Assembly: GCA_026075535.2 (NCBI GenBank)
Contig: AP026545.1
Location: forward strand, 7,936,001-8,000,000
Direction of reading: 5' to 3'
Length of the DNA: 64,000 nt
From: Tricholoma matsutake
Lineage: Eukaryota > Basidiomycota > Agaricomycetes > Agaricales > Tricholomataceae
Positions 1 to 64,000 of the stretch are shown here, one piece after another. Both the position numbers and the translations under genes were made by a program. Each line of letters begins with the position of its first letter. The stretch's first letter is position 1. The notes below the pieces were generated by a model. That model was not told the DNA's origin. It ran no database searches and worked only from the letters and a program-made list of their open reading frames with translations.

Positions 1-79
1 AACCACTACTAAATATGCTAAGCAGACATAACATGAAGATGGCCCTCCCGCCATTCATACTGATGCTACGCTCACACAG
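1..79 (+). pseudogene. LINE-1 copy A, end of endonuclease domain (left part)
   Basis: Read in the frame that meets position 7418, this stretch encodes an apurinic-type endonuclease segment (NMKMALPPF and following). It continues without a stop into the protein at 7418 (MGNHTRVDNVF) once the LTR element at 80-7411 and one copy of its 5-base duplication are removed. The rest of the endonuclease and any ORF1 lie left of the window. The family is a fungal LINE with an exo-endo-phos nuclease, reverse transcriptase and RNase H. Confidence 0.75.
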
Positions 80-826
80 TGTTATGATTTTCTGTTATCG
101 TAACCCACGATGACCAGACATATGCCAGCAAGGCCGGGTACTTTAATTTTTCCACTCAACTCGACTCACCTCCGACGGAAGACACCTTGACGCATGGTGA
201 CTCCATGCACCCGAACCCACTCCCACATGCACCATGGTACGACGACCCCTTTACATGAGGTCCGTGACATCGGATGCCTCATGCTATGCATGAGGCTTAT
301 CTCTTATTGTTCTCTGGCATGCTGCGCCGCAGCACTCCGTGGCATCAGACACCTCATGCAAGACATGAGGCCTGTCTTTTCTATTGTTCTTTCTATTTAT
401 ACTTGATAACAATCTTACATTCTGATTGGATGATGGACATCCTCAAACCATATATAAGCTGTAGTAATACTGTCTGTATTCCTCAGCTTGACCTAATTCA
501 ACCAACAGTCTTAGACTCAACCAGAACACTCAACAACTATGGAAGTCGCTTAGTTGTGATACACTCGAACTCGACAGCTTAGGAAGCCCCTAGCTGTGAT
601 AACCCAAACTCGACAATTGGAAAGCCTCCAACTGTGATACACGAACCGATGGTCCACTCAGAAAGCCTCTGAGTACAGAAAGCCATGACAACTTGAGGAA
701 GTACCCAAGTGAAGGCAGGAAGCCTGATACACTAGGAAAGTCTCCTAGTGCGATACGAGACAGTTGGAAAGCCTCCAACTGTAACACACGAAGCCGAGGC
801 TGAGTTAAAGACCTATAGTCTTAACA
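80..826 (+). repeat. 5' LTR of Gypsy-1
   Basis: 747 bases, TG...CA ends, equal in length to the 3' copy. A TATA-like TATATAAG lies at 451-458 and may mark the LTR promoter. The segment at 590-790 contains several short inverted pairs (for example AGTTGGAAAGCCTCCAACT) that could fold in the leader RNA; the same pairs are present in the 3' copy. Confidence 0.93.
451..458 (+). promoter_or_regulatory. TATA-like box in Gypsy-1 5' LTR
   Basis: TATATAAG inside the LTR, also present in the 3' LTR. Promoter role is inferred from its position only. Confidence 0.45.
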
Positions 827-1110
827 AAAGGTCAAGCTGATCTACGAAGTCCACCTACCTAGGTGCAGACACAACATCTTTCAGACAAAGCCCAGACAGA
901 CCTCCAACCGGAGCATCATCATCAGGAAGAACCTTGTGGTATAGATACCAGGGTCGACTAGTATGATACTCAGAACCAGCACAGAAGTGGTTCTCAAAGA
1001 GAACCAGTGATGAAGAACCCCAATACCTCGACAAAGAGGATTTTAGACCCTTTGATAAAGAAGAAACCCCAGAATGAGACCCATTCTCCTTATCCAATGA
1101 CAATGCCAAC

Positions 1111-1890
1111 ATGTCCACCGAACCGACCGCATCGACCAAGGAGATCAGGATATGAACCCCCTCTGACTTCACAGGGGACCGAACTAGAACCGCAAAGTTC
1201 TTACAAGAAGTAAAACTCTATTCGAGAGTGAACCATGGAATCTATGACACCGATGAAAAGAAAATCATCTTCGCATTGTCATTTATGAATGGAGGAACCA
1301 CTGCGCCCTGGGCACAGACATGGGCAGAAAGGGAGGACCTAGGAACTTGGTCAGCCTTTGAATCAGCGCTCAAGACAGCGTTCACACCAATCGACGAAGC
1401 TGGCAGGGCCAGAACCGAGATGAAGACACTGAAGCAGGGACAGGACCTGGAGGACTACATTGTGCAGTTCCGAATCCTGCGAGAGAAGGCGGGAATCAAT
1501 GACGACACCGCCCTCATTGAACTCTTTATGGATGGGTTGAACCCCAAGCTCCTCGAAAGAGTTTTCAATATGGAAATGATCCCGACAACCTTGGAAGGAA
1601 TGATCAACGCCGCCTCCAAGTATGATGGACAGTGGAGGAGAGCAAAAGCCATAACAGGAAGGCTGCAGGAAGCCTTGACGAAGAAGCTACCAAGCTCTAA
1701 GGCAAAGGAGACCCCACTCGAGATCAACCGACTCTCCTATCAGGAGAGGATCGAACACATGAAGAAAGGGTTGTGCTTTGTGTGCCACCAGCCTGGACAC
1801 AGAGCAACCAAACACAAGAAAGGGGAAAAGAGGACTGAGGACCGGCCACCCCCAAAGAATAAAGGCAGGGAAGCCTACTCGAAGATCTGA
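1111..1890 (+). pseudogene. Gypsy-1 gag (capsid/nucleocapsid), interrupted
   Basis: The likely start is the ATG at 1111, with an in-frame TGA at 1153 and open frame from 1156 to 1890. The part around YDTDEKKIIFALSFMNGG to LELFMDG-like sequence fits the retrotransposon gag capsid fold. A zinc knuckle follows near 1777-1815 (CFVCHQPGHRATKH), in which the usual last Cys is His, so metal binding may be altered. The TGA at 1888 also reads as arginine in a continuous frame that runs on to about 1960. This product would form the particle shell and bind element RNA. Confidence 0.8.
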
Positions 1891-1979
1891 GCGATCATAG
1901 GAGAACTCAATGAAGAAGAAAAGAAGGGAGCTCTCGCCGCTATTGAGGATGAGGGTTTTTAAAGAGGTGGCCTGCCTCG

Positions 1980-2552
1980 ATGCCAGGTACCACCGAACTC
2001 TCTGTCTGCTCTGTACTACTAGCCACTTTGAAGAATCAATCTATGCGTTTAGATGTCAAAGTGCTAGGAGCAGGCAGAGGGAAAGCCATCAAAACCGAAG
2101 CCCTACTCGACTCTGGAGTGGGAGGGATATTCATGAGTCATGAATTTGTGGAGAGCAGCAGATTTGAGCTGCACCCCCTGGAGAAGGTGATCAAGGTCAA
2201 GAACGTGGACGGAACCCCAAACAAGAAAGGGGAGATTTCCCACTATGCCAGGGAACTCTTGACAATCAATGGAAGAACCTTCCCGATGACCTTCCTCATT
2301 GCAGGACTGGGAAAGGAATTGGTCATCTTGGGCCTGCTGTGGCTCAGAAGAATCAATCCAGTAATCGACTGGAAAATCGGAACCTTCCAATTCAGGACAA
2401 ATGACAAGACCCATCCTGAATTCTCATATGGAAGAGGAAGAACCCTTATCGGTAGGGTACTGACCAAGAAAACCGACGACGAACACCTGTCATGGCGCCG
2501 AAGGGGAACCGAAAATAAGAAGAACCCCCTTGACATGACAAAAGAAGAATGA
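1980..2552 (+). pseudogene. Gypsy-1 aspartic protease region
   Basis: Open frame with the retropepsin-like active site LLDSGVGGIFMS near residues 43-54 and a second conserved block (ELVILGLLWLRRINPVIDW) typical of the region following the protease in Ty3 elements. The frame differs from gag by one base, so either a programmed shift or a mutation separates them. It ends at a TGA (2550) followed in frame by charged, lysine/glutamate-rich sequence that runs to about 3227, a linker before reverse transcriptase. Confidence 0.8.
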
Positions 2553-3430
2553 CAGGCATGGTGCCAAGGCATCATTGCCAGAGATCAAGAAAGGCTCGCC
2601 CTCAAGAAGAAGACTGCCGAGGAAGAACGAGCACGATGGAAAAAGGCGGCAACCAGAGAACTGGAGAAATTGGCCGCCAAGAAGGAAGAAAGACGACTGT
2701 CATTGGCCCAAATAGTCGCAAAACAGAGGGAAAAGATTACCCTGAAGAAAGAGAAACCAACAAACGAAGAGCAGTGAATGGACTGCCAAAGAATCGTCGC
2801 CAAGGCAAGATTAATGGGGGGAGCCCTCCATGCTGAACCAAGAGGAAGCAAGATGCCCATCGAGACAAGAAAGGCGACGATTGAAGAAATAGACGATGAA
2901 GAGGTTGTGATCACGACTCTTCAGAATGTGGAACCCATTGGGCTGCAAGACGAAGAAGACACTGGGAAGGAAAACCCAGCACAGGCAAACCATGAACAGG
3001 CAACAGAACAGGCAACGGAACAGGCAACGGAACAACCAAAAGAGACACCCGAACTAAAGATCAAAGACGACGAGCTCCTGGTCACCTACATCCGAGGAGA
3101 ACCCATCATTGGAATATTTGAACCAGCTAAGACACCACTGACAGAGGAATATGACGAGCCAAGATACGGATATTCTCAGACGATGAAGGCAATCTCTCGG
3201 ATTGTAAAGGCAAAAGGATCACCGTGATATGCTTATGGACAAAATATCTGGATTAGGGCAAAGACATCGGTCTCTCAACACCTGACACACAAGAAGGAAG
3301 GAGACCCTGAACAGAAGACCCTAGCTGAACTACTCCCTGAACAGTACAAGGAGTACCAACAGATATTTGAAAAGGAAGCATCGGAATGATTCCCAGAATC
3401 AAGACCCTGGGATCACGTGATCGAACTTTG
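2553..3430 (+). pseudogene. Gypsy-1 pol linker (charged, coiled-coil-like)
   Basis: Continues the protease frame through TGA codons at about 2776, 3225 and 3388, each where arginine fits the context. The peptide is rich in Lys, Arg and Glu (ERARWKKAATRELEKLAAKK), suggesting a helical spacer, and includes a short repeat of EQAT units at 2995-3035. The end (ESRPWDH) matches the start of the reverse transcriptase domain. A one-base shift near 3430 separates it from the next frame. Confidence 0.6.
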
Positions 3431-3435
3431 TAGCG

Positions 3436-4870
3436 AAGGATTGCAGGGTTTACCCATTGTCGCCGGCAGAACAGAAGAAACTCGATGAGTTTCTTGATGA
3501 AAGCCTGCAAAAAGGATACATCCAACCATCGAAATCGCCCATGGCGTCGCCATTCTTCTTTGTTGCGAAGAAGGACTCGGACGCGCTATGACCCTGCCAA
3601 GATTACAGGTACTTGAATAACGGAACGATCAAGAACACCTACCCGCTGCCGCTGGTAGGAGACCTGTTGGACAAACTAAGAGGGGCAAAATGGTTTATGA
3701 AATTGGACATCCGATGGGGATATCACAACGTCAGAATCAAAGATGGAGATCAATGGAAAGCAGCCTTCAAAACGAACAGGGGGCTGTTTGAGCCAACGGT
3801 GATGTTCTTTGGATTATGCAACTCACCGGCGACCTTCCAGGCAATGATGAACAAGATATTCCACGACATGATCGGAGAAGGATGGCTCATGATTTACATG
3901 GATGACATCCTGATATTCTCCAAGGATCAGAACGAACACCAGGAAAGGACAAAGAGAGTACTGCAAAGGCTGGCAGAGAATGACCTATACCTGAAACCAG
4001 AGAAATGCAAGTTTGACGTCCACGAAGTGGAATTCTTGGGTCTGATCATCCGACCCAACAAGATTGCCATGGACAACATGAAACTGGCAGGTATACAGGA
4101 TTGGCCAACCCCGACAAATGTAAAAGCAGTCAGATCTTTCCTGGGATTTGGAAACTTCTACAGGAAGTTTATCGGACATTTTGTGGAGACAAGCAGACCG
4201 CTTAATGAGCTGACGAAGAAGGACAAAACCTTCAACTGGACAACCGAATGTGAACAGGCCTTTCAGATGCTGAAAAGGAAATTCGCAGAAGCACCGGTAC
4301 TGCTGATGCCAGACCCGACAAAGCCATTCACAATCGAATCAGATGCCTCAAAACACGTGACAGGAGGAGTGCTGAGACAAAGGGATACGAATGGAGACTG
4401 GCATCCATGCAGATACATATCGCATGCGCTGACACCAATGGAACGGAACTACGAGATATACGACAGGGAACTTCTGGCGATAGTACGATCGCTGGAAACT
4501 TGGAGACACTACTTGCTGGGTTCAGAACACCCGGTAGTAATCCTCTCGGATCACAAGAACCTAACGTACTTCCGGACGGCACAGAAACTGAACAGATGAC
4601 AGGCAAGATGGAGCTTGTTCCTATTGGAATTTGACTTGCAACTCATCCACATACCTGGATCTCAGATGGTACAGAGTGATGCGCTATCACAGAGAGCGGA
4701 CCATATACCAGAAGAAGACAACGATAATGAAGACATCACGATGCTGCCAGAAACAGTATTTGTGAAATTCATTGATACCAAAATGCATGATTTACTTGCA
4801 GGGAGTATCATGAAAGATGACCTGGTGAAGAGCGCAATCGAGGCGCTAAAGACTGCTGATAAAGTCAGCA
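3436..4870 (+). pseudogene. Gypsy-1 reverse transcriptase and RNase H
   Basis: The frame begins with the fingers region ([14 protein letters not shown]), runs through a TGA at 3589 where the family has arginine, and contains the palm motif YMDDILIF (about 3895-3918) with both catalytic aspartates. RNase H follows ([32 protein letters not shown]). The TGA at 4597 again replaces an arginine in LNRRQARW-type sequence. The enzyme copies element RNA into DNA inside the particle. Catalytic residues are retained, and only stops and shifts break it. Confidence 0.9.
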
Positions 4871-6211
4871 TTGGAAGACTGGAAGATAGAAGATGGCCTT
4901 CTATTCTTCCGAGACAGGTGCTACATCCTGGACAATGGAGAACTATGGAAGAAGCTGGTGCAAAAATACCACGAAGGAGTAACCAGCAGACACCCGGGAC
5001 AATGGCAAATGACCAAAATGATCAGGAGAGACTACTGGTGGCCGGGGATGATGATGTACATCAAAACCTATGTTGCTGGATGTGCAGTATGCCAGCAGAT
5101 GAAGATCAACATGCACCCAACGAACCCCCCGCTACAACCGATCAAATCCAAAGCGACAAGACCATTTGCAATGGTGATGACAGATTTTATAACTGACTTG
5201 CCAGAGTCCGACAGTTATGATGCACTCATGGTCATGGTAGACCATGGGCTTATGAAGGGGGTAATTTTTATCCCTTGCAGGAAAACGATAGATGCATTGG
5301 GAGCGGCCACCCTTTATCTACACAATGTCTACAAACGATTCGGCCTCCCAGACAAGATCATCTCTGACAGGGATCCCAGATTCGCCTCGCAGCTTTTCCA
5401 GGAGCTAGGAAGATTGCTCAGAATCAAGCTGGCGATGAGCATGGCATACCACCCCCAGACCGACGGGGAGACAGAACGGGTGAACCAGGAAGTGGAAGTA
5501 TACTTATGGATCTTCTGCTCAAACAACCAGGAGAATTGGAAGCACCTCCTCCCGACCGCGGAGTTCACGCACAACCAGAGAACGCACTCCGTACCGAAGA
5601 ACTCCCCATTCTACCTCATGATGGGCTATGAGCCCAAGGTGATCCCTCTCCCCTACCTGAAGATGAACATACCAGCCATAGAAAAATGAATAGTTGCACT
5701 GCAATGGGCCCGAGACAAAGCGAAGGCAACTCACGAGTTAGCCAGACAGATGATGGCGGAAAGAATGACAAGGCACTTCACCCCGTTCAAAGAAGGAGAC
5801 AGAGTGTGGCTAGAAGCAAAGAACCTCAGAACGATGCACCAAACAAAGAAGCTTGCACCGAAAAGAAAAGGACCATTCTCTGTCGAGAAGGTCCTGAGCC
5901 CACTCTCCTACTGACTGAAGCTGCCAGAACAGTGGAAGATACACCCGGTGTTCCACGCGGCGCTCCTTTCCCCATATAAAGAAACCGAAACTCATGGACC
6001 AAACTTCCCAGAACCACCACCCGACCTGATAGAAGGTGAATCGGAGTATGAAGTGGAAGTGATCATCAGACATAAGAAGAAAGGAAGGACCATGCACTTC
6101 TTAGTGAAGTGGGTTGGATACCCAACCTCAGAGAACTCCTGGGAACCTGAGGGAAACCTGAAACATGCCAAAACAATCCTAGGGGCATATAAACAGCGAC
6201 GACAGCTGTAG
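4871..6211 (+). pseudogene. Gypsy-1 integrase with C-terminal chromodomain
   Basis: The zinc-binding head has HHCC spacing (the Cys pair lies in GCAVCQQMK). The catalytic core shows DFITDLPE, SDRDPRFAS and DGETERVNQ, giving the D, D and E residues. The tail ends in a chromodomain (EYEVEVIIRHKKKGRTMHF, LVKWVGYPTSENSWEPE). Two TGA stops (5687, 5912) stand for arginine. Chromodomain integrases direct insertion to marked chromatin, which may explain the nested cluster here. Confidence 0.92.
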
Positions 6212-6284
6212 AAACCAAGACCAAAAAAAACACCCACCAAACCGACTACAGAAGGACCACCCCTAGAAAAGAAAAAGACAAACC

Positions 6285-6500
6285 ATGCTCACTGGAATAG
6301 AGATTCTCGCCATTGTCATTGGCATGATCCTAGCTGTTGCGACAGCCCTTACCTTTGCATTCTGCCTTTACGCAATCTTTCGACCAAGACCCGAACCCCC
6401 GATTACAGACATCGAATTCTCCATCCTACAATGCCCTATGGAGAACCCATCTCTCTACGAAAATACCACCCCGCTGACACCACTGCCTGAGGCAGCATGA
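6285..6500 (+). CDS. Short ORF with one membrane helix downstream of Gypsy-1 pol
   Basis: Seventy-one codons, intact, starting ATG 73 bases after the pol stop. Residues about 5-32 (EILAIVIGMILAVATALTFA onward) form one strongly hydrophobic helix, followed by FRPRPEPP and a proline- and acid-rich tail that would face the cytoplasm if the positive-inside rule holds. There is no visible cleavable signal and no cysteine-rich ectodomain, so it does not look like an envelope protein. It is not part of standard Ty3 pol. It could be an accessory protein of this element family or a chance ORF. That it is unbroken while gag-pol holds about ten stops is suggestive, but the ORF is short. Confidence 0.4.
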   Translation: MLTGIEILAIVIGMILAVATALTFAFCLYAIFRPRPEPPITDIEFSILQCPMENPSLYENTTPLTPLPEAA

Positions 6501-6645
6501 ACCAGAAGAACCCGATCATGGTCCGAGTTTGGACATGAGTTATTCCTCCATCACACCCCTCGACCCCAGCCCATTCACCTATCCAGACCACATCCAACCA
6601 GACCCCAGAGGAGGAACGAAGATGTTATTCGAAGTCAGTGACTTC

Positions 6646-6664
6646 GAAGATAGAGAGAGGGTGA
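6646..6664 (+). other. Polypurine tract of Gypsy-1
   Basis: GAAGATAGAGAGAGGGTGA-like purine run directly before the 3' LTR, the expected priming site for second-strand DNA synthesis. Confidence 0.7.
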
Positions 6665-7411
6665 TGTTATGATTTTCTGTTATCGTAACCCATGACAACC
6701 AGACATATGCCAGCAAGGCCGGGTACTTTAATTTTTCCACTCAACTCGACTCACCTCTGACGGAAGACGCCTTGACGCATGGTGACTCCATGCACCCGAA
6801 CCCACTCCCACATGCACTGTGGTACGACGACCCCTTTACATGAGGTCCGTGACATCGGACACCTCATGCTATGCATGAGGCTTATCTCTTATTGTTCTCT
6901 GGCATGCTGCACTGCAGCACTCCGTGGCATCGGATGCCTCATGCAAGACATGAGGCCTGTCTTTTCTATTGTTCTTTCTATTTATACTTGATAACAATCT
7001 TACATTCTGATTGGATGATGGACATCCTCAAACCGTATATAAGCTGTAGTAATACTGTCTGTATTCCTCAGCTTGACCTAATTCAACCAATGGTCTTAGA
7101 CTCAACCAGAACACTTGACAACTAAGGAAGTCGCTTAGTTGTGATACACTCGAACTTGACAGCTTAGGAAGCCCCTAGCTGTGATAACCCAAACTTGACA
7201 ATTGGAAAGCCTCCAACTGTGATACATGAACCGATGGTCTACTCAGAAAGCCTCTGAGTACAGAAAGCCATGACAACTTGAGGAAGTACCCAAGTGAAGG
7301 CAGGAAGCCCGATACACTAGGAAAGTCTCCTAGTGCGATACGAGACAGTTGGAAAACCTCCAACTGTAACACACGAAGCCGAGGCTGAGTTAAAGACCTA
7401 TAGTCTTAACA
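6665..7411 (+). repeat. 3' LTR of Gypsy-1
   Basis: Same 747-base length as the 5' LTR. Differences such as CACGATG versus CATGACA, GCGCC versus GCACT, and CCATATA versus CCGTATA are transitions; I noticed only one transversion (TAT/TAA near 7125). It is followed by the duplication CACAG at 7412-7416. Confidence 0.93.
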
Positions 7412-7417
7412 CACAGC

Positions 7418-9364
7418 ATGGGCAATCATACAAGGGTCGACAATGTGTTCTGCAGCAAAGCACTCATAGACACCGTAGTCAAATGCAACATGGATGATGC
7501 CTCGCGCCCAATAAAAACAGATCACTACCCAATCATGACGCAACTGAACATTCATACACCAAAGATAGCACAAAAGCCGAGACACAACTTCAGGCTCGCG
7601 GACTGGCCAGAACTGGTAACAACACTGAAAACTAACCTCAACAACTTACCACCCCCAACAGAAATCACTAACGTTTGGGATTTAGACAGCAAACTGGATG
7701 CCCTAAATGCAGCAATCCAAGATGCCATCAACAAACATGTACAGCTAACAAAACCAAGCCCATACTCCAAAAGATGGTGGTCAATGGAACTAGCAAAGGA
7801 GAAAATGAAAATGACACAGCTAGGGGGAAGATCCAAATACCACCGCAGAAGCCCAGACCACCCAATTCACAAAGAATATCAACAGCAACACAATGCATAC
7901 TCAGAGAAGATACAAAGTGCCAAAGCAGATCACTGGATAGAATGGCTGGAAGGCTTGGATGGAATGAGTGTATGGCAAGCGAGTAAGTTAGTGACGTCAC
8001 CACCCATGGACACAGGCAGAGTAAGGATACCGACACTACAACTGAAGGACCCAGTTACAAAAATGGTATGCAGAAAAGAGTCCAACAATGTGGGCAAAGG
8101 AAAACTGTTTTATGAAACATTCTTCCCACCAGCTAACCCACTGCTAACACCACCACCAGAGAACTACAGATACCCTCCCCCGCGGTGGACATTTCAGAAC
8201 ATAACGAACGACCAGATACACCAGGCCATAAAGAAGTTGAAGCTGTTCAAAGCCAGTTGGAGCAGGACCATCCCGAACTCAGTACTCATACATGCCAGAG
8301 AAGCTATTGTTCCCCATCTAGGACCACTGTACTGCGCCACCAACACACTGAACTATTACCCAAAGATATGGTCAATCACAGAAACTCTGATACTAAAGAA
8401 ACCCAGGAAGCCCGACTACACCATGCCCACAGCATGGCAACCCATCGTCCTATTGGACAGCTTGGCATGCCTTCTGAACAGCTGTCAGACAGAAGAAATC
8501 ATACATATGTGCAAGAAATTCAACATTTTACCAGCGAATCATTTTGGCGCAAGACCAGGATGCACCACCACAGACTCGATTCACATGTTAACAAAAACAA
8601 TCAAGGATGCATGGCGTAAAGGTCAGGTCATGTCTATGCTCTTCCTTGACATCAAGGGTGCCTTTCCCAGCGTGAACATCAAGAGACTCATTCACAACAT
8701 GAAAAAATGCGGGATACCCATTGAATACACAGAATGGATGAAAAGACAGCTCAAAAACAGACAAACAACACTATCATTTGATGACTTCCAGATGGAAATG
8801 TTCACAGTACTGAACAGTTTGGATCAAGGAGACCCTTCGGCAATATGCTATCTATTATACAACGCTGACTTATTAAAAACCCCAGACATCAAAAAAGGTG
8901 AGTCAATGCTGCTATTTGTGGATGACGCGGCGGTAATCGCCACAGGAAAAGATTTTATGGAAACACACGCCAAACTCTGTGACATAATGAACTGCATAGG
9001 AGGAGTATTCAAATGGGCTAAACTACACAACTGCAAATTTGGCATGGACAAATTCCAGCTACTAGACATCACCAGGAAGACGGTGCCCAACCCAATCAAC
9101 CCCCAGAAAAGAATACCCATGCCTCAGAACGCTCTAACATTAGGAAACCAAAAGATACCATTGAAAGAGACTGCAAGGTTCCTAGGAGTGATGGTAGACA
9201 ACAAGTTAAACTGGAAGGCACAATGCGCATCCACACTCGGTAAAGGTCAAGACTGGATCATCCAGTTCAACAGGATAGCGCGAACAACCAAAGGAATACA
9301 TGCTAAATACTTTCACCAACTTTACATATCCATCACAATCCCTAGAATGGCTTTACGCAGCTGA
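7418..9364 (+). pseudogene. LINE-1 copy A: endonuclease end and reverse transcriptase
   Basis: A 648-codon open frame. It begins with the endonuclease end (TDHYPIMTQL, the SDH-type catalytic motif), then a linker and the reverse transcriptase. Visible motifs are ALFLD-like MLFLDIKGAFPSV (finger/palm A), GARPGCTTTDS, LDQGDPSAICY (motif B) and LLFVDDAAVIA (catalytic VDD). The frame breaks by one extra base near 9349, after which the protein goes on in the next frame (LYAADIFLT). The N-terminal methionine shown here is only the first Met after the Gypsy-1 insertion, not the true start. Confidence 0.9.
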
Positions 9365-10316
9365 CATTTTCCTCACCCTGCACCAGAAAGTGGGCACAAA
9401 GACTCTGGACAAAGGTGGGACAAAACAAGCAATACTAATGAAGCTAGCATCAATCCAAAGATGTGCTGCAATTATGATCACAGGCACCATGAGCACCACT
9501 GCTATGGACACAGTAGAAGTAATGGCAAACTTACTACCATTCCAACTGCTAGTAGACAAGCACAGACAGTGAGCAGCAGTTCGGCTTGCCACCCTACCAG
9601 CCACACACCCACTACACAAGCCAGTTTTGAATGCGGCAAGCTGCTTGGTCAAGCGACATCCAACACCCTTCCACGACCTCATGCACGGGTACAACATCCA
9701 GCCACAGAAAATAGAAACCATCAAAGCAATCAGATACAATACAAAATAGAAGCCAGGAGTAAAGATGGAAATCGCGACAGATATCGACCAAGCAATAGCA
9801 TCAATTCCACATGATGAGGCAGACATAAAGGTTTTCACAGACAGCTCAGGAATGGAAGGTAAAGTAGGAGCTAGTGTGGTCCTGTACAGACAAGGAAGAC
9901 CAAAGAGCAGTCTCCGGTACCAACTTGGTCCCATACGTCACCACACTGTTTACGAAGGAGAAGGGATCGGCGCAGCACTGGGCACATGGCTGATAAAAAA
10001 GGAATGGGGAATACGGTCAGCTTGCATATACATTGACAATCAGGCTTCTATCATGGCCATGACACTAACCAAGCCCAATCCAGGTCATTACATCTTTGAC
10101 ACTTTCCATAGCATCGTCACAGCACTACAAAAGACACATAGCGGCATAAAGATAAAGGTCAAATGGGTACCAGGACATAAGGGAGTGGAGGGAAATGAAC
10201 AAGCAGACAAAGAAGCAAAGAAGGCCATAACAGAGGGCAGCAGCAGCATGGATGACCTACCGAAATTCCTATGCAACAAGCTCCCATGTAGCGCATCGGC
10301 AGTGAAACAAGCTTAG
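9345..10316 (+). pseudogene. LINE-1 copy A: thumb/connection and RNase H domain
   Basis: After the frameshift the thumb region reads LYAADIFLTLHQK, crosses a TGA at 9570 (RQ-stop-AAVRL, arginine expected) and a TAG at about 9748, then enters RNase H. The RNase H has VFTDSSGMEG, YEGEGIGAA, IYIDNQASI and WVPGHKGVEGNEQADKEAK, so the catalytic D, E, D and the His/Asp pair are all present. It would remove the RNA strand after copying. The domain itself is open from 9765 to 10316. Confidence 0.85.
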
Positions 10317-10784
10317 AGAAACTGAAACAATGGGCACAGGCCGCACAGCACATCTGGACAAGCTCATGCAGATACGAGAGAATGAAGAACACCGACCCAG
10401 ATGCCCCATTGGGGAAATACATCCAACTCATCACACCGCTACCAAGGAAGCTAGCAAGTATACTCACACAACTGAAGACAGGGACACGCGCCACTAGCTA
10501 AGCACCTACACCACTTGGGAAAGAATGACTCACCAAAATGCCCAGCCTGCCAACAGAGTGACAAAACTGTACAACACTTATTACTACACTGCCCTGCGCA
10601 TGGAGAAGCCAGGCAAGCACTACAAAATGCAACAGGAGGGAGGAACATAGACTTGACAAAACTATTCACGATGAAGAAAATGCTACGTGCACTATTCACT
10701 TTTGTAGCCACAACCAGCCACCTACAAGACACATTCGGGGAGATACCCACCTTAGTAGAAGAACCACAACAAAGAAGGGACTGA
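10317..10784 (+). pseudogene. LINE-1 copy A: C-terminal tail with CCHC finger
   Basis: In the frame entered after 10316 the peptide reads KLKQWAQAAQHIWTS and, from 10515, GKNDSPKCPACQQSDKTVQH with LLLHCP. The spacing C-x2-C...H...C is the zinc finger seen at the end of RNase H-bearing LINEs. It ends at the TGA at 10782. An extra base near 10485 separates it from the upstream piece. Confidence 0.7.
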
Positions 10785-11046
10785 AAGGAGCTGGAGAGCA
10801 TGAGAGAGAAATGGAGAATGAAATGAACGACAAACACAGACGAGACGACACACTCATACACTATCCATGGTCCAGCACCACTTATTACTGCACCAACAGT
10901 GCTTGAGAGCCACACTGTGGTTTCTCCAAGCTGATGACAAAGAATTCATTTTGGGCAATATCACAATAAACATACTATACAGTGTACACTTTTATCTCTC
11001 ACATATCGTACGGCACAAAAAGAGAATAAATGGGAAAAAAAAAAAT

Positions 11047-11565
11047 TGTGCTGCTGTGGTAGCTGCTCGATCACTTGTCCCTGATCAAACACCCTCCCTG
11101 ACTGATGGAAATAACCTGCTGACCATCGATCATGATCAGGACCACGACATCATCGAAGACCTACATTGACCATTGGATAACCTCAATCTAGGTGATCAGG
11201 CACATCAGCTTTGAGCCCTGATGTTGGAGATGGCAGACTTTGATCCAGAATCCCTTCAGTTTGAAGACAAACCAAGGACATGGGAGGAGGCTAAGAACAC
11301 TGTCGATGCTGAGAGATGGAGGGAAGGCTATCTTGATGAGTTGAAATCCCTGAAAGACATGGGAGTTTACAAGCTTGTTCCATGAGCCGAGGTACCCCAG
11401 GGGAAGTGCATCTGAAAAGGGAAACTGGTCTTTCATATTAAGTGAAATGAAACTGGGAAGCCCATCCACTGGAAAGTATGTGTCATATTCAAAGGCAATG
11501 AGCAAATCTATGGTAGAGACTATACTAAAACCACCTCACCCACTGTGCTGATGATGCTCAACCTG
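11047..11565 (+). pseudogene. Copia-1 reverse transcriptase, N-terminal part (broken)
   Basis: In one frame, with several TGA stops read as arginine, the peptide gives WEEAKNTVDAERWREGYLDE, LKDMGVYKLVP and VCVIFKGNEQIYGRDYTKTTSPT. This is the entry segment of Ty1/copia reverse transcriptase (W..A...E, KARLVAKG-like block, SPT). It starts right after the LINE poly(A) and breaks off near 11553. The 5' half of the element, if still present, would lie left of the LINE, outside the window. Confidence 0.8.
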
Positions 11566-12695
11566 GAAACTCAAACAAAACCTACTAAATGGCTTCAGAT
11601 GGTATAACACAAGTCAGAGGAAGGATGTGAGGCCCTCTAGATGTCACCTGTCAGACCGACCGTCAAATAGTCATAAAAGAACTGCTTGTCGAAGCAATTC
11701 AAAGTCTAAAAGAATGTGTTTTGTGGAATTTCAGAGAATTTTGTGGCTAGATCAATGAATTCGGAGTGAGCAAATATGTTTGGATGCAAGATCAGGGGAC
11801 TAGACAGGTATTAGAAGCAAAGCAAAGGCAAATCGAGGGAAACAAGAGCAAAAATAGCATAATGCAAAGATTTTTGAGGATTTTCAAGGATTTTCGAAGA
11901 TTTTTGAAAAGGTTTAGCATAAAACACCAGACTTCAGACTGAATAAGACTAAACTGAACTCTCAAATCACTGCAATCTGGGAGGAAGACAACGACTTTTT
12001 TCTTTTTCTTTGTATCTAGTACATCTTTTTATATAAAATAAAGAAACTACCTAAAAAGGCTAGAGAACATGAGGCAAAAGACAATAGAAGTATATCAGAA
12101 CAATAAAGTGAGACTAGAAAGGGTGAATATAACACATGATGAAGAAATAATAAGGAAGAATAGCTAAAAGTGGACTGTCCTTGTTATAAATTGCATAAAA
12201 CATTGGAAACTGCTTCAAGCAGATTGTATGCGTGCACATGCGGTCAAAATGTGTTCAATATACTCGAGATAGTGTCCCATGTGTCCAGCATGCATCCGAA
12301 GATTGTTCAAATAGGAAATACTGTGTCCGAAGATGTTTTTCAAGGTTCGAGGTTTTTCAAAGATTTTCAAAGTTTCTTTGGACTTCATTTGTGGCCTGAA
12401 ATCGGTGCAATATTGCTCAAAACTGGTTCGGAGCTCATCAACGATGTTCCAAGTGTATATTCTGAGCTGTACAAAGGTCAGGGGAACTGTATTACAGTGG
12501 CTGAAGGCATTGCAAAGAATTTCAAAGCATTTTTGTGACTTTGTAGAGGTTCATAGAGCTTTGTAGAGCTTTGTAGGGCTTTGGAGGGGTTCGTATGGGT
12601 TCATAGAGCTTCGTAGAGGTCTGTAGAGACTCATAGAGCTTTGACAATGATCATAGATGTGTTCTCCAACCTTGAATGACAAGGTGAACCTATCA
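11554..12695 (+). repeat. Unidentified ~1.1-kb insert inside Copia-1
   Basis: Copia protein stops at TTSPT (about 11553) and resumes at APMESWQ (about 12698), so this stretch is foreign or rearranged. A possible LTR start TGTGAGGCCCTC lies at 11627. From 12540 to 12650 there are about six tandem, diverged copies of a 20-base unit built on CATAGAGCTTTGTAGAG. No coding motif is recognised and no clear target duplication was found, so its nature (solo LTR or other) is open. Confidence 0.5.
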
Positions 12696-13908
12696 GCGCC
12701 CATGGAATCTTGGCAGATCCTGTTGCATATTGCTGCCTCTTTGGGTTGGGATGCGCAACAGATTGACATAAAGACAGCTTTCCTATATGGGCTTTTACCA
12801 GATGATGAAGTACAATACATGCAACAACCATCTGACTTCAAAGAACCCAGAAAGGAGGACTGGGTATGGGAACTCCAATGTGGGTTGTATGGTATGAAAC
12901 AGAGTGGACAAATATGGAATCAGATGCTTAATGCACAGATGATTAAATGGGGATTTACTCATCTATCTTGTGAGTCTTGCATATACTATTGCAGATTGGA
13001 CTGTGGCATTGTTATTGCGGCATTTCATGTTGACAATTACCTGTCAATTGCTGATTCAAAGAAGGGATTGCCATATCTTGGGACCAGGCCACACATACTG
13101 TTGCACTTTCACAGACAGCACTTATTGACAAGATAGTCAAACAATTTGGTCAGAAGGAAGCACACCCAGTCTCCACACCTCTGGAACCTGGTTCCAAACT
13201 ACAACGGCCTAATTCTCAGCTCATTTCCTCAGAAGACCATCTACAGCTCTCTAAACTCCCGTATAGATCACTTGTAGGATGTCTCCTATACTTGGCAATT
13301 TCTACTCATCCCGACATCTCACATGCAGTACAACAACTATCACAGTATCTTGACCGTTACTCTTTCGAGCATTGGACTGCTGCCATCAGGTTGGGATACA
13401 TCAAGGGGATGAGGGATCTGAAACTCTATCTTGGTGGTGATCTCCCCATAAATCTTCATGCTTTTAGCAACTCTGACTGGGCTAATTGCCTTGATACGCA
13501 TCGCAGCATTGGAGGCTATATTTGTTCTCTTGGGTCTGGTGCTGTCTCCTGGATGTCCTGTAAACAGAAAGTCATTGCCACCTCATCTTGTGAAGCTGAA
13601 TACATAGCTGCATTTGAAGCAGCTAAAGAGTGTATTTGGCTGTGCACTCTTCTACATTCCATCAATTATCAACAGACAATCCCACAACTATTTACTGTGA
13701 CAATTCAGCAACAAAGACCCTGTCCAAAGACCCCCTTCTCCACTCTCATGTCAAACATATTGATATCAAATACCATTTCCTCTGCAAACACATCCAATCC
13801 AATGACTTATGTCTCTCTTATGTGCATACCCTTCAAAATGTTGCCAACATGTTTACAAAGGCCCTTGACATTAAACAATTTACCTACCTGAGGAATTTCT
13901 TGGGCTAA
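12657..13908 (+). pseudogene. Copia-1 reverse transcriptase and RNase H, C-terminal part
   Basis: Resumes with LLHIAASLGWDAQQIDIKTA and FLYGLLPDDE, then WELQCGLYGMKQSGQ. The catalytic YVDD is replaced by FHVDNYLSI, losing the second aspartate. After a frame change near 13135 the RNase H region follows (YRSLVGCLLYLA, FSNSDWANCLDTHRSIGGYI, ATSSCEAEYIAAFEA) and the end QNVANMFTKALD. A further shift near 13680 splits the last part. This is a dead copy. Confidence 0.88.
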
Positions 13909-13949
13909 TGCAATTCCATGCGAGGAGGAGTGCTCATGGTGAGGAGGAG

Positions 13950-14172
13950 TGTTGAGAATGCCCATTATCACACTGTGAGTGTACATGATCATGCCTCTGA
14001 TGTGTGTACTATTTATAGCTTATCTCTTTGATGCGTCGTTTTGTAGGTACCTTTGTGCTGTTTGTTCCTTTCATTCTTTGTGTAGCTGGCCTCACATATA
14101 TATAGAGTAGACAGTCAATCGTTCACCTCAGTCACTTGTACAGAGACTGAGGTGAGCACATTTGTTATCACT
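13950..14172 (+). repeat. Possible 3' LTR of Copia-1
   Basis: A purine tract (GAGGAGGAG) is followed by TGTTGAGAATGCCC at 13950, the expected position of a 3' LTR. The right end is uncertain; TGTTATCA at about 14172 is one candidate. No partner LTR is in the window to prove it. Confidence 0.45.
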
Positions 14173-14666
14173 TGATTATGGATCATTACTTACTGTACCT
14201 ATAGTTAGACTCTGATTATGCTAGGTACAGTACTTGTATTATTTATAGTCACTTGTACAGAGACTGAGTCAGACTCTGATTATGTTAGGATTGATTTTCT
14301 ATACTTCTATTCCTACTAGTCCAAGTGTAGTCCAAGCAATTTCCTAGTTCAATAGAACTCCTACTAAATTCCAAGATTCTGAGTTGTCCAACTCAGACTA
14401 GACTTGGACTGGGCTTGTTCCAAATGACAGGAGTGCAAGCCAAATTTCTCATCTGCTGGTCCAAGTTCAGTCCAAGTTCAGTCCAATCAGATTCCTAGGA
14501 CTCCAACTCAGACAACTTGGACTCTGATCAGATCAGACTAGGAATAGGTGGGGGAGTGTAATGTGCTCCAATTAAGCACATTCCTGGCTTGGATTAACTG
14601 GAATTTGTCATCTACATGACTTGTAATTGTACAAACGAAGTCTGACAATGCCCATCTATGTATAAT
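14173..14666 (+). repeat. Degenerate retroelement tail
   Basis: Holds a partial duplication (TCACTTGTACAGAGACTGA at about 14132 and 14250; GACTCTGATTATG twice) and short repeats of CCAAGTTCAGTCC. A purine tract GGTGGGGGAG precedes TGTAATGTGCTCC at 14557, which looks like the start of another LTR, cut off by the small repeat beginning at 14667. No coding sequence is recognised. Confidence 0.4.
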
Positions 14667-14790
14667 AGGGTTGTTCACAGCAGCCATTTTCAGGCCATTT
14701 TTGGCTCATTTTGAGTTTTCATTTTTCTTCCATTTTTCAAAAATGAACTTCAGAATGAGATGAGGATGAACCAAAAAATGGTCATTTTCA
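14667..14790 (+). repeat. Truncated AGGGTTGTTCACAG-type inverted-repeat element
   Basis: Starts AGGGTTGTTCACAGCAGCC and continues with the CATTTTT...AAAAATG pattern also found at 17153 and 17446, but lacks the matching right terminus. Confidence 0.6.
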
Positions 14791-14880
14791 CTTTCATTTT
14801 CACTTTTCATTTTCATTGTGCTTTCAGGCTCCACTCTGATGCCTAATCCCTTGCAGTGACCACCATTGATGACAATGCCC

Positions 14881-15427
14881 TAGTGCTTTAAGGTCTGGTC
14901 AGTCCAGTTTTCTGGCCATTTTCAGCAAAACCATGACTGTGACTGGTTTACTATAAAAGGAAAGTGCCAAAAACTGGTCATAACCAGTTGTAACTGGTTC
15001 ACATCAAAACTGCAGTTCATACTGGTCAAAACTAGTCATAACTGCTATTTTCCCACCTTTCCCTACCCGCTTCCTCCAACCTGCAATCAAAATTAAGTAA
15101 TTTGGCCAAGAACTGAGTGAGATATCATCGAAACTGAGTAGTGACCAATCACACCTTGGTCAATACTGGGTCAATACCCAGTTCTGATGATATTTCACTC
15201 AATTCTTGGCTGATTTGCTTAATCTTTGTTGCAGATTCAAGGCAGGGAGCAGGCCCATATGTGGTGGTGTTGGTTTGGTAATAAACCAGTCCTGTTTGAC
15301 CAGTTTTCTGCAATTTTCAAAACCCAAAAAGTGAAAAAACTGGACTGATGGTCCAGTTTTTTTCCAGTTCAGTCCAGTCCAGTTTGCAGTTATTTTCTGG
15401 TCTAATGGACCAGACCTGAAAGCACTA
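14881..15427 (+). mobile_element. hAT-like non-autonomous element A (547 bp)
   Basis: Termini TAGTGCTTTAAGGTCTGGTC and (right end, reverse complement) TAGTGCTTTCAGGTCTGGTC. It is flanked by the perfect 8-base duplication CAATGCCC (14873-14880, 15428-15435). An 8-base duplication and a YA-N-G-type terminus fit the hAT superfamily. The inside is made of short CCAGT/ACTGG repeats with no ORF, so it must be moved in trans. Confidence 0.88.
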
Positions 15428-15815
15428 CAATGCCCCCCTCCCTCACACCTCTACCACCACCCACTGTCACCACTCCCATGCCTACTCCCACATCAACTAA
15501 TGCCACTGACCACTGCAAACCAACCACATCAGGCCCAAACAACAACAGAGATTGTTTGGGCCCTAGGAAAAGTTATTTTTTTTTTCTTTTCAACCAACTA
15601 ATGCTTTTTCTAGGTTTTATCTATGTTATTACCATGAGATGGTGCCAAGATGGCACACCCACACTCATGCCACCACTATGAGCAGCTGCTTGCAGGGTGG
15701 AAATGAGCAACTGGCACAGCGAAGACAGGGAGGGTGCAATGACAAAAAAGAAGTGGAGCCACAATGACAGAAACAATGGGATTGGATGACACCGACACCA
15801 ATAATGAGGGGATAG

Positions 15816-15851
<36 letters not shown>

Positions 15852-17152
15852 GGGACCAGGGGATGAAGACCAACAATGAGGAATATGATGACAAGGACAA
15901 CCACGAGACAATGATGGACAACAAGGACAACCACCACAAGACAATGACAGGGCCAGAGACAGAGATGGACAACAACACTGCACAACCAAAACAGTGGTGG
16001 TGTGCACAACAAGGCAGACAGACAAGAATGGAAGGCACAGGCAACAGATACAGCACCATATGATGAGAACACAAAAAGGTTTTTGTTCTTGTTCATTTCA
16101 TTTTTTTGTTACTAACAAAGTTTTTAAATATTTACTATTGCCAATGATGATGACTACACTAGCCTAACAGAGAACAGGGAGGAGCACCAGGAGTGTAGGG
16201 GGAATGACAATGAGGCACGAGCAGCAGTAGCAATGAGCAGTGGGGGAGGGAAGATGACAATGACAACCGACAATGAGGAGTGGGGGGGAGAGTTACAACA
16301 ATGAACAATGACACACCACACCCAAGCAACTGCTCATGGGGTGGATCACATGTGGAACAACAACATCAATGCCCCATGACAACAATGATGCCCAATGGAT
16401 ACCCACCCCATGCCTATGAGCAACTGCTTATAGGGTGGATCATGGGTGCAGCTTGGCTAGAATGCCAGGTGTGCAGAGATGCCAGCGCCTGCCTCCCACC
16501 ACTGCAAGCTCTTGCTTGCAGGGTGGATCAGGTGCTAATGGCCCTGTCACACCTCCACAATGATGAGCACCCAGCACCCCACTCCCAATGCCAACATCAA
16601 TGGCACCAGCACCAGCACCAGCACTGCCAATGCAGGACAGGACGACTACAGGGATGAGGGGGAGATGATGACACCCATGGCACCAGACCCCTCTGCTATG
16701 AGCAACTGCTCATAGGGAGGAAGGCTGGTGTGTACAGGTGATGACAGGACCAACAATGAGGGTCAACAATGACAGCACCCCCCACCACTGCTGCAAGCAA
16801 CTCCTTGCAGAGTGGATATGGGGTGCTGACTCAGTGCGACACAATGGGAGGAGGCACCAAGACATGGTAAGGACTCAGGAGGGCCACAACAGGGCACCAC
16901 CTGCCATCCCATGTGTGGCTGTTTATTCTGTTTTCTTTTCTTTCATAGTTATTCTTGTCATAGTATAAAGGAATATATATATTTACTAAGTTTGAAGACT
17001 ATGAGGAGATACTACCAAATTTAGTGACCAGCTCATGAAAATTGTTTCACCAAGTTGTTTGAGGGGGAGTTTGGATATGCTGACCATTTGCCAGCACTGC
17101 CGAGGACCATGGAAAATGCATTTTTGCTTCATTTTTGTTATTTTTGCTTTCC
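15428..17152. repeat. Low-complexity repeat region with recurring hairpins (copy I)
   Basis: Rich in CAATGAC, CACC and GGTGG motifs. Six hairpin units of the form stem-NNCT-stem followed by GGGTGGAT lie at about 15677, 16323, 16415, 16503, 16694 and 16792. A (CAA)12 microsatellite lies at 15819-15852. A pyrimidine tract with TACTAAC at about 16075-16120 resembles the intron-like sequence in copy II (28139-28840). Long ORFs here are low-complexity and unlikely to be genes. Confidence 0.7.
15819..15852 (+). repeat. (CAA)n microsatellite
   Basis: About twelve uninterrupted CAA units. Confidence 0.95.
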
Positions 17153-17282
17153 AGGGTGTTCACAGTAGCCATTTTTCATGTCATTTTTCATTTCATTTTT
17201 CGGATCATTCTGATCATTCTTCTGTCAAACATGCAAAAATGAGCCAAAAATGAAGCCAAAAATGGTGACTGTAAACAACCCT
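17153..17282. mobile_element. 130-bp palindromic miniature inverted-repeat element
   Basis: Starts AGGGTGTTCACAGTAGCC and ends with the near-complement GACTGTAAACAACCCT. Almost the whole element can pair with itself (CATTTTTCAT arms against AAAAATGA arms). It shares termini with the elements at 14667 and 17446. No clear target duplication was found. Confidence 0.8.
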
Positions 17283-17445
17283 AATCTGTAAGTGGAAAAT
17301 GACTTGTGGTCACAATACGCTCACATGCCAGTGGTAATTGTCATCGAGCCTTGTGGCAGATCATGTCATAAGCAATATCACATCACTCACATCTATCATA
17401 TAATGAACAGCTTTGTATAACCCATAACTAGTTTTGAATTTAAAA

Positions 17446-17860
17446 AGGGTTGTTCATGGTTGTTGAAATTAATTACTGATTGTTACATGTGGCATATGCA
17501 TGTCTTCCCACACTGTGCATACATGTGGTAAACACATTCCTGAGTCATGTGACCACCTTATATCTACATATATAAGGAGAGCCTGTACCATAGTAGGAAT
17601 ACAGTGTTCTTACCTCTACAACCCTAGCAGTAAGACTAAGTAAACCCACAGGTAGGTTGTAAGGAATGTGCAGACTCTTCTCTGCATAGTGTAGATAGCC
17701 TAAAATAATCATTTTTCAGTTCCCTTTTTACAAAAGCAAGGGTAGGGTTCCATTTTACATTCATTCTTCCATTCTTGAGAAAAATGGAATCATGATGAAA
17801 TAGAAAATGATCAAAAAATGAGTGAAAAATGAACCAAAAATGCCAACTGTGAACAACCCT
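17446..17860. mobile_element. Miniature inverted-repeat element, split by a solo copia LTR
   Basis: The left end AGGGTTGTTCATGGT (17446-17460) and right end ACTGTGAACAACCCT (17846-17860) are complementary and match the family at 17153. Between them sits a solo LTR (17461 to about 17711), so the small element is older than that LTR. Flanks ATTTAAAA and ATTAAAGA are similar but not identical, so a duplication is possible but unproven. Confidence 0.8.
17461..17711 (+). repeat. Solo copia LTR related to Copia-2
   Basis: Begins TGTTGAAATTAAT and shares with the Copia-2 LTRs (33072, 38496) long blocks such as ACACATTCCTGAGTCATGTG, CCTGTACCATAGTAGGAATA and the TATATAAGGAG promoter-like segment. It is clearly diverged (for example ACCACC versus ACGTCC), so it is older. 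No internal sequence is present, as expected after LTR-LTR recombination. The right end is placed only approximately. Confidence 0.85.
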
Positions 17861-18599
17861 ATTAAAGAATCATTACACTCATTATCGCTGGCTCAATAGT
17901 GGTGTTTGTGGACAACTCCAAATCCATTGAAAATAAATTCTCAAAAGGGAAAATACAAAAAAGGAAAGAGGGAAGATCAACAGCACCTCCTCGTAGTAAC
18001 TGTGCATCTTACCATTTAATGAAGTGGGTCACTGGACATGAATATATTTGTGCTTGTCATGTGAAATACAGGATTAGACTAGTTATTTTAGCTTGCATAC
18101 ACTACACATCTTCAACTACAAAGTATACATCACACATACAGGATTAGCATATGGATGAAAACCTCTTGAAATGAGGGATGGAGAAGCTTTCTGCAGTGTA
18201 ATTAGTTGGGGTTAAGCACAAAATTGATAATGGATGGATGGATGTGTAACAGGAAAGCCAAAAATACAACAAATCTGGAAAGTGTGAGAGCAAAGTGAGG
18301 AGAGCACCTAAAATTCCAGGACTAAGCACTCTGCATCAGCCTATTATAGTAGATTAAATAACTAGGTAGACTGAGGGTATCCTGGTGGTGGAACAGGAAA
18401 ATTTGAGGGACAAGATGCATGGGTTTCTTAAATTGAGGGATTACACATGGGGACTAATCATTGCAGGGAAATAACTCGTTGTATATGTGAATTAGAAAGC
18501 AAAAAATGCGACAGAAAACAAGGCAAGGGCAGAGGAGATATGGTAGTCCAAAGGTTTTCATTGAGAGGGTGGCTGTGCACACAACAAAATTGTGTCGTG
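17861..18599. other. Unassigned intervening sequence
   Basis: AT-rich DNA with no recognised gene, LTR or inverted repeat. The last part (18480-18599) could be the decayed continuation of LINE copy B, because the hAT element that follows sits at its edge, but I see no convincing protein match. Confidence 0.4.
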
Positions 18600-18607
18600 T
18601 CGAGACC

Positions 18608-19446
18608 TAGTGTTGAAGGGTCCAGTCCATAGGACCGAAAAAAAGACCAAAATTGGACTGAATTGGACCGGAAAAGACCGGACCAGTGGTCTATTTATGG
18701 ACCAGTCTTTTGCAGTTCAGTTAGCAGTCTTTCCATTTTGAAAAATGTTGTAAAACCGAAGAAAACCGGTCTAAACCAGTTAGGACCGGTTTTATCATGG
18801 AAACATATATTGGACCATGTTCCCACATAAAATCCGGCAAATTCGACCTCTGGTTCATAAAAAATGGTTAAGAATTGAGCAAGATATAACCAAATCTATT
18901 TTTGTATGAGTATTTTGTGGTATCAGATTGATTTTCATTTCATCTTACTCATATGTTGATCATTTGCTTGATTCTATTAATGATCATAGGACTAACATGT
19001 ATAATAATACTCCCACCATTTGTCAATGCATGCTATGCATCACATAATTTATGGTGGTCACATTACATTTCTTGGTGTTCAGCATGAGTCATTCAGTAGA
19101 TGTATTTTTATATTGATCATAGCCAAGTCAAATCTTGATGAAATGTCTTAAAAGTTAGACTGAATGATGGGGAATTACAATGTCTATACATCTGTACAGT
19201 GGTTATAAGGTCTGGGTAATACTTGCTAAGATACATATGGGTTATATTAATACAACAAATTTCACAGCAAAAAATCAGTCTGAACCAGTCTTAACCGGTC
19301 TTTTTCAGTCTTTTAACCAGAAAGGACCAGTCCTAGGTGGTCCAGTTCGGTTCTAGCAGTATCTGGGTCAGTCCTGGACTGGTTTAGGTTGCGGTCTTTA
19401 CATTTTTGGGTCAAAAAACCGAACTGGACTGGACCCTTAAACACTA
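18608..19446 (+). mobile_element. hAT-like non-autonomous element B (839 bp)
   Basis: Termini TAGTGTTGAAGGGTCCAGTC and (right, reverse complement) TAGTGTTTAAGGGTCCAGTC, flanked by the perfect 8-base duplication TCGAGACC (18600-18607, 19447-19454). Subterminal ACCGGT/CCAGTC repeats fill both sides, and no ORF is present. It is almost the same length as element C at 29677. Confidence 0.9.
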
Positions 19447-20609
19447 TCGAGACCCAAAATATTGGTAGTTGCCCATGACTTCAAATATCCATCACGAAGC
19501 AAGTTATCAAGGAAGCAAACGACAACACAAGCAAGGGACAACTATTCTATGAGGTGTTCTTCCTGCCGCCAAACCCATCCACACCAGCGCTCCCTGAAAA
19601 CACCAGATACCCAATGTAAGGGGACTAGGGGGGTGCCCTGTGATTTCCCTTTGCTAGAGGCTTAGGTTGCCCTTATACCCAATGCCAAAATGGAGTTTTG
19701 TCAACATCACCGATTAACAGATCCATCAAGCAATCAGAAAGATGAAACCATACAAGGCTATGAGGAAAGGAACAGTACCAAACAGTGTCTTCATAAATGC
19801 ACACAAAATCCTCATCCCGCACCTAGGCCCTCTCTTCTGAGCAACACACACACTCAAATACTACCCAAAAAACAGAAATGCTAGTCATGAAAAAACTGAG
19901 TAAACCAGACTACACAGTACCCTTGGCGTGGCACCCCATAGTCCTCTCGGATGGCATGGCATGGCTGCTAAATAGCTGCCAAACAGAAGATATTGTGGTA
20001 ATGTGCAAGAAACACAACATGTTGCCAGCCAATCACTTTGGAGCATGCCCAGGCCACACAACAACTGACTCTATCCACCTCCTAACAAAAACAGTCAAGG
20101 ACACATGGCGAAGAGGACAGGTAGCATCTGCCCTATTCCTAGACATCAAAGGAGCCTTCCCCAGCATTAACACTAACCGACTAATCCACAACATGAGGAA
20201 ACGAGGAATACCAAGCAAATACACAGACTGGATGCAGCACCGACTACAAAACAGAAAGACATTGATCATCTTCAATAATCACCATGCAGCACACTTCACT
20301 GTCACAAATGGCCTAGACCAAGGGGACCACTTCTCAGGGATTTGTTACCTAATATACAACACCAACATACTGAAAATCCCAATACTCAAACTAGGGGAGT
20401 GGATACTATTGTTTGTGGATGATGCAGCAGTAATCATAATTGGGAAAGACTTCTTGGAGTCACATGAGTAAATACACAACATCATGGAGAGAATAGGAGG
20501 AATTCTAGAATGGGCAAAACTCCACAACTGCGAATTCAGTATTGAAAAATTCCAACTATTAGACATGTCCAAACAAACAATCCCTCATGCCTTCCTCCTC
20601 AGAAAGCGA
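19447..20609 (+). pseudogene. LINE copy B, left half (linker and reverse transcriptase)
   Basis: Homologous to copy A: KQVIKEANDNTSKGQLFYEV, then RYPMPKWSFVNITD after removal of the 59-base insert, PHLGPLF, and the open frame 19878-20471 with ANHFGACPGHTTTDSIHLL, ALFLDIKGAFPSI, LDQGDHFSGICYL and LLFVDDAAVII. Stops include a TGA where copy A supports another residue and a TAA at 20469. The protein is cut at ...LLRKR (20609) by a large inverted-repeat element and resumes with VPLPRSDLTIG at 30962. Confidence 0.88.
19617..19675. mobile_element. 59-bp inverted-repeat mini-insertion with 9-base duplication
   Basis: TAAGGG at the left and CCCTTA at the right, flanked by the perfect duplication TACCCAATG (19608-19616, 19676-19684). 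Taking out 68 bases restores the LINE protein ...TRYPMPKWSFVNI in frame, matching YRYPPPRWTFQNI in copy A. A 9-base duplication fits Mutator-like elements, but the termini are too short to classify. Confidence 0.85.
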
Positions 20610-21209
20610 CATCAGGAAAATCACTTTTTGACACAAGCTTTCCCAGGGTTAAAGGCTATTTCCCAGGACACATCAAGCACCCTAGAGTACTGTGTGATGC
20701 CCTGTGATGCCCTGTATGATAATGTATCATAATCACACTTCTCAGCATTTCAACCATGTAATTTTTAAATCAATTTTACAACATTCTACAAGTAGATTAT
20801 ATTAACTAACATGACAGCAATTACATTAAATAGTTATTGGTCCAGTGTCATCGAGCCCCTCATCTTTGAGCCTCAGCAACCATTGGGGTGCTATATTGAT
20901 GTACATGTTACCGAGTTTTGGTGTAGAAAAGGGTGTCAGTTGCATAGTTGAGAGAGAAATTTTCCCAATTCAATTTTGGCAGATGCCAACTGTTGTAACT
21001 TTTTGTTTGAGAAAGCTAATCAATGTTGACAATGACATGGCAACAGTCTTCTGACAAGCAAGTGCTGAATGTACAGTGTCGACGGTGATGTTGACAACAC
21101 AGAATAGAGGCAGAACTGAGATGAATTGCTGATGTATGCAGGTGGAACCATCATGGTGGTGGGGACATTTTTTCATAATTTGAGGCAGTGCTCGCATTCA
21201 TGGGGCTTG

Positions 21210-21427
21210 TGTAATCATGCTGATTACCAATGTTGTTTCATGCTTGGCCATTGCTCGTCACATATACTGATGTCTACAGACTCTCTCTCGATTCCTTCTT
21301 CCCCCAGATCTATTCTCCCATACTTCCTATTGTATGCCTCCCACATCTGCTTTCCTCTTATAATATCTGGTCCTATTCTGCCTTGGTGTTTCTGAGTGAA
21401 TCTTACTGCTTACTGGGTACGATCACA
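21210..21427 (+). repeat. 5' LTR of Gypsy-2
   Basis: 218 bases, ends TGTAATC...GATCACA. Differences from the 3' copy (CCAA/CTAA, TCGATT/TCTATT, CACATC/CATATC) are almost all transitions. Confidence 0.9.
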
Positions 21428-21507
21428 CTTTTTTTTTGAATACAGACCAGACCACTCTGTATCACTGCTAAAATCCTGCCATTACACTGCACAGCCCCAT
21501 TAAACAT

Positions 21508-22942
21508 TTGTTCATACTGCCCAATCTGACGTCTAAAGCTTCAACGACTGCTCCGCCCTGTACGAATCCACGGCCAGCGCAAAGTACCAGATCTGCACCT
21601 GTAACCCCTGCCGTTCCAACTGCACAGAAGAGACACTCGCCATTGACTGCATCTCTGCCACATCTTTCTCCTATTCCGTCTTCCCCACTGTCTAATCCCA
21701 CACCATCACCACCTAGTACTCCTGCTCCAACTGCACAAATAAATGCGCATATAGCTGCCCCCGCCCCTTATGACTCAGACTCTTCCTCTGATTATGAATA
21801 TCCATGTTTCTCTAAAATGTCGAACACCACCAATGCTTTCTTCCCCCTTGCTGAATGTGAACAGATTCACTCATCGAAGTCTCCCATCTTGACTGCTGGT
21901 GACGTCTCACTGAGTCCTTCAATCATTCAAACTTATGTGTCTTGATTACTTCACAGAAAAGAATGTGCCTGATGTAGAACAAGTGCGAAAGATCCTTGGG
22001 TGCTTCAGGGACAACCACATCTGGGACTGGGTGCGAGGAGATCATGCTCGTCTCCTCAAACTGACATTCGACAAGTTCATGGCTGAACTTCGAGATGGCT
22101 ATCTTGCCTCCGATTGGGTTGACACCATCCACCTTGAGCTGCTTTCCTTGACTCTCACGACCTGCCCTGCTGGCAGCACATTCTGGGATTATTTCAACCA
22201 CATGCAGTCACTCAACTCACTGCTTGTCGACACCTTGTCCTTCCAGAAGGAAAAAGATTTTTGTCAGAAGGTAGAAGCGGGCCTTGATGCAGAACTCACC
22301 CAGAAGTGCCACAATAAGGCATGCCAGGACATTGTTCCCCTCTGTGCCTGGGCACAGGCTGTCAAAACAATTGATGATATGCATCATGCGGACCACATAC
22401 GCACACGTCAAGTCACAGCCGAGTTGCTGAGGGAGCAAAAACGAGGCTGAGATGAGAATGATGATAGCTACAACAACTCTAAATGCTGCCGATCACAATA
22501 CCCCTCTGCTGGTACATCTGCAGCCCCTTTGGGCGCCCCCAACACCTTGACAACATCGACCACGACCCATGCAAGCCTCACTCCTCTGACTAAAGAAGAA
22601 AAGGATGAGCTGGATGCAAAAGACAGCTGCAGGAAATGCCGCCGTATATATGCGTGTCACCATTCTGCAGAGTGTCTGTATGGATTCCCTATTGCATCCT
22701 CCTACTGTGGTCTCATAGACAACTGCACCACTGCTGCTCCCCCAACCACAAACCCCACTCCTGCCACGAATGCAAATGCAACTCAGCAAGGAGTAACACA
22801 CCCTGTGGCTGCTTTTGGATCATGGGCAGCTGAACAAGCCACTTTTGGCAATGGTGCCTCATCAGTGCTGGGGAACGGATCTGAAAGTGAGGAAGATGAT
22901 GATGACATGGTATGTGCTCCTTTTAAATGTTGTCACCTGTGA
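21508..22942 (+). pseudogene. Gypsy-2 gag
   Basis: A proline- and serine-rich N-terminus (21508-21945, frame 1) passes by a one-base shift into frame 2 at about 21935. The capsid-like segment there includes VRKILGCFRDNHIWDWVRGD and FMAELRDGYLASDWVDTIHL. After a TGA at 22448 the frame continues to a zinc-knuckle variant (CRKCRRIYACHHSAEC, about 22627-22675). A TGA at 22940 ends this part. The long unstructured N-terminus is typical of chromovirus gag in mushrooms. Confidence 0.75.
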
Positions 22943-22984
22943 TGGCAGGGAAAAATTGAAGGTCCCAATGAACCGTTACCCTTA

Positions 22985-23368
22985 TTGTCTCCAATGCTCC
23001 TGGACTGTGGTGCTCACCTGGTACTTATTGATACAGAATTAGTAACAAAGCTGGGACTCCACTGCCGCCACCTGCCTGAACCTGAACTTGTTGATGTCAC
23101 CTTCAAGAATGCCGAAATGACTGAGAAATTGATGCTGACTGAATGGGTGAAGCTCACTGTGACCGCTGTAGATGGCGAATGGACTTCACAAACTGTATGC
23201 GCTCTTGTCACCCCGAATCTCTGTGCACCTGTCATTCTCAGACTACTGTCTTTGGTATGGAATAATATTGTAACCGATTACACTGCCTGTACATGTGTTG
23301 ATACAAAAAATAACTATGACTTGCTGAATCCGGTACTGCATACTGCAAAGAAACCGAAACGTCCATGA
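22985..23368 (+). pseudogene. Gypsy-2 aspartic protease
   Basis: The active-site region reads PMLLDCGAHLVLIDTELVTK, i.e. D-C-G in place of the common D-S/T-G, followed by the second block CAPVILRLLSLVWNNIVTDY (ILGLPFL.HN-like). The aspartate is kept, and the Cys variant is known in Ty3 relatives. It ends in a TGA at 23366 in the pol frame. Confidence 0.75.
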
Positions 23369-23380
23369 CTTTGCGAACAG

Positions 23381-24970
23381 GTGCAACAGACGAAGACCAA
23401 CCGTAAACTGATGTTGGATGAATTAAAATTTGTACTGCAAAGCTGGCTGCATCTACTAAGCTTTGATGTCATGAAACCGGTTGACATGGCAGCTGCTATA
23501 ACCACCCGTATCAAAGTGCTCTCTCACATTGCTGAACTGATGCACCATGAAGATTCACTGAAAGCTGAGTACCACGAGCTGTTTGAACCAATCCCACATG
23601 CAGAAGACTTGCCAACTAACGTCTTAGCCAGAATTCACCTGAAGCAAGCTGACCAGGTAATAAAAACGCGAATTTACCAATGTCCACGCAAATTTTGTGA
23701 GGCATGGGGAACATTGTTGAAAAAGCATCTGGATGCAGGAAGAATCCACCTGTCTGCATCATTGTGGGCTTCACCAGCATTCATCATCCCTAAAGCTGAT
23801 GCTTCTGTACTTCCTCAATGGGTCAATGATTTCCATCAGCTGAATTCCAATACCGTGATTGACTCCCACCCTCTACCTCATGTTGACAACATCTTGAATG
23901 ACTGCGCAAAAGGTAAGATCTGGGCTACCATTGATATGACGGATAGCTTTTTCCAAACACAAATGCATCCCAACGACATCCATCTCACTGCGGTCTCCAC
24001 ACCTTTTGGCCTTTACGAGTGGCTGGTAATGCCAATGGGACTATGCAACACCCCAGCTATCCACCAATGACGGGTCACAGTGGCGCTTAGAGAACACATC
24101 AGGAAAATCTGTCACGTCTACCTGGACGACATCGTGATCTGGTTGCAAACTATTGAGGAGCATCACCATAATGTCCATCTGATCCTGAATGCGCTGCACA
24201 CAGTGAAGCTGTACTGCAATCCAAAGAAAACACACCTCTACTGTAGTTCTATTGATTTCCTTGGTCACCACATCTCACCGGATGGTATCAAACCAGACAA
24301 CAGCAAAGTAGAGAAGATCACAAATTGGCCAAGGCCTAGAAGCGCAACTGATGTTCACTGTTTTCTAGGACTGGTGTGATATCTAGCAGCATTCTTGCCA
24401 GACTTGGCGACACATACTTTGGTCCTTACACCACTTACGACTGCCCAAGCTACATGCTGCTTCCCCACCTGGGGTGCAGATCACCAGCTCACGTTTGAAG
24501 CGATCAAGTCGATTGTGGTAAGTCATGACTGTCTAATGACAATTGACCACAAAGATCCCAAAGGTAAAATATTCGTAACGACGGATGCCAGTGATTTCCG
24601 GTCTGGAGCTGTTCTTTCCTTTGGAAAAACTTGGGAATCTGCTAGACCAGTGGCATTTGACTCAATGACATTCAAAGGTGCAGAACTTAATTATCCCATT
24701 CACAAAAAGGAAATGTTGGCTATCATTCGCCTGCTAAAAAAATGGGGCACAGATCTTTTTGGCTCTGCATTCACAGTTTTCACTGACCATAAGACTCTTG
24801 AAAACTTTGAGAACCAGCATGACTTGTCATGCCACCAAGCACACTGGATGGAATTCTTGTCACAATTCGATGCAAAAATAGTTTACATTAAGGGTGAAGA
24901 CAACTCTGTGGCCGATGCGCTTTCCCATCTCCCAACAATCACTGCTGCTGACAGTTCGGCCACCTTGCAT
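23381..24970 (+). pseudogene. Gypsy-2 reverse transcriptase and RNase H
   Basis: One frame with TGA stops at 24068 (HQ-stop-RV) and 24377 (LGLV-stop-YLAAFLP), both where arginine is expected. Motifs seen: TRIYQCPRKFCEAWGTLLKK, SPAFIIPKAD, TPFGLYEWLVMPMGL, VYLDDIVIW (catalytic), FLGHHISPDGI, then RNase H FVTTDASDFRSGAVLSF and TVFTDHKTLENF. Catalytic aspartates are intact, so apart from the stops the enzyme looks recently functional. Confidence 0.9.
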
Positions 24971-26596
24971 GCAGCCCATGCACCATATGAATTCTGCCCA
25001 TACGATGACAAACTGTGCTCCGTGAATGTAATACTGCCAGCTGCATGTGGCTCTCCATTGCAATCTGCCCACTGCCTGGCACTCGCTTTGCTAGCAAAAT
25101 GCAGCAGTGTTGCAGCAACACTGAATATCATGACCCACCCTGAGCTGAAAAAAAGCATTGTCGATGGCTACGTGCATGACTCCTGGTGCAAGAAATTAGT
25201 AACTGCCACACCCAGAATGCTGATCATGCAAGAGATAGACGATCTGTGGCTCATTGGTGAGCGACTGGTGGTTCCGTCCATACCCGGATTGAGAGAAGCG
25301 CTGTTCAGGCTTGCTCACAATTCTCTCAGACATTTTGGGTTCGAAAAATCTTACGGTTCACTGAGAAATTCATATTACTGGCCAAACATGAGACAAGACC
25401 TCAAACAAGCATATGTACCTAGCTGTGCTGACTGCCAGCGCAACAAGTCGAGAACAACATTGCCTGCTGGACCGCTACACCCCCTACTGATTCCTGATGG
25501 TTGCAGGGACTCTGTAGCCTTGGACTTCATTGGTCCTCTACCCGAGAATGATGGATTCAATTGTATACTAACAATGACTGACTGTTTAGGTGCTGATGTA
25601 CAGATCATGCCAACACATACTGACTTTACCACCGAACAAGTGGCAGAAATTTTTTTCGACCATTGGTACTGTGAAAACGGACTACCACTGGAAATAGTGT
25701 CTGACCATGACAAGCTGTTTGTGTCAAAATTCTGGAGTGTGCTTCACAAACTGTCTGGCATCAAACTAAGAATGTCTTCTCCATACCACCCGCAAACCGA
25801 CAGATCCAGTGAATGTTCAAACAAAACTGTGAATCAGGCACTCTGTTACCATGTTGCTCATAATCAAAAGGGATGGGCATGCGCATTGCCATGGGTGCAT
25901 TTTGATTTGATGAACACCATGAATAAATCAACAGGTTTTTCACCATTCCAACTCAGGATGGGGCAAAGCCCTAGATTGATTCCACCTCTCGTGATGCCGA
26001 TTCTGACAGAAATTGCTGAATATGTACTTGCCTGTGAACTGATTGCCCATCTGCAAGAAGATGTCTGTGAGGCTCAGGATAACCTGCTAAAAGCAAAGGT
26101 CACACAGGCCACATTTGCAAACACGTCGCACGGTCCTGACCTGAAGCTGGACATAGGAGACAGGGTGATGCTGTCAACTGAAAACAGATGCAGGGAATAC
26201 ACCATGAAGGGTGAGAAACACGTAGCTAAATTTATGCCTAGGATCAACGGACCTTACTACATCATTGATGTCAACCAACAAAAATCTACGATCACCCTGG
26301 ATTTTCCTCAAGCATCGAAACAGTTCCCGACATTCCACACAAGTGAGGTAATGCCGTATAATGAAAACAACTGTACTCTGTTCCCCGACCGCGAGCTTGC
26401 GAGGCCTGGTGCAATCATTATGGAGAATGGTGCAGAAGAATACTACATTGAGAAGATCATCGATGCTCGCAAGCAAGGAAGGGGTATGCAATATTTGGTA
26501 AGGTGGGTTGGTTATGGTGCTGAGGACGACACTTGGCTCCCTGGATTGGAACTCATCAATAATGCCGCATTGGATGACTGGCAGGCAGTGCAATAA
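24971..26596 (+). pseudogene. Gypsy-2 integrase and chromodomain
   Basis: The last part of an uninterrupted 733-codon frame (24395-26596). The HHCC head includes HNSLRHFGFEKSYGSLRNSY and CADCQRNKS. The core has LDFIGPLPENDGF, SDHDKLFVSKFW and HPQTDRSSECSNK, giving D, D and E. The tail carries a GPF/Y-like part (RINGPYYIIDVNQQ), then a chromodomain (YYIEKIIDARKQGRGMQYLV, RWVGYGAEDDTWLP). The chromodomain probably binds methylated histone H3. Confidence 0.92.
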
Positions 26597-26745
26597 GGAG
26601 GGTCCATTGTTCATTTCAACCTTCTTCATGTTTCTCCCACCAGTAGCTTTTCCCACTGGGTTTTTAACACACCCGGCGAGCAGTTTTTACGATACCTTGG
26701 TATATTTTTTTTATTTACCTGGGAATTTTTCAGAGGAGGGGAGGG

Positions 26746-26963
26746 TGTAATCATGCTGATTACTAATGTTGTTTTGTGCTTGGCCATCGCTCGTCACATA
26801 TACTGATGTCTACAGACTCTCTCTCTATTCCTTCTTCCCCCAGATCTATTCTCCCATACTTCCTATTGTATGCCTCCCATATCTGCTTTCCTCTTATAAT
26901 ATCTGGTCCTATTCTGCCTTGGTGTTTCTGAGTGAATCTTACTGCTTACTGGGTACGATTAGA
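26746..26963 (+). repeat. 3' LTR of Gypsy-2
   Basis: 218 bases, TGTAATC...GATTAGA, directly after a polypurine tract (about 26731-26745) and followed by the duplication GCTTG. Confidence 0.9.
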
Positions 26964-27289
26964 GCTTGTAGCTGTAAGTTCTCATAGAAATGCCTTTTGA
27001 GGGCCTGAATTTGAGCTTGCAGTTGATTTGCAGAGGTGTCAAGGGTTGGCAGAACTTGAGGATCAGTCTTTTCTCCAGGGACATGTCTCATATCAATTTT
27101 ATCTTCTTCTTATGTGTGCAGGGATACTTGATATCAATGATGAGGTCATCTTCTTCATCTGAGGAGTTGTCGATATCTTGATCCCAGGCTAAATCTAAGT
27201 CGTCAGAGTCATTGTCAATGTTGTCCACATCAAATTTGTTCCTAAGGTTACCTAGCATGCTGGTGATTGATGGGGCCATGGTGACCATT

Positions 27290-28138
27290 TAAAGTAATTA
27301 GTCATTAATCAGAACAAGAATGATGAAAAAGAAAAAACTTACCTCAAGTCAAAATGACACAACTCGTTCAACTGCACAAGAGAATTCCTCTTTGGACAGA
27401 TCCATAATAATCAAAGGGGATGAAACAATTTGTTCCCTGAGGTTTCTCTTGTCCAGTGTTAGTTGGTACTGGACTTTCATCATAATGATTTCTGTTTGTG
27501 TATCCAGATCTGATGACACAGGAGATACAGTGGGAGATAGCGCAGATGTTTCATGGGCAGCAAGTGATGCAAGTGTTGAAATACTAGACAGTCTGGGATA
27601 TACTTAATCACTTCTGAACATGTTTCCTGGAGGAATGGCATGAGGCCCAGCACACCCATGCAAAAGGTTTAAATAAATAGCAAGCACCATGATCCCGCCA
27701 AAGCCAAAAAGAAAACTATGACAGCAGTACAACATGAGCACTAACAAGTCATGATGACACAAAGTCAGACCCATTGAGAAGTAAGTTACCCAGGCTCAAA
27801 TTCAAGTTGTAAATATATGTCGATGCACCCATGGGGCGCAACATTCCCATGGGTTGTTCATGTGACCAATCGTTGATATCAAGTCACACTGAAGTTGAAC
27901 TTCACAAGTTGAACATGGGCCAACTGCTACCAGCACCTCCCACCTCCATCAGCAGCTGCCAATGCTGCTCCCATGCTGCTCCATCAACAGTAAACGGTGA
28001 CCTGCATGGCTTCAAAATTGCTGCGTCATGCAGACATCAACAGCATAAACAGCCATTGATTCATCTTGAGGAGCCTGAGGCCCCTCAACACAAAGTAAAT
28101 TAAGTGTTTTCAATGTTCTTTTCTTTATTTTTCAAGTT
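27290..28138. other. Interior of the inverted-repeat element, mostly unassigned
   Basis: The part 27330-27610, read on the minus strand, is coding-like (LASLAAHETSALSPTVSPV, SLDTQTEIIMM-type sequence, then a GTAAGT donor at about 27342) and may be an upstream exon of the unknown gene. From 27620 to 28138 I see only a local palindrome (CCCATG...CATGGG, 27827-27852) and no recognised gene. Confidence 0.35.
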
Positions 28139-28840
28139 CTAATGGTCTTGTTCAGTTATTTTTAGGTTATCTACTACCACAACAATGCACAATGCAGACA
28201 CATGCTCACCCCCTCCTCTCTGTCCAAATGGGATGTAGGGGGGTTGTTTGGGGTTAAGAGACCCCATTGAGGCTGGATAGCAGGGTGCCTGTGAGGTAAG
28301 CACACAAAATGCCCTTAACCCCACCACCTTGTCACTAACCACCTCACACCTCAAAAAAAAATGAAACACTGCCACAACAATGGCAGGATGGGGTGACAGG
28401 ACCCATAACCAAAGAGGCATCCCCCAACAACTGCCGCTATGAGCCTCTGCTCATAGGGTGGGATCAGGGGTGCTAATGACAATGACAACATGAATAGAAT
28501 GATGACAATGGAGTGGGAGATGACAGAATGATGAGATGACTGGAGTCGAGGGCCCATGAGACATTGTTTGATGTCTCTTGGGCCATTGGTAAGTTTTTTT
28601 ATTACTCTTGTTTCATTATTTTGCTGCTAACAATTTTTTTTAGCAACAAAGCCGACCAGCACCCACCACCGTTGTGAGCCCCTGCTCGCAAGGTGGATTG
28701 TGGGTGCTCAACAATGAACCAACAATGACAGGGGACAACAATGACATGGGAGAGGACCTACAACAAAGCACACCACCAACCCCCAGCCTCATGAGGGGTG
28801 GATCATGTGTGGACCAACAATGACAACGACTGAGGGGGAC
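28139..28840. repeat. Hairpin-bearing repeat region (copy II)
   Basis: Matches copy I (15428-17152) in composition and in the hairpin unit: TATGAGC-CTCT-GCTCATA followed by GGGTGGGAT at 28436-28465, TGTGAGC-CCCT-GCTCGCA followed by AGGTGGAT at 28673-28697, and a stem-less remnant with GGGGTGGATCATG at 28796. It also contains an intron-like segment at 28589-28643. Confidence 0.65.
28589..28643 (+). other. Intron-like segment in the repeat
   Basis: GTAAGT donor, GCTAAC branch-type motif and TTTTTTTTAG acceptor within 55 bases, the usual size of introns in this genome. A decayed equivalent lies in copy I near 16079-16125 (TACTAAC retained, ends lost). The flanking exons encode nothing I recognise. 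Confidence 0.4.
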
Positions 28841-29668
28841 AGGAGTGAAGGTAGGTGAGAGGGAGGGGGGAAATGACAAGAGGGAGGGGGGACAATGACA
28901 AGAGGGAGGGGAAACAATGATGAGAGGGAGGGGGGACAATGATGAGAGGGAGGGGAAACAACAACAAGAGGGAGGGGGGACAACAATGACAAGAGGGAGG
29001 GGAGACAACAATGATGAGAGGGAGGGGAGACAGTGACGACAAGAGGGAGGGGAGATGATGACAATGAGAGGGCAGGAAGATGATGATGAGATGGAGGGGA
29101 GAGGGAGGGGGGACAACAATCAGATGGAGGGGGGACAACAATCAGATGGAGGGGGGACAACAATCAGATGGAGGGGGGACAACAATCAGATGGAGGGGGG
29201 ACAACAATCAGATGGAGGGGGGACAACAATCAGATGGAGGGGGGACAACAATCAGATGGAGGGGGGACAACAATCAGATGTGAGAGGGAGGGGGGATGAT
29301 GATGAGAGGGATGGGAGACAACAACGAGAGGGAGGGGGGACAACAAAGATGAGAGGGAGGGGAGACAACAAAGATGAGAGGGAGGGGAGACAACAATGAG
29401 AGGGAGGGGGGACAACAAAGATGAGAGGGAGGGGAGACAACAACAATGAGAGGGAGGGGAGACAACAACAATGAGAGGGAGGGGAGACAACAACAATGAG
29501 AGGGAGGGGAGACAATGATGACAAGAGGGAGAGGAGATGATGACGAGAGGGAGGGGAGATGACAATGAGAGGGAGGGGAGATGATGATGAGAGGGAGGGG
29601 AGAGGGAGGGGGGACAACAATCAGATGGAGGGGAGACAACAATAAACAATGAGAGGGAGGGGGACAAT
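28841..29668 (+). repeat. GA-rich minisatellite array
   Basis: Tandem units built on GAGAGGGAGGGGAGACAACAA in several lengths. At about 29105-29280 there are eight near-perfect 22-base units containing GGAGGGGGG and ACAACAATCAGAT. The long ORFs across it on both strands are products of repetition, not genes. G-runs spaced by short loops could form quadruplexes. Confidence 0.92.
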
Positions 29669-29676
29669 AATGAGAG

Positions 29677-30517
29677 TAGTGTTTTTAAGGTTTGGTCCGG
29701 TCCAGTTTTTCAACCTCTAAGAGGGTTAACCGGTCTAGACCAGTACCCCAAGTCAGTTGGACCATAACCAAACTGATTAGGACCAGTCCTAATTGGTTCA
29801 GTCTACCAGTTTAGACTGGTTTCAACCGGTTTTTGACTCTAAATAAATTTGTCGTATATAAAAGACTAAAAGAAAAAGAATGAGATAATAAAAATAGCCC
29901 CACAATCTTGCTTTTGTAGCAAGGGTGGGGGTCGTTGTCCTGTGCCGTTTACCCCCTGCAATGAGGCATGGACATCTTTTTCAGCAAATTTCTATCAAAT
30001 ATCATGAAAAATAACAGTAAAAAATGCAGGGGTACTTTTTGATGACATTGTGGGAAAAACCCCCCATGATGAGATGCAAACATCTTTTTCAGTAATTTCC
30101 TCTCAAATATCATAAAAAATAACAGTAAAAATGCAGGGGTACTTTTTAATCAGGGAAAACCTGCACCTCATGGTGACATGACTCATGGGTTTACCCCTGT
30201 GATGAGGTGTGGACATTGAACCATGTACAATTACTGTAACATATATAAACCCCACCAATTCTCATGACATCTCCCCTCATAGTTAGTCTCTTGTATATAA
30301 TATGTACATTAGTTCATATGTAATGCAAAAAGACCAGTTGTAACCAGTTCAAACCAGTTTTACAATGGTTTTTGTATGTTTCCAAAACAAGTGAACTGTT
30401 AACCAAACCGATGGTTTTGATTAATAATTTTTTCAGAAAAATTGCATGGACCAAACCATGGACTGCAGTTCAGTCCGGTTTAGTCTTCAGTCCTATGGAC
30501 TGAACCTTTAAACACTA
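29677..30517 (+). mobile_element. hAT-like non-autonomous element C (841 bp)
   Basis: Termini TAGTGTTTTTAAGGTTTGGT and (right, reverse complement) TAGTGTTTAAAGGTTCAGTC. Flanking AATGAGAG at 29669-29676 and 30518-30525 is a perfect 8-base duplication, although the same octamer recurs in the surrounding array. The interior has CCGGT/ACCAGT repeats and two related segments around 29990 and 30090 (TTTTTCAG...ATGCAGGGGTACTTTTT). No ORF. Confidence 0.85.
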
Positions 30518-30620
30518 AATGAGAGGGAGGGGATGATGAAGAGAGGGGGGATGACAACAAGGGGGGGGGACAATGACACCACCATCATGGACACCAACAG
30601 ACAAATGGGAACTGTATATG

Positions 30621-30662
30621 TAGTGTAGTTACATATCAAATAGTGTAGTTACATATCAAATA
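30621..30662 (+). repeat. 20-bp tandem duplication
   Basis: Two adjacent copies of TAGTGTAGTTACATATCAAA inside the right arm of the inverted-repeat element. Confidence 0.9.
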
Positions 30663-30959
30663 CATGTATTATATAGGAAATGCAATAATATTTTTATATC
30701 ATATGCAGTGTGAATGACATTTAGAGGACCAAAAAATCTTCTCAAGCATCAGAGGATATCCAGGAAACATATGAATCATACATTCCTGAGGTGCCCTGGA
30801 GCACTTTGGACCAAAATTCACTACCCTGAAGACTGGCAAATAATGGCACTTTATCTACAGAGTGCCCAGGGTAGACAATTGCTTTGGATGCCTTGGCATG
30901 CCCCAAGACATCCTAGGGTAACCCAGGACACCCTGGGAACAAAAGCAATTTTCCTGATG

Positions 30960-32835
30960 GAGTCCCACTACCACGAAGTGACCTCACAATAGGACAACAC
31001 TGCATCAAATCAGCAGCAACTGCCAAGTTCCTAGGTGTATACCTAGACAACAGGCTCACATGGAGAGTGCAGGGAATGGCAGCCCTAGCCAAGGGGCAAG
31101 ACTGGATGGTACAGTTTGGGCAACTATCAAGAACATCACAGGGAGTAACAGCAAAACACATACAATGCCTATATCTATCAATCATCGTACCACAAATGCT
31201 ATATGCAGCTGACATTTTCCTCACCCCCCAACATAAAGCTGCCATGAGCACTCAGGGAAGGAAGAACACAAGCAGCATCATCAACAGACTGGCCAGAATA
31301 CAATGACAAGCAGCCATCATGATAATGGGAGCAATGAGAACAACAGCAACCAATGTGCTAGATGCCATGGCCAACCTACTCCCTTTTCATTTACTAGTTG
31401 ACAAATATTGATACAGGGCTACCCTACGACTAGCAACACTACTGATCAGTCACCCACTACACAAGCCAGTAGCAAATGCAGCACACAAACTGATCAAGCG
31501 ACACCCCACACTGATACACATCTTACTACATACATACAACATAAAACCAGAAAAACTCGAAATGATAAGCACAGTCAGACAAGACACCAAATGGAAACCA
31601 AACTTCAAAACCCAAATTGCAAACACAAAAGAGGAAGCAATGGAAGAAGAGGAGAGGGACAGAGCAGATGTGAAGGTATACATGGATGGATCAGGGATGG
31701 AGGGAAAGATAGGAGTGGGAGTGGTGTTATATTGAAGAGGAGTAGAGAAGGCAAGGATGAGATACAGACTGGGAACCCAGGGACAACACACTGTATATGA
31801 AGGGGAGTGCACAGGGATGCTAATGGGAGTGAAGCTGATAGCAAAGGAGTGGAATGTGAGAATGGTGACCATCTGCATCGACAGCCAAGCAACCATCAAG
31901 GTGACCCAACTAACCAAACCAGCATCAGGGCACTACATCATCAACATGTTCCATCGGGAATTCAAGGCACTGCAAAGGAAACAGAGGGGGCTGAAACTCA
32001 CGATCAGGTGGACCCCAGGGCACAAAGACATAATGGGGAATGAGTGAGCAAACAAGGAGGCAAAGAGGGCAGTCACAGATGGCAGCAGCCAGGACACTGA
32101 CCTACCACAATTACTGAGAAAGGAGCTCCCACACAGCAAAGCAGCAAAGAAACAGGCATACAACAAGAAACTCAATGCTCAAGCGCAAAAGGAGTGGACC
32201 AAGTCACCAAGATACACATGCATGAAAAGAACAATCCCAACAGCACCATCAAAGAAATATCTTACACTCATGGAGCCCCTCCCTCAAAAACACACCAGCA
32301 CCCTCACACAGTTACAAACCAGCACACGCGCAGCTAGCAAAACACCTACACCGCATTGGAAAAACCAACTCCACAATATGCCCCAGCTGCCAACAACACA
32401 ATGAAACAGTCATACACTACCTTTTGCTATGCCCAGCACACCAAGAAGCATGGAATGTGATGAAGAGAAAAATAGGGGGCCTCACACAAGATATCACCAA
32501 ACTACTAAACACACCCAAAGCATTACCCACACTGTTTCAGTACATCACAACGACCGCATGCTTCTGAGCTACTTTCAGGGAGTTTACAAACCTCACGGGA
32601 ACATAACATGTGATGGACACGCCTATGCCTATGCCTACCCTTGCACCTCACAATACCCTACTCCCAGTCTACGAACCACTTATTCCAGCACTACATGTGC
32701 TCTGAAGACCACTACTCTTAAGCAGTTGCTGCAGCCACCACAAAACATACAATTCAAACACTAGTAGATACGCAATGTGTACATACTCTCTGACATATGG
32801 TTTGCCACAACGGAGAATAAATAGGAATAAAATTA
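30960..32835 (+). pseudogene. LINE copy B, right half (RT end, RNase H, CCHC, 3' end)
   Basis: Begins in frame with the left half (VPLPRSDLTIG, FLGVYLDNRLTW), then LYAADIFLTPQHK and RNase H (VYMDGSGMEGKIGVGVVLY, YEGECTG, ICIDSQATI, WTPGHKDIMGNE). In-frame TGA codons at about 31303, 31409, 31735 and 32045 all replace arginine when compared with copy A. The CCHC tail (CPSCQQ-type) is shifted near 32390. The 3' end AGAATAAATAGGAATAAAAT matches that of copy A. Catalytic residues survive, so decay is mainly by stops. Confidence 0.88.
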
Positions 32836-33071
32836 AAAATTAAAAACAATATCCATCAGTGGGAATACTCAGAGTAGGTATGAAGAGCCACAAGGGGATA
32901 GGCCCAAAAAATAGAGAGAGAGAGCAGTGAGACACCGAGACATTGCAATCCAGAACAGCAAAAGACAACATATTGAGGTGACCTCAGTGTAGCAATAAAA
33001 GGGATGATCACAGCTGACACTATAGTGGTATCAAAGTGGTATGATGGCAGACCCAGAATACTGAACATTGC
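32836..33071. other. Unassigned spacer before Copia-2
   Basis: No gene or repeat recognised except a short GA run (32913-32930). The last five bases, ATTGC, are the left target duplication of Copia-2. Confidence 0.5.
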
Positions 33072-33345
33072 TGTTGAAATTAATCCCAGTGATGCATGCT
33101 GTATACATGAGGCAATACATGCAGCATACGCATGTTACTGCGCTTACTGCGCATACATGCGGTAAACACATTCCTGAGTCATGTGACGTCCTTATTATTA
33201 TGTATATAAGGAGAACCTGTACCATAGTAGGAATACAGTGTTCTTACCTCTGCTAACCCTAGCTGTAAGTCTAAGTAAACCCCAGGTAGGTTGTAAGGAA
33301 CGAGTTGTCTCTTCCACTGTGCAGCGTATATAGTCTGCTCCAACA
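33072..33345 (+). repeat. 5' LTR of Copia-2
   Basis: 274 bases with TATATAAG at 33203-33210, a likely promoter element. Related solo LTR at 17461. Confidence 0.95.
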
Positions 33346-33360
33346 GGTTATGGGCCCTGC
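33346..33360 (+). other. Copia-2 primer binding site
   Basis: GGTTATGGGCCCTGC directly after the 5' LTR. It resembles the complement of the anticodon arm of initiator methionine tRNA (GGGCTCATAACC), which suggests priming by an internal tRNA fragment as in Drosophila copia. This is inferred from remembered tRNA sequence. Confidence 0.5.
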
Positions 33361-33594
33361 TGGGCACATCGCGAACGCGCCTTAATTGGCTGCGAACGAC
33401 GTTGACTTCATCATCTCCAAATTATAACCTTGCGCTCTTCGTGAGCTGCATTGCACTCCCTGCGAGCTGCACATAAAACCTAGATTGACTAGGGTTAACC
33501 ACTCTGAAGGAGTGTTTTCTCCTGAGAACGTTAAACGTGTTTTATTGAGTAAAAAGACTGATTGAGCACTTTTAACAGCTGCCACCACAAAATC

Positions 33595-36500
33595 ATGTCT
33601 TCAACTCTTGAGAAACTTGTTCAAACTTTCGATGGATCAAATTACATTCAATGGGCCGACTCAATGAAGGCATGGCTCAGGTCTCAGGGCCTCTGGCAAA
33701 TAACTAGCAGGGCAGAGCAAAAACTGCCCCCGGTGCCTCCCTTGACGGCGACGAACGCTACTTTGGTAGTGGATGCTAATGCCAAGCTCCAGACCTGGAG
33801 CAACAAAAATGACCAGGCCATTGGTAGCCTAGTGCTCCGCCTGGCCCCCTCCATTCGGCAGCGTGCCAACTCAAAGGATACTGCTGAGGAGGTGTGGGAT
33901 CTCATCCGCACCGATTATGGTGTGGACGGCCCCTCCCAAGTCTTCGCGGACTTTAGGTCCGCAATAGCGATCAAGATCCCGGCTGTGAACCCTGCACCGG
34001 AGATTGCTAGAATGGCAGACAAATTTGAGCGCCTTACGGCTGCTAACGTCGCCATCCCCGAGCTAGTGCAAGCAATGATTCTACTTGCTGCGATGCCGCA
34101 CGAGTACGATTCCTTGTCCGCAACGGTCCTTAACACGACCGCTACTAGCGCCTTGACATTTAAACATGTCAAGGACTCCATTGTCGCTGAAGCCTCAAGG
34201 CGCACAGCAGTAGGAAAGCCCGCTGGCCAGCCTCAGGCCAACAAACTTTCTGCTGTTAAGCGCAAAGGGGGAAACCCCAAATGGCAGCCCAAAGAAGGGC
34301 AAAACAGCAACGGAGACTCGTCCCAAAAGTGTGGACAATGTGGGGACAGAAAGACTAAGGAGGAGAAGCCAAAGGATAAACATACCCACCTCGCCTCCAA
34401 AGCCTATACCACCATAAATGGTAATGGCACCATCATACCGCCGATGCTGCTTATACAGTGCATCGAAAGACGCGAACACACTCCCACAAGGGATCCTCGC
34501 CGCCGACCGCCTGCACAGGCATATACGGGCACGGCCTCTACCTCTCGTTTGGTTTATGCCGAATATCAGCAAGCTCGAGACACCCTCGAGCAAATGCAAC
34601 TTCTGCGCAGCACGAAAAATCTGCGACCGCTGGAAGAGCACCTGACGGTGCAAGAAGGAAAGAGAAGAAGGATAGAACCAGAACCCGAGTCTAGGATCGA
34701 GGAGGTAGAAGACGATACCGTCTCCCTTGGATCTGAACCTCCGGTGTCTGATGAGGAAGTGTGGAAAGCCATCGACGAAATGCTCGTCAATGAACCCCTT
34801 GATACAGGGGCGTATGATGACAGGTCAGTCCTTTTCCCTGTCACAAGCACTAAGATTAATATTCCTATGAATACAGCGAACTTTTCATGTGAAATTTTAC
34901 CGCTATTAAATGTATCATGGAATTATTTAGATCTTAATATATGTGCTATGTGTGCAAAGGGAGATTGTAAGAAAGGTGCCGACTGGATCATGGATTCAGG
35001 CGCATCAAAACACTTCACTGGTGAAATAAAAGATTTTGCTTCTTACGAGCCTTTACCGAGAAAGGACTCTACCTTGGTCCAAATGGCCACTGGTACTACT
35101 CATATAGTAGGAAAAGGAGCAGTCTTCATTAAACACCAGGTAGTATGTCACGGGAAGTCAGAGACGCGTGAAACGCGGTTATACCCCGTCTACTACATAC
35201 CCAACATTAATACTCGATTGATGTCAATGGGGGTCTTTTTACAAGACGGAAGTGATGTGCGTGGTTCCTCCGCACACATTTCATTTATCGAGCATGGAAA
35301 CCCAATCATGCATTGTGTCCCTCTAAGGAGGAATGACACGATCTATTGGGCTCGGACTCATATATTGAGCACCAAAAAGGTTAATGTCGCGACCATTTAT
35401 GTTGCTGACTACTTGACTTGGCATAGGCAACTTGGACACCCATCCAAAGAGGCGCTAGGGAAAATGCCTAAAAGCACCATAAAATTCCCAAGGAATTTAA
35501 TTATTCCTAAAGACAAAATTATATGTCCAGGGTGTGCAGAAGGGAAAATGACCTCAAAATCTTTTCCTGAGTCAGACTCACGAGCTGACAAATCCTTTGA
35601 ATTAATACATTCCGACCTAAAGGAACTCCCGGTACTATCGTACCACAAACATAAATACTTCGTTGTATTTCTGGATGACAAAATGTCACATATTTGGGTC
35701 CAATGTCTCAGAAAGAAATCTGACGCTGCTGCAGCGATTAGACAATTTCAAGTGATGGCTAAAACCCAATATGGCGCTACAATCAAGCACTGGCATGTCG
35801 ATCCAGGGGGGGAGTTCAAGGATCGTGAGCTACAAAAACAGCTCAAGGACTTAGGCATCAAAATAGAGATGTCTGCACCCCACGTTCATCAACAGAACGG
35901 GCGCGCAGAGCGCGCCATAAGGACAATAATGGAAAAGTCGCAAACCTTGCGATTCACCGCTTGTCTACCACAATCATGGTGGGAATTTTGCATAGAACAT
36001 GCAACACATTTATACAACCGAACCCCAATAAGGCGCCTGAAATGGCTGACACCTTTTGAGGACCTGACAAAGGTCTGCCCAGATCTAAACAATCTGAAGG
36101 TCTTCGGTTGTGGTGCTTATGTCTATCTACCAAAGGAAAAATGTCCAACAACATTATCTCCTCGATCGGAGTTAATGACGTACCTTGGAGTAGAAGATGG
36201 CATTAAAGCATATCGTTTCATGCGACAAAATGGCGCAATATTCATTGGTGCCATGGCACTATTTGATGAAACAATGTTCCCATGCTGTCCCGGAGCTAAA
36301 ACTCCTGCCAAGACAGACCTTGGTGATTTTCCACCTCCAGAACCAGAAGATGACAACCACTCATCTGGAACGGATGGCGATGACCCTATACCGCCACAAA
36401 ATCCGCCCCTTCCTCCATCATTAGAAGAAGATGATGATGATTTACCAAGCGAGCAAAAGGCGCATGACGATGCGACTAACGCTCCTCCTCCACCACCTCC

Positions 36501-38463
36501 AGTTAACACTGAGGACTTTCGTCCAAGACGTGAAGATCAACAGGAATGGCAGCAATTGCCCCATTGATCAGGCAGGCAGAGGAAAATCCCAAACCGTCCC
36601 GGCAATACCTATGGAGAACAGCGACTCCCCTCTGACATAGAGAGAGACATTGCGCGTGATCGATATTGGAAGAAGTCTGTGGGTCAAGATTCGGATCATA
36701 ACCGAACACGACCACGACCTCAACAGCAAGAACCGGTTGCTGGACCGAGTTTGGCACCCCATGAGAGTGTGCCCGATTCCAATAATCAAGAACATGATTA
36801 CCCAATGGGGGAACCGGACGAAGCAGGTTATATTAAAAAGATAACCAAGGAAGGTGGAGATGAGCTTATCCGCTGGCTGTTATCAAAAGCAGTCACACCA
36901 TCAAGCGGAAAAAGCCTAGTTCCAAACCAATTTTGCGATATTGCGCGCCTACCCCGGCAGCAGCAACTTGAGTGGAAACAGGCTTGTCATGAAGAGTTAG
37001 AGGCTCTTCGCAAGCGACAAGTCTATGATATCGTCGATCTTCCACATGATCAGAAAACGATCAAAAATAGATGGGTTTTCTCCATGAAATCGGACGGAAG
37101 AAAAGGAGCCAGACTTGTGGCCAAAGGCTTTTCACAAGTCGAAGGCGTTGACTTTGATGAGATTTTCTCACCAGTAGTCCACTACGAGACCATACGCCTC
37201 ATGTTTGCCCTTGCGTCTCTAGAAGGCATGTATATGACCGGTCTAGATGTAAAAACCGCATTTTTATATGGCAAACTTGATGAGGAGATCTATATGGATC
37301 AACCCGAGGGTTTCAGACTCGAGGGTAAAGAGCGCAAAGTAATGCGCTTACGCCGAGCATTGTATGGCCTTAAACAGGCTTCACTAGCATGGTGGAAAGA
37401 GCTAGAGGCATTTATGCGCACCATTGGGTTTGTGCGCGCCAGCTCCGATGCCGGCATCTTCATACACAAGGATCCTAAGACAGGCAGCATCATTATTGCG
37501 CTAGTCTATGTTGACGATGGCTTGTTCATGGGCAAGAACAAGAAACTTGTGGATGAAAAGAAGAATGCTTGCCTGAAGCATTGGGAGTGCCATAGTACTG
37601 AAAAAGTCACGGAATTCTTAGGCATGCGCGTCACCCAGACCGCTACAAAAGTCAAACTCGATCAAACAGAATATCTTGCCAAAGTGCTCGAGAGGTTCAA
37701 GATGACAAATGCCAAAGTTGCCCCCACTCTGCTCCCGACTGGCTACAAACCGTCGGAGAACACAGCGACACCAAACGCGGCGCTTAGATCAAAATATCAG
37801 TCTGTGATCAGATCTTTATTGTATCTGATGCTCCGAACATGACCTGATATCACTTACGCGGTAATCAAGATGTCGCAATTCTCGGCTAATCCTAGCCAAG
37901 AACATCTAGACAAAGCAATGTACATAATGCGCTATCTGGTGGGAACCCAGAAGTACAGTATAGTCTATGATGGAGAGAAATCCGAGGGGCTGCAGGCCTT
38001 CACAGATTCTGATTGGGCAGCTGACACTGTCAAGCGCCGATCTACAACGGGTTACTTTGCTACTCTGGCGAGTGGCATTGTGTGCTGGCAGTCCCATTTA
38101 CAAAAAACTGTAGCACTGTCATCCACAGAAGCCGAATATATGGCTCTCTCCGACACTTGTCGGCAGATAGTGTGGATAGAGTCCTTATTCCAGGAACTTG
38201 GATATACACTGAAGCGCGTACCAATCTGCGCTGATAATCAGGGATCCATCTTTATTGGATCAAATCCAGTTCAGGAAAGAAGGACCAAACATATAGACAT
38301 TCGCTACCACTACACCCGCGAATGCATAGAAAATGACAAAGTCACAGTCGTTTTCATTCCTGGAAGTGATAATCCGGCTGACATGTTCACAAAGAACCTT
38401 GGCGCCGTCCTATTCAGGAAATTTAGAGACTCTCTCGGAATTACTTTCGAGATTCAAACTTAG
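33595..38463 (+). pseudogene. Copia-2 gag-pol polyprotein with two TGA stops
   Basis: The start at 33595 (MSSTLEKLVQTFDGSNYIQW) is preferred over an ATG 33 bases upstream because this is the usual gag N-terminus. In order: gag; a reduced Cys cluster (KCGQCGDRK) instead of a full zinc knuckle; protease WIMDSGASKHFTG; integrase WHRQLGHPSKEALGK, CPGCAEGKM, SDLKELP, VDPGGEFKD and QQNGRAERAI; reverse transcriptase MTGLDVKTAFLYGKLDEEIY and VYVDDGLFMG; RNase H FTDSDWAADTVKRRSTTGYF and STEAEYMALSD. The TGA codons at 36565 and 37840 both stand where arginine fits (LRT-stop-PDITYAV). There is no frameshift in about 4.9 kb. Confidence 0.95.
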
Positions 38464-38481
38464 CTGCTTAGAGCGCTGTAC

Positions 38482-38495
38482 AGTTTGAGGGGGGG
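38482..38495 (+). other. Copia-2 polypurine tract
   Basis: TTTGAGGGGGGG immediately before the 3' LTR, the plus-strand priming site. Confidence 0.75.
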
Positions 38496-38769
38496 TGTTG
38501 AAATTAATCCCAGTGATGCATGCTGTATACATGAGGCAATACATGCAGCATACGCATGTTACTGCGCTTACTGCGCATACATGTGGTAAACACATTCCTG
38601 AGTCATGTGACGTCCTTATTATTATGTATATAAGGAGAACCTGTACCATAGTAGGAATACAGTGTTCTTACCTCTGCTAACCCTAGCTGTAAGTCTAAGT
38701 AAACCCCAGGTAGGTTGTAAGGAACGAGTTGTCTCTTCCACTGTGCAGTGTATATAGTCTGCTCCAACA
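38496..38769 (+). repeat. 3' LTR of Copia-2
   Basis: Identical to the 5' LTR except ATGTGG for ATGCGG and CAGTG for CAGCG. Confidence 0.96.
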
Positions 38770-38839
38770 ATTGCAGTGGTACTAGGCTAATGAGGCCAAA
38801 TGTGGCCTCGATACTGGCGTGGGAACTCGATACCAGCTA

Positions 38840-39038
38840 TCGAGACCACAAACACGGTTACAGCTATTTGCAGAACGATAGGCCCTTTGGCCCATCAATG
38901 AGCCGATAAACATTTGGCACATCACATCACTGATGGAACAAACAAAAAGAAAAAAGACATAAACAAGCCGTTTTCGAAAGGGCCTATCGTTCTGCAAATG
39001 GCTGTACCGCGCCCAAATCGAGACCACAAACACGGTTA
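38840..39038. repeat. Inverted-repeat element flanked by 21-bp direct repeats
   Basis: Arms 38860-38890 and 38975-39005 are inverted copies over about 30 bases (ACAGCTATTTGCAGAACGAT against its complement). They are enclosed by a 21-base direct repeat beginning TCGAGACCACAAACACGG (38840-38860, 39018-39038). The 84-base centre is A-rich and has no ORF. It could be a miniature transposon or a recombination product. Confidence 0.7.
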
Positions 39039-39139
39039 CCGCGCCCAAAAAGGCTCAAATACCCTGTTTACCGTCCATTTTTGCAAGAATTCCAACAGCT
39101 ATTGACTAAAGAGAACATATGACGACCAGGGGGAATGTG

Positions 39140-39891
39140 GTATCTCACTTACAGAGCCAAATGAGTTTGACAGCAGGCCAGTATAAACAATATCGGACGA
39201 AAGTTGCCAGTGTTTCTCATACTGCACATAAGTAGTGGCTTCGTCAATTGGACCTCAGACGCAAACAGAGAGTGAAACGGCAGACTCCGGTCAGAGCGCT
39301 GGTAAGACCCTTACAATGCAACACATCCCCTATGTACCACGATAGTCTCAGGATAATTAAAAATTGTTAGGGCTGTCCAGCGAGAAGGATACGCACGAGT
39401 CGTTACTCGACTAAGAAGCTAGAAAAGCTTACCCTGCCAAACAAACTCACCATATTTATGGGGAATCTGTGTTGGAGCATAAGACGCAAACAGAGTCGTG
39501 ATGACCGTAGCATATTGAGAATCTACAGCGGAGAGACATAGAGTGACGTCGTCATACTGTCAAAACAACATACCTGTAAGATGTAATGATCCATGCCTTA
39601 CAAACGGGCCGTGGCAATGCCATAACGCTGGTATAGAAACGTCAACTTTGATATTCGATGTTGGAAGGAAGAGAATACATATAGTTCATGATGTTAATGA
39701 TCAGCACGACTAGTAGGATCCTCGTACCTAATTTCTTCATGAGTTTGCGTTCAGCAAGTAGTCTCTCCTGAGAACCTGGTTTCGGCCAGAGGAAGAAGAC
39801 TCCTTTGACTGTGAAATTGGTTGATTTCGATGACAATGTCCTCATTCTCTTTCTCGGCCACTGAGTGAGGCCGGTTTGCCGGATAGTCCAT
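39140..39891 (-). pseudogene. Major facilitator transporter remnant (anion:cation symporter type)
   Basis: From an ATG at 39891 the reading is MDYPANRPHSVAEKENEDIV. After a frame change or small intron comes SQERLLAERKLMKKLGTRIL, LVVLIINIMNYM, matching the E-R-x-L-x-RK-x-D-xR-ILP start and first helix of Dal5/Tna1-like permeases. A further exon near 39450-39540 reads YATVITTLFASYAPTQIP, like the second helix. Later helices are missing or unreadable, and the first helix lost the conserved Asp-Arg after NY. Truncated; lies at the border with the transposon cluster. Confidence 0.5.
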
Positions 39892-40606
39892 AGTGGGCCA
39901 AAAACGATCTATCGCGGCACCTAGCTTTACAGTCTTGAAGCCCAAGGTGGACGAGAAAATCCGCTGATATGAACTTAAACTGAAATTCAAGCGAAAAAAG
40001 TCCACGACTGGCATCTGAATGCATAAACACCGGACCAGGTAAGGGTTTTCTCAGAATAACGTGAATTATATATACCGAAAGTTGTCTGGCAAAAGCGGCG
40101 AGTGAGTGATTGGCAAACGATAAGCATGACGAAGACGCTCTTGCCACACACGGAAGATACTCACGAATGCCCTATATGAGCGTAAGACTTCGGTATATGC
40201 GGTAACGAATACTTTCATAAGTTGAACACCTGCGTTAGTCTATATCAAAGACAAGTAAAATCGACTATCGTTTTGTTCCATTCGAACGGCGTTTCTTCAC
40301 CTGCCAAACGAAAAACTCAGATCAGCCACCCAGTTCTAGGCTTCAGGAAAGAAACTTCGATATTAATACCCAGTTGAATACTCATCTCGATCGCAAGTAT
40401 TACATAAACACCGAATACACCAGTATCAAATGCGTTGTCCATAGTCCATGCGTGAGGAATAATTCAGAAATACGTGCTCCAATACGAAAAGAGTCTAACT
40501 CAAGAACCTTTGCATGGCGTTGGGGGAAGCGTGGCGTTCACTGCATTCCATGCACTAACGACCGAGGTTTATAAATACAACGATACATGAACAAAAAGTA
40601 GGGCGC
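39892..40606. other. Intergenic sequence
   Basis: No recognised gene. It lies downstream of the glucanase and upstream of the transporter remnant, and should hold the glucanase 3' UTR. Confidence 0.5.
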
Positions 40607-43600
40607 TCACTCCGGATATTGACAACCAGCAACAGGACTACATGAAGTAAAAGTCAGCCATAAGCGATAGTAAGATGAGGGCAAGGGGTTGTGTAATTCT
40701 TACACAAAAGCCAAAGCGCTATCGGCTTTGTTGTTCCATCCATCACCCACTACTGCTGATGGTGCAGCAGTGAACGTAGGTGCAAACAGTGACTTTATCT
40801 TCCCTGTTGCAGTGTACGTAGGTAGCAGTGTCATTTGTGCACCAGAGAAGGAAGGAGAAAGGGTTGATGGTGGGAAGGTGTGGGAGGATCTCTGAACAGG
40901 ATTAATCGTCCCGGCTCCAGGCTTCAAATGCATATTAGTATGGTGCGTCAGGATTATGAGCTCGGCGCACCCCTCCAGTAGCTGTATGCGCGTATGTTCC
41001 ATCAAATAACTGTGAAGAGCCTAGAACAGAGGCGCAGTGACCAACAGCTTCTCTTGGATCTGTCAGATTGGAATCAGATATATCAAACATTTGTTAAAAG
41101 GACGAAAAATACCTTGCGGGATCCAGCCCTGCTGTAGGCCTAATTTGTAGTGCCAGAGAGGACTGGACGAAGTACCAAGGACGGTAGAATTTCCTATCTT
41201 CCACGTCCAGAAAAAGAAATTCTGCAAAGCATCCATCGACGCAAGCGTGACCTGCTTCAAGGCAGCGATCAACGTAGCGTTGTAGGACTGACACAAGAAG
41301 GTCAGTCATGTGACTATGCTACTTGAATCGAAGACGCCGAGCTCACGCTCCAATTGTCCCAAGGTGCACACTCCGGATATCCAGCACTACTCCCGATTCC
41401 ATTCAACCTGTGACAAATAAATGTTTGGTCATGTGTCGATGCATCATTGAAGGTCTGCTACAAACCATAAACCACAATCATTAATAGCCGAAGAAAATTC
41501 CCCGCCCAATGTCACACCAAATGCTTTCTGGGATTGATTGGTCGCGATTGCCCAGGCGCTGAGAATGATCACAATCCCATATCAATTGTTACAAATCTAC
41601 GAAAAATACGTACCAAGGTTTGATCGCCATAACTTCGGCGCTACTGTGTACGTGAGTCAGCATGAGTCGGTTCAGCTCATCCATGGGCACTCACGAGCTG
41701 TGATCACCTGTGAAAGCGAGGTACTGAAGAACGAAGCCATCATGAATATCGCAAATATTCCTGCCCAGATATACGTACTGGGTGCTGATCAAGGGCTATC
41801 CTATCAGCGCCTGCGAGGAACCTGAAACATGAGTCAACACGATAAATATGCTAATTTGAAAAGACAAACTAACCCCTCCCAGATTGCAGGCTACAAATCA
41901 GTGATTAGTATTGATGCTAAAACGTCGTAGGAAGAATTCATACTCCCTGAAAGCCTTCATGGATAGCGATGTAGGGTCCTGCTCCGGAACCAGTACCTCT
42001 GCGATGCGTGCTGTCGGGAAGGATAATGTGTTTGACAGGAAAATGGCGTACGTGGACTTCCTGATGGCTTCATAGGCCGCAAAATAAAAGCTTTGTACTG
42101 GAATTTCTCCGACAGTAGCCCACAGGATCTCGTTCACGATACCCACGCTAAAAGCGGAGTAGATATTAAAGAAATAGGAATTGAACAAGGATCTCAATGC
42201 TCACATGCCGACAACATCCCGATATTGATCTTGACTGACGAACTGGGTAATTATCCGAAGATACGTAAGCGTGCGCTGAGCGTTTGCGATTCCCATCGTG
42301 CCGTGCATGCTTTTATGGAAAAGAGCGGAGACGTTTGCTACATTGTCGGAATCGATGAGCACGATACATACAAATTAACGCTGCCGCCTGGTAAAGCGCA
42401 CTGTGTCAGTAGATACACTTCAGCTATCATGAAGAGACAGTGACTTTTTCCAGAGTGATTCTAGGAAGCGATCAAATCACGGAGCCGCTTCCAGTTCGAC
42501 GGAAACGGGACTTACCCATCCGTTCTGACTCCCCGGAAGAGCATGCAAATCGAGGTAGATACGGATCCCGTACTTCCGCGCCCACTGTATGCTGGATACA
42601 ATAGATAAGCTTCATGTAGGCAGCGCTGATCGTTTCATCTTACGCCTTGAGGAAATATGTCCATGATGTTCCGACCAAGAATGGTTCGTTGTTGATGGCT
42701 TCAATCGCCCAGAAACCAATCGGAATTCGTACCCAATTTAGACCTGCGGCTGAAAAGGTAATTGCACGTAAACGAACATTAGTTTGAGAACGAAGCTGAA
42801 ACTGAACCAACCAACTATGTCCGCGAAATCCTTTTCAGTCTAAATAATCTGCCGGTGTATAAGGTTCATCCAACTGGAAAGTTATCACTTACGATGAATG
42901 AAGAATAGTGAGCTTCCATTTCCTTAGCAAGGCCTACCCCCATTGCTATGGAAAGTGTCCATTCATCGGTTACCGCAACGTTATTACTGTTGATGTACTT
43001 TTCGTACAAAGCAGGGCAAATGAATGGTTCGGTAACTCCATCCAGCTTTCAGGCAGGAATGGTTTCGGCAGACGAAGAACGCTTACCTAGCCAACCACTT
43101 CATAATAAAGGAAAATGTGCAGGTGAGAAAATCTGATAGGTAAGAGATTTTGATTATTCTTACCCTAGATTGACACCTCGAGCAATATCTGTACCCCAAA
43201 TCCAATCCTCGGTGCCGATTCGTTTGCTCCAGCTCTGTGCTTTGCCCCCTACAGCAAATGGAGTCTTGGGATCAGCAGCCCAGTCACCTCCAAAGTTATT
43301 CGTGTATGTGAACGATGTGCCATCTTCCAACGTAATTCTGCTACCCGACTTGCCGGAAGTTTGGGAATTGTTGGACGGTGAACTGCCATTGGCTGGTGAG
43401 GTTCCGTTCGTTTTCCTGGCTGTGAGAGCCACAGGTATGGCAATTGCGGCAGCAATCATAATAAAGACCGATATCGATAGAGAAATGAACAAAATCTTTT
43501 TTTTGCGTGATATGTAAACCTTCGGGTCTTGGCGCGTGAGTTTAGCGGACGAGCTATTGTTCACAGGAGTCGGTGAATTGAATCGGTACTACAAGGCGAG

Positions 43601-43766
43601 TTCAAGGGATCCTGATATCATCATATGTTGATCAACTCGCCATGTCAACCTCAGACCCTTCAACCCACAATTGGGGCGTGTTCATTTGCTTGTTGCTAGG
43701 AGACAAAGGACCTGGGCTCGTCATCTCGTGGGTATCGTGGATTGAGACTTGGTTGTAGTATGCCAT
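40607..43766 (-). CDS. Glucan 1,3-beta-glucosidase, GH5, membrane-anchored
   Basis: Spliced, about ten exons. The ATG at 43766 opens MAYYNQVSIHDTHEM. The next exon has a basic stretch then one hydrophobic helix (KKILFISLSISVFIMIAAAI), a type II anchor, and a Ser/Asn/Gly-rich stalk. The catalytic domain starts RGVNLGGWLVTEPF, reached only if an 11-base exon at 43087-43097 is used. Then come AGLNWVRIPIGFWAIEA, ARKYGIRIYLDLHALPGSQN, VGIVNEI (acid/base Glu region) and ASMDALQNFFFWTWKIGN. The last exon ends PVAGCQYPE and stop. The enzyme trims beta-1,3-glucan at the cell surface in wall remodelling. The conserved M-N-E-P reads VNEI, a change at or next to the catalytic acid motif, which could also be a misplaced splice. 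Confidence 0.88.
43087..43097 (-). other. 11-base microexon of the GH5 gene
   Basis: TGGTTGGCTAG between an ATGAAG acceptor and a GTAAGC donor. It is needed to join RGVNLG to the following VTEPF and give the conserved GGWLVTEPF. Confidence 0.7.
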
Positions 43767-43977
43767 GGTGGTAGAAGGGAGAAGACGTCGAAAGCATGGC
43801 GTAAACGTTGTTGAAATCGATTTATTATAAATTGAACGACGGAGCGGCTATAGGTGCCATAATTATGTAATAGGCATCAACCCTTTGCTAACCCTGCGCT
43901 TGAATATTAGTCGGGACTTGTTAACATAAAAGTATGTACATACTATACGTACAACACGCCAATGTATACGTTAGTGC

Positions 43978-45062
43978 CTATGTCAGATTATCACGATCCA
44001 TCCGTCTCCGCTTCCGTTCTTGATCCTCAAGAATTAATCTCTCTGCCGCCGTCATTGGAGCTGGCCGCTTCTTCTCATTCGCCTTCTCAGAATCACCAGC
44101 GCTAGACCCTGACTTAAAGGCGTTCGGCCGCTTTAGGGGATTCGCTTTCAATGGATTGACCTTCAAAGGATTCTTGAAGCCAGCGGATGGTGTTGACGAA
44201 GGGGCGGCGGCGGCGGTGGCGGCGGTGGCTGGAGCCGTAGGTTTTGCTGAGAAGGATAGGACGACTTTCTCAACTCCTTCGTCACGCGTTAGGCCTTCTT
44301 CTACAGGAGAAGAATTGTCGTTAGAACCTGACAATTCGACCTCCGCTGCTGCTCGCTCTATTTGTTCTGCGATCAGCATTCGCTCCCGTTGCTCGTCCGA
44401 AGTTGTGGCACGGTCTTTCTTCAAAGAAGCCTCCTGACGAAATTCATGCGATAAATCAAGACTGCTCGGTGAATGACTGACGCATTTTGTACGTACTGCC
44501 TTTGCCAACGCTTTCGGACTACTATCAATCCATGCGATAAACCAACCCTTCTCGGTCTCATCAACTCTCCCCACACCCGTCCTACCCAAGTGCTTAACAA
44601 ATTCAGTAAGGGTAACCCAGCGAGTCGCGTTCATATGCAGATGGTGTTTATCTGCAATGTACTCCTGGTAAACCTGATTCGCTCGGACACGTTTTGTCCC
44701 AAACCTGGATGATACAACGTCAGTGTACTAAATAAAAACGTCTCAGGCACAGACGTACCTCCGCGAAAGGAGAGAGACGAATTCAGATTGGAATTGACCC
44801 GAGAAGTCCGATATATGTTTTCCTGCATGCTCCCCAACCACCAACATCTGTCGTAGATGAGCCTCGCTCTGAGTATGACATTTGAATCCGTTTTCATCTC
44901 TGCACTGCTTCTCGCAGACTTGGCAGTACCATCTCAAGCGTTGAAGCCCCTTCGACTTCATCTTGTTAGCGAGATATTTGGGAGTACCGACTGTGATTAA
45001 CATTCAGCTGAGCATCTTTTTTCTTGACATTAAACGAAGAATTTACCTTCTGCTCGTGGCAT
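43978..45062 (-). CDS. KIN17: KIN17 DNA/RNA-binding protein
   Basis: Three exons (45062-45047, 44990-44759, 44704-43978) give 324 residues. The start is MPRAE, then VGTPKYLANKMKSKGLQRLR and a C2H2 finger (WYCQVCEKQCRDENGFKCHT). The winged-helix KIN17 domain follows (QFQSEFVSLLSRRFGTKRVR, HMNATRWVTLTEFVKHLGRT, GKGWFIAWID-type). The tail is disordered: Ala/Pro repeats, three NPLK units (KVNPLKANPLKRPN), and a basic end (ERKRRRMDR). It lacks the C-terminal SH3-like pair of the animal protein, as usual in fungi. The nuclear protein is linked to replication, DNA damage response and pre-mRNA processing. Confidence 0.93.
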
Positions 45063-45594
45063 TTTGATAAATATCGCTGTGTAACAAGTAAAAATTTGAG
45101 GGTATTGAAGTCCTGTTGAAGTCTGACGAAGGCCGGAGCGGCTGTGCTCAGACTGTTTACATCTGTTGGGATCTGACTGCCTTGCAAACGGTATTTGTTG
45201 GTGCCGGTAAGTATATACTTGTATGTAAGATGTTATAGCAACAGGTTTGTACTAGTAACCTGACGTAAATTCTCATCCAGGATCATGGTTTCTGGGATAT
45301 ATAGATGGTTATCGTACGGAGATGAATCACGACATTCTGAAAATTAATTCTCCAGATATATATAGTTGACTACGAACAGAACGCCGGCGCTCAAGTAATT
45401 TAATATCAGACATGTCGATAAATTTGAAGCCAAGGCAACGACTGGCAACGATCATGGTATATTCCGAAATGAGTGTCAAAGCTAGACCATCCGATACTAA
45501 ATTAAGGTAATCAAACCTTTTCGTGTGATTAAATGGATATTGCTATTAGAGGCGTTGGACAGGTGAATAGATTCAAGTGAGTCGCTATGACGCT

Positions 45595-47661
45595 TTAGTC
45601 TTTCGCCTTTTGCCATGCTTCCGGAGATACCTTCTTATCGAAGGGACGCCGAACTTGGGAAACGAAATCATCAGACTTCCAAGCGCAGAAGGAAGGTAAA
45701 ATAAGAATCCGCAAGGAACGCACTTGTACGATAGGATACAGCACCAAGAGACCCACGCCCACCCCCCAGCCCCATTTGACAGGGGTAGGGAACGGCTCGA
45801 GAAATATGCTCCACTTTTTAATGACAAGCAGTTCGGTTAGAATCGTAGCCAGTAAAAGCCAGACATGTTGGCCCATTCGGACGGCTCGTCTATTCAATAC
45901 TTAATGTCAGAGATTATGAGGAGATACCTTACGTCAGGCATTGCTTACCTTGGGTCGTTGATGTATTGAAAAAGCTCTCGCACGGCTGGCAGTGCACAAA
46001 GGAATACAAACGCCAGCCGTAATATAACAATCGGATGATCAGGTTCCATCCATAACAGGGACTATGGATGGCATGAGTATTAAGGATGCAACGGCATGTA
46101 GAGAGTCTGGCGAAATTATACCTTGAGGTAGAACGGGTTGAGTTCCGCGGCGAGGAAGACAGCAAGTAAGAGAACTACGGTGATGTAATGTGTGAAGGAT
46201 GAGGCAGTCCCCCATTTGAATGCAGTGAAATCATGGGGTGAAAATTGGCTAAGCACACGTCGGGCTTTCGAACGTAGTCCGTGAGTTTGTCGGAGACCGC
46301 GCCATTCATAAGGCTAAGGATATACTTAAGACACAAGTAATGTAAGGGATCAGCGATACCTACTTTTACTTCCAAGTATTGGCATACTTTCATCCCTATG
46401 GAGTAATGCGTAATACCAACGTGAGAATGGTTTTGTGACAAATGGCGCAACTTACCTAGATATGTTCCAATCCAATTACAGATCAGGACATCCAAGATCC
46501 ACTGGGAAGAATTGTGGCAGAAGACATGCACCATTAGTATGATAACGTACATGATCCCACCAACACTAATTGCACATGATAAACCAAGGGTGGAATGACC
46601 GTGCATGGATACATACCTCTGCAAAATTAGCCAGCTGATGCTGCAAACTATACTCCGCTAGTTCAAAAGCTATGCTCAAGATCTGCAAACGATCCATAAA
46701 GGGTGGCTCAAAGTGGTTTGTCAAAGACGCACCCAGCAAAACCAGTAATCACGTAATATCATAGCTTTACCAAACCAGCCCAAAGTGTGAGCTACACAAA
46801 ATATGTCAAGAGCATTCTACATCTTATTTAAGCCGTTGAAGACATATTCGCAGATCGGACGTACCCAAATGTTTGCTGGTGTAAGCGAACAATCCTCTGC
46901 ATAGCTTTTCTCTGGTAAGGGCACACCCAGATTCGAATCGATCAAAGTCATCATAAAACGGGCTGTATCGAGATCCTGGAACAACAGGAACACGAGCAGC
47001 AGTTCATACAACAGATTGACTCCCAAGACGACACGCCATATTGCAGGATGGGGTCGAATGAACGGACCATCACGAAACTGGATCATGGAGAACGTCAAAA
47101 ACGATGCTATTGCTGCGTACAATCCGCTAGATCATCGAGTTCGGTCATGCCCGACATACAGACCAACAAAATACGTACACTCTTCGTTTGTCTCGCCCTT
47201 CCTCCAGGACATCCTGCGTTGTCGCAACATATGCGAGAACAATTAACCCACATGATAGTGCGGTCAGAGTTATTGGTTTGTAGAAGAACCTACACAATGA
47301 CAATCCAACATGGATCAATATTCGTACAGGTGACATACTCAACACTGGTATCATGCCTCTCCTGGAATGGGGTTATTCTCGTGTATGGTTCTGTCCGATC
47401 CGCCTTGCACGCAGTATTAAAATAAACAACCACCTGACTAGAAAAGCACGTCACGTACATCGTACCCTGCCGGTACACGTATTCATGTGCAGATGAGCTG
47501 ACAAGGGAGATTAAGTCGTGCCGAGGTGACTCACACCTCACGGGCATTCCGTCTAACCCTGGATTTGGCTCAGGATCCGCGACGGGCGACAAGATTGTAT
47601 CAGAGTCATCGGCTGGGGACGTAAGGGACAAGTCAGGATTGTCTTCATTGATAGAAGTCAT
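45595..47661 (-). CDS. Phosphatidylserine synthase, base-exchange type
   Basis: Multi-exon membrane protein. It starts at 47661 with MTSINEDNPDLSLTSPADDS, a disordered acidic head. Blocks on successive exons: FYKPITLTALSCGLIVLAYV, TQDVLEEGRDKRRV, QFRDGPFIRPHPAIWRVVLG, FQDLDTARFMMTLIDSNLGV, PLPEKSYAEDC, AHTLGWFGKAMILRDYWFCW, LSIAFELAEYSLQHQLANFA, HWILDVLICNWIGTYLG and VRMGQHVWLLLATILTELLV. These are the signature blocks of the PSS1/PSS2 family, closest in wording to plant enzymes. It exchanges the head group of existing phospholipids for serine in the ER. Yeast makes phosphatidylserine by the unrelated CDP-diacylglycerol route, so this gene adds a second route if that enzyme is also present. 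About ten introns; the second exon boundary is not resolved. Confidence 0.92.
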
Positions 47662-50487
47662 TATATGTCCAAAGAATTCAATTCCAGTTGACTGGTGCGA
47701 TTATTTCCCAGAATCAGCATGTGCAAGAATACGACGGAGAAAACCTTACGAATTCGGCCGAACAGAGGTTATAATAGTATCTGTCGTTTTCCAGTCAATA
47801 ATACCTGGATGATTAGTGTAAAAAAACGGCTTGCACGTATCCTAGTCTTGACGTTAGTGAGGCTTCGCAGTAACAAGCAGCAGTATAAGACAAGGTTTTA
47901 TTTGGCACTGCGTGTCTACAACGCGCTGGCAAACACTGCTGTCCAAAAACGGCAAGACCTACAAAAGTTCCAAACATTCGTGGCAAAAAGCGGCAAAACT
48001 GACCCGAGCAGATGCCTCGAGGCCCATCCATACATTCTGTTCCTCAATTTTGGTCTACCAGGCACCATCTTGACCGTGCGGGAGGGTTAAGTATATATGC
48101 TGACATGCACGTACGTATGTATGTTCGTCAATCTCGTTTCTCCGATGTGTCAGGCCTAGGTGTTGAAGTTACCCTAGATTCATATCCTTCGAGGACGTGG
48201 CCTTCAAAAAGAGATGTGTTCGCAGTCGCGTGCTGCCAATTCAGTATTAGCAGCCCATAATCTGGTACAGCTTATAGACTTGGACTGACTGTTGGTGAAC
48301 TTTAGAAGTTCTAGTTTGATTTTCGAGTCAGCATCTGATGCCATCACGGACAACTTGAGAAAGCAGTTTGACAGTGTAAGGTTTTGAAACGATCGTCGGT
48401 CATTGTCTACAAGCTTTGACTGGCATCGAACGGCCGTGGGTTTTGAAGGCTGAGTTCTCAGGTATGCATTGCGTGCCGAAAGCGCTTCTGCGGCTGATAC
48501 CCTGATCTCAAGCTCCTTTTGCATCAAGTTGACATTGCAGTGCCTTTGTGTGGTCAGATGTACGAGGGTCAATATGCCTCCCCTGAGACACGATCTGCTC
48601 TCGGCACAATTAGGCATACTCGAGGGTGTTCTCGAGGTACACCCCGTGACTTTGAGTCGCCTTTTGATTCCGTGCTGGTATTTTTGTTCACTTCAGGGTC
48701 GCAAGCAGGTAAACCAATACGTTTTGCCGATCTGGAAATGACTCTTAGTCTCTTACGCGCTCAAGATCTTTTTTTTTTCTTTCTGAACACAGTTGTCCAG
48801 CTTGTCACAACTTTATCATTATTCAACTCCCAATGGCTAATTGACATCAGGCTACTTAGGTCTGGATGTTGTATACTGATTGCAGAGTATCGAAGATTCT
48901 GGATTCAAAGTCTGGAGGTTGATTGATTGTGGCACCTGCGTCGAACGCAAGTTTACGGTATTTATAGCTTTTCTCATGGGGTCTCAACAGTTGACGATCA
49001 AAGGTTCCTTCACAAGGCCACAAGCATGTACGATGAATTTGCAATTCTGTGCCCACTCACGACGATGCAGGATACATGAGCTCTTTGCAGCTCTTTGTTC
49101 ACCCATAAATTCCCGACAGATTGGAAGGTTTGTTTACGATGTGAATTTCACCCCGAATATGGTATTAACCCCGTTTTACATGGTTGATTGCACCGTGATT
49201 GGGCAATACCCAAACTGACACGTTCAATCAGGGACGATCTTCCCGTCACTTCTACCTGCTTCCCTTCGCTCTCTCGCTTCGTGAAGATGTCGCATGGTTG
49301 ATTTCACCTTACGTATCCGACGCCACTAATCCGGGATCACGTTCCTTCGTCGATTGTTCCACAAGCTGGGAGCGATTGGACGCCGCATTTCACAGTCGGT
49401 ATCAGACAGCCCTCTTCGAATCAGACTCCGCGCAGACTCGCGTGCTCTCGCGCATACTTCCGAACCATTCTACAGGTGTCTCGCACGGTCATCATGGATA
49501 TGTTCACCGGTGTAAGCCATGGAGCTGGTTTAGCGCCGTATGATATTTCAGGATGTCACACTTCATGAGACAAACATTCACGTCATTCTCCACAGATCTG
49601 TTTATTAAGGGATGCTCGATCAGCAATGAAAAGGTTATTTTTTGTTTCTCTATCGCAACCAGGTTTATAACTTGACGCTGTACACGGGTTCGTGATTCGA
49701 TGATGGGTACGCTACGTAATACATATTCTCCGAGAATTTCTCGAGATGATCTCTAGTTTGTACAACTGCCTAACATGTTGGTAGGATAGGTGACGGTCGA
49801 CATATCCGATCGACTCGATGCGCGAATAATCGGACAAAGATTTCCGTTTGGTGACTCTTTGTCTTTAATACCCTGCCAGTTTGTATGTATATACTTTAAC
49901 ACTATTTCTCTGAACTCCACAACCCTGAAACGATCAATAAAAACCAATTAAAATAATTTTACTACTCCGAACGGAGGAACTATGGCATGGATTGCCGGCA
50001 AGTTTCAACTGTTTTCTCGGTCAAACGGTGCATATGGTGGTTGAAAATCCAGCTGTTTACCCGCCGAAAGCCGGTACTGATGCTTGGTTAGGTTTTGTCA
50101 CGCGATCCAGAGTTGCGAGTATACCAAACGGCCAGGTTCGTTCGAATCGTAAGATCCCTTTTCGTTCAATAGCTTCCCTCCAGAAAAGGAGATTTCTTCA
50201 TCTGTCAACGCCCGGCACGATCTTAACAGGAGGATTGGATCTTATTTGTTACTTAATGGCCCCGATGGCACTTAAAGACAAGCACGAGCCTCCTTGTACT
50301 GGTACCTTTTCCGCTCTGAACCATGATGGCCTCAGATTCTTTTCACCCATTACAACTCAAGGGTGAAGTTATGGACCTGGAATTTACGCTCGATACTGAC
50401 CATAGGCAAGTGGCACCTCGTTGCGCTCAAAAACCACTCATTGATTTAACTTGCCGCCTTATTTGCCGTTGCTCCCCTCTACTCCCG
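47662..50487. other. Intergenic region without a recognised gene
   Basis: About 2.8 kb. The ORFs on both strands are short and show no known motif. One minus-strand ORF (48204-48617) includes QKELEIRVSAAEALSARNAY, a weak coiled-coil look, but has no basic region or partner exon. The right part should hold the promoter and 5' UTR of the transcription factor. Confidence 0.4.
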
Positions 50488-51935
50488 ATGTCGACCAAAA
50501 ATAGGAAGAGAAGGAGAAATCGGACTACTCAAAGCTGCCTCAACTGTCATACCTCCAAGCGAAAAGTAAGCAGCTCTATCCCAGCAATGATTGATATATT
50601 CTTCAACTTTGACGCCTTGTTAAGTGCGATCGCAAACGCCCATGTCAAAGATGCATCCAGCTGGGCCTCGTAAGTCTGACCATCATTTAGTAGCTCTAAG
50701 CACCATCTCAACTTCAGATACAGACAGGTCTCTGTGTCTATGAAATCGACGATCCCGCGCTGAGGTTGGTGATATTTCCTTATCTGCCAGTGCACAAGTC
50801 ACAGACCTGACTCTACATTCTAGAGATGATCCTTCTCTGGATGAAAACACGCGCTTGAGAAATCGCATTGCCGAGCTGGAGAGCCTAGTCCGAGAATTAC
50901 GAGGTACGGAAAATCTCTTGGCCGTGCCAACTGTTCATCGACCTTCATCACGTGTCCTAGGGAAACCCCATCCTCGCTGGGCCGATCACAATTTCAGGGA
51001 CGGCGACCCTAACGAAAAATGGCATTCTCGAGCCACCAAAGGTGCACCTGCTGCCAAGCGAAGGGCTCCTTCCCCAGGACGAGGGGCAGAAAATTTATCA
51101 TCTCGAGGTGGACGTGTGGCTCCTTCACTGCTTAGCCCAATTAAAACAGAGCCGACGAACGAGACTTCACCTAATCTTTATCGCTTCTCACCCTCACCCG
51201 CCCCTTCCATACGATATCATACGTTTCATTCTGACCTGCGGTCCCCGTCAACGTCGTCCTTTGACAACGAACGGCATCCGCCGTTCAACAGTGGTGCCTC
51301 AAACGCCAATTTCCATACGCCGTCCTCCCCATCTGTTCCTTACCATGGCGCATCGAACGGTAATTCTCTTCCGTCCTCATATTCCGACGGTGGAGGTGGC
51401 AGTTACCACAGCGACGACAGTAATGCGTTCAACAGCAACCTTGAATATAATAATGCTACCAACAGATCGTCCTCGCATGCGTTTTGCGCGTGTCGCACGA
51501 GCCCTGCACTCGGGATCACCTACATCTCGCTAGCCCACCAAGTTCAGAGTGCTCTTGGCGCTCTTAGGCAGTATAGCAACCATACACCAAATACCCAATG
51601 CATGCTATATCGACGTATCCTGGAACTCGACAGTTTGATGCAGTACGTGTTCATCATTCCCTACCCTGGACTGCTAGAACCTGATGTCACTCGCTTCCAG
51701 CGGGAGCGAACCAGCGGATGCTGGTGCGGCTTCGTTCGAAAACGGTATCTCGGACCGAGAGATTCTGGCCCCTTTGTCTCCAATGTCTCCATCTAGTGCA
51801 CACACTTCCTTCCACACGGGTTCTTCTGAAGGTGTTTCGCCCCAGGAATGGAATTCTCTTGCGGCAGCGGGCTATAATCCTTACTTTCCCATCCACAATG
51901 ACCATAACATGTATAATAGCGTCACTATCACTTGA
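50488..51935 (+). CDS. Zn2Cys6 (Gal4-type) transcription factor
   Basis: Exons 50488-50565, 50625-50669, 50724-50764 and 50824 onward, with a last intron near 51645-51680. The zinc cluster is spread over three exons: CLNCHTSKRK, CDRKRPCQRCIQLGL, TGLCVYE, giving C-x2-C-x6-C-x5-C-x2-C-x8-C. A basic stretch (KNRKRRRNR) precedes it, and a coiled coil follows (LDENTRLRNRIAELESLVRE). The rest is Ser/Pro/Asn-rich, with no fungal-specific middle homology region seen. The start is taken at 50488, as KNRKRRR usually lies near the N-terminus; an in-frame ATG at 50323 is possible. It ends NSVTIT and TGA. A nuclear DNA-binding regulator; targets unknown. Confidence 0.88.
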
Positions 51936-51975
51936 TACCACGTTTTTTATTGGGACTTTGCGCTGCCTTGCCTAC

Positions 51976-52009
51976 TTCTTGGGTTCTTGGGTTCTTGGGT
52001 TCTTGGGTC
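51976..52009 (+). repeat. TTCTTGGG tandem repeat in the 3' region of the transcription factor
   Basis: Four adjacent copies of the octamer TTCTTGGG. Confidence 0.9.
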
Positions 52010-52061
52010 TCTGACGTCAATGGAATATCTATATTGGACTTAGTATACTGTTACATTGTAA

Positions 52062-53170
52062 TCACGTCTCCGGTCTACGGGGAGATATTTGGAAGCGGAA
52101 TGTGCGTTGCGACTGAAGATCCGCCTTCACAGCCTTTCCGTCTTCCAATTGCCAGATATCACGTTCAATAAACAATGCCTCTCCGCTTTTCTTTACCAAC
52201 AAAACTGTTGATAAACGGGTGGCGTACAAATTACTGCCGGGGGTAAGTGATTCCTCCTGAGTAATCGGAACTGGTGCAACGTGTACTGTATTTCGAAGGT
52301 CGAAGCCAGTGGTGACAGGTTGCGGAGATCGCCAACTATTCGGAGAAATCTCAACAGGTCAGGGGAATCACGGATACGGGAATGATGTGACACGCACCTG
52401 AGTAGTTCAAACAAGTTGTCCGTCAGCTCGGCCTCTGACATAGAAGGGGATAATCTACGCAAAACACTACTGAATTCCCGAGGAGCGTGATCTACTTTTG
52501 GCCAAGGAGGGGTTGTCCCATCCACAGCGTTCGAAATACATCCACAGAACTTTTCTTCATAAGAAAGGGGGCGAGAACTTACAGTCCCACCTGCACCGTG
52601 ATTTGTGACCAAGAGAGAGTCGAAGTGTAACGATCCGTCAGGTCGTGATGCAGGTGCAAGAAGAAGAAGATTGAAGCCACCGATGGAATCCTGAGGTATA
52701 ATCCTTCCGACTTCAGCTTCGAGAGGGCAAAATGGATCTAATAGAAGGAACGAAGAGACCAAATGACCCCTAGAGAAAGGGTAATTCTTTTTGGGTTCGG
52801 TAATGTTGGTCCTATCATGGATGTCAATCTACCTTGGTGCTAATACGCAAGTGTCTATGGGGATGAGCGTACAGGAGTGCAACCTTGCCGGCCCGATTCA
52901 CTCCAAACCACGTACCACCTGCCTTCTCGTCGCGACCCGATAAAATGTTACCTGTAATACTTCCAGCCTCGTCCTTCTCGAAGTTATGAAAATGAGCATC
53001 TTGTGTAGGTCTACTCAAGAGCTCATCACGATTGGTACAAAGGATTCTGCAGAAGTTTCAAGTAGTAACAAAAGTCAACTCCACGGCGGAGGAAAAAGTT
53101 GTAAATACATGGCTCAAATGACTCACAAAGAGTATTCCTGGTAATCCAGAGCCCACGTAGCGATACACAT
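52062..53170 (-). CDS. TANGO2: TANGO2/NRDE-family protein
   Basis: Four exons (53170-53127, 53046-52873, 52811-52398, 52335-52062). It starts MCIATWALDYQEYSLILCTN with the family signature NRDELLSRPTQDAHF. Then NILSGRDEKAGGTWFGVNRA, LLTNITEP, RGHLVSSFLL, LLVTNHGAGG and LRNTVHVAPVPITQEES follow, and YATRLSTVLLVKKSGEALFI and ERDIW end the domain. These joins restore every conserved block, which supports the splice sites. The second residue, Cys, is conserved and becomes the N-terminal nucleophile-like residue in relatives. The family has roles in Golgi/mitochondrial homeostasis and haem or acyl-CoA handling; the exact reaction is unsettled. Confidence 0.92.
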
Positions 53171-53339
53171 GGCTGAAACTCCAAATACTATGTGGCCACG
53201 GAGTCTCGCGGGATAAGTTAAGCAAAATCCGTGGCTTTACAAACCGGGGGTGAAGTCGACTCAGTAATAAGAAACTTTTGATGCCGGGCCGGGCACACGT
53301 GCATTGCACATGAACCGGTGTGCCTGGACTCGAGCCTCG
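53171..53339. promoter_or_regulatory. Shared divergent promoter, TANGO2/ARP6
   Basis: Only 169 bases separate the two start codons, so the region must serve both genes or their 5' UTRs overlap. No clear TATA box is seen. CCGGGCCGGGCAC at 53284-53296 is the most GC-rich part. Confidence 0.6.
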
Positions 53340-55162
53340 ATGGCAGACTCCAATTCTGTGATTGTACTCGACAATGGTGCCGCTACTATCAAGGCGGGGA
53401 TTGCGAACCAACTGACGGAGCAGGGTGGCTCCCAGGGATTGAGGATAATTACCAACGCCGTTGTGCGGTCAAAAGGAGACAAGCTGACTTACTTTGGACA
53501 TGAACTTGACAGATGTAGAGATTATTCGTCACTTCATTATCGATTACCCTTTGAAAAGGTTCGTCTTACTATAGTTACATGCGTAACGTACTTACTTCCC
53601 GTCAGGGATACTTAGTGGATTGGGACGCACAAAAGGCTGTGTGGGATGGCATTTTCTCAACAGACGTTTTTGGGGTGGGTCCAAAGTATGGCAGGAGTCG
53701 CGTTTCGTAGCTTATCCGTCTAAAAGATTGACACCTCCGAATCGTCTCTCCTCATCACAGAACCCTATTTCAACTTGCCAAATCTACAAGATGTATACGA
53801 CCAGTTCGTATTCGAAGAATACGAATTCAAGTCATATCATCGTTGTACGCGTAAGTTGCTTGAAACCGACTTGATGTTCGCTTTTAGTCAACGGCATTTC
53901 CCATTGTTTCAGCTGCATCCGTTATGCCGTTTGGAAATCTATTTGCCGAGCCAGGCTTACCTATGGCAGAATGTACTGTAATAATTGATTCTGGGTTCAG
54001 TTTCACCCATGTCGTTCCATTGCTTAGCGGCAAGATCGTCTGGAGCGCTGTCAAAAGGCGAGCGATCTCCTCCGATAAACAGAAAGTGTTCCTCACCTTT
54101 GTCCCATAAAAAGACTTGATGTTGGTGGCAAATTATTGACCAATCATCTCAAGGAACTCGTGTCCTTTCGTCAGTGGAACATGATGGACGAGACGTATAT
54201 CATGAACGATGTCAAAGAGTCTTGTTGCTTCGTATCCCAGAATTTCAAGGATGACTTGGAAACGTGTCGGTATGTTCTCTACTTAGCCGGAATTCTCTTT
54301 AATTGAAGAGTGCAGGGTTTATCCCAAAAACAATCCGATAGTTCAGGAATATATCCTACCAGACTTGTCAACGAATCGGAGAGGTCGGATACGACAACCT
54401 GATGACATTATGACCGAGACCGACCAGATCCTCGTGATGAACAACGAACGCTTCGCGGTTCCAGAAATCCTGTTTCATCCAGACGATATCGGTATCGTCA
54501 CACCTCACTGTTTGTCATTCTTTGACCGGAACTTTTTAAAGGTCTCGATCAGTCAGGCCTTGCTGCCACTATTGGATTATCAATTTCACATCTTCCCCCC
54601 GATCTTCAAGGCATGTTTTGGTCCAACATCGGTTTGATTGGGGGCAACACCAAATTCCCTGGCTTCCGAACACGGTTGTGCGTTTTTTTATAACTCGGCG
54701 ATTATATGGATGCCTCATGCCGGCTCTTGGTCCACATAAAGGATGTCCGAGCTGCAGTCTCTGGCGCCTGTTGATTGTGAAGTTGTCATCTATGAATGTG
54801 ATGAGTACGTGTGATGGTCACCTAATTGTTAAACTTATTTTCGTTACATCTGACATACGGGGAACTCGTTGCCCACTTTATTAATTAGCCCTATCACAGA
54901 AGCATACCGTGCCGCCATCAACTTCGCCTGCATGCCTACGTTTAACAAGCATGTCCTCACGCGTGCCGAGTACGCGGAAAGTGGAAGTAACGCTTCTCGA
55001 AGAAAATTCCACAACTGGAAGCTGCAAGAGCCTGAGAAGGAAAAACCGAAGGATTCAGCAAAAGCCAAGGGGAAGCAAAGGGAGGAGGAGCGCTCTCAGG
55101 TGTCTAGTAAACTGACACGAACGAGAAGCAAGACGACCGGTCCTGCGACGCGGCGGCGGTGA
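53340..55162 (+). CDS. ARP6: Actin-related protein 6 (SWR1 complex subunit)
   Basis: Begins at 53340 ([20 protein letters not shown], the actin-fold phosphate loop); an upstream in-frame ATG adds 12 residues unlike the family. First exon to 53558, next from 53606 ([20 protein letters not shown]). Later blocks are [94 protein letters not shown] and [20 protein letters not shown]. The insert after ESCCF and the YILPD block identify ARP6 rather than actin. The C-terminus is a long basic tail ([20 protein letters not shown], ending ATRRR), an unusual extension. The protein helps the SWR1 remodeller place histone H2A.Z. Confidence 0.92.
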
Positions 55163-56425
55163 AGGCCGCGACGCTCACTTGAAATTTATGTTGACCCTTG
55201 GGAGAAATTTCCTTGATCTCATCCGAAATTGGACGCAATTTGGGCGTCGTGTGTACATACCTAAGCAAACTGAGGGGTCGAGCGAGTAGTCGACCGTTTG
55301 GACTTGTTGACTGAATCAAGCTGTTTCTGGTCAAGTATGATACGAAATACTGGTATCGAGCTGTGTACTAGTAACATTTGTTTTCCGTCGAAAAATAACC
55401 CAGTTTTCATCTCTAGCTCAAGGTTCAACGGCAGAAAGAATTAGAGCTACCTCCATGTGCGAGCCTCAAGACTGGGTCATAATCACGCCTGGGAATTCGA
55501 AGGTGCACATAAGAATCGGTCATCATGATGGATTTCCAGGAATACATCACCGCGCCTAGGCTGATAAGTTACTTCCTTTTCTTGCTGGATTCTTCCATAA
55601 CAGGGATCACGAGCACGATACCAGTTGGGTGTGATACTTTTGATTCCTTACCCTTGGTGTCACTGGTTGCTCACAGGCACTGCAGTGGTTATGTGTGAGC
55701 TGACATTTATCCAGCGCCTGCCTCGTGGCCAGAATCAAGCTCGTTTTGTGGTGCTGATTCAGTTACTAGTAGTAGACACTGCTGGGAAAGCTCAAATGCG
55801 TTGATTTTCAGAAGTGGCATATTTTGTAAGAGTGCCTGTCAAAATGCAACTGGGCACGTCATGCCAGTGAGATCCGTTGCATGGGGGGGGCCCTTGCATT
55901 GTGACGAAAGTGAAGTCGGTAGATAAAATATACCTGCAGGGCGTAGCAGGCTGGGGAACAGCTTGAATTTTTTATGCGACGGGTGTTTATCATATACCGG
56001 TGTAAGTTGATAGCCAGCCAGACAAGCAGCCGCCAAGCCGACAGACCCAGGGAATCCGACAAATACGTTGTTTTTTGAATGGCCGTGACACGAACCAGTG
56101 CAGACGTCAATCACCGCTATACTTCAAGTCCCGTAATGCTCCGGATAGTCGGATTAGAATGATGGAGACATAAACACAAAGCCACATGAGACAAATGGAA
56201 TTCCCGTCGATTGCTTTGTATTACAAGGAATTGTCAACGTGAGATATGTACATGTGTGGATAGGCACTGGGACGGGGGCGCGTGGGTGAAAAACCTCCTG
56301 AAACGTATAGGTTAAAAATCATTGTTCAATGGATTAAAAATGCAAGGCACAAGAACCATAAGAAAACAGAAACAATTTGTAACATGGATCAGAAAACATA
56401 ATCTGAGATGGGAATGCGAACAAGT
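55163..56425 (-). other. Convergent intergenic region with coding-like minus-strand patches
   Basis: Between the ends of ARP6 (+) and the importin (-). On the minus strand several pieces look coding: 56114-55840 (KNNVFVGFPGSVGLAAACLA, GYQLTPVYDKHPS), about 55830-55740 (LLKINAFELSQQCLLLVTES), 55640-55580 (GIVLVIPVMEESSKKRK) and 55420-55260 (MKTGLFFDGKQMLLVHSSIP, then QKQLDSVNKSKRSTTRSTPQ before a TAG). I do not recognise a family and cannot place all introns. It may be a small spliced gene or a decayed one. Confidence 0.3.
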
Positions 56426-59400
56426 CTAAGCAGATGGAACGTCAGCTAGCCGCATGACTTCCATCAGCAGTGTCTGCTGTTCAACAGAGAGGCTCGTGGT
56501 ACCAGCTTGGTAGCTCGGCCCGTTTTGCATTTGGAAGGCTGCGGGAACAATCGTAGATCAAGCTATGTACGCCAAAAAAAAATCGAAAAAACATACTGGT
56601 GAGTGCTTGCTTGAACGAAACATACGGGTTGACATTCTCCAGAGCGCTAATATATCCAAGCTCTTCCTCGATGTCCTCGTCTTCCGACTCGTCGTCGTCC
56701 TCTTCTTCAGCTTCTACTTTTTCTGCCTTTTCTCGTAGACGTGCACCCTGTCATCGGATAAATGATCAGCCAAGATATACGATGTAAATATATAGTATAC
56801 CTCGTTCGCGAGCATTTCCAGATACGCAGAGTCCTCGTCCCAGACGTCCTCTGCAATGCATCGTCAAACTCCAGGTAAAAATAGAATATACAATATGAAA
56901 CCAACCATCATCGCCCTCCAAATTCAAAAACTTATCATCCAAAGCCTCGTCATCATCACTCTCCTCCGCCAGCTGCTCCTCTAACGCCTTCCGGTCTACA
57001 AAATCACACCATCAGTCATCTCTATCCCAAACACAAAGAACCCAACAAACACCAACCAGCTATCGCCTTCGGCAAATCCTTGAATATCCTCAACGCACCT
57101 CCCACAATACCAGGCCAACCATTCCTCAAGTTCTCCGGGACAGCCGCGGGCGCGAGTTCCAACAAACTGCACAAGGCCAAAATGCTCAACTTCTTGTCAT
57201 GTACCCGCGGGAGGAGGTTCTTCTCGCTGTTGATCGCCACGAACCACTTATCGAAGAACACACGTGCGGAGCCAGCGGCGGTAACCTCCATGAGGTGCAG
57301 GGCGGCAGAGGGGTTGTACAAGACCCCGTTTATGAGAACTTCGAGGTTGGCGAGGCGCAGAGATGAGGTCTCAGCTTTGTCAAGGTGCGTAAGGGCGGTA
57401 CTGATAATGGTTTGGAGGGACTAGAAGATAAAGTTGTCAACATGCATAGAACGGACTGGGGGTATTTGAATGGGCTACGTACATCGTCGATGTTGCCACG
57501 GAGGTTGAGCAGGATGGATTCGGCCAATTTGCACCCGTTGACACGGTCGTTCTCGCCCAGCTGGTCGTTCGTGAGGGCAGTCGTGTAGATGTCCACGAGC
57601 ATCTGCTTGTAATCAGAGCGGGACTTGATCATCTCACTGCCGAATGAGACAAAGTTGTCTAAAGAAGGGAGCATCTCTGTTCGAAACGTACCAACAACGA
57701 TTAGTCTTGGAGAAGACAGTACGTTCAACAGGAACGCACCCTCGAGGAAATCAATGGCATCAGATTTGAACAACTTGTACGTTAGCTCGAATACGGGCCA
57801 CATGGTTGGGGAGATCATGCGCAGCTTGAACGTTAGGCTGTCCACCAAGTCGTACATGTTATCAAGCAGATCTAACCGCTCGTCAGTGCGGTGCATAAGT
57901 AGTAAAAAGAGAGAACGCTGACCAAGGAGCTTATGCTCAAGCGTGAACACAATGATGGGAATTATAACCTCCTGCACCTGCGCCAGAATCTCCGGCGAAT
58001 TGTCGATCGAAGAAACAACCTGCGAGAGTCGAAAAGTCATCAGCACCGTGCATAGTTATGCTGTGAAGGAACACACCGTCCCAATAGTCTTCGCCACCCC
58101 CATGGCTGAAAATGTCTTGTCGTCGTCCATATCGCCCATGACAGAATCGAGCTCAGCCCCGTTTTGCGCCTCCGCCTCTTCTTGCGCTAGGGTCTCCCTT
58201 GCTAGCCGCATGTATAACTCACACTATAGACCAGATGGTTGTCAGAAACAGGAGAAGGAATGAGAACCAGGACAACAAAAACTCAAAATCAAGTCTAAGA
58301 AACCAAACGAATATAATGAAAGATCCCTACCAATCTCGCCGTCAACTGCGCTGCAACAGGCAATAGCTCCGTCTGGTACGCCTCAACCATAACTTCCATA
58401 CTCCTATTCAGGATGTCCAGATCCGTCTCGTCTGTCAGTTTCAGCAAATCTTTCATACACCACGGCACATCTCGTAAATCGCGATATCACAGACACACAA
58501 AAATTCGAACAGAGACACACCCTGTATGACTTTCCCAACTTGTGGTGCAACAGCAATTTTCACTATCCAACATTATTAGTTTCCAATGCTTGTGTGAAGG
58601 AGAGGGAGGGAAATATCAGATACGGGATACACACCAGACTCGTACTGGACAACCATCTCCGTGAGTGCCAACGCAGCTTGCACCCTGACAGGAAACTCCG
58701 GATCATCGAGCGCATTGGCGATTGCTCGGAAGTTCACATTCAGATTCTACACATCCAACCAAAACATAAACCGTCGAATTTGGCGGACAGGGTTTGCAGA
58801 GAAACACGAACCTCCTCAGTCGACCATATCATCGACGCCTTCGTTATAGTGCCTACCACTTCGCAAGCCTACAACAGAAAGAAAAGAAACTGCCCGTCAG
58901 CGAACTCAGCCTATTACAGGAACATAAAATGGAATGGGAAAGGAAAGGAAAGGAAGAGAAGAACTGACGATAGCCCTCAAATACGCCTCTTGCGCACCAA
59001 ACTCGGGAGTCACGAACTGCATCACGAACGCCTCCATGTTGTTTTTGACTTCGGGGTGGCGCATCATCCATGGCCCAAGCGCGGCTGTCATATTCAGGGC
59101 TCCGAATTTCTGGGGTGGAGATGCAGACCTGCATTGTGGAAGAAAGAAAAGAACAGGATAAACAGAGGGGAGGGGGATAGAGAAGGAAGGGATAAAAGAA
59201 ATAACGCACGAGCGCAAAACGGTATTGATAAACCCAAGAATGGGCATGAACGTCGCCTTTGTACGGTTGCTTGCTAGCGAGAACAGGAAGGACGTCGCCG
59301 CCGATACCGGGGTTGCAAAATTTTCGTATTCGTCTAGCAATGCTAAGAGTTAGCAGTGCAGTTTGTAAAAAAAAAAAAGAGATTGACAGATGGTCGGTAG

Positions 59401-60920
59401 GTGGAAGGATGGGTAGCTTAAGAAAAAAAAACGCACCGACAGAAATACGGATATAATCAACGGGGTCATTTTCCCAGAGCAATTGCTTCGTGGCGTTGAA
59501 CGAGAGCTGTGGGAAGACGAAACTTGATACCAGTGTTTCAAAGCTTGGTTTGAGAAGCGTCCATGTCGATTTGGGTTTGATACTAATATTATGTTGTTAG
59601 TCCAAAGTCAAACACATCCACACCCTTCAGAAAGAGGGCCATACTACGCACCATTCGGTGAAAAACGTGAACACGAGGTATTGGCATTTTTTTGAGAGCC
59701 ACGCGTGGCCAGAGACGTAGAGCTGGACTTGTGTTAGGTACGTGCTGAGTATCTCTGGCGCGAAGTTGGTCACGAAGTGCTGTGCGAAGACGCCGTAGTC
59801 ATCTTGCATCGTGGTCGGGAGCTGCGAGGAGTTCCCGAACCTAATTCCACACCAAACAAAAAAAAAAAGTTAATGGAATTCACATAAAGATAAATGACAA
59901 AAAGGATAATCCCACCTGTGGAAAAGCCTCCCTAAAATGCCATACGCCCATTTCTTCGCCTTCCACCACTCACTCTTCTCTCTCTCCTCTTCGTCCTCTG
60001 GCAAGACCTCTTTCGGGATTGGCAAATTAACAATAGCAAAAAGGAGCTGGCCCCATGGGACGATGCTCTCTTTACTCTGCTGGTGCTTCGAGAGGTGGAC
60101 GACGATGCTTGTCTTGTACGATTTGAGGATGAGGTGGAGCATGGTCGGAATCTCTTGGTTTGTGTTGGTGGAAGGCGGGGTTTGGAGCATTTGCGAGGCG
60201 ATGGAGACAAGGGTGGGGAAGAGCTCTTCTACGATTTTAGGGAGGACGTCGGCTTTTTGACGGAATCTGACACAAATCACAAGTCAATCATCGTCAAATC
60301 CTCTTGGACAACGAACACACTGACCTAAACGCTCTAACAGCTTCGAGCACACCCACACACCCGGCAAGGACTTGTCGAATGTCAGTGCTCGTCAGCATGG
60401 CGCGAAGGGCAGGCAACAGTTCTGGCCAACGCGTGGGGAAATCGTGCGCCACAACATTCTTCAAGGTATGTGCAAGCTGTACAGTAATACTCCTGGATGG
60501 AGACGCGGTGAGCAGTGGCAAGATGTGCGCCCGGAGGGCCTCGCGATCAGAATCTGATATGGGTTGTGACTCAGGACGGCGAGGAGTGACAGCGTCAATA
60601 CTGTAGTTGGAATGGACGCGGTTTTTTAGCCACACGGAGCACGCTTGGCGCGTCGCGCTACAGATGTAATATATTAGAAAGTGAAAAAAAAAAGGTGACG
60701 ACGCGTGGAACGTACAGATCGACAGAATCGGCCGCGATAATCTGAAGAAGAGCAGCGATTATTCCTTCTTGGCTCGCGATCTGTATGTACGGTGTTAGGT
60801 GGTTTGTTTAGGAATGAAAATGGGAATTACCTTGCGAATATCAAGCTCTGCTGCCTTGCGAATGTTTGGGTCTGGATTGAAAGTTGTAGCAAAGAGATTT
60901 GACAACGTTTGAAGATCCAT
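56426..60920 (-). CDS. Importin-beta family karyopherin (importin-7/8, Nmd5/Sxm1 type)
   Basis: Many short exons. The start at 60920 reads MDLQTLSNLFATTFNPDPNI, with the importin-beta N-terminal domain RKAAELDIRKIASQEGIIAA and RQACSVWLKNRV. HEAT-repeat blocks follow: ITVQLAHTLKNVVAHDFPTR, WPELLPALRAML and NFAPEILSTYLTQVQLYVSG, and later MSPTMWPVFELTYKLFKSDA-like sequence, ARVFFDKWFVAINSEKNLLP and RVHDKKLSILALCSLLEL. The C-terminus has a long acidic patch (LAEESDDDEALDDKFLNLEG, EAEEEDDDESEDEDIEEELG) and ends LLMEVMRLADVPSA. It carries cargo such as ribosomal and RNA-binding proteins into the nucleus with Ran-GTP. Which of the two yeast paralogues it matches is not decided. Confidence 0.9.
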
Positions 60921-62394
60921 CTGAATCTGTAAGTTAAGGATATGTTGGGTGAGATATTCAACGGAAGCTTACTTCGAATGAAAAGATAAAGGAATCAGAA
61001 AAGTCCGTCCTGCACGTGACGTGAAGTTACTTGCATGCCAGCCTTAAGTATATGTATAGTGTCGTCAGATGGTATGAAGGTTTCTAATTGCCTTCAGACC
61101 GTCACAGTACTTTGGCGAGTGCATTGTGCTGTGGGGTATCACCAGCGCTCTCACAGGGTGGTCAGGATCCCAAGTCCGGATCCGCCTCCAGTTAGCTTCA
61201 TCAGATAGCATTCTGGTGTGGTTAGCCGGAGGCAGCTTTCTACCCCGGTGTGCAGTCTACCTTTTTATCACGATGGGTATACTGTCAAATTGAGTACAGG
61301 AGCTGGCTTTTACGGTCCGCTACCCTTCTGCTCCCTTGTCTCTAACGTAAGAGCATCCGTTCTAACTGACATTCAACATTTGATCCCTATCAGTTTGATC
61401 CCTATCAGTCCTCGGCCTCCTCAGTCATTAGCTACCGGAATTCTTGCGACAATGCAGGAAAAACGAGGCATTCAAGCTTGGTGCTGGTGAACGCAAATCT
61501 TCATTCATTGCCTTCAACATCTATCATTGGTTATCTAAGGCTATTCTTCATAGAGGTATGATGGAGGGATGTAATATTGCTTCTTACATGAACTCACAGT
61601 TACACTCCGTTTCTTTAACATGTAAATGTCAAACCAATTTTGATCCTTCAAAACTTCCCTTCCACGGTTGTTTAAATAGGCGTTGCCAGATTATCTTTGT
61701 GGTTGACCCCATCGACTCAGTTGTCTCACTAGCCGAATACCACGCAGTGGATCGGTGGCCTGCGTATGGGGATTCAATGGTGCGTTCTGATATACATATG
61801 TATGTGTTTCTACAGAGAAGAATAACAATCCATTTTTATGGACTTCGAGCTGCTAGAGACACGGCAGGTCCGAGAAGTTCTCCACAAATCTGATGTATAA
61901 CGCGGTTGTTCATTTCTTGAACGGTTTGCAGACATGTCAGGTATGTGATCAAAAATCGTCTTCATATACCGTTTGTTGTCCTATTCATCATTATGCCACA
62001 CTAGGCCTTCATTTGTGACAATACGGGCAGTAATGTGGTCCTTCCTCTCCTACTCTCACCTCTCGCAAATGCTATCAAGATCAATATTGCTATCCGTTCT
62101 GTGGTACACTAGTACTGATGCCTATCTGAGTCTGTCAAGAGGTGTACTAGGAAATCAACCACTGCCACTGCCACCGACGGGATGACTCCCCCAGGATTCA
62201 GGAACCACCACTGCTGTTAGCCGACCGCTCGCACGGCAGATCAGACTAACAGCACGGCAACAGCACAGCAATCTCATCAGAAGCAAGTCCCTGGCGCGCT
62301 CTAGTAGAGCCGCACAGGCTCGGGTCCGCAAACATCACACTGTTTACAATGTTTACAACTTGATATATCCGCCTACGTTATTCCTATTGTATTG

Positions 62395-62450
62395 TATATA
62401 GTTGAATATAGTTTAATTAGCGTTCAAATAATTTTATGAAGGATTTATAG
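62395..62450 (+). repeat. Dispersed repeat, copy 1
   Basis: TTGAATATAGTTTAATTAGC followed by GTTCAAATAATTTTATGA and TTATAGCTCC, matching 63685-63752 with point changes and small gaps. A later pyrimidine tract with TTTTTTCAGC and a C-run (62958-62990) also has a counterpart at 63830-63860. Confidence 0.6.
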
Positions 62451-63684
62451 CTCCTAATGCAATCAGTTCACAGCTAAACGACTCGACGCATTTGTAACAT
62501 GGTTTCGGTGACTTGACAACGTCGCGTGCTTGACAGGGACGGAATGTGCGGGCAATGCAAGAAGACTGGAGGTAATAGTTGGTAGACTGCGGGTATGGTT
62601 ACTTCATCTAGGCAGATAACCCATTCATATGGTGCGAGAGTGGGATGGTTGCGAGTCTGTAAATTATTCATCTTCGTAGTTGAATGCTTCTTTCTCCTAT
62701 CTGTCTGAGTGTGTGGCGTTGCCACCATTATGTTATGTATCAAGTCTTTGTTTTGACCAAATTCCTCTGTCCTCAGGCGAAAACAGTAATTATAGACGAG
62801 TCACCTTTAACGGCACAATTGGATTCCTGGGCCATCCGGGCCCTTGACAGTGGGAATGGTTATGCCACTCATCTCCCAGTAAATCTCCTTGTCCGACAGG
62901 GCAAACCGGTACTTTGCAAGGGGCTGGCGGAACGGGAAAATTACATATCCACTCAGATTTTTTTTTTCAGCGCCCGTTTGAACCCCCCCTCCTTCTATAT
63001 ATGGTAATTTTTCGTCACGTGTTTATGTTATTCTGAGAATTAGTAGTCAAAAAATTGCCCAACGCATTGCACACTCCCACACAACTCCCACATGTGTTAT
63101 CTCTTCTCTTCTCCTGTTCTTCGCTCTTACAAAAGCCCTCAAGTCAATTCCCTCAAGACACCACCATCTTTTCTAGGTCTTGGGAAGAAAACATGTAACT
63201 GCAATCATGCAACTGCCACATCACCTGCAAAACCGGTGTGGGGCCATCAAGAGGTGTAGGAACAACGATGGATGCAGGGTGGTGACAGCAGTGTGCAAGG
63301 AGGCCTGTGGAGGAGGGTACACCCAAAGTAAGCACCAACAACATCCAACCGTCAGCCCACAGTCCCACACTGAACATTGAATGTTGTGCACCTTACACCA
63401 TCGTGACAGAGCCAGCTGTGCAAGTCCATCGCTGCCACAAGAGAATTGGTGGGGATGCTGGTTAGTAATGGTAGCTTGGAGTGGGGTGCCAATCCGCTTG
63501 CTCTTTTTCTTTGTGCACAGATGCAGAACTGCTTGGGGTCAATGTGACATTTCATGAAGTTAGTAGAATTGAGGCTCCCTTGATGAAGCCTGTGCACATG
63601 TCTTGCAGTTCTCATGATATTCTTCGACAAGATCAACAGTCTTGCACCCTGCTTTCATGTTGCATATATCATAGTTGAATATTG

Positions 63685-63755
63685 AAATTTGAATATAGTT
63701 TGATTAATGTTCAAATACATAAGTTTATGACAGAGTTATGGCTCCCACAAAGTTC
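63685..63755 (+). repeat. Dispersed repeat, copy 2
   Basis: TTTGAATATAGTTTGATTAA, GTTCAAATACATAAGTTTAT and GTTATGGCTCCC correspond to copy 1. Confidence 0.6.
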
Positions 63756-64000
63756 CCAAAGTACCATGAGCAGTTATTCTAAATGTTTCATGGCCAAGCA
63801 ATGCCATTCTGCATCATTTACATGTAGGTCATATTTTTTTTTCAGCCTCCCCCCCCCCCTACCCGCGGTTCAGGATTCCTGTTCCACCAGCCCCTTGGTA
63901 CTTTGATATAAGGAGAGATAACACCACCACTATGGGGCCTGAGGAGTAGGAAAACTATCCCACATTTCATACCTTTAGATAGTGTAAAATGATATATTTA

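Follow-up and report, generated by a model that had tools for sequence, protein, structure and literature searches.

The window analysed here, a 64,000-nucleotide stretch of Tricholoma matsutake DNA, holds at positions 20610-30959 an element with inverted CATCAGGAAAAT ends that has landed in a LINE. This arrangement raises two questions: what kind of transposon is it, and where did the gene-derived sequence that it carries come from?

Boundaries of the element and the interrupted LINE

The insertion and its flanks comprise the following features:

19827-20609, plus strand: 5' (upstream) part of the LINE reverse-transcriptase frame, encoding RVT_1 (E=8.9e-15), with a stop at 20469-20471
20608-20609, no strand: left copy of the 2-bp target site duplication (TSD) GA, a single GA at the empty LINE site
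20610-20621, plus strand: left 12-bp terminal inverted repeat (TIR) CATCAGGAAAAT, exact match
30948-30959, minus strand: right 12-bp TIR, exact CATCAGGAAAAT
30960-30961, no strand: right copy of the TSD GA
30962-31306, plus strand: 3' part of the LINE, continuing the reading frame of the 5' part over one GA

At both ends CATCAGGAAAAT is followed by TTTT, TTCCCAGGGT and ACCCTAG in the same order, as the preliminary description had it. Genome-wide, the pattern CATCAGGAAAATN{5,25}CCCAGGGT returned 59+59 matches versus 0+0 for the reversed pattern, and the bare 12-mer 303+314 versus 1+4 when reversed, a count that may include copies in LTR-element pol genes. A third exact CATCAGGAAAAT, at 24097-24108, was rejected as an element end; it lies inside the pol frame of a nested LTR element, and judging by this position we take it as a coincidence.

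When the flanks are joined at one GA they encode LRKRVPLPRSD in frame, and the joined site is uninterrupted in two other LINE copies, C7:2642049-2642282 (93%) and C5:10043548-10043781 (91%), with no base gained or lost at the junction. Since the joined flanks match these empty sites across the junction, the two halves come from a single LINE copy; the proposed restoration of the LINE protein is thereby upheld, the concern that the halves might stem from different copies is removed, and the duplication, previously given as 2-3 bases, is refined to 2 bp. Because its frame also has the stop at 20469-20471, this LINE was no intact gene even apart from the insertion.

The interior contains two later insertions and a repeat array:

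21210-26963, plus strand: nested Ty3-type LTR retrotransposon with 218-bp LTRs (8 differences) and TSD GCTTG at 21205-21209 and 26964-26968
28856-29600, no strand: internal tandem repeat array of 22-25-bp units
29677-30517, no strand: nested 841-bp hAT-like MITE with the 8-bp TSD AATGAGAG

The MITE is tentatively classed as hAT-like from its 8-bp TSD and the general features of such elements; its TSD sits within an array rich in the same word. Minus the nested inserts the element measures 3742 bp, in agreement with the earlier estimate of about 3.7 kb.

A probable Plavaka-type family with at least three interiors

The ends of the element, CATCAGG...CCTGATG, and its 2-bp TSD agree with those published for PlavakaB, for which the source gives the termini 5'-CATCA..TGATG-3' and a TSD of 2 or 3 bp and describes elements of Agaricomycotina that carry a TET/JBP cargo gene (Kojima, 2025; PMC12730594). 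Among the listed part of 167 Plavaka matches, none lay in the window or in L009-L028, and no transposase was recognised by eye in the reading frames inspected, in line with the preliminary description. Because it holds no transposase of its own, we read the element as a putative non-autonomous PlavakaB-type TIR DNA transposon. The kinship with CACTA transposons suggested earlier survives in a broad sense, since Plavaka is recognisably similar to EnSpm transposases (PMC12730594), but not in the narrow one: EnSpm/CACTA elements have CAC..GTG ends and a 3-bp TSD, whereas the ends here are CATCA and the TSD is 2 bp. This TSD likewise differs from those of KDZ elements, 7 bp in Kyakuja and 8 bp in Zisupton according to the same source.

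A transposase that might act on such ends is encoded elsewhere in the genome. The element at C5:10230123-10242776 is flanked by TC on both sides, is 83% identical to the window element over 58 bases at its left end and 81% over 179 at its right, and encloses a Plavaka match without a stop (C5:10231630-10232316, E=2.7e-79); one stop separates its two Plavaka frames, in a reading that covered all of the 12.65-kb element but about 9.6 kb of its interior. The outer 12 bp also recur in two more elements that bear Plavaka matches, C1:1911434-1918542 (TSD CA) and C1:11431219-11440911 (TSD GA); here a frame of L048 gave a Pfam match of 1.3e-27. Other candidates fared less well. The flanks of the candidate pair C2:1951222 / C2:1967711 differ, a point against the overall reading, and for C3:12514885 and C9:7007625, where a family end neighbours a Plavaka match, the facing family end was not found in the stretches read. 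At C12:7019049, where a Plavaka match follows 5 kb further downstream (L047), the left end is of the family type, but the facing end matches the window element in the outermost 11 bases only, with flank TA versus AA, and this candidate was dropped as a partner.

Placement in a different CMC-like lineage (EnSpm/CACTA or Mirage) could appeal to the 2-5 bp TSDs and CA..TG ends that occur across the CMCT clade (PMC12730594). We consider it very improbable, given that CATCA is the PlavakaB terminus in that same source and that the C5 element encloses its Plavaka match between ends of the window family.

The preliminary description had made its reading depend on other copies with paired ends. Including the window, 13 copies with both ends were found, of which 12 have identical 2-bp flanks (L018 is the exception); the flanks of one, L013, match also at 3 bp. 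Both copies read of a sister type (2/2) have identical 2-bp flanks as well. Similar ends surround at least three interiors, namely the FEN1-like type described below, that of L021/L022 and that of L071/L072, and L024 is a mosaic of two interior types. The shared parts of the window copy are:

20610-20778, plus strand: left terminal region, common to L021 and L022, which have another interior (query positions 1-169, 89-90%)
30752-30959, minus strand: right terminal region (208 nt), common to the other interior types with the right end read (L021, L022, L071, L072); 93% versus L071 and 88% versus L072

An intronless host nuclease fragment as cargo

The cargo, listed earlier as an unknown gene, is indeed gene-derived, but its origin had been missed: it is a truncated host XPG/FEN1-like gene, copied without introns. 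It lies beside a second fragment:

27367-27659, minus strand: relic of the host XPG/FEN1-like nuclease gene, free of introns and comprising codons 1-25 and 334-406 with the intervening codons deleted; parent in L042
26990-27288, minus strand: fragment of a retroelement-like ORF, tentatively gag-like (C8:7962990-7963091 and C8:7963070-7963288), with relatives present in L063 and L064
21124-21209, minus strand: remainder of the retroelement-like fragment, severed by the LTR retrotransposon (C8:7957124-7957213; weak match, E=4.3e-5)

Pieces of the relic recur in 16 of the 21 loci examined. By blastn, homology to the host gene begins at CDS position 1 in 12 of these 16 loci and stops at position 1218 in 10, all those holding the 3' part, so that the copied part spans CDS 1-1218 of 1920. 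At several sites a relic copy is flanked by a TSD of its own (GA, CC and CA). As in Pack-TYPE elements, a host fragment lies between TIRs while its parent resides elsewhere, and the element moved as a unit after the capture. Some of the relic-bearing loci are segmental duplicates.

The copies lack the parental introns (51, 58 and 52 bp) exactly; in the four aligned for this check, introns 1-3 are missing in L011, L013 and L026 and introns 1-2 in L018. The exact loss of the three introns of the copied span indicates a copy made from spliced RNA; as it ends at CDS 1218, no poly(A) tail is expected. Capture of genomic DNA followed by intron gain in the host gene would draw on the fact that homology alone gives no intron dates, but it requires three separate gains. 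In a comparison with other fungi that covered the third intron only, the predicted proteins P0027 and P0054 seem by sequence reading to read through this intron and P0055 to start right after it, and the five longest copies from the elements cluster together (100/100) within the clade that the host gene makes up with its closest relatives. These points leave later intron gain with hardly any credibility.

Could the nuclease piece serve the transposon, or have served it until recently, as a functional accessory gene, the role proposed for TET/JBP in other fungal elements? In the five longest copies the differences from the host gene peak at third codon positions (28-30 / 23-25 / 40-44%), several of the indels that they share have lengths divisible by three, and when the copies are compared with one another the third position varies most in 8 of the 10 pairs, by a small margin. 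The host lineage alone can, however, yield a third-position excess against the host gene; all five copies have frames broken by at least one non-triplet indel, with in-register stops in four. The parent, with XPG_N and XPG_I, is one of the agaricomycete 'PIN domain-like'/flap-endonuclease-like proteins, whereas the relic lacks both an open frame and XPG_I, codons 446-528 of the parent falling outside the copied part. We therefore hold an accessory function to be very unlikely.

The locus is very probably explained by a PlavakaB-type non-autonomous transposon that amplifies cargo derived from a spliced host nuclease mRNA. The CATCAGG...CCTGATG ends would be recognised in trans by a Plavaka transposase from another locus, and cut-and-paste insertion would produce the 2-bp target duplication. 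An ancestral element would have acquired, presumably through cDNA, the DNA of the XPG/FEN1-like mRNA from its start codon to CDS position 1218, and the captured block, near the retroelement-like fragment, would have been copied round the genome while decaying; the form with the large internal relic deletion (the window copy, L015 and L016) would also have spread.

How the cDNA entered is a narrower question. The retroelement-like fragment is downstream of the relic on the same strand, with roughly 90 bp without assignment between them. Against Pfam, the L063 and L064 frames gave only DUF4100, under its cut-off (L064, E=6.7e-4), and the L064 frame matched 12 proteins of the protein collection, none informatively named; as these searches were uninformative, the label 'gag-like' stays tentative. 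A relic with a 5' end and no 3' end near such a fragment fits a template jump by reverse transcriptase. Retrotransposon machinery may have placed the relic as a processed pseudogene into an existing Plavaka-type element, which then only amplified it; to this we give slightly less than an even chance. The intronless state of the relic and the LINE and LTR elements nearby are consistent with this route. The roughly 90 bp between relic and fragment speak against it, as does the lack of LTR-like direct repeats flanking the relic in L011, L013 and L014, where the direct repeats are short or tandem; moreover, ordinary LINE retrocopies retain the 3' end and not the 5' end, whereas the relic keeps its 5' end. 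Template switching has given rise to chimeric retrogenes in a fungus (PMC2104539). This alternative concerns the entry of the cargo only and leaves the rest of the preferred explanation unaffected. More tentatively, a reverse transcriptase may have jumped from retroelement RNA to the host nuclease mRNA, the chimeric cDNA then entering a Plavaka-type element, probably during transposition-gap repair.

Precedents and implications

What is new is the cargo; the kind of element was already known. In its CATCA..TGATG termini, 2-bp TSD and carriage of a cargo gene the window element resembles PlavakaB (PMC12730594), but it has no transposase, and in place of TET/JBP it carries a broken piece of a host nuclease gene without introns. 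A close precedent comes from Pseudocercospora and relatives, where a hAT element transduplicated a retrocopied histone H3 (PMC6710886). In that case as well, intronless copies of a host gene were amplified within a fungal TIR transposon and decayed, but the superfamily (hAT), the host gene and the lineage (ascomycetes) differ. The Pack-TYPE or Pack-TIR elements described from plants and animals are likewise non-autonomous TIR elements with host gene fragments (PMC8903248; PMC8277862), yet the second study dropped intronless captures of multi-exon genes, and the capture here is intronless. In the open-access literature, covered mostly by titles and the openings of abstracts, we found no prior report of a Plavaka element with an intronless host gene.

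In the present case a single genome offers an RNA-derived host piece with sharp borders, its known parent, empty sites and a partner that bears a Plavaka match. Taken with the hAT/H3 example, this suggests that fungal DNA transposons have captured genes by way of RNA more than once, for which the absence of host introns between transposon ends provides a simple test. With its three or more interiors and the L024 mosaic, the family is useful for studying cargo exchange. If the template-jump reading is true, fungal cut-and-paste transposons would acquire genes through RNA, with the surrounding retroelements as suppliers, and this family would serve as a chassis whose ends stay constant while the cargo between them is exchanged.

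The window element and the LINE that it splits

The element at window positions 20610-30959 had been described from sequence as having inverted ends with ordered shared blocks, and we found that its 12-base termini are exact and inverted on both sides, that TTTT, TTCCCAGGGT and ACCCTAG follow in equal order at both ends, and that GA flanks it left and right, a 2-bp duplication within the 2-3 bases proposed. Joining the flanks at one GA had been said to restore a LINE frame, and the frame is indeed continuous across the junction. When the genome (161,040,721 bases, 13 contigs) was searched, the joined flanks (240 bases, one GA) matched C7:2642049-2642282 (93%) and C5:10043548-10043781 (91%), each over positions 1-234 with the junction uninterrupted. 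Because the joined flanks match LINE copies through the junction and the frame continues, we conclude that the element split a single LINE copy. The upstream half codes for RVT_1, and the LINE frame holds a single stop (20469-20471). Two later insertions enlarge the element, and their removal leaves 3742 bp, in line with the predicted ~3.7 kb:

21210-26963, nested Ty3-type LTR retrotransposon, 218-bp LTRs with 8 differences, TSD GCTTG
29677-30517, nested hAT-like MITE, TSD AATGAGAG

The retrotransposon encodes RNase H, integrase zinc-binding and chromo domains, and its pol frame contains the exact 12-base end motif (24097-24108), apparently by coincidence; bare 12-mer counts in the genome may therefore be inflated. 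A minisatellite of 22-25-bp units occupies 28856-29600, and the MITE is inserted alongside it.

Family copies and a Plavaka-bearing partner

Genome searches returned at least 40 matches to the left end (best 40 of 100 first-look candidates scored) and at least 42 to the right end (best 40 of 98), and the pattern of end plus subterminal sequence gave 59+59 matches versus 0+0 for the backwards pattern. Among 20 fetched loci, a subset of all copies, the paired-end copies anticipated in the preliminary description were recovered, making 13 copies with both ends, window included; these are partly non-independent, with flanks common to L011 and L012 and to L017, L019 and L020. The 2-bp flanks are identical in 12 of the 13, leaving out the outer pairings of the self-nested L017, L019 and L020, and the exception (L018) has a mutated right end. 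In each self-nested locus one family member lies within another at the same insertion point with identical flanks, and for this reason the three look like segmental duplicates. CpG is very low in the 13 copies (observed/expected 0.06-0.32) and TpG+CpA is raised (1.29-1.55), as methylation-linked decay would produce. Near one family copy (L026, 509-1372 as oriented there) are two adjacent long frames that by eye resemble a tyrosine-recombinase-type retroelement; in Pfam, a short piece of them had no match.

Other interiors also lie between family ends. L021, L022 and L024 have 11-13% of the window copy's 3742 bp in common with it; L021 and L022 represent one interior type, and L071 (4010 bp) and L072 (4074 bp), both with TSD TT, represent another, differing from the window element in interior and left subterminal sequence. 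The interior of L024 matches L021/L022 in part and L071/L072 in part, a mosaic such as recombination between two members of the family would leave. The L071/L072 type belongs to a sister subfamily of ~4.0-4.2 kb with the right end of the window family and a variant left end (TTACTTTCTGACCCAG...), in which inspection of L071 and L072 by eye recognised no gene. End-pattern places gave further pairs, among them:

C1:5152097-5156321, sister-subfamily pair
C6:6860197-6864374, sister-subfamily pair

PlavakaB families are described, in excerpts of the source, as ending in CATCA..TGATG, with TSDs that are 2 or 3 bp long (Kojima 2025, PMC12730594). The Plavaka Pfam model has at least 167 matches in the genome (best 123 of 786 first-look candidates scored), and a frame at locus L048 matches it at 1.3e-27. 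Of the 118 end places, the first 100 were compared by eye with the listed matches, and three have a Plavaka match 9-13 kb away. Two of these, on C3 and C9, were discarded as partners, no facing family end being present in the stretches read. The third, the partner at C5:10230123-10242776, is flanked by TC and TC; its identity to the window element is 83% over 58 bases at the left end and 81% over 179 bases at the right end. It encloses, close to its left end, the Plavaka match C5:10231630-10232316 (E=2.7e-79). The stretch read contains adjoining 260-aa and 206-aa frames with one stop between them, ~9.6 kb of rightward interior lying outside it. Two other Plavaka-bearing elements, C1:1911434-1918542 (TSD CA) and C1:11431219-11440911 (TSD GA, at least two listed matches inside), have only the outer 12-13 bases in common with the window element. 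In one more candidate pair, C2:1951222 and C2:1967711, the flanks do not match. We infer that the window element was mobilised in trans by a Plavaka transposase.

A relic of a host nuclease gene

The element had been said to carry an unknown gene; the piece is gene-derived, but it is not unknown, being a relic of a host XPG/FEN1-like gene. The longest relics, on the element's minus strand, gave a weak, below-cut-off match to XPG_N (E=0.039), and searching the genome at the protein level revealed a relative at C9:5720447-5720897 (L042). This parent is an open gene, modelled by eye with five exons (CDS 1920, 639 aa) and with XPG_I (9.2e-14) and XPG_N (1.5e-05) domains, adjoined by a frame that we take to be alpha-COP. 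It has at least 290 relatives (best 7995 candidates scored), the 120 listed being mostly Agaricomycete 'PIN domain-like', 'exonuclease 1' and 'flap endonuclease 1' proteins. In a tree, the five longest element copies form one group (100/100) within a clade that includes the host gene and the fungal proteins P0027, P0054 and P0055; their sister is P0027, with modest support (85/81).

A parent-gene piece is present in 16 of 21 loci examined. By blastn, homology starts at CDS position 1 in 12 of the 16 (3 in L015, 25 in L014, 73 in L010, 1036 in L027) and ends at 1218 in ten, at 200-201 in five and at 428 in one. Codons 1-25 and 334-406 are all that remain in the window copy and in L016, and L015 retains 2-25 and 334-406; the parent's XPG_I region (codons 446-528) lies past the end of the copied part. 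As far as each of L011, L013, L018 and L026 reaches, the parental introns of 51, 58 and 52 bp are absent to the base. The third is apparently read through in P0027 and P0054, and P0055 seems to begin directly after it, for which reason we take this intron to be older than Tricholoma matsutake.

All five longest relics carry one or more non-triplet indels and four have in-register stops. Host and element differ by 28-30, 23-25 and 40-44% at the three codon positions in these five copies; in comparisons among element copies the three values lie much closer together (e.g. 9.0/6.1/10.1 for L010-L013), although the third position is highest in eight of ten pairs. Judged from these sequences, an early period of constraint is possible, but a maintained function has little support. 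Host-to-element C-to-T plus G-to-A changes number 694 versus 444 in reverse, summed over five related copies only.

Entry of the relic and known precedents

Beside the relic, across ~90 bp of unassigned intervening sequence, lies a retroelement-like fragment 42% identical to a frame at L063 (C1:819900-824400) and 36% identical to one at L064 (C2:4999000-5003000). A related open frame occurs at C1:17010443-17010679, and all three possibly belong to a retroelement gag lineage. The L064 frame looks gag-like by eye and has a sub-threshold DUF4100 match; Pfam searches with L064 and L063, and a protein-collection search with L064, gave no decisive match, the L064 relatives having uninformative names. 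The usual LINE copy is 5'-truncated. The relic, in contrast, begins where the coding sequence begins and ends within exon 4, so its shape fits a reverse transcriptase jumping onto mRNA, unlike that usual LINE copy. Such a jump onto the host nuclease mRNA would have yielded a partial, intronless cDNA, which could have entered the element by retro-insertion or by repair with cDNA, both routes being compatible. For template-switch chimeras there is a documented fungal case (PMC2104539).

A direct precedent is a fungal hAT transposon that amplified intronless histone H3 (PMC6710886, in excerpt), where, as here, an intronless host-gene copy was spread by a fungal transposon; non-autonomous Pack elements are known, from excerpts of PMC8903248 and PMC8277862, in plants and animals. 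The kind of element is already known, and the informative new part is its nuclease-gene cargo.
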